From: Deltaproteobacteria bacterium | GTDB taxonomy: Bacteria; Desulfobacterota; Syntrophia; Syntrophales; JAFGIO01 | Direction: 5' to 3' | DNA: 39,856 bases | Assembly (NCBI GenBank): GCA_016929555.1 | Contig: JAFGIO010000065.1 | Location: 1-39,856, forward strand | Shown here: positions 1-39,856 of the stretch, in pieces | Layout: each line of letters opens with the position of its first letter | Numbering within the stretch: the stretch's first letter is position 1 | The notes under the pieces: generated by a model | Told to the model about the DNA's origin: nothing | Seen by the model: only the letters and a program-made list of their open reading frames with translations | Database searches by the model: none | Translations under genes and position numbers: made by a program

Positions 1-440
1 TCCACGTAGCGCAGCCTTCCCAGATCGATGGTACGGACGTGGCTTTCACGGATCGTATCCAGAGACCGGTCAATGTTGTTGGGGATGGGAATCGTTTTGC
101 AGAAATCGCAGCCTGTGCCGTTGGGGACAAATCCAAGCAGGGCATCCGGACGGCTGGAACCGTCGTCATTCATGAACCCGTTGATGACCTCATTGAGCGT
201 TCCGTCGCCGCCCACGCAGACGATCAAATCGGCGCCGTCGTTGAGGAAACGCTGTGCAAGCCTGGTTGCGTCGCCCATGCCGGCGGTGTGGTAAGCGCGA
301 AAGTCCCCGAGTCTGTCGCGTGCCTTGGCCTCGATGGCGGGCCATTCCCTGCCGGTGGCGCCGTTGCCTGCATGGGGATTGACGATGAAAATCTTTTTTG
401 TCGAACCCAAAGTGACCTCCTCGTCCCGTGTCGAGTCCAT
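1..440 (-). CDS. Diacylglycerol/lipid kinase family protein (partial)
   Basis: The 3' end lies outside the window. The translated N-terminal part reads IFIVNPHAGNGATG, then VCVGGDGTLNEVINGF and GFVPNGTGCDF, which are the nucleotide-binding and GGDGT motifs of the YegS/LCB5 diacylglycerol kinase family (ATP-dependent phosphorylation of a lipid hydroxyl). The start is uncertain: ATG at 440 has AGAGGG only two bases upstream, while an in-frame TTG at 410 has a good GGAGG five bases upstream and begins right before the first conserved strand. The frame is open back to another ATG at 563. It is divergent from the flavoprotein gene at 787. The family call is firm; the substrate is unknown. Confidence 0.85.
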   Translation of the reverse strand, partial: MDSTRDEEVTLGSTKKIFIVNPHAGNGATGREWPAIEAKARDRLGDFRAYHTAGMGDATRLAQRFLNDGADLIVCVGGDGTLNEVINGFMNDDGSSRPDALLGFVPNGTGCDFCKTIPIPNNIDRSLDTIRESHVRTIDLGRLRYV

Positions 441-705
441 GTCCCTCTGATTCACCCGTTTGGGTATGGATGAATGCCGGGGAAAACCCGCAAGGATGCC
501 CTCGTGGCCATCGTCTGCAGACGGGTCGGCGTTCTCACCTCTCGACGGTTCTTCGTCTGCCATCCTTTATTTTTTTTCATAGCATAAGGCTTCCCCCATT
601 ACAAGCAGGCGGAAGCGGCCTGGATGAGCTTGTAGGCCTGATTCCGGGTCAGGGAATCGTCTTGACCGGCCCTTTCCTTCCGTGATACTCAGCATTTTGC
701 ATCCG

Positions 706-729
706 CCCTGCAAATTTAGATTTGCAGGG
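706..729. promoter_or_regulatory. Perfect inverted repeat upstream of the flavoprotein gene
   Basis: Arms CCCTGCAAAT (706-715) and ATTTGCAGGG (720-729) are separated by TTAG. ATCC/GGAT just outside extends the symmetry imperfectly. It lies 57 bases before the ATG at 787 in the 346-base space between two divergent genes. There is no T-tract, so it is more likely an operator or 5' hairpin than a terminator. The rest of the 441-786 gap holds nothing else I recognise. Confidence 0.5.
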
Positions 730-786
730 AAGGATCGGGAGGAAATCGATGCGTTCGGAGCCGGTGTTTCCGGCTGGAGAAATGAC

Positions 787-2106
787 ATGGCCGAGGTGAT
801 CGTCGTAGGCGCCGGCGCAAGCGGAATGATGGCTGCCGGCAGGGCCTCGGAGTTGGGAGCCAAGACCCTTCTGCTGGAGAAGACAGACGGACCCGGAAAG
901 AAGATTCTGATCAGCGGCAAGTCGCGCTGCAACCTGACCAATGACAAGGATCTGGATACCTTCATCGGCATGTACGGCCCGAACGGCTCTTTCCTTTATG
1001 GGGCCTTCAGCCGCTTTTTCCGGGACGAGCTGCTTGCCTTCCTCCGCCGTTACGGCGTCGAAACCAGGGTTGAGAGAGGCGGTCGAATCTTTCCCGCCTC
1101 CGAAAGCGCCTCCGATGTGGTCGTCGCCTTCCAGCGCTTCCTGCAGGACCAGGGGACGGAAATGATTGCCGGGACGCGCGTTACGGGAATCGAGGTCCGG
1201 GACGGCCGTGCGAAGGGTGTTCGGACGGCGTCGGGCCTTTATGAGGCCTCTGCCGTAGTCCTTGCCACCGGAGGCTCCACCTATCCCGGCACCGGCTCCT
1301 CCGGGGACGGTTACAGGATGGCCCGCGCCTTGGGCCACGCCATCGTCAAACTGCGTCCCTCTTTGGTGCCGCTCGTGGTGGATGACAGGGATCTTGCCCG
1401 TTCCATGCAGGGGGTCAGTCTCCGCAATGTGCGTCTGACGGCCTACCGGTGCCGTGCTTCGGAAATCGAACCGGCCTGGATTCCCGGGCCCGGCACTCCC
1501 GATGTGATCTCGGGAAGGCATGGCGTGACGCCTCTTATCGAAAGCCGACAGGGGGAAATGATGATCACCCACTTCGGTCTCGGCGGGCCAATTACGCTCC
1601 TGATGAGTCTCGCCGTCGTCGACGCCCTGGAGCGGGGGTCCGTCAGTATCGCCATCGATCTCAAGCCGGCCCTGGATAGGAAACAGCTTCACAGACGGCT
1701 CCAGAGGGACTTCGACCTTTTCGGACGGCGCCGGTTCCGGCGGATCCTGGCGGGGCTGCTGCCGCAGAAGATGATCGACCCCTTTGTGAAGCTTGCCGGC
1801 ATTCCTCCCGACAAGCCGGCCCATCAGATCCATGCCGAGGAAAGGGAACGGCTCGTCGATCTGATCAAGATGTTCCGGTTTGACATCAAAGGGTCCCTGC
1901 CTCTGTCGCGTGCCATCGTCACGGCGGGCGGTGTTTCGCTGCAAGAGATCGATCCCCGAACCATGGCCTCCCGACGGATCGGCGGGCTCTTTTTCTGCGG
2001 CGAGGTGATGGATATCGACGCCGACACGGGAGGGTACAACCTTCAGGCCGCCTTTTCGACGGGTTATGCGGCCGGTGAGGCGGCGGCACGCCACGTGGGG
2101 AAGTAA
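787..2106 (+). CDS. BaiN/HI0933-like NAD(P)/FAD-dependent oxidoreductase
   Basis: A 439-residue flavoprotein. The N-terminal Rossmann motif VIVVGAGASGMMAAG binds the FAD dinucleotide and is followed by the family-typical GKKILISGKSRCNLTN. Near the C-terminus, TAGGVSLQEIDPRTMASR and GLFFCGEVMDIDADTGGYN are the HI0933 signature ending the FAD site. The family includes BaiN-like flavin reductases; the physiological substrate is generally unknown. The start at 787 is chosen because GGAG lies about nine bases upstream and the Rossmann strand follows directly. The next gene starts 37 bases downstream on the same strand, so co-transcription is likely. Length is normal for the family. Confidence 0.9.
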   Translation: MAEVIVVGAGASGMMAAGRASELGAKTLLLEKTDGPGKKILISGKSRCNLTNDKDLDTFIGMYGPNGSFLYGAFSRFFRDELLAFLRRYGVETRVERGGRIFPASESASDVVVAFQRFLQDQGTEMIAGTRVTGIEVRDGRAKGVRTASGLYEASAVVLATGGSTYPGTGSSGDGYRMARALGHAIVKLRPSLVPLVVDDRDLARSMQGVSLRNVRLTAYRCRASEIEPAWIPGPGTPDVISGRHGVTPLIESRQGEMMITHFGLGGPITLLMSLAVVDALERGSVSIAIDLKPALDRKQLHRRLQRDFDLFGRRRFRRILAGLLPQKMIDPFVKLAGIPPDKPAHQIHAEERERLVDLIKMFRFDIKGSLPLSRAIVTAGGVSLQEIDPRTMASRRIGGLFFCGEVMDIDADTGGYNLQAAFSTGYAAGEAAARHVGK

Positions 2107-2143
2107 ACGTCAAACAAGAAGAAGGGGACAAAGGGTGAAGACG

Positions 2144-3718
2144 ATGAAGGTCAGCAGCGTAAGCGAAATGAGGGCCATGGACCGATACGCCATCGAAACG
2201 ATCGGCATACCCGAGGAAGTGCTTATGGAAAATGCCGGGATGGCGGCCTCGTTGGTCCTGGCGCGGGAAGTGGGCATCCGGGCCGGCAGGATCTCCGTCA
2301 TCTGTGGAGCGGGCAACAACGGCGGTGATGGATTTGTCGTTGCCAGAAATATCCATGCCGCCGGAGGCGATGCCCGCGTTTTCATCCTCGGCGGGCTTGA
2401 CAGGTTTCGGGGCGCCGCGAAAAGGAATCTCGACATCATCAAGAAACTTCCCCTGGAAATCAAAGAGGTTGCAGCGGCAGCAGCCATCAGGAACGACCTG
2501 TACCACAGCCGGGCGATCGTGGATGCCCTCTTCGGAACGGGCCTCGACCGGGAGGTCCAGGGTCTCCATCGCGAGGTGATCGATCTAATCAACGGGAGCG
2601 GCCGGAAGGTTCTCAGCCTCGACATCCCGTCGGGCGTCAACGGCGACACGGGCGAGGTCATGGGCGCGGCGGTCAAGGCCGATTGCACCGTCACCTTCGG
2701 ACTTCCCAAGGTCGGCAACCTGCTCTATCCCGGCTTCGATCTGGGCGGGAAACTTTTCGTTACCCACATCACCTTCCCCCCGTCGCTTCATGACAGCGAC
2801 TCCCTTACGGTTCAGGTAAACGATGCGGTGCCCCTTCCTCGGAGGATTCCCACGGCCCACAAGGGACGGATGGGTGACGTCCTCTTCATCGCCGGAGCGG
2901 CCAGCTATTACGGCGCTCCCCTTTTTGCCGCCTTGTCCTTTCTGAAGGCCGGCGGGGGGTACTCCCGGTTGGCAGCGCCGAAATCAGTGGTCCCCGTCGT
3001 CGCCCAGATGGGCGGCGAGATCGTCTTTCATCCTCAAAAGGAAACCCGTCAGGGGAGTCTCGCCGCCTCGAGCCGCACGGGGCTGCTCGACTTGGCCCGG
3101 ATCGCGGACATGGTGGTGCTGGGACCCGGCCTCTCCCTCCAGGAGGAGACCCAGCAACTCGTCAGGGATCTGGCCTGTGCCATTGACAAGCCTTTGCTGT
3201 TGGATGGAGACGGCATAACGGCCGTTTCTGGCTGTGAAGATCTCGTCAGGCAGCGGCATGCGCCGACGATCCTGACACCGCACCCCGGCGAGATGGCGAG
3301 AATGACGGGATGCAGCATTTCCGAGATCGGTCGCCGGAAGGTTGCCATTCTCAAGGAAACGGCCCGCCGGTGGAACGCCTTCGTCGTTCTGAAGGGCGCC
3401 CACTCCCTGATCGGCACCCCGGACGAGCGCATCTTCATCAACCTGAGCGGAAATCCGGGGATGGCGACGGCGGGTTCCGGGGATGTCCTAACCGGCACCG
3501 TGGCGGCAATGAGGGGTTTGGGGCTGGACCTGGAGGGGGCCGTGAGGCAGGGCGTTTTTATTCATGGCCTGGCGGGGGATCTGGCGGCGGAGGAGAAAGG
3601 CGAGGACGGGATCACGGCACGGGATATCCTCGATTATCTGCCCGGAGCCCTCAAAGCCGTCCGTGAGGGCGGTGCCGAGGCTGGGTGGAATAGATGCGAA
3701 ATTCCTTGTCTCCTTTAA
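2144..3718 (+). CDS. nnr: Bifunctional NAD(P)HX epimerase/dehydratase
   Basis: A 524-residue fusion of two NAD(P)HX repair activities, as in E. coli YjeF. Residues about 1-215 form the epimerase domain (YjeF_N), with RAMDRYAIE, ENAG and VICGAGNNGGDGFVVAR. The C-terminal part is the ribokinase-like ADP/ATP-dependent dehydratase, with ILTPHPGEMARM, VVLKGAHSLIG and the nucleotide-site NPGMATAGSGDVLTG. It converts damaged hydrated NAD(P)H back to NAD(P)H in the cytoplasm. ATG at 2144 is chosen because it is preceded by AGGGTGA and starts the conserved epimerase sequence. An in-frame GTG lies nine bases upstream. Probably in an operon with the flavoprotein before it. Confidence 0.93.
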   Translation: MKVSSVSEMRAMDRYAIETIGIPEEVLMENAGMAASLVLAREVGIRAGRISVICGAGNNGGDGFVVARNIHAAGGDARVFILGGLDRFRGAAKRNLDIIKKLPLEIKEVAAAAAIRNDLYHSRAIVDALFGTGLDREVQGLHREVIDLINGSGRKVLSLDIPSGVNGDTGEVMGAAVKADCTVTFGLPKVGNLLYPGFDLGGKLFVTHITFPPSLHDSDSLTVQVNDAVPLPRRIPTAHKGRMGDVLFIAGAASYYGAPLFAALSFLKAGGGYSRLAAPKSVVPVVAQMGGEIVFHPQKETRQGSLAASSRTGLLDLARIADMVVLGPGLSLQEETQQLVRDLACAIDKPLLLDGDGITAVSGCEDLVRQRHAPTILTPHPGEMARMTGCSISEIGRRKVAILKETARRWNAFVVLKGAHSLIGTPDERIFINLSGNPGMATAGSGDVLTGTVAAMRGLGLDLEGAVRQGVFIHGLAGDLAAEEKGEDGITARDILDYLPGALKAVREGGAEAGWNRCEIPCLL

Positions 3719-3735
3719 TCAAGAGGAAATTGAAA

Positions 3736-4710
3736 TTAGATCCTTCTTTCGATGATGTAGTCAGAGATGGCGATCAGTGCGGCCTTCGCGTCGGAGTCCT
3801 CGAAATCCCCGAGGATGCCCTTCCCCTCTTCGATGAAGGAACGGGCTTTTTCAAGGGCGTAGGCGATGCCGCCGTAGCGGCTGATGAGCGCCATGATGCC
3901 GCCGGTCGCCTGGTCTTGCTGCGCCGACGTTCCCAGGAACCGCTTGACCAGTTCCTTCTCTTCCCGGGAACATCGCTTCAGCGCGTGGATGAGGGGAAGC
4001 GTGATCTTTCCTTCCTCCAGATCCTTACCGATGACCTTCCCGAATTCCTCCTCCTTGGCCACATAATCGAGGGTATCGTCGGTGATCTGGAAGGCGGAAC
4101 CGATGCGCATGCCGAACCGGGTCAGCGCCTCTACCTGCGTGGCGGGGGCGTCGGCGAGGATGGCGCCGATGGCGCAGGCGGCGGCGATCAGGATGGAGGT
4201 CTTTTTCTCGATGAGAGAGAGATACTCCCTTTCGCCGATCCCGATGTCGCCGGATCGGGAAAGCTGGAACAGTTCCCCCTCCGCCATGGTGTTCGTCGTC
4301 GTGCACATGAGCTTCATGACGGCAAGGCTGCCGTCGTCGGTCATGAGCTTGAAGGATTTCGAGACGAGGAAATCGCCGACCAGGACGCTGGCCGAATTGC
4401 CCCAGATGTTGTTGGCCGATGCCTTGCCTCGCCGGGTCTCTGCATGATCCACGACGTCGTCGTGCAGCAGGGTGGCCGTGTGAATGAGCTCGATCATGGC
4501 GGACATGGGATAGCGGCGCTCGCCTCTGTAGCCGCAGAGATCGGAGGTCGCCAGCAGCAGGAGGGGTCTGAAACGCTTTCCGCCGCTGCCGACGAGGTGA
4601 TCGACGATCTTGACGATGAGATCCACATCGGTCGAGAGGTGGCGTTTCATGCAGTCCTCAACACGCCTGATGTCCTCTCCATAATAGCGAAAAACGTCCT
4701 GTATCCGCAT
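3736..4710 (-). CDS. Trans-polyprenyl diphosphate synthase (IspB-like)
   Basis: A 324-residue all-alpha prenyltransferase that adds isopentenyl diphosphate units to an allylic primer. Both aspartate-rich motifs are intact: LLHDDVVDHAETRRG (first DDxxD) and QITDDTLDYVAKEEEFGK (second). GSGGKRFRPLLLL is the IPP-binding region. The sequence resembles octaprenyl/heptaprenyl synthases making quinone side chains rather than the short-chain IspA encoded at 25845. It runs convergent with nnr (17 bases between stops) and is driven by a near-consensus promoter at 4743-4771. Chain length cannot be read from sequence with certainty. Confidence 0.9.
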   Translation of the reverse strand: MRIQDVFRYYGEDIRRVEDCMKRHLSTDVDLIVKIVDHLVGSGGKRFRPLLLLATSDLCGYRGERRYPMSAMIELIHTATLLHDDVVDHAETRRGKASANNIWGNSASVLVGDFLVSKSFKLMTDDGSLAVMKLMCTTTNTMAEGELFQLSRSGDIGIGEREYLSLIEKKTSILIAAACAIGAILADAPATQVEALTRFGMRIGSAFQITDDTLDYVAKEEEFGKVIGKDLEEGKITLPLIHALKRCSREEKELVKRFLGTSAQQDQATGGIMALISRYGGIAYALEKARSFIEEGKGILGDFEDSDAKAALIAISDYIIERRI

Positions 4711-4742
4711 ATCCGTCGGTTCCCTATCGATAAATCGCAGGC

Positions 4743-4771
4743 ACTATATGTTAACGGTCCTGTGATGTCAA
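4743..4771 (-). promoter_or_regulatory. Sigma-70 promoter for the polyprenyl synthase gene
   Basis: Read on the minus strand: TTGACA (4771-4766), a 17-base spacer, then TATAGT (4748-4743). This is a near-perfect housekeeping promoter 33 bases upstream of the start at 4710. Confidence 0.75.
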
Positions 4772-4783
4772 ATAATTATGACG

Positions 4784-4815
4784 GAACCTTTCCGGTTCCG
4801 GGCAGGACCCTGCCG
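4784..4815. repeat. Two adjacent short hairpins in a divergent intergenic region
   Basis: GGAACC-TTTCC-GGTTCC is followed directly by GGGCAGG-A-CCCTGCC. No T-tract follows on either strand. They lie between the promoter of the minus-strand synthase and the plus-strand fbp gene. Function unknown; they could be protein sites. The remainder of the gap to 4926 is GC-rich without a recognised element. Confidence 0.4.
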
Positions 4816-4926
4816 CCTCCCTTCGAGCGGCCAGCAACCCGGGAGACGCGAAGGGGAGCGGAAAAAGGGCTTGCCAAACCATCGAATCCTTGTTAAAAAA
4901 GGGCAAACATATTGAAAGGATGACCC

Positions 4927-5871
4927 ATGGGAGAGGGCATAGGCGATTATACGAAGTACATCACCGATCTTCGCCGGCACATGTGGATTGACGGCGTAGA
5001 GACGGAATTGCGGCGGCTGATCTGGCAGATCGCCGTAACGGGAAAATATATCTCCGCCAAGATTCATGAATCGAACCGGAAGCTGGCCGGTTTTCAGAAC
5101 ATCTACGGAGAGGAGCAGCTCTCCCTGGACCGGAGCGCCGATGAAATCCTCAAGAACCAGCTTCAATATTCCGGTTTCGTCCGCGACTATTCCTCGGAGG
5201 AGCAGGACACCATCGTCCGGATCGGTCAGGGGAATGAAAAGTATTACGTCACCGCCGACCCCCTGGATGGATCATCCCTGGTCGATACCAACCTGGCCAT
5301 CGGCACCATCATCGGCATTCACAAGGAATCCATGATGGCCGAAGGTCGCCGGTCCATGGTTGCGGCCCTCTACATCACCTACGGGCCGCTGATCACCATG
5401 GTCTATTCGGCGGGCAAGGGGGCCCATGAATTCGTGCTGAACCGTGAGGGAGAGTATGTGCTTTCCCAGGAAAACATCACCCTCGAAGAGCGGGGGTCCA
5501 TCTACAGCCTCGGCGGATTGCGCAAGGACTGGACGGAAGGTCATCGGAGGTATGTGGAGCACCTCGAAGAGGCTGGTTACAAGCTCCGCTACAGCGGCGG
5601 TTTCGTGCCGGATATCAACCAGATCCTCATCAAGCGGGGCGGCATCTTCACTTATCCCGCCCTGAAGAAAAGTCCCCGGGGCAAACTCCGGCTGCTTTTC
5701 GAACTGCAGCCCATGGCCTTCATCTTCGAACAGGCGGGAGGGATGGCCACGGACGGCCGGGAGCCGATCCTTGCCCTCAGGGTGGAAGACCTCGACCAGC
5801 GCTGTCCCATCTACATCGGCAGCCGCTACGAAGTTGAAAAGGCGGGAGAATTTCTGAAAGATCATCCCTAA
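4927..5871 (+). CDS. fbp: Class 1 fructose-1,6-bisphosphatase
   Basis: A 314-residue enzyme hydrolysing fructose 1,6-bisphosphate to fructose 6-phosphate, the committed step of gluconeogenesis. The metal and phosphate site motif DPLDGSS is present (residues about 116-122), preceded by the acidic SSEEQDT loop, and the sugar-phosphate region LRYSGGFVPDINQIL is clear. The start follows AAGGA seven bases upstream. The fba gene begins 34 bases after this stop, making a two-gene gluconeogenic unit. The length is slightly shorter than the E. coli enzyme (332), within the family's range. Confidence 0.93.
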   Translation: MGEGIGDYTKYITDLRRHMWIDGVETELRRLIWQIAVTGKYISAKIHESNRKLAGFQNIYGEEQLSLDRSADEILKNQLQYSGFVRDYSSEEQDTIVRIGQGNEKYYVTADPLDGSSLVDTNLAIGTIIGIHKESMMAEGRRSMVAALYITYGPLITMVYSAGKGAHEFVLNREGEYVLSQENITLEERGSIYSLGGLRKDWTEGHRRYVEHLEEAGYKLRYSGGFVPDINQILIKRGGIFTYPALKKSPRGKLRLLFELQPMAFIFEQAGGMATDGREPILALRVEDLDQRCPIYIGSRYEVEKAGEFLKDHP

Positions 5872-5905
5872 CTATTTGCTGGAAACCTCAAGGAGGGTTG
5901 GTTCT

Positions 5906-7300
5906 ATGGTTTTCGAGAATCTGGATCAGTTGCGCAAAGGTTTGGAAGGCATTCTGGAGACGGCCGGGGATGATGTCAAGGTCTTCGACGAGGAGAAGCT
6001 GCGCGGCTCTCTCATAGACGACTTGATTTATACAGCCGTCTTCAGTTCCGATGAGGAAACCAAAAAGGCCGCCCGGTGGCTCATTCGCCAAGCGGGCGCC
6101 GCCGCGGGCGCTTTTCTGGCTTCCATCGCTCCCCTCTACGAGGCCATGGGAAAGGGCGAGGTCAAGGGCTTCACGGTGCCGGCCATCAATATCAGGGCGC
6201 TCACCTACGAGACGGCCAAGGCCGTCTTCCGGGCCATCCTGAAGGATCGCGTGGGACCCGTCCTTTTTGAGATCGCCCGCTCCGAGATCGATTACACACT
6301 GCAGAGGCCCGAGGAGTACACCAGCGCCGTCCTGGCTGCCGCCCTCAAGGCGGGTTACCGGGGGCCCATCTTCATGCAGGGCGACCACTTCCAGATGAAC
6401 GCAAAGAAGTTCGCCGCGAATCCCGATGGGGAAATTAAGGCCGTCAAGGACCTGATTTGGGAGGCCCTGGATGCGGGCTTCTACAATATCGACATCGATA
6501 CTTCCACCCTCGTGGACCTTTCAAAGGCCACCGTGAAGGAGCAGCAGCGCACCAATTTCACCTTGGCCGCGGAATTCACGACCATGATCCGCGATCTGGA
6601 GCCGGAGGGCATCACCGTCTCCGTGGGGGGCGAGATCGGCGAGGTGGGCGGGAAGAACAGCACCATCGAGGAGCTGCGCGCCTTCATGGACGGCTATCTC
6701 GAGGAACTCGAAAAGAGCGGTGAATCCCTCAAGGGAATCAGCAAGATCAGCGTCCAGACCGGCACCACCCACGGCGGTGTGCCGCTGCCCGACGGGAGTA
6801 TCGCAGAAGTGAATCTCGATTTCGATGTTCTGGAGAAGCTGTCGGCTTTCGCCAGGGAGGCCTACGGACTCAGCGGCGCCGTTCAGCACGGGGCTTCGAC
6901 GCTTCCCGAAGAGGCCTTCGACAGGTTTCCCGCCATCGGAACGGCGGAGATTCACCTGGCGACGGGCTTCCAGAACCTGATCTACGACAGCCCGAATCTC
7001 CCGGCGGCGCTCCGCGACAAGATCTACGCCTACATCAGGACGGAACTTGCAGGCGAGAAGAAGGACAGCGACACGGAGGACCAGTTCCTCTACAAGACCC
7101 GCAAGAAGGGTTTCGGCCCCTTCAAGCGGGAACTCTGGCACCTCCCGGCCGATGCGCTGGCCGCACTTGGGGGGGAGCTTGAAGAGCGATTCGCCTTTCT
7201 ATTCAGGAAGCTCAACGTCACCGGCACGGAGGAAACCGTCCGGAAATACGTCAAACCCGTCGCCATTCCCCTGAAGGCCCCGGCAGGCTTGAATGGATAA
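5906..7300 (+). CDS. fba: Class II fructose-bisphosphate aldolase, long form
   Basis: A 464-residue TIM-barrel aldolase that condenses dihydroxyacetone phosphate with glyceraldehyde 3-phosphate. Metal- and phosphate-site segments visible include IFMQGDHFQMN, TVSVGGEIGEVGGKN, TGTTHGG and SGAVQHGAST. It is about 100 residues longer than E. coli FbaA, with extra sequence at both ends (N-terminal helical 60 residues; C-terminal region after about 375). The start at 5906 is preceded by GGAGG nine bases upstream. It follows fbp, so the pair runs in the gluconeogenic direction. It converges with ade. The aldolase class is clear; a related ketose-bisphosphate substrate is possible. Confidence 0.82.
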   Translation: MVFENLDQLRKGLEGILETAGDDVKVFDEEKLRGSLIDDLIYTAVFSSDEETKKAARWLIRQAGAAAGAFLASIAPLYEAMGKGEVKGFTVPAINIRALTYETAKAVFRAILKDRVGPVLFEIARSEIDYTLQRPEEYTSAVLAAALKAGYRGPIFMQGDHFQMNAKKFAANPDGEIKAVKDLIWEALDAGFYNIDIDTSTLVDLSKATVKEQQRTNFTLAAEFTTMIRDLEPEGITVSVGGEIGEVGGKNSTIEELRAFMDGYLEELEKSGESLKGISKISVQTGTTHGGVPLPDGSIAEVNLDFDVLEKLSAFAREAYGLSGAVQHGASTLPEEAFDRFPAIGTAEIHLATGFQNLIYDSPNLPAALRDKIYAYIRTELAGEKKDSDTEDQFLYKTRKKGFGPFKRELWHLPADALAALGGELEERFAFLFRKLNVTGTEETVRKYVKPVAIPLKAPAGLNG

Positions 7301-7332
7301 TCCTGGACGGATTGAAGCCACTGTGCCGCGAT

Positions 7333-9054
7333 TCAGGGCAGGAACAGCGGAACGTGGGCGAAGCGGTTGACATCCACGAGGCCGCAATCGGTGATCTTGA
7401 GCTCCGGGATGACGGGCAGGGCAAGAAAGGAGAGGGCCATGAAGGGCTCGGGAAGGGTGCAGCCCAGGGCCGATGCCGCCTGACGAAGCGACTCCCATCC
7501 CCGGGCGACTTCCCCGAGAGGCCGGTCCGACATCAAACCGGCAATGGGCAGGGGAAGTTCTGCCAGAACGCCGCCACTCTTCACCACCGCCATGCCTCCC
7601 CCGAGGGAGGCCACTTCCCGGACCGCCGCCAGCATGTCGCCGTCGGTGCACCCAAGGCAGACGATGTTGTGGGAATCATGGGCGACCGATGAGGCCAGGG
7701 CGCCTGCCCGGAGGCCGAACCCCCGGACCATCCCCCGTCCGATATTCCCCGTTCCCCGGTGGCGCTCCACCACGGCGATCTTGATCAGGTCCCGCCCGGT
7801 GTCGGCAACGACGGCGCCTTCTCGGACGGGAGCGGGAAGGATGGCGCCCTTCGTGAGGATCTGGCCGGGTATCAGGTCGATGACCCGGATGTGTTTTCCC
7901 TTCTGTTCAATGATGAAGGCACCTTCGTCGAGATCCTTGACGTTCATGGGGCCGAGCCCCTCGGCTCCTGTCGAAAGCGCTGAAAGATTCCTGCCGGGGA
8001 TTCCTTTATCGCAAACCTTTCTTCCCCCTTTGTAAACGGTCTCCACCTGGAAGGGATGAAGGGAGGAGAGGACGAGAAGATCGGCACGAAAGCCCGGTGC
8101 GATGGCGCCCCTGTCCTTCAGGCCGAAGTAGCGGGCCGTGTTGAGGGAGGCCATCTGGATTGCCTGGACGGGATCGAGACCCGTATCGACGGCCAGATCG
8201 ATCAGATGGTCCAGGTGGCCCTTCCCGAGCAGGTCGCCGGGATGGAGGTCGTCCGTCACGAGGGAACACTGATGGATGTTCCCGGGGGTCACGATGGGCA
8301 GGAGGTCCCGCAGGTTTTTCGCCTGCGTGCCCTCCCGGATCATGATGTGCATCCCCAGACGCATTTTCTCCAAGGCCTCCCCGGCCGTTGTGCACTCGTG
8401 ATCCGAACCGATACCGGCGGCGATATAGGCATTGAGGTCCCTGCCAGAAAGCAGGGGAGCATGGCCGTCCTTCACCCGATCGCAGAAGGCGGCGATCTTT
8501 TCCAGGACTGCCGCTTCGCCGCCGATGAGCCCCGGATAGTTCATCATCTCGGCCAGGCCCAAGACCCTCTCTTCATTACGGAATAACGCCAGGTCAGCGG
8601 CGGAAAGGGTCGCGCCGGAGGTCTCCAGGTGGGTGGCGGGGACGCAGGAGGGAAGCATGATGAAGAAATCCACGGGGAGTCCCTCGCTGCCGTCGAGAAG
8701 GTAGCGGATTCCCTTTGCCCCCAGCACGTTGGCGATTTCGTGCGGGTCGGCCACGACGGCGGTGGTGCCCCGAGGCAGGACGACCCGGGCCAGCTCGGCC
8801 GGGGCGAGCAGGCTGCTTTCGACGTGGATGTGGCCGTCGATGAGGCCGGGGCAGAGATATTTCCCCGTTGCGTCGATTTGCTCCCGCCCGCCGTAGTCGC
8901 CGACGCCGACGATCAGGCCTTCATGTACGGCCACATCGGCTTGTACGATCTCGCCGGTGAAGACATTGACGACACGTCCGCCCTTCAGGACGAGATCGGG
9001 GGCGATCTCTCCCCGGGCGGCGCGGATTCGATTCCCAAGGGTTTCCGCCGTCAT
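7333..9054 (-). CDS. ade: Adenine deaminase
   Basis: A 573-residue amidohydrolase converting adenine to hypoxanthine and ammonia in purine salvage. It has the metal-site motif CPGLIDGHIHVESS, then VADPHEIANVLG, GHAPLLSGRDLNAYIAAGIGSDHE, and the C-terminal adenine deaminase domain with VARHDSHN-like sequence VAHDSHNIVCLG. The open frame extends to 9243, but residues before MTAETLGNRIRAARG look non-coding, so ATG 9054 is chosen; its ribosome site is weak. Length matches the family (about 570-590). It lies just beyond the far end of the integron array and may be the ancestral neighbour of metG on that side. Confidence 0.92.
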   Translation of the reverse strand: MTAETLGNRIRAARGEIAPDLVLKGGRVVNVFTGEIVQADVAVHEGLIVGVGDYGGREQIDATGKYLCPGLIDGHIHVESSLLAPAELARVVLPRGTTAVVADPHEIANVLGAKGIRYLLDGSEGLPVDFFIMLPSCVPATHLETSGATLSAADLALFRNEERVLGLAEMMNYPGLIGGEAAVLEKIAAFCDRVKDGHAPLLSGRDLNAYIAAGIGSDHECTTAGEALEKMRLGMHIMIREGTQAKNLRDLLPIVTPGNIHQCSLVTDDLHPGDLLGKGHLDHLIDLAVDTGLDPVQAIQMASLNTARYFGLKDRGAIAPGFRADLLVLSSLHPFQVETVYKGGRKVCDKGIPGRNLSALSTGAEGLGPMNVKDLDEGAFIIEQKGKHIRVIDLIPGQILTKGAILPAPVREGAVVADTGRDLIKIAVVERHRGTGNIGRGMVRGFGLRAGALASSVAHDSHNIVCLGCTDGDMLAAVREVASLGGGMAVVKSGGVLAELPLPIAGLMSDRPLGEVARGWESLRQAASALGCTLPEPFMALSFLALPVIPELKITDCGLVDVNRFAHVPLFLP

Positions 9055-9109
9055 TATTTCAGGTTCATCCGCTTCTGGCTCATTTTGATTCCAATGAAGT
9101 TGACGACAT

Positions 9110-9196
9110 CGTAAAAAACCCTCATGCCCTGTGGGGCGCCACGAAGCATGTAAATAAGCAAGGTCATTCCCGCGCAGGAATGACGACTTTTTTACG
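9110..9196. repeat. Small inverted-repeat element (MITE/REP-like)
   Basis: Nine-base inverted ends CGTAAAAAA (9110-9118) and TTTTTTACG (9188-9196) bound an 87-base segment. Inside is a second hairpin, TCATTCC-cgcgca-GGAATGA (9164-9183). TCATTCC/GGAATGA is shared with the repeat at 34965-35040, suggesting a dispersed family in this genome. Between 9197 and 9422 I see only the hairpin listed separately and no gene. Confidence 0.45.
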
Positions 9197-9389
9197 GGAC
9201 CATCACAGTTGCGCTGATTCTGAATATCGTTTTCACGCACCAAAGAGCGAGAAGCGGTCGGCTATCGGACATGAGCCTGCCGCGTCCAAAGAGAGCAACG
9301 GGAGAATCAGCGCGAGTGGTACGAGTCATTTGGATCGGCTTGTTGGCCCCTCCCTTTTCTTCAAAACGTAGCCCTGGATCTTTCGGTGA

Positions 9390-9415
9390 AACTCTTAAAG
9401 ATCACTGAGTTTCTT
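9390..9415. terminator. Hairpin after the nucleotidyltransferase gene
   Basis: GAAACTC ... GAGTTTC forms a seven-base stem with an 11-12-base loop directly after the stop at 9423 (minus strand). No clear U-tract follows in the minus direction. It could be a weak terminator or remains of the distal cassette recombination site. Confidence 0.3.
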
Positions 9416-9422
9416 TAGAACC

Positions 9423-9884
9423 TTATCGATCTTCGTCATCTTCCAGTTTCTCTATATCTGCCTGATCCTGCTTGGAGTTCCTCATCCTCTTGAGCCATAT
9501 CAGATCTTTCTTGTTCGCAAGCATGACCCTTCCTTCTTCCGACTCCGCCTCCACAGCAGCTTTTACTATTTTTCTCGCCTCTTCGTCTTTCGCAACGAGG
9601 ATGTCGATCAACAGTTCATCCTCGGGTGCCTCTACCTTCAAAAAGGGGAGTAGTTCAATGCCCACGTTCTGGAACGTCCAAAACGATGCTGATTCAAAGT
9701 ATCCCTTGTTGCCAAGAATACCTTTCGCTGGATCGAAATCCTCGGAATCAACAAGAAGGTCAATATCGCGGGTAAAGCGCGGCTCCGTATAAAATGCCAT
9801 CGCCACCCCGCCCACAAGGGCATACTTCACCTTCAGCTTCTCAAACTGCGTTACCAGCCTTTTGAAATCCTCGAACACATTCAT
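9423..9884 (-). CDS. Orphan AbiEii-type nucleotidyltransferase-fold protein
   Basis: 153 residues. KYALVGGVAMAFYTEPRFTRDIDLLV contains the GG and DxD metal/nucleotide motifs of the polymerase-beta superfamily as used by AbiEii/MNT-type toxins and related proteins; a lysine-rich C-terminal part (LANKKDLIWLKRMR) is typical of this group. No AbiEi antitoxin or HEPN partner is next to it, so its role as a toxin is unproven. It is the most distal minus-strand gene of the integron array and is separated from the MazF cassette by the group II intron fragment. The ribosome site is weak. Confidence 0.75.
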   Translation of the reverse strand: MNVFEDFKRLVTQFEKLKVKYALVGGVAMAFYTEPRFTRDIDLLVDSEDFDPAKGILGNKGYFESASFWTFQNVGIELLPFLKVEAPEDELLIDILVAKDEEARKIVKAAVEAESEEGRVMLANKKDLIWLKRMRNSKQDQADIEKLEDDEDR

Positions 9885-9907
9885 GCCGTTTTCCGTAGGG
9901 CTATCGA

Positions 9908-9950
9908 AAAGCGCACCCGGAGCGGCCCAGCGGGCCGCGATCGGGTGGAG
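9908..9950. other. attC-like hairpin next to the group II intron fragment
   Basis: A compound inverted repeat: CACCCG (inner arm GCGGCCC, loop AGC, GGGCCGC) CGGGTG, with unpaired bases between inner and outer stems. This resembles the folded bottom strand of an attC site. The intron's 5' end follows a few bases later after ATTTT. No core box remains on the intron side, so an ordinary terminator hairpin is an alternative. Confidence 0.45.
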
Positions 9951-9957
9951 CGATTTT

Positions 9958-10545
9958 GTGTACGCCCGGCATGGGCGTGAACTTATAAGGTGAAAGTTCC
10001 CTGTATGTGAATCCTGTCGATGATTTAATCATTGACACAAGTACTAGCCGAAGGCAAGGGCGGAACCGTGAGGACCGTCCGAAGGAAGCCGGAGTGCAAA
10101 GCTGTGAGTGAAGCCTGTCCCGGACCTGATCCGGGAAACAGAAACAGCATACAAGGCTGAGTCTCCGGACAAGTCAGCACAACATGACAAAGCCCTGGAT
10201 TCGGGAGATACGGTAAATGCTGCGTTTGCATAGTCACAGTTCACGTTCTTATCCGGGGAGACCTGCCCGGTTGGCAACTCCGTAGAGAGTGGCACCCGTC
10301 ATGGCAACATGCCGTGGAACCGGACAGGAGTCAGCAGAGGCCATAGTAGGCGCAGGACGTTGCCAAAAGGCTGCATGGCAACTGGAAACGAGCCCGGGGA
10401 AGAGAAAGACCGGGAGGTCTCATCCCGCTGAAGGACCCAACCCAAAGTAGAGAATTCGCCCATATGTGCTCCGAAACGTGATGAACCCGAACGGGTGAGC
10501 GGAAAAGGTCGGGCGCGACGTAAGGGAAAACGCATGCTCAAGGAT
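9958..10545 (+). mobile_element. 5' fragment of a group II intron (no reverse transcriptase, no domain V)
   Basis: It begins GTGTACGCCCGGCATGGGCG, a 5' end close to the group II GUGYG start followed by the first domain I stem. Characteristic group II segments follow: AAGGTGAAAGTTCCC, CTAGCCGAAGGCAAGG, GGCAACTCCGTAGAGAGTGG and CCGTGGAACCGGACAGGAGT, the last usually near the start of the intron-encoded protein. No reverse transcriptase frame and no domain V/VI hairpin are found before the MazF gene at 10740, so it is a 3'-truncated remnant that cannot splice. It lies antisense to the cassette genes. The exact 3' limit is uncertain. Short open frames in this segment are intron RNA, not genes. 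Confidence 0.72.
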
Positions 10546-10659
10546 AAACTTGCAGTTGTCGCCTTCTTTTTAAAGAGCTATGAGTTATGCTGTATCCGGC
10601 TAAGGCTCGACATTCTTTGGGGACCGCCAGCTCGGCCGCAATCATGTTATCGATATCTA

Positions 10660-10745
10660 TTTTCATGAACGGTAATCAATGTTTGGATGCATACACTCGA
10701 ACTGTGCAGTGTATCTTTGGCATCCGCACCAGTGGGACGTTAACC
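10660..10745 (-). other. Degenerate attC-like site after the MazF gene
   Basis: On the minus strand GGTTAAC (10745-10739) overlaps the mazF stop codon TAA, as an attC R'' box would. A bulged hairpin follows: GGATGC, five unpaired bases, ATACACT, loop, AGTGTAT, GCATCC. The far core box is only GATTACC, so recombination competence is doubtful. Nothing else is recognised between 10546 and 10660. Confidence 0.4.
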
Positions 10746-11078
10746 GCCGATTATTTCATTTAGACCTTCAATAATTAAAGAAAGCTGGTCATCGGATGCA
10801 GTTGCTATTTTCTTCCCAATGCGTTTTATAGAAAGTGTGCGAATCTGGCTGATTTTAACCCAGGATTTCTTCGGTAGATTTTTTTCTGATAGCTCCAGGG
10901 TGAGAGGATAACCGGCTCGTTGAGGTTGGCTTGTCAGCGCAACAGCGATTACTGTCCCCGATCTTTCGTTGAAAACGTTGTGGCTCAAAATGAGAACAGG
11001 ACGCAACCCGCCCTGCTCACTTCCGATGACTGGATTTAAATCAGCCCAGTAGATGTTCCCCCTCAATATGCCGGCCAT
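10740..11078 (-). CDS. mazF: MazF/PemK-family endoribonuclease toxin
   Basis: 112 residues. [31 protein letters not shown] is the PemK/MazF beta-barrel core with the conserved RP motif, and [24 protein letters not shown] carries the catalytic-site threonine/serine strand. Members cleave mRNA at short sequences and are neutralised by the antitoxin encoded upstream. The start at 11078 overlaps the antitoxin stop by 16 bases, indicating translational coupling. The stop codon lies within a core-box-like GGTTAAC. Family assignment is firm; cleavage specificity is unknown. Confidence 0.92.
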
Positions 11079-11305
11079 TCTTCCAACTCCGATTTGAAAC
11101 CCTCTTCAGCGAAAAACTGTTCAAAATCGGGATCAAGTTTTGCGCACTCTTGAGCTAAACGGCTTTTTTGCATTCGAGTCAATTTCTCCATCACCGCCTC
11201 CTGAATCGCTTTACTTCGGTTAGGAAAAATATTGGATTTTACAAGCATATCAAGTTTTTTTACCATCTCATTATCTAATGTAATAGCTATTTTCGAAGCA
11301 CCCAT
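11063..11305 (-). CDS. Ribbon-helix-helix antitoxin paired with MazF
   Basis: 80 residues: [38 protein letters not shown] is a ribbon-helix-helix DNA-binding domain, followed by an acidic tail ending [20 protein letters not shown], which probably occupies the toxin site. An in-frame ATG at 11311 lies only two bases from the GGAGG, whereas ATG 11305 is eight bases from it; 11305 is chosen. A perfect inverted repeat at 11319-11339 lies immediately upstream and is the expected autoregulatory operator. Confidence 0.9.
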
Positions 11306-11318
11306 TTTCATTACCTCC

Positions 11319-11339
11319 GGTATGATAATAAATCATACC
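11319..11339. promoter_or_regulatory. Operator palindrome of the RHH/MazF module
   Basis: Arms GGTATGAT (11319-11326) and ATCATACC (11332-11339) with a five-base AT spacer. It overlaps the start of the ribosome site of the antitoxin gene, in keeping with autorepression by the ribbon-helix-helix protein. Confidence 0.65.
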
Positions 11340-11392
11340 AGCCTCTGTTTCAAGAAATATTTTATACATTGTTCACCCGGATATTCGGTCAT

Positions 11393-11572
11393 CTATTCTT
11401 CGTTGAGATTCTTGAGAATCTTTTTTGCCAATGGTTCTTTGATCTCGGGGTGCCTGGGGATAGCTTCCACCGTTCCATCTTTCGGATTCATCCAAAGCGA
11501 ATGGGAAACTTCTTCCCGCTTCAGATAGCAGCCAGCAATTCGCAGCCTTCGCTCCAACTTTCGTCGCTTCAT
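11393..11572 (-). CDS. hicA: HicA-like toxin without a HicB partner
   Basis: 59 residues. KLERRLRIAGCYLKREEVSHSLWMNPKDGTVEAIPRHPEIKEPLAKKILKNL matches the HicA double-stranded RNA-binding fold, including the SH that carries the catalytic histidine (usually GSHH) and the RHPEIKEPLAKKIL helix. The glycine before SH is replaced by valine. HicA proteins cleave mRNA and normally pair with HicB, but no HicB is visible on either side. ATG 11572 is chosen because it gives the standard HicA N-terminus; its ribosome site is poor. It overlaps, in another frame, the remnant at 11570-11666. It may be inactive or orphaned. Confidence 0.7.
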   Translation of the reverse strand: MKRRKLERRLRIAGCYLKREEVSHSLWMNPKDGTVEAIPRHPEIKEPLAKKILKNLNEE

Positions 11573-11666
11573 CCGACTTGAAGTCAAAAGTTTCATGAAG
11601 CACGCCAAAAAGATAGACGACACCAAGCTCATTGACCGGTGCGCATGAAAAAGACTTGAATGTTAT
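11570..11666 (-). pseudogene. N-terminal remnant of an unrelated protein
   Basis: Between a stop at 11669 and about 11570 the minus strand encodes APVNELGVVYLFGVLHETFDF, which resembles the conserved start of a widespread family (PxNExGVVxLFG). There is no start codon before it, and the frame then runs antiphase through hicA. It looks like a gene fragment left by rearrangement. The region 11667-11716 shows no gene. Confidence 0.35.
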
Positions 11667-11716
11667 TTATCTCCAAAGATGCGTTTTCGGTTTGCAGTGG
11701 TCCTTATTTCTTCTTA

Positions 11717-11777
11717 CCCCAATAAAAGCTCACCGAGGCGCGGTTTTTTGCGCATCCGGTGCAGCGACTCGTTACCC
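11717..11777 (-). other. attC site of the Phd/ParE cassette
   Basis: The R'' box GGGTAAC (11777-11771) contains the parE stop codon. The stem pairs GCT-g-CACCG with CGGTG-AGC, leaving one extrahelical G, and then GCGC with GCGC around an A-rich loop. The distal core is a poor ATTGGGG. R'' is the exact complement of the GTTACCC that begins this cassette at 12432-12426. Confidence 0.7.
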
Positions 11778-12071
11778 GCTGTCCTTTTCAGGTTCATCAG
11801 GTAGCTGGGCTCCATGCCATACAGCAACGATCCATACGGTCTTATCCTTGATTCTATAGAAAAAACGATAAGGCCTTACAATTACCTCGCGAAAAGGTAA
11901 GTCCGGGAACTCCGGTAGCAGTCTTCCCGACTCGGGAAACTCCCTAAGACGGGAAAGCGATTTCTCTGCCTTTTGGCGAAAGCTTACCGCCGCCGAGGGA
12001 TTGTCTTGGTGCATATAGGCAATAGCTTCAATAAACTGGCGGCGAGCTGTGGGGGTAAACAGGATTTTCAA
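11772..12071 (-). CDS. RelE/ParE-family toxin
   Basis: 99 residues. ILFTPTARRQFIEAIAYMHQDNPSAAVSFRQKAEKSLSRLREFPESGRLLPEF is the two-helix start of ParE/RelE toxins, and REVIVRPYRFFYRIKDKTVWIVAVWHGAQ is the sheet with conserved arginine and tyrosine. ParE members poison gyrase and RelE members cleave ribosome-bound mRNA; the sequence is more ParE-like but this is not decisive. It overlaps the antitoxin stop by four bases (ATGA). The stop codon is embedded in the attC R'' box, so gene and recombination site are packed together. Confidence 0.9.
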   Translation of the reverse strand: MKILFTPTARRQFIEAIAYMHQDNPSAAVSFRQKAEKSLSRLREFPESGRLLPEFPDLPFREVIVRPYRFFYRIKDKTVWIVAVWHGAQLPDEPEKDSG

Positions 12072-12349
12072 GGTTTTGCCGCCTCGAGAAAACGGTCAGC
12101 CTCTTTCAGCACATCGTCAAGCTTATGGCCAATACCTGCCTCTATTTCTTTCTCCCCTCTGGCCAACAAGTGCAAAACATCCATTTCGTGCTGTGCGTTC
12201 TGATAGACTTCCATGCTGACCATGACTGCTGTTGCTCTTCCTCGTTGGGTAATGAAAACAGGTTCTCTCGAAGATGACACACTCTTGACCACATCGCTGG
12301 CGTTTTGTCTAAGATCGGAAATTGGTATAATTTTGGGAACGGTTGGCAT
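12068..12349 (-). CDS. Phd/YefM-family antitoxin
   Basis: 93 residues. IIPISDLRQNASDVVKSVSSSREPVFITQRGRATAVMVSMEVYQ is the complete Phd/YefM DNA-binding domain; the helical C-terminus (EIEAGIGHKLDDVLKEADRFLEAAK) would bind the ParE toxin. AGGAGGT lies eight bases before the start. Direct repeats upstream (12371-12391) are a candidate operator. Translationally coupled to parE. Confidence 0.92.
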   Translation of the reverse strand: MPTVPKIIPISDLRQNASDVVKSVSSSREPVFITQRGRATAVMVSMEVYQNAQHEMDVLHLLARGEKEIEAGIGHKLDDVLKEADRFLEAAKP

Positions 12350-12370
12350 TGGTTGTACCTCCTATAATGT

Positions 12371-12391
12371 TACCAAAGGTACTACCAAAGG
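12371..12391. promoter_or_regulatory. Direct repeats upstream of the Phd antitoxin
   Basis: Two copies of TACCAAAGG (12371-12379 and 12383-12391), 12 bases apart, just upstream of the antitoxin ribosome site. They form GGTA-g-TACC symmetry at the junction, as expected for a Phd/YefM operator next to the cassette's own promoter. Confidence 0.45.
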
Positions 12392-12425
12392 ATAATTTTG
12401 TCAAGAATCTGTTTCGTCTATTTAC

Positions 12426-12492
12426 GGGTAACGGCGAGTTGAGCGGTTTGATGGCAGGCTGCCGGCGAATGCGCTCGAACGATATGTTCGGC
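12426..12492 (-). other. attC site of a gene-less cassette
   Basis: 67 bases from R'' GCCGAAC (12492-12486) to R' GTTACCC (12432-12426). The stem pairs GTT-c-GAGCG with CGCTC-AAC, leaving a single extrahelical C, the hallmark of attC strand choice. The final TTACCC belongs to the following Phd/ParE cassette. Confidence 0.78.
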
Positions 12493-12573
12493 GGTGCGAG
12501 TCAGCACGCGGTCGGACTATCGGGCGAGTGCGAAAGCGCAACTCGCCGCACGGTCGCGCATTGTGCGACCGTA
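12432..12573 (-). other. Gene-less integron cassette
   Basis: About 142 bases between two attC sites with no open frame of note. It contains a strong hairpin, with arms CCGTACGGTCGC and GCGACCGTGCGG around 12550-12580, and a smaller one (GAGT-GCG/CGC-ACTC). It is bounded by a degenerate GTACGGT on one side and GCCGAAC on the other. It could be a remnant cassette or one carrying only a structural RNA or promoter. Confidence 0.5.
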
Positions 12574-12629
12574 CGGCAGGCATGAGGGGCGCGAGTTTAC
12601 GAGCGTCCCTCTCCATGCCCTTGTTCGGC
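12568..12629 (-). other. attC site of the BrnT cassette
   Basis: 62 bases starting with R'' GCCGAAC (12629-12623), the exact complement of the GTTCGGC that begins this cassette at 13129-13123. The stem pairs GGCATG-g-AGaGGG with CCCCTCATGCC around a central GCG/CGC. The antitoxin's stop codon (12597-12599) lies inside the site. The far box is a degenerate GTACGGT. Confidence 0.72.
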
Positions 12630-12830
12630 CCTCTTCTGTCTCTTGATAATTGCGGTCAGACCCCGGAGAGCCTCGTTGACCGATTCGTGGTCAGGAAAAT
12701 ACTCAGCCACATCAGGATCAATAACTACAACGTTGTTTCCTTCCGCATATCGCTTTGCATATTTTCCCCTGACTCCGCCGGTAAAATTGTATTCCTCCAG
12801 CATATCTGGATCATTCTTCATTCTCTTCAT
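12597..12830 (-). CDS. Antitoxin partner of BrnT
   Basis: 77 residues: EEYNFTGGVRGKYAKRYAEGNNVVVIDPDVAEYFPDHESVNEALRGLTAIIKRQ. This is the small antitoxin type often encoded after BrnT-like toxins, with a conserved GGVRGKY and FPDxxSVNEALR ending in a basic helix. It is not classical BrnA. It overlaps the toxin stop by 20 bases. The last codons run through the attC R'' and stem, so the C-terminus (AEQGHGEGRS) is dictated by the recombination site. Confidence 0.78.
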   Translation of the reverse strand: MKRMKNDPDMLEEYNFTGGVRGKYAKRYAEGNNVVVIDPDVAEYFPDHESVNEALRGLTAIIKRQKRAEQGHGEGRS

Positions 12831-13095
12831 ATCTTAACCTCTCTTTTTTGGTCGCCACCCTGGTACTGATAATGCGTATTCGCTCACCTCTGTCGGTATG
12901 GACGATAACCAGAAGTCGCCCTTGAATGGATCGTCCAATAAGGACAAAGCGGTCCTCATCCTCGGAATGCAAGGGATCGTCAATCGTCTGTGACACCGGG
13001 TCACGAAACGCCGTGCTCGCCTCGTTGAAAGAGACACCCTGTGTTTTGATGTTCAGCCTTGCCTTTTTTCGATCCCATTCAAACAGTAACCCCAT
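12811..13095 (-). CDS. brnT: BrnT-family toxin
   Basis: 94 residues: LLFEWDRKKARLNIKTQGVSFNEASTAFRDP, then RFVLIGRSIQGRLLVIVHTDRGERIRIISTRVATKKERLRYE. These are the BrnT signatures (FEWDxxKxxxNxxxHGVSF and RxISARxAxxxERxxYE), with histidine replaced by glutamine in the first motif. BrnT is a RelE-fold ribonuclease. ATG 13095 is chosen over the upstream open frame because AAGGAA lies nine bases before it and the conserved sequence starts there; the longer frame would run into attC. First gene of cassette 2. Confidence 0.88.
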   Translation of the reverse strand: MGLLFEWDRKKARLNIKTQGVSFNEASTAFRDPVSQTIDDPLHSEDEDRFVLIGRSIQGRLLVIVHTDRGERIRIISTRVATKKERLRYEENEE

Positions 13096-13122
13096 AATAC
13101 GTCGAATTCCTTCTTTGCTAGT

Positions 13123-13178
13123 GCCGAACGCCAAGTTCACCGGGAGTGCAAGCGATACGGTGGAACGCCGGGTTATCC
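13123..13178 (-). other. attC site of the HigBA-like cassette
   Basis: 56 bases from R'' GGATAAC (13178-13172) to R' GTTCGGC (13129-13123). The stem pairs GTTC-c-ACCG with CGGT-GAAC, with one extrahelical C. R'' is the exact complement of GTTATCC at the attI junction (13862-13856), where this cassette starts. Textbook attC organisation. Confidence 0.85.
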
Positions 13179-13187
13179 GCCCTTTTT

Positions 13188-13472
13188 CTATGCTGCTGTC
13201 TTCAGAGTCACGTGCATTCCAGCTTTGGTAGCAAGAATGATTAGCCTTTCAAGGCTAAACTTCTCCCACTTGCCGGTCGTAAGGTCGGAGACCCTTGACT
13301 GAGTGATGCCCAGGATCGCCGCGGCTTTGGTCTGTGTGAGTTTCTTGGCTTTGATGAACCTGCGGAGATCAGCCATGAGATCAGCTCGCATTTGAAGAAT
13401 AGCAGCTTCGTCAGGTGAATAGCCTAGATCAACAAACACGTTCCCGGACGAATTGATGATAGCTTCATTCAT
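13188..13472 (-). CDS. HigA-like XRE-family antitoxin
   Basis: 94 residues. LMADLRRFIKAKKLTQTKAAAILGITQSRVSDLTTGKWEKFSLERLIILATKAGMHVTL is the XRE helix-turn-helix of HigA2-type antitoxins that follow Gp49-type toxins. It overlaps the toxin stop by four bases (ATGA) and ends ten bases before the attC site. It probably represses the module's promoter. Confidence 0.9.
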   Translation of the reverse strand: MNEAIINSSGNVFVDLGYSPDEAAILQMRADLMADLRRFIKAKKLTQTKAAAILGITQSRVSDLTTGKWEKFSLERLIILATKAGMHVTLKTAA

Positions 13473-13795
13473 AGATTGCCTCCAATCTTCTTGAATCTTC
13501 TATGGGCCAACTCGATATCATTCTTGTTCGTCTTTTGGCTCTTCTTCTGAAAGGCATGGAGCACATAGACAGCATCAGATAGCTTTGCCATATAGATGAC
13601 TCGCCACTCTCCCAACACACGAATACGGATTTCTCGCACGCCAGAGCCTATGGACGACATGGCCTTCCAATCTCGTGGATCAAAGCCGTTCTGAACCGCC
13701 CGAAGCTCAAAACCTGCAGCACGCCGGGCTTCCTCTGGGAAATTACAGAGGTCATCGAGACTTGACCCAACGAATATCAGTGGCTTGGTATCCAT
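13469..13795 (-). CDS. HigB/Gp49-like toxin of RelE superfamily
   Basis: 108 residues. FVGSSLDDLCNFPEEARRAAGFELRAVQNGFDPRDWKAMSSIGSGVREIRIR then WRVIYMAKLSDAVYVLHAFQKKSQKTNKNDIELAHRRFKKI is the phage-derived Gp49/HigB family; the AFQKKSxKTxxxDIELAxxR end is diagnostic. These are ribosome-dependent mRNA endonucleases. It is the first cassette gene after attI. There is no ribosome site before the ATG; a promoter at 13802-13829 would place the transcript start on the ATG itself. Confidence 0.9.
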   Translation of the reverse strand: MDTKPLIFVGSSLDDLCNFPEEARRAAGFELRAVQNGFDPRDWKAMSSIGSGVREIRIRVLGEWRVIYMAKLSDAVYVLHAFQKKSQKTNKNDIELAHRRFKKIGGNL

Positions 13796-13801
13796 TTAAG
13801 C

Positions 13802-13829
13802 ATTATATAAGTTGTGATATATTTCGCAA
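13802..13829 (-). promoter_or_regulatory. Cassette-borne promoter of the HigBA-like module
   Basis: On the minus strand TTGCGA (13829-13824), a 16-base spacer, TATAAT (13807-13802). Seven bases after the -10 box is the A of the toxin ATG (13795), predicting a leaderless transcript. It lies inside cassette 1, so it travels with the cassette. Confidence 0.6.
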
Positions 13830-13855
13830 GTCTATCCGGTTTTCAGGTTTCTTAA

Positions 13856-13925
13856 GGATAACGATTAATGTCTTAGATTGGTATTTGCCGAATTTCTGTG
13901 ACAGCCTAAATTACTTTTAGAAAAA
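13856..13925 (-). other. attI-type integration site
   Basis: The minus strand has core GTTATCC (13862-13856), the box at which cassette 1 begins; the attI proper is the stretch toward intI. It lies about 175 bases from the integrase start, as in other integrons. Its extent is approximate. Between here and 14036 the sequence is AT-rich, with an AAACCC ... GGGTTT inverted repeat near 13950-13985. I cannot place the Pc promoter confidently. Confidence 0.6.
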
Positions 13926-14036
13926 TGGAAAGTAAAATATAAACCCGAAATCAGGCATGATTTAGCTTCCATCATTGGGTTTTTTGTTAATAAAGGCTAA
14001 AAATCAAGCTGGTAAAATACGGAAAAAAATCCTTTG

Positions 14037-15317
14037 ATGCTCGATGACAAGCTGCCGGAGTTCCAAAAGCACCTTCTGGAAAAGAATCTGGTCCCGGCTA
14101 AGAACGTGCCGTTCTATGCCAATTGGGTAAGCCGGTTTCTCGATTATGCAAGACGCAATGAATTGTCCGCCTTGGAATATCGGGAATCTACGGTTTTGGG
14201 TTTTTTGGATTTACTGAAAAAAGACAAGCATGTTCTGGATTGGCAGCACCGTCAGGCAAATGATTCTATCATGCTTTATTATTTTAACTATCTTAACGAG
14301 ACAGATGCCCGATCGGTAAAAGCTTTATCATCTGGTAGCGTGCAGGAAACCATTCAAGAAACGAGACGCCTGATTCGCCTGAAACATTATTCATACAGCA
14401 CGGAAAGAACCTATCTCCATTGGATCGAACGGTTTCTCGAATATGCCAGGCAAACGGGGGGAAAAACAATTTCCGAGACCGGCGAATCCGATTTCAAGAA
14501 TTTCCTCAGCCATCTTGCCCTTAAACAGCGGGTTTCCGCTTCCACGCAGAACCAGGCCTTTAACGCGGTTTTATTTTTCTTCCGACATATCCTGGGAAAA
14601 GAAGCGGGAAATCTTGCCCATACCGTCCGCGCAAAGCGAGGGAAGAAACTGCCCGTGGTCTTTTCTGTAGAAGAGGTTAGACGATTATGGGCCTGTATGA
14701 CGGGCAGGGATTTGCTCATCGCCGGGCTGATCTACGGTGCGGGGTTGAGGCTGATGGAACTCGCCCGTCTGAGAGTCAAGGACATAGATTTTGATTTGAA
14801 TACGGTAACCGTCCGAAGCGGCAAAGGTGATAAGGACAGGACGACAATCCTGCCGGCAAAGGTTAAAGATCTCCTTAGGAAACACTTGGTCGAAGTCAAA
14901 AGCCTGCATGAGCGGGATCTTTCCCGAGGATACGGCGAAGTCCATCTTCCCGATGCGTTGAGCAGAAAATACCCCAACGCGGGCAAAGAATGGGCCTGGC
15001 AATACGTTTTTCCTGCCAGCAATCTTTCTGTCGACCCGCATGGCGGCAGGGTGGCCCGCCATCATATCAGCGACTCCGCCATCCAGGAGATCATAAAAAA
15101 GGCCGTCAGGAAGGCCGGCATTCCCAAACACGGCTCGGTGCATACGCTGCGCCACAGCTTCGCGACCCATTTGCTGATGAACGGCGTCAACATCCGGGAG
15201 GTGCAGGAGTTGCTCGGCCATAAAAACGTGGAAACGACGATGATCTACACGCATGTGCTGCGGGATATGTCCAAAGCCCCGAAGAGCCCGCTGGATCTCC
15301 TTCTGGAAGGATCGTAA
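14037..15317 (+). CDS. intI: Integron integrase with duplicated N-terminal core-binding domain
   Basis: 426 residues (427 if TTG 14034 is used). Numbering from the TTG, the tyrosine recombinase residues are R239 (GAGLRLMEL), K264, H370 and R373 (HTLRHSFATHLL), H396 (LLGHKNVETT) and Y405 (MIYTHV). Between the arginine and HxxR lies the IntI-specific insertion: LPDALSRKYPNAGKEW, WQYVFPAS, then DPHGG and RHHISDSAIQ. XerC/D lack it. IntI1 has 337 residues; the extra 90 are a second SAM-like domain. Residues about 1-90 repeat the pattern of 105-190 (YANWVSRFLDYAR versus YLHWIERFLEYAR). It recombines attI and attC sites. The ribosome site is weak. Confidence 0.93.
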   Translation: MLDDKLPEFQKHLLEKNLVPAKNVPFYANWVSRFLDYARRNELSALEYRESTVLGFLDLLKKDKHVLDWQHRQANDSIMLYYFNYLNETDARSVKALSSGSVQETIQETRRLIRLKHYSYSTERTYLHWIERFLEYARQTGGKTISETGESDFKNFLSHLALKQRVSASTQNQAFNAVLFFFRHILGKEAGNLAHTVRAKRGKKLPVVFSVEEVRRLWACMTGRDLLIAGLIYGAGLRLMELARLRVKDIDFDLNTVTVRSGKGDKDRTTILPAKVKDLLRKHLVEVKSLHERDLSRGYGEVHLPDALSRKYPNAGKEWAWQYVFPASNLSVDPHGGRVARHHISDSAIQEIIKKAVRKAGIPKHGSVHTLRHSFATHLLMNGVNIREVQELLGHKNVETTMIYTHVLRDMSKAPKSPLDLLLEGS

Positions 15318-15348
15318 CCGCCCTCGCGGTGTTCTACGAAACATGACG

Positions 15349-15363
15349 GGATTTTAAAAATCC
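15349..15363. terminator. Small AT-rich hairpin between intI and metG
   Basis: GGATTTT-A-AAAATCC between two convergent genes. It could act as a weak bidirectional terminator; the stem is short. Confidence 0.3.
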
Positions 15364-15377
15364 GAAAGATCAAAAGA

Positions 15378-17279
15378 TCAGCGGATGTTGGCGCCGGGCT
15401 TCGGCTCGCGGTCGAAGGACAGGACGGTCAGCCCCTCGGCTGTATCGGTGGCGAGGAGCATGCCCCGGGATTCAACGCCCATGAGCTTCGTGGGTTTCAG
15501 ATTGACGACGACGGCGATCTTCCTGCCGATCAGCTCTCCCGGCTTGTAATCCTTGGCGATGCCCGCCACGATGGTCCGCTCTTCGCCCACGTCGATTTTC
15601 ATCTTGATGAGCTTGTTCGATTTGGGAACGGCCTCCGCTTCCAGAACGGTGGCCACCCGCAGGTCCACCTTCTCGAAATCGGCATAGTCGATCTCGGCCT
15701 TGAAGGGAGGTGCCTGTTCCTTGGGCGTTTCCGCTTTTTCCTCCTTGCGGTATTCGACGCGTGGGAAGAGCGCGCCCGCGGGTTTCAGTTCGTTTCCTTC
15801 GGCCAGTCCTCCCCATCGGCGGATGCTGTCGAAATCCTGAACCGTCCCGTCTTCGATTCCGAGCTGCGCCATGATCCTTTCAGACGCCCCGGGCATGAAG
15901 GGCGCGATGAGAACGGACACGACCCGCAACGCCTCGAGAAGATGGTGCATCACACCGTTCAAGCGCCCTTTTTGGTCCGGATTTTTGGCCAGGACCCAGG
16001 GCTCGCTTTCGACGATGTACCGGTTCAGTGCGTTGATGAGTTCCCAGACGGCGATAAGGGCCTTGTGAAAGGCGAGATCCTCGAAATTTTTCTCCACCTC
16101 CGCGACCACCCGCGAGGCGAGGTCCCGGAGTATCCGGTCTTCGTCAGCCGGAGGACCCGCCGGCGGGACCCGTCCCCCGCAGAATTTCGAGGCCATGGTC
16201 AGGGTGCGGCTCACCAGGTTGCCCAGATCGTTCGCCAGATCCGAGTTGATCCGCTGGACGAAGGCCTCCTCGCTGAAGCTGGAGTCGAGGCCGAAGACCA
16301 TATCGCGGAGCAGGAAGTATCGGAAGGCGTCCAGGCCGTACTTGTCCTTGAGCATGAGCGGCTTCACGACGTTGCCCAGGGTCTTGGACATCTTGCTCTG
16401 GTCGACGTTCCAGTAGCCGTGGACGTTCAGGTGCCGGCAGGGTTCGATTCCCGCCGCCTTGAGCATCGTCGGCCAGTAGATGCCGTGGGGCTTCAGGATG
16501 TCCTTGGCGATGAGATGCTGGGCGGCAGGCCAGAAGGTGCGGAATTTTTCCCCGTCGGGATAACCGATGGCCGTGATGTAGTTGATCAGGGCGTCGAACC
16601 ATACATAGGTCACGTACTGGTCGTCGAAGGGAAGGGTGATCCCCCAGATGAGCCTGGTCTTCGGCCGGGAGATGCAGAGATCCTCAAGGGGTTCCCGGAG
16701 AAAGGCTAGGGCCTCGTTCCGGTAGCGCTCGGGCCGAATGAAGTCGGGATGGTCCTTGATGTAGCCGATGAGCCAGTCCTGGTATTTGCTCATGCGAAAA
16801 AAGTAGTTGCTTTCCTTGCGGTATTCGGGCTCGCTCTGGTGGTCCGGGCATTTTCCCTCCTGGAGCTCCTTCTCCATGTAGAACCGCTCGCAGCCCACGC
16901 AGTAATACCCTTCGTATTCGCCGAAGTAGATGTCGCCGGCCTCGTAGACCTTCTGGAGAATTCTTCGGACCGTTTCGACATGGTCGTCGTCGGTCGTCCG
17001 GATGAAGTAATCGTTCGTGACGGCGAGTTCCGGCCAGAGGGCCCGGAACTGCGCGCTGACCTGGTCCGCATAGGCCTTCGGCGACATGTTCGCCTTCCGG
17101 GCCGCCTCGGCGATCTTGTCGCCGTGTTCGTCCGTTCCCGTGCAGAAATAGGTCCGGTAGCCGCGGAGACGGTGGTAACGGGCCAGAACATCGGCGACGA
17201 TGGTGGTGTAGGCATGGCCGATGTGGGGAGAGGCGTTCACGTAGTAAATGGGAGTCGTAATGTAGAAATTCTTTTCCAT
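15378..17279 (-). CDS. metG: Methionyl-tRNA synthetase
   Basis: 633 residues. The class I HIGH motif is HIGHAYTT near residue 20, a zinc knuckle CVGC...CPDH lies at about 128-146, and KMSK appears as SKMSKTLGN near 297. A C-terminal tRNA-binding OB fold (about 530-633: YADFEKVDLRVATVLEAEAVPKSNKL) is fused, as in E. coli-type long forms. It charges initiator and elongator tRNA-Met. It follows the tmk-holB-ricT genes on the same strand. The integron lies immediately beyond its 3' end. Confidence 0.96.
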   Translation of the reverse strand: MEKNFYITTPIYYVNASPHIGHAYTTIVADVLARYHRLRGYRTYFCTGTDEHGDKIAEAARKANMSPKAYADQVSAQFRALWPELAVTNDYFIRTTDDDHVETVRRILQKVYEAGDIYFGEYEGYYCVGCERFYMEKELQEGKCPDHQSEPEYRKESNYFFRMSKYQDWLIGYIKDHPDFIRPERYRNEALAFLREPLEDLCISRPKTRLIWGITLPFDDQYVTYVWFDALINYITAIGYPDGEKFRTFWPAAQHLIAKDILKPHGIYWPTMLKAAGIEPCRHLNVHGYWNVDQSKMSKTLGNVVKPLMLKDKYGLDAFRYFLLRDMVFGLDSSFSEEAFVQRINSDLANDLGNLVSRTLTMASKFCGGRVPPAGPPADEDRILRDLASRVVAEVEKNFEDLAFHKALIAVWELINALNRYIVESEPWVLAKNPDQKGRLNGVMHHLLEALRVVSVLIAPFMPGASERIMAQLGIEDGTVQDFDSIRRWGGLAEGNELKPAGALFPRVEYRKEEKAETPKEQAPPFKAEIDYADFEKVDLRVATVLEAEAVPKSNKLIKMKIDVGEERTIVAGIAKDYKPGELIGRKIAVVVNLKPTKLMGVESRGMLLATDTAEGLTVLSFDREPKPGANIR

Positions 17280-17380
17280 GCCTTACCTGCCTTTTGGTAT
17301 GTCTCCGGCTTCCCCCTGCGATCCGACCGTCCTGAGGTCGGCGGCGGGTACTCTTTCCGAGGCAAGCCGGATCTCGATGA

Positions 17381-18178
17381 TCAGGCATCCTTCATGTGAA
17401 TGGTGATTTCCTTGCCGTTCTCCAGTTCCACGGAAACTTCGCCGGCAAGAACGTTCTGGCGTACGACCTTTCCCGGTCCCTCCGCGGTGGGAATGATCTT
17501 CCCGCACTTGGGCATATCCTTGCGCATTGCCACGTACCCGTCGTATTCGAAGGACAGGCAGCACATCAGACGGCCGCAGATGCCGGAGATTTTATCCGGA
17601 TTGAGAGACATATTCTGTTCCTTGGCCATCTTGACGGATACCCGATCGAGGTTGCGCAGCAGACTGGCGCAGCAAACCTCGCGGCCGCAGATGCCGAAAC
17701 CCTTGACCATGCGGGCTACCTGCCTGGCTCCGATCTGTCTCAGCTCTATCCTGGTCTTGAATCGCTGGACCAGATCCTTCACGAGCTCCCTGAAATCGAC
17801 ACGGTTTTCGGCTGAGAAATAGAAAAGGAGTTTGCTCCGGTCAAAGAGGCTCTCCACCGCGATCAATTTCATGGGAAGGCCGCGTATTTTGATCCTTTCC
17901 TGGCAGAATTGGCGGGCACCCCCCTCCAACCGCTGATTCTCCTCCCGGATTCTCAAGTCCTCATCCGTAGCTTTGCGTACCACCTGTTTCAGGTTGGCCG
18001 GCGCGGCTTGGGGGAGCCGGGGTGAAACGTCCGTAGCCACCATTCCGATGACGATCCCATTGTCGGTATCGACGATGACCAGATCGTTCTTCACAATGGA
18101 TGCATCGGTGCATCCAAAGCTGTAAACCTTCCCTTCCTTTTTGAACTTGATTCCAACGATGAGTTCCAGAGATTCCAT
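17381..18178 (-). CDS. ricT: PSP1-domain protein, RicT/YaaT-like
   Basis: 265 residues. The PSP1 C-terminal region has FYFSAENRVDFRELVKDLVQRFKTRIELRQIG, then two cysteine clusters, GICGREVCCASLL and GICGRLMCCLSFEY. In Bacillus RicT similar cysteines bind an Fe-S cluster within the RicAFT complex that modulates RNase Y and phosphorelay activity; the function in Proteobacteria is not settled. ATG 18178 is chosen at the start of conserved sequence (LIVGIKFKKEGKVYSFG); the open frame extends to 18250, overlapping the holB stop. It lies between holB and metG. Confidence 0.85.
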   Translation of the reverse strand: MESLELIVGIKFKKEGKVYSFGCTDASIVKNDLVIVDTDNGIVIGMVATDVSPRLPQAAPANLKQVVRKATDEDLRIREENQRLEGGARQFCQERIKIRGLPMKLIAVESLFDRSKLLFYFSAENRVDFRELVKDLVQRFKTRIELRQIGARQVARMVKGFGICGREVCCASLLRNLDRVSVKMAKEQNMSLNPDKISGICGRLMCCLSFEYDGYVAMRKDMPKCGKIIPTAEGPGKVVRQNVLAGEVSVELENGKEITIHMKDA

Positions 18179-18249
18179 CCGCCTGTACCGGGAAAACGCA
18201 AATATCAATAAACACAGGGCCTTCTGAAGAAGGCTCCGTTGATATTCCA

Positions 18250-19233
18250 TTATTTTTTCAAGAGTTTATACAGCATCAGCTCCAATGTCAACGCTTTATT
18301 GGCGTTGCCTTCGATGGCCTTCGCCGCCCCTTCCACCGACCGGATACAGTCGATGATCTCCACTCCGGACAGTCTTTCGGCTACATCTTCGATCACATCG
18401 AGGCGGTCTCCGTTGATGAGGGCGCCGACCTCTCCCGTTTCCTTGTAGATCAGGGCGTCTCGATAACAGTTCATGAGAATGGCGAGACGGTCCGTGATCT
18501 CTTTCCGGTCCTGGCCGAGCTCGGCGACGAAGGCGAGCGTCTCCAGGGGATCCGTCCTGTTCATGGCGGCGATGGTGTTCATGGCGGTTTGCCTGAAGTT
18601 CAGGAATGACTCCCGGTTGGTTTCCATGGCCGCGGCGATGCTCCCTCCCGCCGACGCGGCAAGCAGGCGCGCCGCATCCTCTTCGATAGAACGGCGTTCG
18701 CTCAGGAACCTGGCGACGGTCGACGCCGGCAGGGGGTTGAAGCGAACCTGCTGGCATCGGGATAGAATGGTCAGCGGCAGAAAATGGGGCCGTGCGGTGA
18801 TCAGGATGAGTACGTGGGCCGGCGAGGGCTCTTCAAGCGTTTTCAGCAGGGTGTTCGCCGCAACCGCGTTCATCCTGTCGGCGTCCGCCATGATGATGAC
18901 CCGCCTCCCGCCCTCGGCGGGCCGGAATTTCATGTGGTCCTGAAGTTCGAGGATGGCCTGCCTCTGGATGAAGGGGCCTTTCGCCTCGACGTTCACGATA
19001 TTGGGATGGTTTCCGTGATCCGCCTTCAAACAGGAAGGGCACGTATCGCAGGCGTCGAGGATCTCGGAAGCGCGTCCGCAGTTAAGCGCCTTCGCGAAGG
19101 CAGCGGCCGTCGTTCGCTTTCCGACGCCCTTCATTCCATAGAAAAGGTAGGCCTGCGCGATGCGTCCCTTGGCCATGCTGGCCTGCAGAACGGCGATCTG
19201 CTTTTCGTGGCCGTATATATCTTTGAAAGACAT
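18250..19233 (-). CDS. holB: DNA polymerase III delta' subunit
   Basis: 327 residues of the clamp-loader AAA+ family. A Walker A-like GMKGVGKRTTAAAFA, zinc cysteines CDTCPSC, the GGRRVIIMADADRMNAVAANTLLKTLEEPSPAHVLILIT Walker B/sensor region and LSRCQQVRF (sensor 1) are present. delta' is normally the ATPase-inactive stator of the clamp loader; here the P-loop lysine and threonines are retained. It lies between tmk and ricT, the common bacterial order. Confidence 0.92.
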   Translation of the reverse strand: MSFKDIYGHEKQIAVLQASMAKGRIAQAYLFYGMKGVGKRTTAAAFAKALNCGRASEILDACDTCPSCLKADHGNHPNIVNVEAKGPFIQRQAILELQDHMKFRPAEGGRRVIIMADADRMNAVAANTLLKTLEEPSPAHVLILITARPHFLPLTILSRCQQVRFNPLPASTVARFLSERRSIEEDAARLLAASAGGSIAAAMETNRESFLNFRQTAMNTIAAMNRTDPLETLAFVAELGQDRKEITDRLAILMNCYRDALIYKETGEVGALINGDRLDVIEDVAERLSGVEIIDCIRSVEGAAKAIEGNANKALTLELMLYKLLKK

Positions 19234-19239
19234 GCGAAA

Positions 19240-19881
19240 TCAGATTGCCAACAGCTTTGCGAGGTGGCCTTCCACCTCGCTTTGAATCTGCGAGATTTCA
19301 CGGGAGGCATCGATGATGCGAAAACGATGGGGCTCCTCGGCGGCCGCCCGCAAGTATCCCTCCCGGACCTTTCGGTGGAAGGCCGCCTCTTCTCCTTCGA
19401 AGCGGTCGTCGACGGCATCGAGCCCCTTGTTGGACCTTCTCGCCCTTACCCGCATCAGGGCCGTCTCCACGGGAAGATCGAAAAGCAGGGTGAGATCGGG
19501 TCGCAGAGATCCCGTTGAAAAGGCATTCAGGGTCTTTATGAGACCGATGTCCAAACCCCTTCCAAATCCCTGGTAAGCGACGGTGGCGTCGATAAAGCGG
19601 TCGCACAGGACCGCCTTTCCTTTCTCCAATGCCGGCTCGATCACTTCCTTTACGTGCTGGGCGCGGTCGGCTGCGAAAAGCAGCAGTTCCGCCTTTGCAG
19701 CGGGTTCGGAAAGGGTTTTTGTCAGAAGGATCTCACGGATTCTTTTTCCAAAGGGCGTACCCCCCGGTTCCTCGGTGAGGACAAAGGGAATCCGCAGCCT
19801 CTGCAGGTATTCGCCGGCAAGCGCAGCCTGCGTTGTCTTTCCGCAACCCTCGATGCCTTCAAAGGTGATCAGCCGGCCCAT
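19240..19881 (-). CDS. tmk: Thymidylate kinase
   Basis: 213 residues. P-loop FEGIEGCGKTTQ (residues about 7-18), the dTMP-binding DRFIDATVAYQGFGRG, and the LID-like arginines in RARRSNKGLDAVDDRFE are present. It phosphorylates dTMP to dTDP for DNA synthesis. The open frame runs far upstream through a terminator hairpin, so ATG 19881 is chosen; ATG 19914 is an alternative, and both have weak ribosome sites. holB begins seven bases after the stop. Confidence 0.93.
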   Translation of the reverse strand: MGRLITFEGIEGCGKTTQAALAGEYLQRLRIPFVLTEEPGGTPFGKRIREILLTKTLSEPAAKAELLLFAADRAQHVKEVIEPALEKGKAVLCDRFIDATVAYQGFGRGLDIGLIKTLNAFSTGSLRPDLTLLFDLPVETALMRVRARRSNKGLDAVDDRFEGEEAAFHRKVREGYLRAAAEEPHRFRIIDASREISQIQSEVEGHLAKLLAI

Positions 19882-20101
19882 GGATCGTCTCTGCCTGAAA
19901 TCATCGGACCCCATCTCTTTGCCTTGCCGGCATTCCCTTGCCGAATATGTCCCTCTTGCAGCACTTTCCCTTCTTTCCCGTTGCCTCTGCAGCGGTTGAA
20001 AAAGAAACGCGGCCGGCAACCCTTCCTGGAGAGGTGAATTGTCTCGCAGAATGAAAGAAAGAGGAATGGCCCCTGAATGCGGGATGCGGGGGAGGGGAAA
20101 C

Positions 20102-20129
20102 ATCCTGCCCGACAAAGCCCGGGCAGGAT
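20102..20129 (-). terminator. Hairpin after the ferredoxin gene
   Basis: Ten-base-pair stem ATCCTGCCCG/CGGGCAGGAT with an eight-base loop, 33 bases after the ferredoxin stop. In the minus direction it is followed by GTTTCCCC, a poor U-tract. It separates the ferredoxin group from tmk; nothing else is seen in 19882-20101. Confidence 0.55.
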
Positions 20130-20162
20130 TCTCCCGTTGATGGAACGATCAATTCCTTGTGA

Positions 20163-20339
<177 letters not shown>

Positions 20340-20398
20340 CTATTACGTCTCCTTCTGATAATTTCATTGACCCTTCAGGCCGATCCCGAAGGGTCCGC

Positions 20399-20623
20399 TT
20401 ACCCAACGGATACGACCTCCTTGACTTCGGGGATCTTATCCTTCAGAAATTTCTGGATTCCCTGTTTCAAGGTTATCTCCGACATGGGACAACCCTGGCA
20501 GGCCCCCAGGAGTTTTACCTTCACGACGCCGTCTTCGGTCACCTCGATCAGATCGACATCGCCGCCGTCGGCCTGCAGGTTGGGCCTTATCTGGTTGATC
20601 GCTTCCTTAACCTTCTCTTTCAT
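20399..20623 (-). CDS. NifU C-terminal-domain iron-sulfur scaffold protein
   Basis: 74 residues: VKEAINQIRPNLQADGGDVDLIEV then VKVKLLGACQGCPMSEITLKQGIQKFLK. This is the stand-alone NifU_C (Nfu) domain with its CxxC pair that holds a transferable [4Fe-4S] cluster. It probably supplies clusters to apoproteins. It directly precedes the ferredoxin gene (about 60 bases) and follows the lipoprotein gene. Confidence 0.93.
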   Translation of the reverse strand: MKEKVKEAINQIRPNLQADGGDVDLIEVTEDGVVKVKLLGACQGCPMSEITLKQGIQKFLKDKIPEVKEVVSVG

Positions 20624-20698
20624 GGTCGGACCTCCCTTGTTCGTACATTCCTTCCCGGAGCTTCCTGGGCGATGCCGAGATCCTGCGCGCCGGCCGCT

Positions 20699-21286
20699 TC
20701 AATGGGGCATCTCGTCCAGCATCTTCTTTACGAGCTTCTTGGCGACGTCGTTCAGGTTCGGTTTGATGAGGATGTATTTTTCCGTAATGTGATGCCCCGC
20801 CTTCCAGAGAATCTTCCCGGTGCCGGCATCGACCATCTTGACAGCCAGGCCGACCTTTGCCACCTTGTCGCCGTCTTCGATGGTATAGTTCCAGTAGTCC
20901 ACCTGGAAGACCAAAAAGGCGTCGATCTTGGAGACATCGCCGATCTTTTGGCTCAGTTCGGGATCGGAATAATTGACCGTCTTGAACTTGGCCAGATAGT
21001 CCAGGAGGACCTTTCTGTACTCCTCGCTGGACATCAGTTGTCCGGTGATCGTATCGGATGCCACCACATCGCTGAACCACTTCTTATCGATCAGGACGCC
21101 GGCAATGATCTGATCGATGGTTCCCCTTGCCTCTTCGTAAGTTCCCACATCAACGGGCAGTACACCCACAGCTTTGGGGTGGAAATCCTTTGCCTCCGGA
21201 GCCACCTGGGAATAGCGCAGCCCGCCGCATGCCGTGATCATAAGCAACAGGAGAGCCGCCCCTGAAAGGATATGCCATCTTTTCAT
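20699..21286 (-). CDS. Lipoprotein of unknown function
   Basis: 195 residues with a signal peptide and lipobox: a hydrophobic ILSGAALLLLMITAC with Cys20 as the lipidated residue. The mature part (AVGVLPVDVGTYEEARGTIDQIIAGVLIDKKWF ... AFLVFQVDYWNYTIEDGDKVAKVGLAVKMVDAGTGKILWKAGH) resembles the CsgG/TolB-N-like fold of periplasmic or outer-membrane lipoproteins in which a variable-name gene product is turned into an expression of metabolic state; I do not recognise a named family. GGAGG lies ten bases before ATG 21286. It starts 27 bases after the ispH/ubiA stop. Confidence 0.7.
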   Translation of the reverse strand: MKRWHILSGAALLLLMITACGGLRYSQVAPEAKDFHPKAVGVLPVDVGTYEEARGTIDQIIAGVLIDKKWFSDVVASDTITGQLMSSEEYRKVLLDYLAKFKTVNYSDPELSQKIGDVSKIDAFLVFQVDYWNYTIEDGDKVAKVGLAVKMVDAGTGKILWKAGHHITEKYILIKPNLNDVAKKLVKKMLDEMPH

Positions 21287-21312
21287 CGTCGTTACACCTC
21301 CCCAACGCATTT

Positions 21313-23052
21313 TCAGGCGACCGCGTGTGCCGCCGCGATCCACAATACCGTACAGGTGCCGGCAATCACATAGGCGGTTTCCAGCAGGCCTTCCAAGACA
21401 ACCCCTGAAAACTGCGCTCTTCTACCATAAAGTTTGAAACAAATCCATACATAAAATAGGGAACCCATAAGGGCGATGCTCAAGGAAGAAGTCCATCCGG
21501 CCGGATAGGAAACCGTGAGCAGGACGGCCAGCAGAACGGCGATGACCTTCAGGAGGGAATGGGTGTGTTCTTCCCCGATGAGAACGGGAATCGTTTCCTG
21601 GCCGATGAAGCGGTCGCTCTGAATATCGAGCATGTCCGATAGGGCCGATCGGATGAACACAAGGGAAAAGATGAATAAAAATGATACGATCAGGGAAGGG
21701 TTCGGGTGCAGGTCCGTCTCGATCCAGGGCAGAACGGCCGTCACAACGGCCCAGGCCAGGGCCATGGAAACATTTTTTGAACCGGGCAGATCCCGGAGAC
21801 TTTTGAAGCGCGTTCCTCCCGGCAGTATGTTGGCATTGTAGAGGACGCCGAGCAGAGATATCGTGAAGAGCAGGGCGAAGGAAGCGGTGCCGAGGGCGGC
21901 TGCCAGGACCAGGGCCAGCATCAGCGACAGCAGTGCGACGGCAACATAGGGTTTCTCGTGGCGGAGATAGGATTCCTCCCGGTAGGTCCCGATGCTGCTG
22001 GCCTTCCGGTTGATGAATCGGTTCAGGGTGTGCATTGCGAATACATAGGAAGCGGCTATGGCGATATTCATGGGGAGAACGCCGAGATTTTGAAGGATCG
22101 TTCCCGCCAGCGACAGGCAGCCGGCGCCGAAAGTCGAATAGAGATCCGTACGGACAGCAAAGGTCCAAATGTCTAAAAATCCATGCCATTTTCTCTTTTT
22201 TTCGTTCTGGCGCAGGGCAAGGGTATTGACGACGCGATCGATGATCCAGTTCGGCGTCGAGGCGCCTGCGGAAACACCCACCTTCTCATAGGGCAGGGGC
22301 AAGGCCTCCAGGTCGTCGGCCGTCTCGATGTGAAAGGTCGGGGTTCCCTGACGTTCCGAAAGGATTGCCAGCCGCCTCGTGTTGGCGCTGTTCTTTCCCC
22401 CCACGATGAAGAGGGCTTCCATGGCGGCGGCCAGTTCCTTGACTTCCGCCTGCCGCTGTTCCGTGGAATCGCAGATGGTCTGAAAGACGACGGCGCCGGG
22501 ATAGCGCTCCCGGATTCTGGCGGCGATGCTTTCGTACTCCTGGAGGTTCTGTGTCGTCTGGGCCACGACGCAAACCTTTCGAAGTTCGGGGAGCTTCTCC
22601 ACGTCTTCTGTGCACCCGATGACGAATCCCCTGCCCTGGGCGTATCCCAGCAGGCCGTTCACCTCGGGGTGATCGCCGTCGCCTGCGATCAAAATCGTGT
22701 GATCGCTGAGGGCATGTTTCTTGATGATGGCCTGGACATGGGCCACCTTGGGACAGGTTGCATCGACGATCCGAAGGCCCCGTTCCTTTATCTTTTGTCT
22801 TTCGGCGGGCGAGATGCCGTGGGCGCGAATGATCATGGTGGCGCCGGGCTCGCAGGCATCCATCTTTTCGACATCGCCGATGGGAATGATCCCTCTCTTT
22901 TCGAGCAGTTCAACCGTTTGCGGATTGTGGATGAGGGGACCGTAGGTGTAGATGTTTTCCTTTCCCTTGTGCCTGGCCAAATCGAGCACCATATCGACGG
23001 CCCTTCTTACGCCCATGCAGAATCCCGCGGTCCTGGCCAACCTGACGACCAT
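21313..23052 (-). CDS. ispH: IspH fused to a UbiA-like membrane domain
   Basis: 579 residues. Residues about 1-280 are a complete IspH (HMBPP reductase) with the three cluster cysteines in GFCMGVRRAVD, DATCPKVAHVQ and TICDSTEQRQ, plus VGGKNSANTRRL and SAGASTPNWII. It makes IPP and DMAPP, the last step of the MEP pathway. From about 300 on there are seven to nine hydrophobic segments typical of UbiA prenyltransferases. The second aspartate motif SDMLDIQSDRFIGQETIP is intact, but the first (NDxxD) reads NRFINRKAS, without aspartates. ATG 23052 is chosen at the conserved start. Lies downstream of tlyA in an isoprenoid operon. IspH is certain; activity of the membrane part is not. Confidence 0.92.
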   Translation of the reverse strand: MVVRLARTAGFCMGVRRAVDMVLDLARHKGKENIYTYGPLIHNPQTVELLEKRGIIPIGDVEKMDACEPGATMIIRAHGISPAERQKIKERGLRIVDATCPKVAHVQAIIKKHALSDHTILIAGDGDHPEVNGLLGYAQGRGFVIGCTEDVEKLPELRKVCVVAQTTQNLQEYESIAARIRERYPGAVVFQTICDSTEQRQAEVKELAAAMEALFIVGGKNSANTRRLAILSERQGTPTFHIETADDLEALPLPYEKVGVSAGASTPNWIIDRVVNTLALRQNEKKRKWHGFLDIWTFAVRTDLYSTFGAGCLSLAGTILQNLGVLPMNIAIAASYVFAMHTLNRFINRKASSIGTYREESYLRHEKPYVAVALLSLMLALVLAAALGTASFALLFTISLLGVLYNANILPGGTRFKSLRDLPGSKNVSMALAWAVVTAVLPWIETDLHPNPSLIVSFLFIFSLVFIRSALSDMLDIQSDRFIGQETIPVLIGEEHTHSLLKVIAVLLAVLLTVSYPAGWTSSLSIALMGSLFYVWICFKLYGRRAQFSGVVLEGLLETAYVIAGTCTVLWIAAAHAVA

Positions 23053-23117
23053 GGCTGTGATAGACCCTTTCCTCACCCTCCGGGAGGGATGCTTTCACCG
23101 ATTATCGAAAACGACTG

Positions 23118-23861
23118 TCATTTCCTCGCATAGAGAAAATATTCCCTGTTTCCCGCAGGACCCGCAAGGGCGGATTCGCTGGTTCCAAGGACCTCGATGG
23201 CCCTTGCCCTGCAGAAATCTTCGATCTCGGCGATCACGGTCCTGTGAACCCCGGGATCCCTGACGACGCCGTTCTTTCCCACGAACTCCCGTCCCGCCTC
23301 GAATTGTGGTTTGATGAGGGCGAGCAGGGCGCCTCCTTCCCTCAGGGATTTGAGAACAGGGGGGATGACGAGCTTCAGGGAGATGAAGGAGGTGTCTATG
23401 GTTGCCATGTCGACGGGACCGTTAAGCTGCCTGCCGTCGAAGTACCGGATATTCGTCCGTTCGATACAGACGACGCGCGGGTCGGTGCGGAGCTTCCAGG
23501 CCAACTGTCCGTAACCGACATCGAGGGCATAAACCCGGACCGCTCCCTCCTGGAGGAGGCAGTCGGTGAATCCGCCCGTCGAGGCCCCGACATCGAGGCA
23601 GACGAGCCCCCCGACCGCGATGCCGAAGGCGGACAGGGCTCCTTTGAGCTTCAGGCCGCCGCGGCTCACGTAGGGATTGTTTTCGCTCCGTATACGGATC
23701 GATGCTCCGGGATCGACAAGCGTGCCGGCCTTGTCCTGAATCACATCGTCGACGAGAACGGCGCCTGCGAGAATGAGGGCTCTGGCCCGTTCTCGGCTTG
23801 CCGCGATCCCCTGTTCGGCCAGCAACCTGTCCAGCCGTACCCTTTTCTCCGTGGCGGCCAT
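23118..23861 (-). CDS. tlyA: TlyA-family rRNA 2'-O-methyltransferase
   Basis: 247 residues. An N-terminal S4 RNA-binding domain (RLDRLLAEQGIAASRERARALILAGAVLVDD) is followed by YVSRGGLKLKGAL and an FtsJ-type methyltransferase with the SAM motif CLDVGASTGGFTDCLLQEGA. TlyA methylates ribosomal RNA riboses; some members are called haemolysins for historical reasons. It starts five bases after the dxs stop, within the xseA-to-ispH operon, a common bacterial arrangement. Confidence 0.93.
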   Translation of the reverse strand: MAATEKRVRLDRLLAEQGIAASRERARALILAGAVLVDDVIQDKAGTLVDPGASIRIRSENNPYVSRGGLKLKGALSAFGIAVGGLVCLDVGASTGGFTDCLLQEGAVRVYALDVGYGQLAWKLRTDPRVVCIERTNIRYFDGRQLNGPVDMATIDTSFISLKLVIPPVLKSLREGGALLALIKPQFEAGREFVGKNGVVRDPGVHRTVIAEIEDFCRARAIEVLGTSESALAGPAGNREYFLYARK

Positions 23862-23865
23862 GGTT

Positions 23866-25785
23866 TCAGCCCCCGGCCGGTCCGGCGTTTCCTTCCATCA
23901 TGTGCCGCGCCGCCTCCGCAATACCCTCGCTGTCGATGCCCGACATCTTCCTCAGTTGGGCCTGCGTGGCATGCTCCATGAATTGGTCCTTTATGCCCAG
24001 CCTCCTGATCTTGACGTCGGCAATTCCCGCTTCTTCGAAAAGCTCCAGAACGGCGCTGCCGAAGCCCCCCATCAGGACATTCTCCTCGACGACGATCATC
24101 CGCTTGAACCTCGATGCCGCCTCGCACAGCAGTGGCCGGTCGAGAGGCTTGACGAAGCGGGCGTTGATGACCGTTGCGTCGATGCCGCCTTCAATCAGAA
24201 TCTGCGCCGCCGTCAGGGCGGGATGAACGGTCGATCCTATGGCCACGATGGCCAGGTCGGGACCGACCCTCAGGATCTCTCCCTTGCCGATGTCAAGCCG
24301 TTGGGGCTCGGCGTCGATGGGAACGCCCAATCCCCTGCCTCGGGGGTATCGGAGGGAGGCGGGCCGTCCTGCCTCCACGGCGGTCTTGAGCATGTGCTGG
24401 AGCTCGTTTTCGTCCTTGGGCGCCATGACGATCAGGTTGGGGATAGACCGTAGATAGGAGAAATCAAAGAGGCCGTGGTGGGTGGGTCCGTCGTCGCCGA
24501 CGAATCCTCCTCGGTCCATTGCAAGAACGACGGGAAGGTTCTGGAGGCAGACGTCATGGATGACCTGGTCGTAAGCCCGCTGCATGAAGGTCGAATAGAT
24601 GGCCACGACGGGAATAAAAGAGGCCGTCGCCAGACCCGCCGCAAAGGTCACGCCGTGCTGCTCCGCGATACCGACATCGTAAAACCGCTCCGGGAATTCC
24701 TTGGCGAAGGCGTCGAGGCCCGTCCCGTTGCCCATGGCGGCGGTGATGGTAACGATCCGGGAATTCTCACGGGCCAGTTTCGCTATGGTTCTGCCGAACA
24801 TCTCCGTGTAGGAGGGAGGAAGGGTCGTTTCCCCAGCCGAAAGGGGCAGGCCCGTATTGACCTCGAAGGGCGCCACGCCGTGGAACCTCAGGGGTTCCGC
24901 TTCGGCAGGTCTGTAGCCCTTGCCCTTTTTTGTAACGATATGGACGAGAACCGGCCGCTGGAGCTTCTTGATGTTTTCCAATGTCTTGATGAGATGGTCC
25001 AGACGATGCCCCTCCAGGGGCCCCACGTAGGTGAATCCCAGTTCCTCGAAAAGGGCGCCCGGAACGATCAGCGATTTCAGGGATTCTTCGATCTGCCTCG
25101 TGACACGGACCATGCCCTCGCCGATGGAAGGGATTGTCTTGAGAAAACTCTTGACCTCCGCCTTCAATTTGGTAACCGTCTGGCCGGTCATCAGGCGGTT
25201 CAAATAGGAGGAAAGGGCGCCCACATTGGCGGAAATGGACATCTCGTTGTCGTTGAGAATGATGATCAGTCCTTTCTTGCGGTCCCCGGCCCAGTTGAGC
25301 CCCTCGAAGGCCATACCCGCCGTCATGGAGCCGTCGCCGATGACGGCGATCACCCTGTGGTTTTCGTTCAGAAGGCACCTGGATTCGGCCAGGCCTGCGG
25401 CTGCCGATATGGAAGTGCCGCTGTGGCCGCTGTTGAAGACGTCGTAAGGGCTCTCTTCTTTTCTGGGGAAACCGCTGAGACCTCCTTTCTGGCGGAGGGT
25501 ATGGAACCGGTCTTTCCGGCCCGTGATGATCTTGTGGGTATAGGCCTGGTGTCCAACATCCCAGATGAGTTTGTCCCGGGGCGTATCGAAAACGTAGTGG
25601 ATGGCCAGCGTCAATTCCACGGTACCCAGGGAGGATGCCAGGTGGCCGCCGCTGCGGGAGACCGTTTCGATGATCATCTCACGGATTTCCTCGGCCAGCA
25701 CCGTAAGCGAATTCAGATCAAGCTTCCGGATGTCTTCGGGATCGTTGACCTTGTCTAAAATGCGTTCCTTGCTTATTTCTGTCAT
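23866..25785 (-). CDS. dxs: 1-deoxy-D-xylulose-5-phosphate synthase
   Basis: 639 residues, a thiamine diphosphate enzyme joining pyruvate and glyceraldehyde 3-phosphate in the first step of the MEP pathway. [13 protein letters not shown], the ThDP motif [18 protein letters not shown] ... NDNEMSIS, the [14 protein letters not shown] region and the C-terminal transketolase domain ([19 protein letters not shown]) are intact. ATG 25785 is chosen; the open frame extends to overlap ispA but the added residues are not conserved. It follows ispA in the operon. Confidence 0.96.
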
Positions 25786-25844
25786 TGTAAAAACCTGTCG
25801 GCCTTCGTTCCCAGGAGGCGCGCCTGGGAAAGGAGCCGGATTGT

Positions 25845-26759
25845 TCATGTCTTTCTTTCCTTTATATACCGGGCGATCATCCGCAAGGGATCGGCCCGGT
25901 CATCGAGGTTCTCTATCGCGGCCAGGGCAAGCTCGACGAGTTCGGAGGCCCTGAGGCGGGCGGCTTCCAATCCCAGCAAACCCGGATAGGTCAGTTTGCC
26001 CCGGCAGGCGTCGCTGCCCGTCTTCTTTCCCAGCAGGGCGCTGTCTCCCTCCACATTGAGGATGTCGTCGGCGATTTGAAAGGCAAGGCCGATATGATCG
26101 CCGTAAGTGGAAAGGGCGGACAGGCCGTCAGGCCCGGCGCCTCTCAGCAGGGCGCCCACCCGCAGGGAGGCCCGGATCAGGGACGCCGTCTTTCGGGTGT
26201 GGATGTACAGAAGGGTTTCCAGATCGCCGGCGGTGCCCTCCGCCTTGATATCGGCTACCTGGCCGCCCACCATCCCCAGATATCCGGCAGCCTCGGCGAC
26301 GGTGCGGATCGCTTCCAGAAGCCTTTCCGGCGGCACGTCCCGCATGAGTTCTCGGCGCGCCATCAGGTGGAAGGCTTCCGTAAGCAGGGCATCGCCGGCA
26401 AGGATGGCGATGTCCTCTCCGAACACCCTGTGGCTCGTAGGCCGTCCCCGCCGGTAGTCATCGTTGTCCATGGCGGGGAGGTCGTCATGGATCAAGGAGT
26501 AGGTGTGGATGAGCTCCAGGGCGCAGGCAGCGGGCAGCAGGGAAGAAGCCTCCGCATTTCCCTCTGTAGCTTCGGCCGCAGCCAAACAGAGTATGGGTCG
26601 GAGACGCTTTCCCCCGGCGAAGAGGCTGTGGCGGCAGGCCTGGAAGATCACCGGCGGATAGGTTCTCTCATCGGGGAGGCAGCGCTCCAGGGCCTCATCG
26701 ATCAATCTTTTCTTTTCGAAAAGATAGGTTTCCAGGGCGGTTGCGGCCCTTGCGGTCAT
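25845..26759 (-). CDS. ispA: Farnesyl/geranyl diphosphate synthase (IspA-like)
   Basis: 304 residues. First aspartate motif [12 protein letters not shown] with the two-residue insertion typical of bacterial short-chain synthases, second motif FQIADDILN, and GGKRLRPIL for IPP. It produces C15 (or C20) prenyl diphosphates from DMAPP and IPP supplied by Dxs and IspH in the same operon. It overlaps xseB by four bases. The IspB-like enzyme at 3736 would extend its product. Confidence 0.93.
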
Positions 26760-26998
26760 TCCCGTTCCTCCCGAAAGGGTTGGATGGTCTGCTCTGCATC
26801 CTCTTTCAGGAGGAGTTCAACCTTTCGTTCCGCCTCGTCAAGCTTGCGGGAACAGAACCGCGCCAACTTGACCCCTTCCTCGAAGGCCTTGAGGGATTCC
26901 TCGAGGGTGAGGTCCCCCGATTCCATCCTGCGGACGATCGCATCCAATTTCTGCAAGGCCTCTTCGAACTTGTCCCTGGCCATCTTTTTACTCTCCAT
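26756..26998 (-). CDS. xseB: Exodeoxyribonuclease VII small subunit
   Basis: 80 residues: FEEALQKLDAIVRRMESGDLTLEESLKAFEEGVKLARFCSRKLDEAERKVELLL is the complete helical-hairpin XseB domain. It assembles with XseA to degrade single-stranded DNA. It overlaps xseA by 11 bases and ispA by four, showing tight translational coupling. A second in-frame ATG five codons in is an alternative start. Confidence 0.94.
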   Translation of the reverse strand: MESKKMARDKFEEALQKLDAIVRRMESGDLTLEESLKAFEEGVKLARFCSRKLDEAERKVELLLKEDAEQTIQPFREERE

Positions 26999-28340
26999 AC
27001 GTATCGGTTACCCGAGCCCGAAGCCCTCCCTCGGAGACCTTGATTTCCACGAGGGTTCCCGCTGAAATTTCCGCCGCCTTCCTAATGATGTATCCCTCCG
27101 GCAGTCGCCTTGTTATGCTGTAGCCCCGCTTCAGGACGGCCAGCGGGCTCAGTGTGTCCAAAACGGCCGTACAGGTTCCGAGCCGCTCCCTTGCCCGTTC
27201 GAGAATCGTTTGAAGGGCGGATGAAAGGTTCTTTTCCAGGCCGTCAAGGCGGAGGCGCTCCTGGCGAACACGGATTGTCGGGCGCTGCTGGAGAAGGCGG
27301 ATTCGATGGTTTGTCAGGCGCATCCTTGCGTTTTCCCTTCGATTCGCCAGAACCGTCTTCAGGCGTTCCGTACGGTCGTCGAGACCGAGACGGATATCGG
27401 CGATCCGCCGCTTCGGGTGGACGAGCCGCCGTTCGCAAAGGGCGATCCTTTCACGAAGACCGGTCATCGTTGCCTGCAGGAGGCTGAGGAGCCGGCCTTT
27501 CAGGGTTGCGAGCTTCGCCCCCAGATCTTCCCTGTTCGGTACGGCAAGCTCCGCTGCCGCCGACGGGGTCGGCGCCCGGAGATCTGCAACGAAGTCGGCA
27601 ATGGTGTAGTCCGTTTCATGGCCTATGGCTGAAATAACGGGGATCCGCGAGCGATGAATCGCCCGGGCGACGCTCTCGTCGTTGAAAGGGGCGAGATCCT
27701 CGAGGGAACCGCCTCCCCGCGCCAGGATGATCACATCGATTCCTCCGACCTTTTGCATCTGATCGAGGGCGGAAACGATTTCACCCGCAGCCAGAGTACC
27801 CTGGACCCGCACCGGTGCGATCAGGATGTTCACGGAAGGAAAGCGGCGGGCCGTTACCTGGAGAATGTCCCGGATCACCGAACCGGTGGGAGAGGTGACG
27901 ACACCGATCCGCCCGGGCAGACAGGGGATCGGTTTTTTCCGGTCGTCGTCGAAGAGCCCTTCGGCTTGCAGGCGGGCCTTCAACTGCTCGAAGGCCTTCT
28001 GCAGGGCCCCGAGACCTACCGGCTCCACCACGTCGACGATGAGCTGATACTCTCCCCGGGGCTCGTAGACGCTGAGGCGGGCGCGACAGCGGATGCTCAT
28101 CCCCTCTTCAATGGCGAATCTTGCCGCGCCGTAACCCAAAGACGGTCCTTGCATCAGGGCGGAGCGGAAAACGACGGCGCGGATCTGGCTGTTCTCGTCC
28201 TTCAGGGTGAAATAGATATGGCCCGAGGAAGGGCGCCGCAGGTTCGAGATCTCCCCTTCCACCCAGACAAAAGGAAAGGCATCTTCCAGGCTTTCCTTGA
28301 TCCTTGCATTCAGCAACGAAACGGTCAGTATTTCTCTCAT
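26988..28340 (-). CDS. xseA: Exodeoxyribonuclease VII large subunit
   Basis: 450 residues. N-terminal OB fold (VWVEGEISNLRRPSSGHIYFTLKDENSQIRAVVF), then the catalytic domain with GRIGVVTSPTGSVIRDILQVTARRFP, ARGGGSLEDLAPFNDE and SAIGHETDYTIADFVADLRAPTPSAAAE, followed by a long helical region and a C-terminal segment SPLAVLKRGYSI. It is the nuclease subunit acting on single-stranded DNA. First gene of the xseA-xseB-ispA-dxs-tlyA-ispH unit, with promoter region in 28341-28500. Confidence 0.96.
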   Translation of the reverse strand: MREILTVSLLNARIKESLEDAFPFVWVEGEISNLRRPSSGHIYFTLKDENSQIRAVVFRSALMQGPSLGYGAARFAIEEGMSIRCRARLSVYEPRGEYQLIVDVVEPVGLGALQKAFEQLKARLQAEGLFDDDRKKPIPCLPGRIGVVTSPTGSVIRDILQVTARRFPSVNILIAPVRVQGTLAAGEIVSALDQMQKVGGIDVIILARGGGSLEDLAPFNDESVARAIHRSRIPVISAIGHETDYTIADFVADLRAPTPSAAAELAVPNREDLGAKLATLKGRLLSLLQATMTGLRERIALCERRLVHPKRRIADIRLGLDDRTERLKTVLANRRENARMRLTNHRIRLLQQRPTIRVRQERLRLDGLEKNLSSALQTILERARERLGTCTAVLDTLSPLAVLKRGYSITRRLPEGYIIRKAAEISAGTLVEIKVSEGGLRARVTDTYGE

Positions 28341-28440
28341 AATTTTGCATCACTGTGTGTGCAACTACCAGAAATTCATGGCGATGACAAGATCGTTTTT
28401 TCGGGCGGTTTCCGGTACCGATCCTCCATGAAATTAATAC

Positions 28441-28471
28441 CGATCGATCCATTTGTAAACTGCGATCGATC
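28441..28471. promoter_or_regulatory. Tandem CGATCGATC sites in a divergent promoter region
   Basis: CGATCGATC at 28441-28449 and again at 28463-28471, each containing the palindrome GATCGATC. Spacing is exactly 22 bases, two helical turns, so both face the same side. They lie between xseA and the deoxyhypusine-synthase-like gene. Each also contains two GATC sites. Confidence 0.35.
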
Positions 28472-28509
28472 ATTGACTTCCGTGCGGCCTTGATCTATGA
28501 GGAATCGAG

Positions 28510-28572
28510 ATGATGAATATCCTGCCCTGCCGGCGCCAGGCCTTTGCCGCCTGAGAAAGCCTGAAGCGGCAA
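28510..28572 (+). promoter_or_regulatory. Possible leader peptide and hairpin before the DHS-like gene
   Basis: A 14-codon frame, MMNILPCRRQAFAA (ATG 28510), has GAGGA shortly before it and ends inside a stem formed by TTGCCGC (28544-28550) and GCGGCAA (28566-28572), just upstream of the next gene's start region. Chance is possible. Confidence 0.2.
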
Positions 28573-28599
28573 GCGATGGGAAAGGTCATAGGGGAGGTT

Positions 28600-29622
28600 A
28601 TGGAAAAGAAGGATTATTTGAAGAGGGCCATCGAGCATATAGACATCACGGCCATCGATACCGTGGAAATGATCCGGGCGATGCGAGGGATGTCCTTTTC
28701 GGCGAGAGAACTTGCACTGGCGGCCGACATCTACGACCGGATGCTCTCCGACAGTGCCTGCACCGTTATCCTGACCGTTGCCGGGAGCACGAGCGCCGCA
28801 GGCTGCATGAAGCTTTACGCTGATCTCGTGAAATACAACATGGTGGACGTTATCGTGGCCACGGGTGCGACCATCGTGGACATGGACTTTTTCGAGGCCC
28901 TGGGGTTCAGGCATTACGAGGGGAGCCCTCAGGCGGACGACGAGGACTTGCGCCGATGCTATATCGACCGGATCTATGATACCTTCATCGACGAGGAGGA
29001 ACTTCAGGCCTGCGATCGGACGGTGACCCAGATCGCCGACGGCCTGGCTCCGAGGCCTTACTCGTCCCGGGAGTTCATTGCCGAAATGGGAAAATACCTG
29101 ATGCGGCATGCCGTAAAGAAGGATTCCCTGATACAGACCTCCTGGGAAAACGATGTGCCCATTTTCTGCCCGGCCTTCTCCGACAGCAGCGCCGGTTTCG
29201 GCCTCGTTCTTCACCAGGTGAACCGCCCGGAGCGCCATGCCTCCATCGACTCCGTGAAGGATTTCCGCGAGCTGACGATGATCAAGATCGAGGCCCAAAA
29301 GACGGGCTTGCTCATCATCGGCGGCGGTGTCCCGAAGAACTTTGCCCAGGACACGGTCATCTGCGCCGAAATCCTGGGGCATTCCGTTCCCATGCACCAT
29401 TACGCCGTACAGATCACCGTGGCCGACGTGCGCGACGGGGCCTGTTCCAGTTCCACCCTCCGGGAAGCGACCTCCTGGGGCAAGGTGGACACCGTCGATT
29501 CCCAGATGGTTTATGCCGAAGCGACGACGGTTCTGCCGCTGCTGGCAAGCTATGCCTATCACAAGGGCGGTTGGAAAAACCGCGTTAGGCGGCGCTTTGC
29601 GAAGATGTTTCCAGCCGAGTGA
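28600..29622 (+). CDS. Deoxyhypusine synthase-like protein
   Basis: 340 residues of the DHS superfamily. Visible family segments are AGSTSAAGCMKLYADLV, DVIVATGATIVDMDFFEALG, DVPIFCPAFSDSS, LLIIGGGVPKNFAQD and, near the end, EATSWGKVD with Lys295 at the position of the substrate-linked lysine of eukaryotic enzymes. Eukaryotic and archaeal DHS transfer the butylamine of spermidine to eIF5A; bacteria lack eIF5A, and bacterial relatives act in polyamine chemistry (for example homospermidine synthase) or are uncharacterised. ATG 28600 follows GGGGAGG closely; ATG 28576 is an alternative. No EF-P-like gene is nearby. Confidence 0.88.
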   Translation: MEKKDYLKRAIEHIDITAIDTVEMIRAMRGMSFSARELALAADIYDRMLSDSACTVILTVAGSTSAAGCMKLYADLVKYNMVDVIVATGATIVDMDFFEALGFRHYEGSPQADDEDLRRCYIDRIYDTFIDEEELQACDRTVTQIADGLAPRPYSSREFIAEMGKYLMRHAVKKDSLIQTSWENDVPIFCPAFSDSSAGFGLVLHQVNRPERHASIDSVKDFRELTMIKIEAQKTGLLIIGGGVPKNFAQDTVICAEILGHSVPMHHYAVQITVADVRDGACSSSTLREATSWGKVDTVDSQMVYAEATTVLPLLASYAYHKGGWKNRVRRRFAKMFPAE

Positions 29623-29825
29623 CCCCACGGATGAACGATGAATGCAATCTTGAGAAGGTTTGCCGGTTTCAGGGATTGCAGCCTGGAGGCCTTTCTGTGA
29701 CGCTCTCCGGTTAAGACCCGGGAGCGGACGGTATCATGGCGGCGCGCTGGCTGCCGAAGCGGGATGCTTTGCGGAGACGGTGCGGACAGGCAACGATACC
29801 TCATATTCTGATCAGGGGTACAGGC

Positions 29826-31265
29826 ATGCTCACGAAAAAACTATACGATCTCGATGTTTTTTTGCAGCCGGTTTCAATTGCCGTGATCGGGGCGTCGGAA
29901 CGGCCGGGATCCTGGGGGTCCTTCATCATGGAAGGCCTCATTTCCTGGAACTATCCGGGAAAAATCTACCCCGTGAATCCCAACGCCGGCGCCGTTTACG
30001 GTATCCCGGCCTTCAGGGACGTGATCGACATTCCGGGACCCGTGGAACTGGCTGTCCTGACGATACCGTCGGAATCCGTTGAAAAGGCGATCCGTGCCTG
30101 CGGCCTCAAGGGCGTGAGAGGTATCACGATCATAACGGCCGGTTTTGGAGAGGCGATCCCCGGAGGGCGGGAGATCGAGACCCGGCTTGCCGAAATTGCC
30201 CATTCCTTCGGGATGCGGCTCGTCGGCCCCAACGTAAGCGGAACGTTCAATCTTCACGCCCGCTTCTGCGCCGCTGCCTCCACCGGCGGGCGCCTTCTTC
30301 CCACCAGCCTCGCCGCCGTGACCCAGGGCGGCTATGCCTTCTATGAATTGCTTGCCTCAGCCGAGATCCGTGGGATGGGCGTGGGTAAGTTCATTCACAC
30401 GGGAAACGAGTGCGATCTTACGGTGACGGATTTTCTCGATCACTTCGGCCGAGACCCGGAGGTGACGGCAATCGTCATGTATCTCGAGACGATTCGCGAC
30501 GGAAGCCGTTTCCTCGATGCAGCCCGGCGCATCACCGAGAAAAAGCCCGTGGTGGTCCACAAAGCGGGACGAACGGGAGGCGGCGCCAGGGCCGCAAGCA
30601 GCCACACCGGCGCCATCGCCCTTTCCAAGGACGTTCTTTCTGGCCTCCTTTCTCAGGCGGGTGTCATCGTCTCGCCGACGATGGAACTGCTCGTTCCCCT
30701 GGGTCATGCCCTGATTGAGCACGCGCCCATGCGGGGCGACCGGGTCGCCATTGTGACCATGGGTGGCTCCTGGGGCGTCGTTCTTTCCGATTTTTTGGAA
30801 GAACAGGGACTCCGGGTCGTTGAACTCAGTCCGGACCTCCAGAAACGGCTGCGGGATCTGGGCATGCCCATCCGGGCGTCGATGCGGAATCCGGTGGATC
30901 TCGGAGCCTCGGGTATGTACACCAATGTGGATACGATTAACGCCATCGCCGGCGAAATCCTCCGTTCCAAGGAAATAGACGCCCTCATCCTCCATGGCGT
31001 GGGCAGACCCGGTATGGTCCGGGAAGAATCCCCGCCGGAGATGGAGTTTATGCTCGATCTCGAAAAGCAGATTATCCGAAGCTACATTACCCAGGGACGG
31101 GAGAGAGGCATACCCGTCATCATCGGCAACCATTCCGGCCCTCTGGAAAGTCAAGTGGTCGCGGACCTCACCCGGGAGGGCATACGGATTTACAACCGCA
31201 TTGACGAGATAGCTTGCATATTGTCGAGCCTTAACCGATATTGGACCTATCGGGAAGGCAGATGA
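29826..31265 (+). CDS. NDP-forming acyl-CoA synthetase, alpha-type (CoA-binding) protein
   Basis: 479 residues. An N-terminal CoA-binding Rossmann domain (PVSIAVIGASERPGSWGSFIMEGLI ... YPVNPNAG) is followed by two succinyl-CoA-ligase-like domains, with HTGNECDLTVTDFLDHFGRDPEV and the phosphohistidine loop AASSHTGAIALSKDV. NDP-forming synthetases interconvert acyl-CoA and acid plus ATP. The ATP-grasp (beta) domain is missing here and is not encoded nearby, so the protein needs a separate partner or has another role. ATG 29826 has AGGGGTA before it. The next gene begins 22 bases after the stop. Confidence 0.88.
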   Translation: MLTKKLYDLDVFLQPVSIAVIGASERPGSWGSFIMEGLISWNYPGKIYPVNPNAGAVYGIPAFRDVIDIPGPVELAVLTIPSESVEKAIRACGLKGVRGITIITAGFGEAIPGGREIETRLAEIAHSFGMRLVGPNVSGTFNLHARFCAAASTGGRLLPTSLAAVTQGGYAFYELLASAEIRGMGVGKFIHTGNECDLTVTDFLDHFGRDPEVTAIVMYLETIRDGSRFLDAARRITEKKPVVVHKAGRTGGGARAASSHTGAIALSKDVLSGLLSQAGVIVSPTMELLVPLGHALIEHAPMRGDRVAIVTMGGSWGVVLSDFLEEQGLRVVELSPDLQKRLRDLGMPIRASMRNPVDLGASGMYTNVDTINAIAGEILRSKEIDALILHGVGRPGMVREESPPEMEFMLDLEKQIIRSYITQGRERGIPVIIGNHSGPLESQVVADLTREGIRIYNRIDEIACILSSLNRYWTYREGR

Positions 31266-31287
31266 AGAACAACTCGGGGAGTTGAAG

Positions 31288-32310
31288 ATGAGGAGAATCA
31301 GGTTGGGCCGTACCGATTTGGCGGTGGGACAGAGCGGTTTCGGAGCCATTCCGATCCAGAGGATCGGGTTCGATGAGGCCAGACACTTGCTCAGAAAAGC
31401 CTTCGATGAGGGCGTCGATTTCTTCGATACCGCCCGAGCTTATACCGACAGCGAGGAAAAAATCGGCTATGCGCTTGCGGATGTAAGAAAAGATATTGTC
31501 ATCGCGACGAAAAGCATGGGAAAAGACAAAAATACCGTGATGCGCGACCTTGAGACAAGCCTCAAAAACCTAAAGACGGATTATATCGATGTCTACCAGT
31601 TGCACAATCCGGAGAGGATGCCGGACCCTGATGACCCGGATTCTCTGTACGGTGCCTTATTGGAGGCACGGGCAAAGGGGATGATCCGATTTATCGGCAT
31701 AACCAATCACCGGGTGGGCGTGGCCTTGGAGGCAGTCGCCTCGGGGGCTTACGATACCGTGCAATTTCCCCTTTCTTCTCTTTCATCCGTCGAAGATCTG
31801 AAGCTGATCGCGAAGTGCAGGGAAAACGACGTCGGTCTCATCGCTATGAAGGCCTTGTCCGGCGGACTGATCACGAATACGGCGTCGGCTTTTGCCTTCC
31901 TGAGGCAATACGACAACGTCGTCCCGATATGGGGGATTCAACGGGAGACGGAGCTGGATCAATTCCTGGGTTTCGAGAAAGATCCGCCGGTTCTGGATGA
32001 AGAGATGTGGCAGGTCATCGAAAAGGACCGCAGGGAACTCGGCGGCTCCTTCTGTCGAGCCTGCGGCTACTGCCTGCCCTGTCCGGTCGGCATATACATT
32101 CCGATGGCGGCCAGGATGTCCCTACTGCTTCGAAGGATGCCATACGGCCAATTTCTGGACGATAACTGGAGGAAGCAGATGCTCCTGATCAAAGAGTGCC
32201 AGGATTGCGGGCAATGCAAGGAACGTTGTCCCTATCAACTGGACACGCCGAATCTGCTGAGAGAAATGTTGAGGGATTACGAAGAATTCTACGAGACCCA
32301 CACATCATAG
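31288..32310 (+). CDS. Aldo/keto reductase with C-terminal 4Fe-4S domain
   Basis: 340 residues. The TIM-barrel part has LGRTDLAVGQSGFGAIPIQRI, DFFDTARAYTDSEEKIG (catalytic Asp/Tyr region), TKSMG and DVYQLHNPE. The C-terminus (about 255 on) carries CRACGYCLPCPVGIYIP and CQDCGQCKERCPYQLDTP, two ferredoxin-like cysteine sets (COG1453 type). This type is common in anaerobes and probably couples a carbonyl reduction or oxidation to ferredoxin. ATG 31288 follows GGGGA; it is likely co-transcribed with the acyl-CoA synthetase subunit. Confidence 0.92.
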   Translation: MRRIRLGRTDLAVGQSGFGAIPIQRIGFDEARHLLRKAFDEGVDFFDTARAYTDSEEKIGYALADVRKDIVIATKSMGKDKNTVMRDLETSLKNLKTDYIDVYQLHNPERMPDPDDPDSLYGALLEARAKGMIRFIGITNHRVGVALEAVASGAYDTVQFPLSSLSSVEDLKLIAKCRENDVGLIAMKALSGGLITNTASAFAFLRQYDNVVPIWGIQRETELDQFLGFEKDPPVLDEEMWQVIEKDRRELGGSFCRACGYCLPCPVGIYIPMAARMSLLLRRMPYGQFLDDNWRKQMLLIKECQDCGQCKERCPYQLDTPNLLREMLRDYEEFYETHTS

Positions 32311-32422
32311 GCGGTTTCCGAATGTGAACAGCATATGGTTGCCTCTTCGGGGCGGTTGAACGATTCCAACGGGTGGTTTGGAAATTTCCTAAAGGCTGGG
32401 TCGAAACTGGGAGGAGAAGAGC

Positions 32423-33253
32423 ATGGAGAGCGACATCGCCAATACATTGTCCCTGAAATACGGACCCGTGGGTATAATGCTGACGAACGAAAGGCCGGAG
32501 GACGCCCGGCAGTTCAAGGAAGGAAGGTTCGGCTGCGTCATGGCCATGCTGGCGGCAGCCGCCCGCGGGAAAACGGCCGTGTTCGACCGCAAGACCTTCG
32601 GCTGCCCCGGCGGCGGCACCGGACTCGGATTCGGGAACCAGTACCTGAACTTTCCCGGAGGCATTGAAGGATTCTGCTACTTTCTATCGGTGGGCTGCCG
32701 GCAGTGGGAGCCGGGCATGAAATTGGTCGAGCAGGTGAAACCGTTCGTGGGCGACGCTCTCTATGACGATCTTGTCCATGGCGAGCGTTACATAAAGACT
32801 CCGGAGCTGGTAAAGAAGTTCGTCGAGTGCCTGCCTATAATCGATGTGCCGTTCGAGTATGTCGTATTCAAGCCGTTCAAGGATATCGAACCGGAGAAGG
32901 AAAGGCCCGAGGTCGTTGTGTTCCTTGCCGATATGGACCAACTCTCCGCCCTGGTCGTCCTGTCCAACTACGACAGGGATGATAACGAGAGCGCGATCAT
33001 TCCCCAGGCCGCCGGCTGCCAGTCGATCGGCATCTATCCCTTCCGGGAGGCCCGGCGGGAAAGGCCGAGGGCCGTGGTCGGTTTGGTTGATATCTCCGCA
33101 AGGGTCCAGGTAAAACGCCAGCTCAAGGACGATCTGATGACCTTCGCAGTCCCCTTCGCCATGTTCCAGGAGCTGGAAGCGAACATCCCCGGAAGCTTCC
33201 TGGAGAGGAATACCTGGAAGGAGCTTATGGGGTTGAGGACGAAAGGCACATAA
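32423..33253 (+). CDS. DUF169 family protein
   Basis: 276 residues. LKYGPVGIMLTNERPEDARQFKEGRFGCVMAMLAAAARGKTAVFDRKTFGCPGGGTGLGFG is the N-terminal DUF169 signature, with conserved cysteines (GCVM, GCPGGG). AIIPQAAGCQSIGIYPFREARRERPRAVVGLVDISAR follows. Proteins of this family are frequent in strict anaerobes and methanogens; the biochemical role is not known to me. ATG 32423 has GGAGGAGAAG upstream. It lies between the Fe-S aldo/keto reductase and MmgE/PrpD genes. Confidence 0.9.
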   Translation: MESDIANTLSLKYGPVGIMLTNERPEDARQFKEGRFGCVMAMLAAAARGKTAVFDRKTFGCPGGGTGLGFGNQYLNFPGGIEGFCYFLSVGCRQWEPGMKLVEQVKPFVGDALYDDLVHGERYIKTPELVKKFVECLPIIDVPFEYVVFKPFKDIEPEKERPEVVVFLADMDQLSALVVLSNYDRDDNESAIIPQAAGCQSIGIYPFREARRERPRAVVGLVDISARVQVKRQLKDDLMTFAVPFAMFQELEANIPGSFLERNTWKELMGLRTKGT

Positions 33254-33446
33254 GCCTCGACCGCCTTCCTGACAGCGTGGAGGAAGTCCCGGAAAGAATC
33301 ACCCGTGAAGTCCTGATTCTGTCGGGAGAGCGAGGCCATTTCTTTCCGACCGGGCAGGTGGAAGATTTCAGCAAGAAGGGGTGGAAAGCATTCCTGTATT
33401 GAATGCAAGCTCAATAGGGGAGAATTTGTCATACAGAGGGGGACAA

Positions 33447-34778
33447 ATGGAACTATTGACGGAATTGGGCACTTTTCTTTATCACACAGGCATCGACGGC
33501 ATACCTCCTGCAGACAGAGAAGCCGCCAAGGGGCGGATATTGGACACAGTCAGTTGCGCTGCCGCCGGCCGTGACCTACCGGCTTCGCAGGCCGTCCTAA
33601 AGATGGTAAAAGCATTTCCGGGCAACTGCACCGTTGTCGGTCAGAGAGACGGTGTCGCCATGCTGGAAGCCGCCTTGGCCAACGCCGTCATGGCGCACTC
33701 TACGAGTCAGGACGACCTGATGGCCGGCATTACCCACCCGGGATCCGTGGTGGTGCCGGCTGCTTTGGCAGTGGCCGAGCACGAAGGATCATCGGGAGCA
33801 GAGGTACTGGTGGCTGTCGTGCTTGGTTATGATGTGATCCTTCGTCTCCTCAGGGCCACGGGTCGCGTATCCAATCCGGCTTTCAGACCGGGGACCGTTT
33901 TTACAGCTTTTGGCGCAGCCGCTGCTGCGGGAAAACTGATGAAACTCGACCAGGTTGAGCTGGGCAATACCCTGGGGTATGCAGCGAGCCTGGCGCCGGG
34001 TATGCCCAACGAAGGCTGGTGGGGCGGCACCATGGAGCCGCTTCTGGAGATGGGCATGACGTCCCGGACGGGGATTATATCGGCATTATGCGCCCGGGCC
34101 GGAGCCACTGCAGCGCCTCATACCCTGGAAGGAAGGCATGGTTTCTTCCGCTGCTGGTCCGGAACCGACGGAAATCCTGAAGAGATTGTCAAGGGACTGG
34201 GTAAGCAATTCGCAATTTCCCGCACCTTCATCAAACCCTTTGCCACATGCGGCGCCAATCAGGTGCCCGTGCAGATTGCCTCCACTTTGGCCGTGCATCA
34301 ACTGAAAGCGGCCGACATCGTCAAAGTCGTCGAGAAACTGCGTCCGGGAGCCGGCGATTATGCCGGCCTGGACCACAAGGGTCCATTTATTTCCCACCCT
34401 CAGGCCCTGATGAGCATGCAGTTTTGCGCCGCCGCGGCCATCCTCGGACGGCCGCTCGATACGCCCGGGTTCATAACGCGGCATTATGACGATCCCGAGG
34501 TGAGCGATCTCGCAGCCAAGGTGGAATTGGTGAGCGAAACGGGCCGCTCGCTGCCTGGCTTCGAAATCCATACCAAAGACGGCCGGGTACTGACCGCCGA
34601 AATGTCCGAGTTTGATCGGAGCATTCATGTGTCCAGCACCGAGGGCATGCAGAATAAGTTGCGCCGCCTGGGACAGGCGTGCCTCGGAAAGAACGAGATC
34701 GAAAAAATCATCGATTTGGTCATGCAACTTGAAGAAATCGATGACATCGGGAAATTGAAGGGCTGCCTGACCGGATAG
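33447..34778 (+). CDS. MmgE/PrpD family protein
   Basis: 443 residues. ILDTVSCAAAGRDLPASQ, ALANAVMAHSTSQDDLM, HPGSVVVPAALAVAEHEGSSGAEVLVAVVLGYDVILRL and RTGIISALCARAGATAAPHTLEGRHGFF are hallmarks of the fold that includes 2-methylcitrate dehydratase and cis-aconitate decarboxylase. The active-site histidine (MAHSTSQDD) is present. The substrate is probably a hydroxylated tricarboxylate or other acid, unresolved. ATG 33447 is chosen because AGGGGG lies four bases upstream; the upstream open frame is not conserved. The 193-base gap before it has no recognised element. Confidence 0.9.
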   Translation: MELLTELGTFLYHTGIDGIPPADREAAKGRILDTVSCAAAGRDLPASQAVLKMVKAFPGNCTVVGQRDGVAMLEAALANAVMAHSTSQDDLMAGITHPGSVVVPAALAVAEHEGSSGAEVLVAVVLGYDVILRLLRATGRVSNPAFRPGTVFTAFGAAAAAGKLMKLDQVELGNTLGYAASLAPGMPNEGWWGGTMEPLLEMGMTSRTGIISALCARAGATAAPHTLEGRHGFFRCWSGTDGNPEEIVKGLGKQFAISRTFIKPFATCGANQVPVQIASTLAVHQLKAADIVKVVEKLRPGAGDYAGLDHKGPFISHPQALMSMQFCAAAAILGRPLDTPGFITRHYDDPEVSDLAAKVELVSETGRSLPGFEIHTKDGRVLTAEMSEFDRSIHVSSTEGMQNKLRRLGQACLGKNEIEKIIDLVMQLEEIDDIGKLKGCLTG

Positions 34779-34964
34779 CTCCCCGGGCAACCGTGGGATT
34801 CTTGTGCGGCAAGAAGGTGTGCGGATCGCGCATCCCACCTGGTAATCATGCCTCATCGCTGATCGTTTTCCAGGGCTTGCCTTTTCGAACAATATTCTTA
34901 TGTTCTCAATGCCGCATAGAGCAGGGAAGACGAACCCGTAAAAAGCGAAAAAGTACCGATCTTG

Positions 34965-35040
34965 TCATTCCCCTGAAAACGGGAATCCAGTATTTATAAC
35001 TTATTACGTGGTTCCTGGATTCCCGCCTGTGCGGGAATGA
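34965..35040. repeat. Nested inverted repeat (REP/MITE-like)
   Basis: TCATTCCC (34965-34972) pairs with GGGAATGA (35033-35040), and GGGAATCCAG (34981-34990) pairs with CTGGATTCCC (35015-35024). The TCATTCC/GGAATGA ends match those at 9164-9183. This form is common as a dispersed repeat in Proteobacteria. The remaining 34779-34964 holds nothing recognised. Confidence 0.6.
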
Positions 35041-35075
35041 ATCCTTTCTATGAGATCATCGGGGAAGGCCGAGGT

Positions 35076-35612
35076 ATGAAAACAATCGTTGACTTTATTT
35101 ACCGGATTGTGATGGGGGAAAAGCATGTCAGGATGCTTTTTACGCCGGTCTTCGCTTCAGTTTTCTTCTTCCTTGTCGTGCTGACAATATTTCTCGCATT
35201 GAGGGTCGATGCATTCTTCGGTCTTTCAAGGCCCCTTCAATTTCCTTGGAATTATATGGTTTCCTTACCGCTGCTTGCGAGCGGTGCTCTTCTATGGTTA
35301 TGGGCGGTACTGCATTTCGCAAGGGCGAGAGGAACCCCCGTACCGGTTAATCCACCTGCAAAACTTGTCGATACGGGCCCCTACGCTTATGTCAGAAACC
35401 CCATGCTGTTGGGCGTTTTCCTCATCCTCTTCGCGGTCGCTTTCCTTGTGGGATCATCATCCTTGCTGTTTGTTTTTGCTCCGGCTTTTATCGGCTGCAG
35501 CATTCTGGAATTCAAACTGATCGAAGAGCCGGAACTGGAAAAACGGCTTGGCGAAAAGTACCTGGATTATAAAAGAAGGACACCCATCCTGATCCCAAAG
35601 TTCTTCCGTTAG
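35076..35612 (+). CDS. Isoprenylcysteine-methyltransferase-like membrane protein
   Basis: 178 residues with about four to five hydrophobic segments. The C-terminal half has PPAKLVDTGPYAYVRNPMLLGVFLILFAVAFL and EEPELEKRLGEKYLDYKRRTP, the SAM-binding signature of the ICMT/PEMT-like membrane methyltransferases. The acceptor in bacteria (a lipid or small molecule) is unknown. ATG 35076 is chosen because the upstream frame enters the repeat at 34965-35040 and GGGGAAGG precedes it. Confidence 0.82.
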   Translation: MKTIVDFIYRIVMGEKHVRMLFTPVFASVFFFLVVLTIFLALRVDAFFGLSRPLQFPWNYMVSLPLLASGALLWLWAVLHFARARGTPVPVNPPAKLVDTGPYAYVRNPMLLGVFLILFAVAFLVGSSSLLFVFAPAFIGCSILEFKLIEEPELEKRLGEKYLDYKRRTPILIPKFFR

Positions 35613-35792
35613 TGGAGTCATAATGCGGTTGCCCCGGTAAATTTCCAAAAAGGGACTCGAACGAAGCAACCGACGCATTTGGGGCAGCCTATCGTGGATC
35701 GGTGGCTGATTGCCTGCTGTCGATCATTGTTCGGTGATGCAGCCGAGATTCCAAAACATAAAAAAAGCGCTTGATAAAGCGGCAGTGGTTCT

Positions 35793-35861
35793 GTTAATAA
35801 TATTACCATCTGAAGATATAGAATAACTAAGATCCTGAATATACAAATTAATATTATTAAC
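35793..35861. promoter_or_regulatory. Pair of inverted AT palindromes upstream of the TetR gene
   Basis: GTTAATAATATTA (35793-35805) and its exact reverse complement TAATATTATTAAC (35849-35861), 43 bases apart. Each is itself palindromic (TAATA-N-TATTA). They lie 40-110 bases upstream of the regulator, in place for operators with possible looping. The rest of 35613-35901 shows no gene. Confidence 0.5.
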
Positions 35862-35901
35862 GGTAGGATTCTGAACAAGCTCCGGTTTCGGGGGCAACGG
35901 C

Positions 35902-36588
35902 ATGAAGACATCGAATAGAGGATCATCTCCGGTGGAAAGGGAAGGGGGGGAGAAGATCGTGCTGCGTCCCCTTTTGGAAAAGGGGACGCAGCTTCCCAAC
36001 AAACGAGCGGCCCCTGCAGGCAGTATCAGAATTGCGGAGGCGCTGGAGAAACTCCTGGCGGAAAAGGAGTTTTCTCTGATTACATTCGATGACATCGTAC
36101 GGACCTCGGGAGTGGGTGCGCCGCTCATCTATCGTTACTTTGGGAGCAAGCGGGGCCTTTTGCACCATGTGCTGGACGAGAAGATAGAGACCTACCTGGA
36201 GTTGTTGGGGCGAGATCTCAAGGGGATCCGAGGTGCTCTTAACAAGCTTCGGAAACTCATCTTCACACAACTCGATCTGTACGAATCGAACCGCGTTCTC
36301 GCGAAGATCCTGCTTTTGGAAGTGCGGAATCACCGGGGGTACTTTGAGAGCAAGGCTTACGAAAAGATCAGGTCGTACTCGAAGATTTTGCATGGCATCA
36401 TTGAAGAGGGCGTCCGGGAAGGCGAGATCAGGAGCGATATTCCTGTCAGGTCCATCCGGCAGGTAATCATCGGCGGCTTCGAGCACCTGGCACTTCCCAG
36501 TGTCATCGCTGGCAAGTCCTTCTCGGCGGAAGAGCTCACGGATGACCTTTGCACAATTATATTCACCGGCATTTGCGCCCGCCGCTAA
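35902..36588 (+). CDS. TetR/AcrR family transcriptional regulator
   Basis: 228 residues from ATG 35902, or 209 from GTG 35959, which has the better ribosome site (GGGGGGAG eight bases before). The helix-turn-helix is IAEALEKLLAEKEFSLITFDDIVRTSGVGAPLIYRYFGSKRGLLHHVL. The ligand-binding helices follow, with no name-giving motif. It precedes two nitronate monooxygenase-like genes and may regulate them. A 32-base palindrome at 35961-35992 sits at the start of the frame and encodes part of the N-terminal extension. Confidence 0.9.
   Translation: MKTSNRGSSPVEREGGEKIVLRPLLEKGTQLPNKRAAPAGSIRIAEALEKLLAEKEFSLITFDDIVRTSGVGAPLIYRYFGSKRGLLHHVLDEKIETYLELLGRDLKGIRGALNKLRKLIFTQLDLYESNRVLAKILLLEVRNHRGYFESKAYEKIRSYSKILHGIIEEGVREGEIRSDIPVRSIRQVIIGGFEHLALPSVIAGKSFSAEELTDDLCTIIFTGICARR
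35961..35992. repeat. Perfect hairpin at the start of the TetR gene
   Basis: Arms GCTGCGTCCCCTTTT (35961-35975) and AAAAGGGGACGCAGC (35978-35992), loop GG. It resembles REP-type palindromes associated with REP transposases, but here it is within the coding frame and touches the GTG start. Confidence 0.75.
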
Positions 36589-36646
36589 GGGCGTTACCGT
36601 TTTCGCTGGACGAAACAACACTAGAGACGAGGAGGATGGAAGCAAC

Positions 36647-37651
36647 ATGAAGACAAGGATGACAGAGCTTTATGGGACGGAATACCCGATTCAATGCGGT
36701 GGCATGATGTGGCTCGCCACCCCGGAGCTCGCGGCGGCAGTGAGCAATGCCGGCGCGCTCGGGAACGTGACTTCGGGGATTTACAACAGCGCCGACGAGC
36801 TGCGGGCTGCCCTCGATCGCACCCGGGAGCTCACGAGCAAGCCCTTCGCTGTCAACATTACGACGATGCCGTCGATCCGGCTCTCCGTCGAGCTCCTGCA
36901 GCAGTACTTCAAAGTATGCTGTGAGAAGAAGGTGGCGGCGATCGAGATCGCCGGTGCACCGGTGAACACGTTTCTGGGCCCCGAGTACATCCCTATGGCG
37001 AAGGAGGCCGGCGTGAAGGTCGTGCACAAGGTGGGGGCGGTCAAGCATGCCGCGCACGCCCAGAAGGTCGGCTATGACGCTGTCATCGCCTGCGGTTTCG
37101 AGGAGGCCGGCTTTCCCCACCAGGACAACGTCGGGGTGATGGTTCTTTTGCCGAAGATCGTGGAGTCTGTCGACATTCCCGTCATTGCCGCCGGCGGCAT
37201 GGTGGACGGCAAGACGCTTGCCGCGGTTCTCGCACTGGGCGGCGAGGGAATGATGATGGCGAGCCGGTTCGTGGCGACGAAGGAGTGCAAGGTCCATCCC
37301 AACGTGCACAAGCTCCTGCTCGAGAAAACGGAAAAGGACACATCGCTGCAGCTGCGGGGATTCCTCGCCCAGTGGGGTTTGCAGGTCCGCGCCCTGCGAA
37401 ATGAGTTCAGCAGGAAGGTCGAGGAGATCGAAGCGCGGGGGGGAGGTCCCGAAGAGTACATCCCGCTCATGTCGGCGGAACTGGCGAAGAAGGCCTGGGA
37501 GGAGGGAGAGTGCGACGAGGCGATGCTCACGTTCGGGCAGTCAATCGGGCGCATCTATGACATTCCGACCGTCGCGGAGCTCGTCGATCGTATCGTCAAC
37601 CAGGCGGAGGAAGCGCTGCGAACGTCCCTCGAACGGGTGCACAGCAGATAA
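36647..37651 (+). CDS. Nitronate monooxygenase-like FMN protein (first copy)
   Basis: 334 residues of the NMO/2-nitropropane dioxygenase TIM-barrel family. YPIQCGGMMWLATPELAAAVSNAGALGNVTSG, AGVKVVHKVGAVKHAAHAQKVGYDAVIACGFEEAGFPHQ and PVIAAGGMVDGKTLAAVLALGGEGMMMASRF are the flavin-phosphate segments. True nitronate oxidation needs oxygen; in anaerobes such proteins may act as other flavin reductases (for example FabK-type enoyl reductase), so the substrate is open. ATG 36647 follows GAGGAGG. The next gene is a paralogue. Confidence 0.88.
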   Translation: MKTRMTELYGTEYPIQCGGMMWLATPELAAAVSNAGALGNVTSGIYNSADELRAALDRTRELTSKPFAVNITTMPSIRLSVELLQQYFKVCCEKKVAAIEIAGAPVNTFLGPEYIPMAKEAGVKVVHKVGAVKHAAHAQKVGYDAVIACGFEEAGFPHQDNVGVMVLLPKIVESVDIPVIAAGGMVDGKTLAAVLALGGEGMMMASRFVATKECKVHPNVHKLLLEKTEKDTSLQLRGFLAQWGLQVRALRNEFSRKVEEIEARGGGPEEYIPLMSAELAKKAWEEGECDEAMLTFGQSIGRIYDIPTVAELVDRIVNQAEEALRTSLERVHSR

Positions 37652-37831
37652 CGACCGGATTCAGGACAGCGCCCAGGTGTATCACCGGTCTCCTCTGTGA
37701 TTTTTGACGGAAATGGAAAGCGCAGCCGGGTTTTACAAGAAAATATTCATGAAAGCTTTGCATGGCGAGGTGCGAATTTCCCGGACCGGTCAGGGTTTGG
37801 GTATGAGTGGCGACCTCGCGACGGAGTATAA

Positions 37832-38806
37832 ATGTTTAAAACAATCGTGACGGAGCTGCTGGACATCGAGTATCCCATAGTACAGGGCGGCATGATGTGG
37901 ATTGCCCGCGCGGAGTTGACAAGCGCCGTATCAAACGCCGGCGGATTGGGCGTTATGCCGGCCCTCACCTTTTCCGATCCGAATGATCTTGTCGACGAGA
38001 TCAGGAAAACCAAGCAGATGACGGGCAACACCTTCGGCGTCAATATCACCTTGCTGCCCACATTCAGGAGGATCAACTACGATGACTATATCGACGTCAT
38101 TATCGGAGAGGGCATAAAGGTTGTGGAAACGGCGGGAAACAACCCGGAGCAGGTAATTGGAAGATTGAAAGCCGCCGGTGTAAAGATCATCCATAAATGC
38201 ACCTCTGTCAGGCATGCGAAGACAGCCGAGAAATTAGGCGCCGACGTCATCAGCATCGACAGCTTCGAGTGCGCGGGGCATCCCGGCGAGGATGACGTCG
38301 GAGGCCTGGTACTCATCCCGGCGGCGGTGAAGGCCTTGAAGATTCCCGTCATCGCCTCCGGCGGAATCGCCGACGGCCGGGGATTCGTTGCGGCATTGGC
38401 GCTGGGTGCGGACGGCGTCAATATGGGAACGCGCTTCATGCTGACGAAAGAGTCGCCCTTGCATGAGAATGTCAAGCAGTGGCTCCTGGAATTCTCCGAG
38501 TGCGACACCTGCCTTCTGTTGCGGGCATTCCGCAACACCGAGCGCGTCGTCAGAACGCCCGTCTCGCTGAAAGCCCTGGCGATGGAACAGAAGGGCGCCA
38601 CCATAGAGGAATTGCAGCCCATCATATCCGGAAGCCAGGGCGCCTCGATGATGCTGCACGGAAACGTTGGGGAAGGCATCATGGCCGCAGGGCAGTGCAT
38701 CGGCCTGATTGACGACATTCCCTCAGTAAAAGAGGTCATCGACAGGATCATCAAGCAGGCGGAAGAAATCGTGAACCGCAGGCTTGTCGACTTCACCAGA
38801 AAGTGA
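37832..38806 (+). CDS. Nitronate monooxygenase-like FMN protein (second copy)
   Basis: 324 residues, similar throughout to the preceding protein (for instance YPIVQGGMMWIARAELTSAVSNAGGLG and PVIASGGIADGRGFVAALALGADGVNMGTRF). The ligand and phosphate regions are intact. Start ATG 37832 with GGAG five bases upstream. The 180-base gap after the first copy has no recognised element. Divergence between copies suggests different substrates or a heteromer. Confidence 0.88.
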   Translation: MFKTIVTELLDIEYPIVQGGMMWIARAELTSAVSNAGGLGVMPALTFSDPNDLVDEIRKTKQMTGNTFGVNITLLPTFRRINYDDYIDVIIGEGIKVVETAGNNPEQVIGRLKAAGVKIIHKCTSVRHAKTAEKLGADVISIDSFECAGHPGEDDVGGLVLIPAAVKALKIPVIASGGIADGRGFVAALALGADGVNMGTRFMLTKESPLHENVKQWLLEFSECDTCLLLRAFRNTERVVRTPVSLKALAMEQKGATIEELQPIISGSQGASMMLHGNVGEGIMAAGQCIGLIDDIPSVKEVIDRIIKQAEEIVNRRLVDFTRK

Positions 38807-38980
38807 ATTGTGGCGTCGATCGCGGAGAAGGCTTTGCGGATCCTAGGAATCCCATCTGAGATGATAAGTCGAATACGACGACCTGTCCCCTCAAGGTCCT
38901 GATGTGGCGCGAAAGGCGTGACAACAGGCCGATGGATGTGGTCGTTCGTCTGCTTTTCGCACCTTCTGTCGGATTCGAAG

Positions 38981-39856
38981 TCAATGGCCGGGTGCAGGGC
39001 GAAACAGGATCGGGGCTGCCGGCCGGCGAGCTTTGAAGGGCCGATAGAGAGGATCGCCCAGGAGAATCATCTGCCACGACCAGAAGGGATTCGAGAGGGT
39101 ATAGCAGTCCGCGAGTGAACCGCCGTTGAGCAGACAGCCGAAAAAGATCTCCGGTGCGGGAAAGGCATCCAGATAGGGTTCATCCACCGGCCCCAAGGTT
39201 GCAGCGACGCCTTTTTCCAACATGCTCTTGCACCATACCCTGCTTTCCACCTGCTTCAGTGTGGTACACTCTGCGCTAGCCACGTGGTATCCGACGGCGC
39301 CCCTTTTCCACGTGAAGGCATCCACGTATTTGCCGAGGCTGTACCAGCCGCAGTAGAGTGACGCATCCGGTGCCTGACCGGGTTGGAAAAGGGGTTCCCG
39401 CTCGTCTAGGATGACCTTCAGCCTGCCGCTCTTTTCCACAAGATTTGCCGTATTCCGGATTGCCCGGTCGTAGCGCTGATAAGGGGTAAGGTTCTTTTCA
39501 TCGATGCGAGGCCAACGCGCATCGAAGTATGCCTTACCCGACAGACCCTTCTTTTCCACAGCCAGGCTGTCGTCAATGACCCGGCGGACGACGGCAGCTG
39601 AAGGCCCGTCTAACCGGCTAACTGTAATGACCTTTTCAGACATGCGGGAAATATTCTTGTTTCTAAAAGGGAGAAAGTATGGATTCGGGAGCCGCCCTTC
39701 CAGGGGGTGTTTCGCATCCCTCACGAGGGCCAATTCCGAATCGACCGCAGCGCCCTGTCCCGACTTCTTCCGTCGGTAAATTTCCCTTTCGATATCGGTG
39801 ATCTTTTTCTGGAGTTTCTTCACCGCGTCCGTGCGGTCTTTATCAGTGAACTTCAA
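38981..39856 (-). CDS. TIGR03790-like protein (partial, N-terminus outside window)
   Basis: At least 291 residues; the 5' end is beyond the window. SRMSEKVITVSRLDGPSAAVVRRVIDDSL, ASLYCGWYSLGKYVDAFTWKRGAVGYHVASAECTTL, GVAATLGPVDEPYLDAFPAPEIFFGCLLNGGSLADCYTLSNPFWSWQMILLGDPLYRPF match the conserved core and GDPLYRPF end of TIGR03790. The family is uncharacterised, and is found in delta-type and other bacteria. Convergent with the second nitronate monooxygenase gene, 174 bases apart. Confidence 0.82.
   Translation of the reverse strand: MKFTDKDRTDAVKKLQKKITDIEREIYRRKKSGQGAAVDSELALVRDAKHPLEGRLPNPYFLPFRNKNISRMSEKVITVSRLDGPSAAVVRRVIDDSLAVEKKGLSGKAYFDARWPRIDEKNLTPYQRYDRAIRNTANLVEKSGRLKVILDEREPLFQPGQAPDASLYCGWYSLGKYVDAFTWKRGAVGYHVASAECTTLKQVESRVWCKSMLEKGVAATLGPVDEPYLDAFPAPEIFFGCLLNGGSLADCYTLSNPFWSWQMILLGDPLYRPFKARRPAAPILFRPAPGH

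Follow-up and report, generated by a model that had tools for sequence, protein, structure and literature searches.

Toxin-antitoxin (TA) cassettes are already well known in integrons. In Vibrio cholerae, TA cassettes turn toxic once excised and give the array stability (PMC11023631, PMC11551772), an idea that stems from very large arrays. Specifically, the V. cholerae superintegron contains 179 cassettes, of which 19 (about a tenth) are TA cassettes (PMC11551772), whereas all three ordinary proximal cassettes of the array described here are TA. Both have a chromosomal integrase divergent from the array and attC-bounded cassettes with TA cassettes among them, but the integrase here carries an extra N-terminal domain, unlike that of the superintegron. 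The whole array lies between ade and metG on a single contig and spans about 4.5 kb of our window (the whole stretch of DNA analysed, 39,856 nucleotides). As the sequence-only reading had proposed, this array is short and dominated by TA genes; it is also complete between these two genes.

The locus was confirmed as a genuine, short chromosomal integron. The integron integrase gene (14037–15317, plus strand; 426 aa) matched TIGR02249 with 411 bits against a cut-off of 265, and its catalytic residues R238, H369, R372, H395 and Y404 showed no variation across 24 aligned sequences; judged from its sequence, the enzyme appears intact and conserved. Its N-terminus has an additional SAM-like domain (residues 1 to about 95) that BLASTP marks as a domain duplication (E=4e-7); the AlphaFold model shows two four-helix bundles, and the closest solved structure is 2A3V, an integron integrase. 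The attI region (13862–14030) has its crossover between 13862 (G) and 13861 (T), at the motif ACATTAATCG^TTATCC. In L026, L027, L028, L029, L030, L097 and other relatives, its sequence is kept as far as the crossover and diverges beyond it. We also note repeated ACCAACTTGG-like motifs at attI, which are candidate targets of the extra integrase domain.

With regard to attC sites, we used covariance models trained on the relatives' attC sites only, with no sequence of the window included. The sequence-only reading had suggested such a search, and it returned five matches far above background, all on the minus strand and all beside the integrase. This is the expected strand, with the sites at the cassette 3′ ends and pointing away from the integrase. 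The sites belong to cassette 1 (13123–13178, 44.8 bits), cassette 2 (12568–12629, 29.5 bits), cassette 3 (12426–12492, 34.1 bits) and cassette 4 (match at 11722–11769, 18.9 bits; attC about 11722–11777), and a fifth is interrupted by an intron that replaces its R″ box (9899–9961, 27.5 bits, E=4.6e-5). Beyond these, no match in the 40 kb exceeded 12.5 bits; the sole match at that score (9293–9348, minus strand, E=0.49 only) sits at the end of the integron region and is a possible degenerate terminal attC. Together with the integrase match and attI, these sites bear out the earlier proposal of a chromosomal integron with an IntI-type recombinase.

Four cassettes have clear boundaries: HigBA, BrnTA, a gene-less cassette of 142 bp and Phd-ParE. 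Perfect complementarity between a cassette's 5′ end and its own R″ box is the signature of a real cassette, and it was found (7/7) in HigBA (TTATCC vs. GGATAAC), BrnTA (TTCGGC vs. GCCGAAC) and Phd-ParE (TTACCC vs. GGGTAAC), compared with 5/7 in the gene-less cassette. When minus-strand attC sites were sought with a strict R″/R′ motif scan that demanded pairing, none emerged, because after integration an attC draws most of its R′ box from the following cassette, and pairing between the boxes is not required. For this reason we also abandoned an initial suspicion that R′ boxes had largely decayed: GTTACCC and GTTCGGC agree with the R″ boxes of the cassettes that follow, and GTACGGT is the usual 5′ end of the gene-less cassette, which occupies attI in L027. 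Two R′ boxes do look damaged: ATTGGGG in the Phd-ParE attC and GATAGCC in the attC preceding the nucleotidyltransferase gene.

The proximal TA cassettes all lie on the minus strand. Cassette 1 (13129–13861) encodes a HigB-like toxin (13469–13795; Gp49, 83.6 bits) and a HigA-like antitoxin (13188–13472; HTH_37, 70.4 bits). Cassette 2 (12574–13128) encodes a BrnT toxin (12811 to about 13116; Pfam BrnT, 92.3 bits) and a small partner (12597–12830) without a Pfam match; the pair recurs ahead of an attC in L039, a Nitrospirota array, at 68% and 74% identity. Cassette 4 (11723–12431) encodes a Phd antitoxin (12068–12349; PhdYefM, 62.9 bits) and a ParE toxin (11772–12071; ParE, 69.9 bits). Farther from the integrase, also on the minus strand, are an orphan HicA toxin (11393–11632; HicA_toxin, 32.4 bits, cut-off 27), for which no HicB partner was found at the locus, and an RHH-MazF/PemK pair (10740–11311) of an RHH antitoxin (11063–11311; RHH_1, 25.5 bits) and a MazF/PemK toxin (10740–11078; PemK, 105.9 bits). 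Each of these Pfam matches covers nearly the full model, in agreement with the families named in the sequence-only reading (HigBA-like, BrnT, Phd/ParE, RHH/MazF and an orphan HicA). HigBA, Phd-ParE and RHH-MazF appear to be type II modules, pairing known toxin and antitoxin families in overlapping or adjacent genes. Promoter-like sites precede HigBA (13829–13802) and RHH-MazF (11353–11325), both scoring 10/12, in a region where such sites were barely above chance (six observed vs. 4.4 expected).

The most unusual part of the array is the gene-less cassette 3 (12432–12573, minus strand), which has an attC but no ORF. Its family is present in 27 of the 155 genomes of the order and is multi-copy, GC-rich, often sited at attI and built of covarying hairpins; a search of Rfam gave no convincing match. 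At the 5′ end, the R′ crossover box lies within a hairpin with a constant core (CGCGCTGCGCGCG) and a covarying mirror R″ copy, and a second arm, which follows the hairpin directly, is a mirror of the L′ arm at the cassette's far end. On the single-stranded bottom strand, this hairpin is predicted to withdraw the R′ box from the upstream attC; such sequestration would block excision of the preceding cassette, and a copy placed first at attI could fix the array. It is conceivable, if rather doubtful, that the cassette belongs to a structured family whose members serve integron arrays as locks or insulators. If so, recombination itself may be under the control of elements carried within integrons, a question suited to existing attC assays.

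In the distal half, no attC was detectable by the covariance model between HicA and RHH-MazF, within a 1.75-kb stretch, and the TA ORFs are intact despite the loss of recognisable attC sites. Against the five or six cassettes of the earlier estimate, four are well bounded, one of them without a gene. The earlier reading overlooked a truncated group II intron, which lies at about 9960–10540 on the plus strand (Rfam RF02001, 80 bits; RF01998, 50.1 bits), opposite in orientation to the cassettes. It is inserted in the attC bottom strand at ..GATTTTGT|GTACGCC.., with the junction ..TTTTGT|. The copy is a 5′ fragment that lacks domain V and a reverse transcriptase. It is 88% identical over 407 bp to the copy in L158/L195, which also abuts an attC-like hairpin. 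The probable last cassette is a nucleotidyltransferase gene (9423–9884, minus strand; NTP_transf_5, DUF6036 or AbiEii-like) with marginal Pfam scores (23.8–27.5 bits), which does not appear to be a clear TA gene. Matches to PADLOC were all marginal.

The cassette adjoining attI was different in every relative examined; of the two outcomes that the sequence-only reading had named as refuting it, a lack of attC matches and an unvarying attI junction, neither was seen. Comparison of the metG-ade interval, also suggested, reached only a short way: the metG-yaaT-holB order is kept in most of the relatives read, ade was not found beside it, and none of the 29 relatives with the metG locus read had an integrase within 1.5 kb of metG.

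TA genes occur in 3/3 ordinary proximal cassettes, compared with no more than 7 among 80 ORF-bearing cassettes of relatives that carry this integrase type (Fisher test, 0.0013), a comparison that is post hoc because the window was picked for its TA-rich look. Within the genome, four of the nine ParE, BrnT, PemK and Gp49 toxins fall inside these 4 kb (binomial, about 6e-10). Toxin paralogues outside the array were only 30–44% identical, and no second ParE was found, in a genome that is 88% complete; this search covered toxins other than HicA.

The best explanation, to which we give about an even chance, is retention of TA cassettes in a sedentary integron, with loss of ordinary cassettes and decay of the distal attC sites. 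The integrase would capture TA cassettes at attI by attI × attC recombination; the cassettes could be transcribed from their own putative promoters, and excision or deletion of one would leave its toxin unneutralised. Because of these promoters and the absence of a close copy elsewhere in the genome, we infer that loss would be selected against; the TA cassettes would therefore persist while ordinary ones are lost and distal attC sites decay. The array would turn mostly TA, with the distal HicA and RHH-MazF becoming fixed chromosomal genes. Reduction of a once larger array to an "addictive core", in the words of the sequence-only reading, is plausible.

Biased capture could yield the same picture, because TA genes are among the commonest functions in environmental integrons (PMC7370490). 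The array may be no more than a few cassettes sampled from a TA-rich environmental pool, the TA genes having no special role in retention, and we consider this somewhat less probable. It would be consistent with the abundance of TA systems in integrons from metagenomes (PMC7370490), the TA-rich halophile integrons with group II introns (PMC7923331) and the close relative of the BrnTA cassette in a Nitrospirota array. It fits poorly with the low TA share in relatives that have this integrase type and with distal TA ORFs unbroken though their attCs are gone. Nonetheless, distal attCs that have decayed around intact TA ORFs, and toxins without close copies elsewhere in the genome, are compatible with reduction and biased capture alike. 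It is less likely still that the integron is decaying, its array immobile and its TA genes ordinary chromosomal loci, with the distal HicA and MazF possibly of other origin. The attC missing between HicA and RHH-MazF, the damaged R′ box of the cassette 4 attC, the last attC split by the intron and an attI core that has drifted from the relatives' consensus all point this way, but the integrase is intact and conserved, and decay would erode the perfect R″/5′ end match seen in three proximal TA cassettes. Clusters of small TA genes are found in many genomic islands, yet a generic tyrosine recombinase beside a chance TA cluster is refuted, to the point of near-nil probability, by the TIGR02249 score over its cut-off, attC sites on the expected strand far above background, and a conserved attI with variable neighbours.

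If TA retention is the correct reading, the array shows what may remain once other cassettes are lost, and a complete TA-dominated array of about 4.5 kb makes the stabilisation idea testable with few cassettes.

Among known systems, halophile integrons (PMC7923331) resemble the present array in being short, rich in TA systems and interrupted by a group II intron within an attC, but they belong to another host group, and the intron here is a 5′ fragment without a reverse transcriptase. Its site resembles the IIC-attC target TTGT/T. In the literature searched, we did not find descriptions of arrays from the present host group, which is related to Smithella and Syntrophaceae. Integrons in Smithella, Syntrophaceae and Nitrospirota MAGs (L026–L105) have integrases up to 85% identical to ours, N-terminal domain included, and share its attI and attC style; their cassettes encode mostly methyltransferases, HNH nucleases, restriction enzymes and unknown proteins, and TA genes are rare, unlike here. 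Gene-less cassettes of Vibrionaceae superintegrons (PMC11014356) resemble cassette 3 in having an attC and no ORF, but those are mostly promoters, whereas members of the family found here are multi-copy, rich in GC, frequently placed at attI and made of covarying hairpins.

The sequence-only reading had proposed a short chromosomal integron between ade and metG in which toxin-antitoxin (TA) cassettes dominate. Such a TA-rich integron is real, with an integrase, an attI site, attC sites, precise cassettes and intact TA genes, although its description needed corrections. The host assembly is MAG-like (3.07 Mb, 285 contigs, 88% complete; the window is its contig C42), and the ORF at 14037-15317 (plus strand) matched the integron integrase family TIGR02249 at 411 bits (cut-off 265 bits), with no second integrase above this cut-off in the genome. 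Specifically for attC, a first covariance model was built on 23 sites from arrays of relatives and none from the window, the stems of which covary strongly (57 cells changed on both sides vs. 20 in shuffles). With filters off, this model matched 13123-13178 (32.2 bits, E=2.6e-6) and 12427-12492 (27.7 bits, E=4e-5), and its top six matches in 40 kb all fell within 9293-13178 on the minus strand. A second model, built on 70 sites of relatives, identified five window sites at 44.8, 34.1, 29.5, 27.5 and 18.9 bits and no further window match >12.5 bits, which bears out the proposed integron. Both models also mark arrays in relatives, and with few exceptions these lie on the minus strand upstream of the integrase. 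We note that the same genome has a second attC cluster (L140 904-2061; one strong site, two weak ones) where contig C41 ends. It adjoins HNH and DUF3800 genes, and no integrase was seen beside it.

The nearest solved structure to the window integrase is the integron integrase 2A3V, compared with which it is longer by ~100 residues at the N-terminus. These extra residues are a repeat of the SAM-like domain (BLASTP of one half against the other, E=4e-7), a duplication also found in the DNA (39-nt repeat, 74%), and the AlphaFold model contains a second four-helix bundle (mean pLDDT 77). Most of the relatives found have the extension (63/80 loci align from residue ≤9), across Desulfobacterota, Nitrospirota, Omnitrophota, Elusimicrobia, Verrucomicrobia and Kiritimatiellales. 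The extra domain (window 14037-14330; L026-L105 in other genomes) is conserved over several phyla in this integrase clade, and no description of it was found in the literature searched. In a distant relative (L091 809-4933), an integron integrase adjoins tatD and metG, the genes being oriented relative to one another as in the window. By eye, ACCAACTTGG-like motifs seem repeated in the attI region (window 13863-14036; same region in L026-L043), with one copy close to the start codon of the integrase and another at the crossover; they are possibly arm-type binding sites for the extra domain.

Relatives keep the attI region as far as TATTAATTG^TT. Past the crossover the sequence is unlike in every relative examined, save for a recurring gene-less cassette family, and the attI junction therefore shows the variation looked for on the basis of the sequence-only reading. 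Cassette boundaries follow from how R' boxes are shared in an integrated array: the final six bases of each come from the cassette behind it and have to fit the R'' of that cassette. On the minus strand, the 5' ends of the HigBA (13861-13129; TTATCC with R'' GGATAAC), BrnTA (13128-12574; TTCGGC with GCCGAAC) and Phd-ParE (12431-11723; TTACCC with GGGTAAC) cassettes each fit at 7/7 positions, which fixes these coordinates; the gene-less cassette (12573-12432, minus strand) lies between the latter two.

Pfam families in the array included Gp49/HigB, HTH_37/HigA, BrnT, Phd, ParE, HicA, RHH and PemK/MazF, with each TA match spanning almost the entire model. No Pfam family was found for the BrnT partner, and no HicB partner for HicA. 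A Nitrospirota array (L039) has the same BrnT pair (68% and 74% identical), followed immediately by an attC. The array's last ORF is a nucleotidyltransferase, which scores marginally against DUF6036 and AbiEii. The ~4-kb array holds 4/9 of the ParE, BrnT, PemK and Gp49 toxins found in the genome, and the paralogues outside it are just 30-44% identical to the array copies.

Even unfiltered searches gave no attC between the Phd-ParE attC and 9961. On the plus strand, a fragment of a group II intron (Rfam RF02001, 80 bits; RF01998, 50 bits) starts at ~9960 and extends over about 9960-10540; domain V was not found in the Rfam search. The bases preceding it are an attC hairpin bottom strand ending in TTTTGT, and the intron appears as a 5' fragment within this strand, without a reverse transcriptase. 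Group IIC-attC introns are described as targeting TTGT/T within R'' on the bottom strand of attC, in the opposite sense to cassettes (PMC7923331); the window fragment, compared with them by insertion site and strand, may or may not be of this class. A related copy (L158; 88% identical over 407 bp) adjoins an attC-like hairpin.

To place the TA share, we scanned the ORFs of 80 cassettes in 31 arrays, 30 of them from relatives and one being the C41 cluster. The commonest products were methyltransferases, HNH nucleases and restriction enzymes; TA families were PIN (3), VapB (2) and HicA (1), with one more, BrnT in L047, via tblastn, or ≤7/80 cassettes in total. In the window, TA genes occupy 3/3 well-bounded gene cassettes (Fisher 0.0013 against ≤7/80), or 5/6 gene units with distal genes counted (0.00013), both figures being post hoc because the window was chosen for its TA richness. 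The favoured explanation is retention: TA genes that are transcribed independently and unduplicated would make excision costly, as they do in V. cholerae (PMC11023631), and their cassettes would then outlast others. Promoter-like sites (10/12) precede HigBA and RHH-MazF, and such sites are near their chance count in the region. Capture from a TA-rich pool stays a serious rival to such retention, since environmental integrons in general are rich in TA systems (PMC7370490).

Relatives of the gene-less cassette (window 12432-12573; L027, L030, L040, L041, L097, L166, L169 and others) occur in 27/155 genomes of the order, frequently in multiple copies, and in a few other families of the phylum. 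A strict pattern matched 8/395 genomes, three of them in the same order; one genome outside the order had ten matches. Directly behind attI-like sequence lie 14/32 distinct copies. In the 5' hairpin, the R' box and a mirror R'' copy flank a constant core CGCGCTGCGCGCG; among 11 variants, 99% of cells are paired, with changes on both sides in 6/10 pairs. The mirror copy matches each of seven box forms, one through a G-T pair. Variants were gathered partly via the core, so that its conservation is biased; the covarying box was not a search criterion. In full-length copies, a 13-nt arm past the hairpin matches the far-end L' arm at 11-13 positions. When the bottom strand was folded as DNA, the R' box fell within the local hairpin at mean probabilities of 0.51-1.00 (0.79 for the window copy); 15 ordinary cassette boundaries gave 0-0.49. 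We hypothesize that this hairpin acts as a lock, sequestering the R' box of the upstream attC and blocking excision of the preceding cassette; the cassette may instead be a promoter or RNA element.

Integrons carrying TA cassettes are already known, and the novelty is therefore modest; interest is added by how strongly TA genes dominate, by the completeness of so short an array and by the gene-less cassette with its structure. V. cholerae has ~19 TA in 180 cassettes (PMC11023631, PMC11551772), and testing the window's TA share against these counts gave an outcome similar to that against relatives.

Follow-up and report, generated by a model that had tools for sequence, protein, structure and literature searches.

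Does the group II intron remnant that lies beside a hairpin in the cassette array of a Syntrophales integron record an insertion into an attC site, and what kind of intron left it there? The window (the whole stretch of DNA analysed, 39,856 nucleotides) is a single contig, G000:C42, of genome G000, which comprises 3,074,372 bases in 285 contigs and is 88.14% complete. An integron integrase (TIGR02249, 401.7 bits over 14352-15299, cut-off 265) stands beside a cassette array, which identifies the locus as part of an integron. To the left of the integrase, the minus strand carries small, toxin-antitoxin-like genes (Gp49/HTH, BrnT, ParE/Phd, PemK/RHH, and nucleotidyltransferase). The protein of a neighbouring gene had no match in viral contigs, and an outward promoter was dropped from consideration, as no sigma-70-like site was called between 9300 and 10800. 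The features of the locus are collected in Table 1.

Table 1. Intron fragment, target site and integron genes in the window
Feature	Position	Strand	Basis
Fragment assigned to the group IIC-attC introns, ORF-less, 5' end intact, cut 8 bases into domain V	9960..10628	+	Rfam, relatives, alignment
Domains I-III (ribozyme backbone)	9960..10349	+	91-93% identity to protein-bearing L031/L103/L156, also L005
Domain IV module of the ORF-less family: N-terminus relic (AEGPN...MNPNG), junction, C-terminus relic (LKDK...FKEL*VMLYPAKAR)	10350..10620	+	Relatives, domain IV tree
Domain IV 3' half with family-specific junction helix	10482..10628	+	Model R1, 128.6 bits
Domain V, first eight bases (GGACCGCC)	10621..10628	+	Alignment to complete copies
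Beginning of a putative cassette gene (ATG at 10667, MKIDIDNMIAAELAV) abutting the cut intron	10629..10667	-	Read from sequence
attC remnant on the bottom strand: R' core mutated to CTATCGA (9901-9907), hairpin 9905-9958, TTGT end 9956-9959	9898..9959	+	Motif, fold
Cassette gene after the attC remnant, nucleotidyltransferase / AbiEii-like	9423..9884	-	Domain match
Cassette: PemK/MazF-like toxin and ribbon-helix-helix antitoxin	10740..11311	-	Domain matches
Integron integrase gene, divergent from the cassettes	14034..15317	+	TIGR02249, Phage_integrase

The initial annotation had described a group II intron remnant adjoining an attC-like hairpin and antisense to the cassettes. This description is borne out by two Rfam matches on the plus strand (RF02001, 80 bits at 10062-10247, and RF01998, 50.1 bits at 10293-10371) and by the compound hairpin immediately upstream; with the cassette genes on the minus strand, the orientation is that expected of IIC-attC introns. 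Of the span first given to the fragment, 9958-10545, the 5' start stood with a correction to base 9960, where the flank reads ...ATTTTGT|GTACGCCCGG, while the 3' end had to be moved about 80 bases further, as the intron similarity reaches 10628 (L035 is 74% identical over 10383-10628). In the same-order search, the similarity of relatives begins at window positions 9953-9958 in many alignments, and the fragment was matched in 20 of 60 genomes, the window's own counted, which exceeds chance. The fragment is thus 669 bases long and breaks off after the first eight bases of domain V, with domain VI wholly absent; RF00029 had no match in the window. In complete relatives, domain V continues past the cut point and is followed by domain VI, which ends near CTACCCGAT, and the 3' exon beyond begins nearly always with T. 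As domain V is missing, the fragment is taken to be catalytically dead, and the window copy would be able neither to splice nor to move. The deletion junction probably lies at 10628/10629, and since a minus-strand reading frame starts directly beyond it, the same deletion appears to have removed most of a cassette gene as well.

The class of the fragment is assigned via protein-bearing relatives. Its domains I-III are 91-92% identical to those of the protein-bearing sister introns L031, L103, and L156 and 85% identical to those of L111, a sister whose protein contains RVT_1 and GIIM domains and, among solved structures (PDB), is closest to the GsI-IIC reverse transcriptase (470 bits, against 352 for 7uim and 158 for LtrA); both points argue for class C. 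Neither of the outcomes that had been named in advance as speaking against an attC insertion, namely a class that does not use attC or hairpin targets and a 5' end tens of bases away, occurred. The window copy retains relics of both protein ends alone, and in its genome (88% complete) neither a match to RVT_1 nor, with the L111 protein as query, any intron protein was found, for which reason it is filed as a fossil of an ORF-less derivative. Pairing of EBS1 with IBS1 showed no offset clearly above shuffled pairing among 108 copies.

The target is most probably an attC site of a recognisable subfamily, judged by its motif and fold. The hairpin (9905-9958; MFE with flanks, -32.8 kcal/mol) shares its layout with that of L111, and the motif CCGGAGC...GCGATCGG occurs within it at 9917, 15 nt upstream of the intron. 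This motif has 16 matches on both strands of 1,838,122 bases: it is located 14-15 nt upstream of 7 of 133 intron 5' ends (window included) and also in 9 intron-free attC sites; L111:3114 is an uninterrupted twin of the invaded site L111:449. According to the excerpted text of PMC7923331, IIC-attC introns take TTGT/T on the bottom strand of attC as their insertion point and are antisense to the cassettes. The exon in the window ends with TTGT, which marks the insertion point; the 3' exon base of the site cannot be read, because that side is deleted. Taking all loci together, the exon ends with TTGT at 82 and with TGGT at 22 of 130 intron 5' ends. The upstream flanks of these 130 introns fold with a mean of -22.2 kcal/mol, compared with -16.3 for shuffled flanks and -12.3 for upstream stretches; an R-like box with AAC is present in 82/130 of them versus 36/127 controls, and most fold into the bulged stem typical of attC bottom strands. 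The window attC carries ATC in place of the core AAC at 9903-9905 and has lost R'' beyond GT, this partner having been split by the insertion and then deleted. With the class known through its sisters, an attC-subfamily target, an antisense orientation and a TTGT/T insertion point, the proposal that the fragment is a fossil of an IIC-attC insertion is well founded at the level of sequence.

For the remaining sites of the array, the expected strand yielded 14 candidates in the generic attC scan and the opposite strand 9, while ten shuffles yielded 10-29. As this is no better than chance, no numerical claim is made for the other attCs, and the invaded site is the only one in the array well supported by number. 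The attC alignment A2, in which left arms were placed inconsistently, served as the basis for no model. A clean attC-like site, GGGTAAC...GTTCGGC, with intact cores and one bulged stem base, is visible at 12426-12492, in an array where the scan as a whole does not exceed shuffles. Another attC-like hairpin (AAAAGCTCACCG...CGGTGCAGCG) is located at 11717-11779; its core, as read by eye, is damaged, with CAAT for the expected AAC. Truncation of the intron had been suggested as the cause of lost core boxes elsewhere in the array, an idea that is not supported: no intron adjoins this hairpin, so the decay of its core needs another cause.

Two properties of the fragment are absent from the initial annotation: its ORF-less form and the membership of its domain IV in a distinct family. 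The relics of both protein ends show that the intron protein was lost through an old internal deletion. Among the 39 introns in which both a 5' end and domain V are present, a sample biased by assemblies that break more at longer copies, nine rows (eight places) measure 1,554-1,965 nt, 25 measure 437-909 nt and five are shorter. Some of the short forms are separate, simple losses: in L005 and L030 the protein gene has been plainly deleted, their ends sharing 92-96% identity with protein-bearing introns, and L008 and L012 are also clearly of this kind. The intron in the window is of a different type and has its domain IV junction in common with L035, L044, L059, L144, L137 (two copies), L088, L113, L096, and L075.

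A model of the domain IV 3' half (R1, built from 10 sequences) gives the window 128.6 bits and members more than 100, versus at most 67.3 for the other loci analysed and 80.1 for the best non-member in a searched genome (G155:C296). Scores above 100 bits were obtained in 8 of 155 same-order genomes, three of which (G125, G065, and G142) are absent from the model, and every other match in that search remained at or below 73.6 bits. Besides Syntrophales, the deletion-bearing domain IV was found in Desulfobulbus rhabdoformis DSM 8777 (four copies), in Desulfosudis oleivorans FI88 (three copies), and in Geobacteraceae STCSWMC_37. At an E-value limit of 1e-20, the phylum sample holds it in at least 2 of 395 genomes, a lower bound given that eight candidates were scored per genome. 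The fold of the 3' half has 28 cells with changes on both sides, compared with 11.9 in shuffles (0/500 as high), and a covariation score of 0.338, compared with 0.166 when shuffled and 0.035-0.103 for slid structures; pairs with a double change do not stand out (8 vs 7.1, with 198/500 shuffles as high). As only ten related sequences are available, covariation is support for the fold, not proof. The most variable helices span the deletion junction, which protein-bearing introns do not have.

The two halves of the intron differ in their affinities. In the tree of domains I-III (28 rows, 8 of 25 inner branches well supported), the ten members of the family lie scattered, the window grouping with the protein-bearing L031, L103, and L156 (98/96) and L059 with L111 (100/98), and forcing the ten into one clade costs 129.8 log-likelihood units (p-AU 5.1e-6). 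Left out of this tree were fragments below 430 nt, L006 (the same place as L031), L037 (N run), L052, L075, L080, and L113 (internal deletions or long branch), and L042, L060, L090, and L138 (domain III end anchor absent). In the domain IV tree (17 rows), the same ten members form one side with 100/99 support, part of which could reflect the different constraint on coding sequence, as the protein-bearing introns were shortened in script before their comparison with ORF-less copies. The identity profiles intersect at domain IV, near position 400. For L059, identity to L111 is 0.84-0.96 before the crossing and 0.45-0.76 after it, whereas its identity to L165 is 0.77-0.85 and then 0.78-0.88; the window is 0.86-0.96 and then 0.63-0.75 identical to L103, compared with 0.64-0.88 and then 0.75-0.78 to L165. 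Recombination of domain IV, at its start, onto several ribozyme backbones fits these patterns best.

The family shows signs of mobility. In D. rhabdoformis DSM 8777, three copies that are 97.5-98.7% identical occupy three sites with unrelated flanks. Two of the 10 family-holding genomes encode a protein that shares at least 70% identity with the L111 protein (73-86%): G155 and, in two pieces, G142, the latter being the only such case among the eight order genomes with the family. Proteins at least 80% identical were found in 4 of 155 order genomes (without a 112-residue piece in G106), one with a stop and one split. With the L111 protein as query, no intron protein was detected in G000, G001, or G069 at E up to 1e-3, which is weak evidence of absence, as assemblies may miss repeats. 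In the window's own genome (88% complete), the search for a complete copy that the initial annotation had advised yielded none, and neither a related protein-bearing intron nor a partner reverse transcriptase was found; the only other trace is a fragment, L002 (G000:C164:16337-16526), which is 86% identical to window 9964-10144 and is located beside an attC-like hairpin.

Most probably, the locus records an IIC-attC insertion by an already ORF-less, mosaic intron whose later 3' deletion left a dead copy in the attC. A group IIC-attC intron would first have lost its protein gene by internal deletion. The resulting mosaic would combine domains I-III from the protein-bearing L103/L156/L031 lineage with domain IV from the ORF-less family of Syntrophales, Desulfobulbus, Desulfosudis, and Geobacteraceae. 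Presumably by means of a reverse transcriptase acting in trans, the ORF-less intron would then have inserted into the folded attC bottom strand at TTGT|T, antisense to the cassettes, and a later deletion would have removed domain V except for its first eight bases, the whole of domain VI, the 3' exon half of the attC and the greater part of the adjoining cassette gene. The position, target, antisense orientation, two deletions and mosaic pattern are legible in the aligned sequences; the mobilisation in trans and the order of events are probable reconstructions, and the domain IV helix may serve mobility.

Other histories explain less of the evidence. The hairpin could be a common intrinsic terminator of the kind usually targeted by group IIC introns, which would make the attC irrelevant: its ends are A-rich and T-rich, and group IIC introns are reported in excerpts of PMC4424553 and PMC7923331 to insert after terminators. 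The T run, however, stands apart from the main stem instead of directly following it, the terminator scan called no terminator at this hairpin, and the hairpin is located within a cassette array next to an integron integrase. Its attC-subfamily motif, moreover, is spaced 14-15 nt from the intron, just as in other invaded attCs, and recurs in intron-free ones, so that a terminator target is highly improbable. Scarcely credible, and the least probable of the alternatives, is the decay of the protein gene in place in the window's intron, with a coincidental likeness to ORF-less introns. The lack of an intron protein in the genome and the second fragment on contig C164 would be compatible with it, but the junction region reaches 128.6 bits with R1, while the analysed loci outside the family reach 67.3 at most.

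An unlikely history, although less so than these two, is that the ORF-less domain IV arose repeatedly by the same deletion in different protein-bearing introns, with no recombination needed. The separate simple deletions in L005, L030, L008, and L012 speak for it, as does the scattering of the family in domains I-III. Yet the members of the family share an insert as well as a covarying helix that spans the junction. A further point against repeated identical deletions is that the 5' half of domain IV, which the deletion spared, departs from the kin of its backbone too: in L059, this half is 0.58-0.76 identical to L111, in contrast to 0.84-0.96 for domains I-III, and 0.78-0.88 identical to L165. 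Beyond the single locus, it is quite possible, and is proposed here tentatively, that integrons of several orders host non-autonomous introns in which a structured, ORF-less domain IV is recombined onto the resident IIC-attC backbone and so matches the local reverse transcriptase. If this is true, such introns would be an integron counterpart of SINEs with exchangeable parts, and a long-lived ORF-less family with a covarying domain IV, spread over several backbones and several orders, would imply the persistence of non-autonomous intron parasites in bacteria. They would also remodel integrons, as every insertion splits an attC. Whether recombination keeps such introns matched to resident proteins becomes a testable question.

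Three known systems are closest to the fragment. Like the group IIC-attC introns (S.ma.I2 and relatives), it is located antisense at TTGT/T of an attC bottom strand (PMC7923331, in excerpt), and its sister introns encode a class C type protein; unlike them, it has no protein gene, retains only the start of domain V and nothing of domain VI, and its domain IV stems from a distinct ORF-less family. With the ORF-less bacterial group II introns, it has in common the lack of an intron protein of which relics remain. Those introns are described in the consulted part of PMC4424553 as uncommon among bacteria and as almost always occurring together with related protein-bearing introns, whereas here 25 of 39 near-complete introns fall within 437-909 nt and a close protein is encoded in only 1 of 8 order genomes with the family. 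UHB.F1, from a hypersaline cassette array, is likewise a truncated, antisense IIC-attC intron (PMC7923331, in excerpt), but it is truncated on its 5' side and keeps a protein sequence with frameshifts, while the window copy is truncated on its 3' side and is ORF-less. An increase of ORF-less introns in certain genomes is reported in PMC8919778, in whose available text a search found no mention of attC. No description of an ORF-less IIC-attC family was found in the titles and abstract openings searched, a scope outside which the work of Leon and Roy and of Quiroga lies, and the novelty of the family is claimed only against the literature searched.

The exact 32-base 5' pattern of the intron occurs in at least 114 stretches among genome contigs and on one viral contig, and the hosts, by record title and among the matches listed, include Desulfobacterota, Nitrospirae, Verrucomicrobia, Riflebacteria, and Gammaproteobacteria. 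The IMG/VR contig IMGVR_UViG_2917587430_000001, which is classed as viral, carries L163, a complete ORF-less intron 705 nt long. IIC-attC intron sequence was also observed on two contigs binned as archaeal (L132 and L153, Candidatus Syntrophoarchaeum MAGs), where a binning error or a transfer is possible. In Desulfocicer vacuolatum DSM 3385 (L092), two intron 5' ends are arranged head to tail, the second beginning at the end of the first.

Follow-up and report, generated by a model that had tools for sequence, protein, structure and literature searches.

The ispH-ubiA Fusion Gene

What does a membrane domain of the UbiA prenyltransferase fold do when it is attached to IspH, the enzyme that makes isopentenyl and dimethylallyl diphosphate (IPP/DMAPP), and when its first aspartate motif does not read NDxxD? 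This question is raised by a gene of a Syntrophales bacterium (Desulfobacterota; assembly GCA_016929555.1, contig JAFGIO010000065.1). The window referred to here is the whole stretch of DNA that was analysed, with a length of 39,856 nucleotides. A preliminary description of this DNA, made from the letters alone, had reported an IspH fused to a UbiA-like domain at 21313-23052. The fusion is confirmed by Pfam matches to LYTB and UbiA and by Foldseek matches for both halves. The coordinates are right as well, but the strand is the minus strand, on which the interval forms a single frame of 579 codons; the plus-strand translation is interrupted by stops. The gene and its two halves are located as follows.

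21313..23052, minus strand: ispH-ubiA fusion gene, 579 aa, ATG at 23052, stop codon in the lowest three bases (translation, Pfam, structure model)
22219..23046, minus strand: IspH (LytB) domain, residues 3-278 (Pfam, invariant columns, own-genome search, Foldseek to 3dnf and 3ke8)
21328..22146, minus strand: UbiA-fold membrane domain, about residues 303-575 (Pfam 311-541, DSSP helices of the model, Foldseek to 4tq3, 4od5 and 7bpu)

The N-terminal half matches Pfam LYTB over residues 3-278 (E 6e-88) and the NCBIfam IspH model TIGR00216 with 284 bits, against a cut-off of 187.85. In 99 aligned fusions, the cluster cysteines C12, C100 and C194 are invariant, and so are the substrate residues H42, H128, E130, T166/T167, S222, N224 and S265. 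The substrate-binding residues of Escherichia coli IspH are H41, H124, E126, T167, S225, N227 and S269. Judged by its invariant cysteines and substrate residues, this half is predicted to be an HMBPP reductase that makes IPP/DMAPP. A search of the bacterium's own genome found the fusion as the sole IspH, together with three further UbiA genes that resemble decaprenyl-phosphate phosphoribosyltransferase (with NDLHD), MenA and EboC. In the organisms checked for it, the fusion is the sole IspH and so bears on an essential pathway.

The C-terminal half matches Pfam UbiA over residues 311-541 (E 2.5e-10; 40.5 bits against a curated cut-off of 34.2). In NCBIfam, it matches prenyltransferase models only below their cut-offs, with NF010117/PRK13591 as the top model.

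Predicted Structure and Fold Relatives

AlphaFold2 produced one confident two-domain model of the whole protein (mean pLDDT 92.1, pTM 0.88; alignment of 99 rows), in which the C-terminal half is entirely helical. In Foldseek, the N-terminal half of the model matches IspH structures, including 3dnf and 3ke8. The C-terminal half has a fold in common with archaeal UbiA proteins, namely those of A. fulgidus (4tq3) and A. pernix (4od5) and the DGGGP synthase of M. jannaschii (6m31/7bpu), at E-values of 1e-4 to 4e-4 and a Foldseek probability of 1.00. Unlike the fusion, 4tq3, 4od5 and 7bpu are unfused and have a canonical NDxxDxxxD motif I, and the identity is 12-17%. A domain profile of 25 rows found no match among the PDB sequences; a profile of 56 rows and the fold comparison did, and HMMER with the 56-row profile aligned motif II of the fusion family with motif II of DGGGP synthase.

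Distribution and Age of the Fusion

The fusion is near-universal in the window's order, where hardly any genome with an IspH is without it. Among 60 genomes of this order, an end-to-end match of the whole protein was observed in nearly all genomes with a match, and the named relatives belong to the Syntrophales/Syntrophaceae. In the class, a domain profile located the C-terminal domain in 134 of 149 sampled genomes, mostly within an open frame of about 570-690 aa, which speaks against the recent fusion artefact, with split genes in close relatives, that the preliminary description had considered. Across the phylum, the domain is present in 147 of 395 evenly drawn genomes (E <= 1e-8). The best-scoring 150 IspH places listed for the phylum comprise 75 frames of at least 550 aa, 75 of less than 430 aa and none between, a split that is not an unbiased share since the places were picked by score. 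At the loci examined in the first survey, IspH was attached wherever the C-terminal domain was present. The domain also occurs in 18 of 119 Planctomycetota genomes (E <= 2e-43), in frames of 569-664 aa, and the three IspH cysteines are present in the Planctomycetota fusions examined. Broken or stop-containing frames were seen in a few relatives (G001, G041, G390 and others). The identity of the domain tracks that of IspH (r 0.86) but is lower, with a mean of 33% versus 50%.

This survey across order, class, phylum and Planctomycetota indicates that the fusion is ancient and has been retained. An artefact of assembly or of recent fusion is practically impossible, as full-length fusions occur in two phyla and, within this one, in dozens of families.

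Among the 15 class genomes without the domain, only two have an IspH match, of which one is a fragment (G609) and the other a standalone IspH (G011). The latter represents a natural loss of the domain: a 286-aa IspH stands alone at 3675-4535 on the minus strand of its locus (L150, G011:C31:8000-15500), flanked by the TlyA-type and lipoprotein-like genes, with dxs also kept and the gene order as in the window. Because this genome dropped the domain, IspH can do without it, and the product of the domain is dispensable at least there.

Second IspH copies were observed in two genomes. G191 has IspH genes at C153:20915-21748 and C172:15729-16562, one of them standalone (frame of 373 aa) and one fused (580 aa), and this pair offers a natural test for a division of labour. 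In G004, which also carries the fusion, a second IspH match (C32:101277-102086; 37% identical) lies inside an open frame of 912 aa.

Residue Pattern of the UbiA-like Domain

A survey of such fusions and their first motif had been proposed in the preliminary description. It now covers 114 distinct fused proteins, the window protein included, to whose alignment the residue counts below refer. Three elements of the domain are central to the comparison.

22009..22032, minus strand: altered motif I, residues 341-348 HTLNRFIN; family HxxNRxx[D/N], canonical NDxxD (114-protein alignment)
21610..21636, minus strand: motif II, residues 473-481 DMLDIQSDR, intact (alignment; HMMER alignment to DGGGP synthase motif II)
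21775..21795, minus strand: basic loop, residues 420-426 RDLPGSK (alignment)

The window protein reads NRFIN at residues 344-348, as had been noticed, in place of NDxxD. This is not a defect of this gene. Position 345, which corresponds to the first D of NDxxD, has D or E in none of the 114 proteins (R in 72, H in 12, N in 12, Y in 6, others in the remainder), and R345 is invariant within the window's order. The preceding N344 is present in 105/114. A second NDxxD-like motif elsewhere in the domain, which had been considered as well, does not occur either: [ND]DxxD is found nowhere in the C-terminal domain of the 114 fused proteins.

Position 348 behaves differently. It is D in 68 of the 114 fusions and N in 23, with S, T, A, G, E, I or L in the remainder. 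In the window's order, D is found in 13 of 40 and N in 18, the position being mostly N, S, T, A or G; across most of the phylum, D348 is still present (53 of 67). Near-basal rows (L017, L024-L027, L031) have D, so the change from D to N arose inside the order. A parsimony count gives 12 changes between D and not-D over the whole tree, which indicates that position 348 is not essential family-wide. On the aligned sequences, the loss in motif I is thus read as two separate events, one at position 345 and one at position 348.

The rest of the domain is strongly conserved at particular places. Motif II is intact, as first described, and its D480 (D476xxxD480) is present in 112/114. In the basic loop, K or R occupies position 420 in 101/114 (R420 in the window protein) and position 426 in 114/114. 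H341 and G493 are found in 114/114 of the aligned fusions, although a few Planctomycetota fusions have Q, S or Y in place of H341, and Y405 and W434 are found in 113/114 and 112/114, respectively. The top-conserved positions of the domain are H341, G493, Y405, P423, W434, D480, G484, T487, P442, R468, L313, E486, N344, G402 and K426, and the signature of the domain can be written as HxxN[R]..., K/R420...K426, W434, R468 and (D/E)xxDxQxDxxxGxET. Among 275 positions, 348 ranks 78th in conservation and 352 ranks 224th. The rank of position 348 indicates that the constraint is selective and not general. The strongest conservation appears to fall on polar or aromatic residues of a pocket type and not on hydrophobic surface.

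This pattern bears on the view that the domain is a membrane anchor only, in which the UbiA fold merely holds IspH at the membrane. Membrane localisation of IspH has been called a likely role of the domain by Rao et al. (PMC4746011), and the IspH of G011 manages without the domain. However, an anchor needs hydrophobic helices and not H341, K/R426, Y405, W434 and D480 at 112 to 114 of 114 proteins, so the anchor option of the preliminary description is disfavoured by the conservation pattern and is quite improbable as the whole explanation.

Metal Ligands and Standalone NRxxD Relatives

The consequences of the altered motif can be judged against the archaeal enzyme AfUbiA, whose motif I is N68-D69-x-x-D72-x-x-x-D76 and whose Mg2+ ligands are N68 and D72 of motif I and D198 and D202 of motif II (PMC4106721). 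GPP binding is abolished when alanine replaces N68, D72, R22 or K146, and is weakened 45-fold by alanine at D198 and 21-fold by alanine at D202 (PMC4106721). Since the first Asp of NDxxD is no Mg2+ ligand in AfUbiA, D345R by itself leaves the metal site in place. Position 303, which aligns with AfUbiA R22, is D in the window protein and N or D in most fusions, and K146 aligns with position 420, an equivalence taken from the HMMER alignment. By alignment, the R22-like residue is absent from the fused domain, and the D76-like (352) and D72-like (348) positions vary. The consequential change would be that from D348 to N, at a ligand position, together with the loss of the R22-like and D76-like residues. 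As two of the four residues R22, N68, D72 and K146 are absent by alignment in the window protein, ordinary prenyl diphosphate binding is doubtful.

Standalone UbiA proteins with NRxxDxxxD are found in the same order (L191-L197) and in Planctomycetota (L175-L182). Like the fusions, they have an Asn before the Arg and a DxxDxxxD motif II, with R345, Y405, K426 and D480 each in 14/14. Unlike the fusions, they have D348 and D352 in 14/14 each and the R22-like Arg in 9/9 of those covering that position, and they lack H341, R468 and E486. In the tree, they are grouped together with support 83 and are separate from the fused domains. NF010117/PRK13591 is their weak best or near-best NCBIfam match, no model among those scanned in NCBIfam being above its cut-off, and one of them aligns in phmmer with chlorophyll synthase, with the Arg opposite an Asp. 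The listed neighbours of their genes gave no functional lead. Because these standalone proteins carry NRxxDxxxD with the other ligands, NRxxD is a wider variant, and to speak of a lost first motif mixes two events.

The same relatives suggest a further explanation, namely a prenyltransferase of ordinary chemistry that tolerates Arg345 and binds its second Mg2+ through N344 and D/N348 or through different residues. The standalone NRxxDxxxD proteins with an intact motif II imply that Arg is compatible with an otherwise complete site, in line with the Mg2+ of AfUbiA being held by N68 and D72 and not by the first D. Against this, the fused domain, unlike the standalone UbiAs, is without the R22-like and D76-like residues, and D348 is kept by only a minority of the window's order. 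Ordinary chemistry is accordingly improbable, though a little less so than a mere anchor.

Gene Neighbourhood

The fusion lies among the following genes in the window.

23118..23861, minus strand: S4 and FtsJ domain gene (TlyA-type), upstream and co-directional (Pfam)
23866..25848, minus strand: dxs, first enzyme of the MEP pathway (Pfam)
25845..26759, minus strand: ispA-type polyprenyl (farnesyl-class) diphosphate synthase (Pfam; NCBIfam NF045485 above cut-off)
20699..21280 (or to 21343), minus strand: ORF with a lipoprotein-like start (MKRWHILSG...ITACGG), downstream of the fusion (ORF list, neighbour clusters)

In the window's order, the fusion clusters with ispA, dxs and the TlyA-type gene, and the lipoprotein-like ORF, for which a Pfam search returned no family, is kept beside it. 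Outside the order the neighbours vary, being Dus and a family 2 glycosyltransferase, ParA/ParB, glycyl-tRNA synthetase, or RadC and a deaminase. The proximity of ispA and dxs fits isoprenoid supply and names no acceptor.

A co-directional gene for a family 2 glycosyltransferase immediately follows the fusion at 14 or more loci from several families (L095, L097, L101-L104, L115, L123, L125, L127, L129, L130, L136 and L137), and at some of them the two genes overlap by a few bases. It gives no substrate inference, because the NCBIfam models that it matches best are those of generic polysaccharide enzymes, with scores far short of the cut-offs. Elsewhere in the window, at 10062-10371 on the plus strand, Rfam gives two group II intron domain matches, RF02001 and RF01998, in a region poor in long ORFs.

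Proposed Function of the Domain

Taken together, the domain is probably a remodelled UbiA that still binds a ligand, as suggested by its conservation, and that is probably catalytic. In the proposed mechanism, the UbiA-fold domain would tether IspH to the cytoplasmic side of the membrane and would bind an isoprenoid phosphate, which it would probably transfer in a prenyltransferase reaction of a non-canonical type. The active site appears to keep the Tyr of the catalytic pocket, the lysine/arginine loop and, of the diphosphate/Mg2+ site, the half formed by motif II. From the motif I half, the R22-like residue and D76 would have disappeared, as would D72 in most of the window's order, and an invariant His341 and an Arg345 that is invariant in the order would have been gained. 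Binding in the cytoplasmic pocket would thus use the motif II Asp, the basic loop 420-426, Y405, W434 and H341, with a weakened motif I half.

A regulatory or scaffolding pseudoenzyme could be built from the same parts. It would transfer nothing; with IPP/DMAPP or some longer prenyl phosphate bound in the half site of motif II, it would adjust or channel the output of IspH at the membrane. The loss of the R22-like, D76-like and often the D72-like residues while the remaining pocket is conserved is what such a protein might look like, and a regulator would suit a fusion that is the sole IspH where checked and that persists through nearly the whole order. On the other hand, catalysis by EcMenA needs the equivalents of the motif II Asp and of N344, which the fusions keep almost throughout (112/114 and 105/114) and which pseudoenzymes usually lose, and most of the phylum (53/67) still has D348. 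A pseudoenzyme is therefore unlikely on balance, but it is a more serious contender than either the anchor or ordinary chemistry.

Preference is given, at roughly even probability and ahead of all these rivals, to a non-canonical transferase that would act on an isoprenoid phosphate. Points against it are the two absent residues on which GPP binding by AfUbiA depends, the loss of the domain in G011, the 12 changes at position 348 and the different gene neighbours outside the order. A more specific version can be put forward only tentatively: the domain may be an unrecognised UbiA-fold transferase that uses isoprenoid phosphate delivered by the attached IspH and makes an undescribed membrane isoprenoid or lipid carrier in Desulfobacterota and Planctomycetota. 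If the domain is catalytic, the terminal MEP step is physically coupled to a membrane isoprenoid reaction across much of an anaerobic phylum, the conserved signature points to residues for mutation, and the published reading of two intact DXXXD motifs may need correcting. Were it a pseudoenzyme instead, IspH would contain its own isoprenoid feedback, a rare arrangement.

Comparison with Known IspH Fusions

The architecture itself is not new, since this type of fusion was described by Rao et al. in 2015 (PMC4746011). That study reported 47 IspH-UbiA fusions as 'Rosetta stone' proteins, with the domain termed PT_UbiA_5, found them in sulfate reducers only and noted poor expression (PMC4746011). 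It was proposed that the domain localises IspH or consumes its product, and two DXXXD repeats were stated, with the counted residues left unspecified (PMC4746011). Of these repeats, the second is present in the fusion studied here, as D476xxxD480 of motif II. Besides this study and a paper citing it, nothing on IspH-UbiA was found in the literature searched. New here are the family-wide absence of Asp345, the split between positions 345 and 348, the presence of NRxxD in related standalone UbiAs, a signature of conserved residues, and a distribution widened to Syntrophales and Planctomycetota.

Other fusions of IspH with a long C-terminal partner are known: the IspH-RPS1 proteins of Firmicutes and Fusobacteria (Rao et al. 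2015) share this layout, but their partner consists of ribosomal protein S1 repeats, which are soluble and unrelated to UbiA. The IspH-UbiA fusions of Rao et al. are much closer to the protein studied here: they come from anaerobic deltaproteobacterial lineages and likewise have, after IspH, a C-terminal UbiA-like membrane domain of similar size. They differ in being described with two DXXXD repeats and with sulfate reducers as their only hosts, whereas the present family, which reaches into Syntrophales and Planctomycetota, has neither Asp345 nor [ND]DxxD in any of its 114 aligned members.
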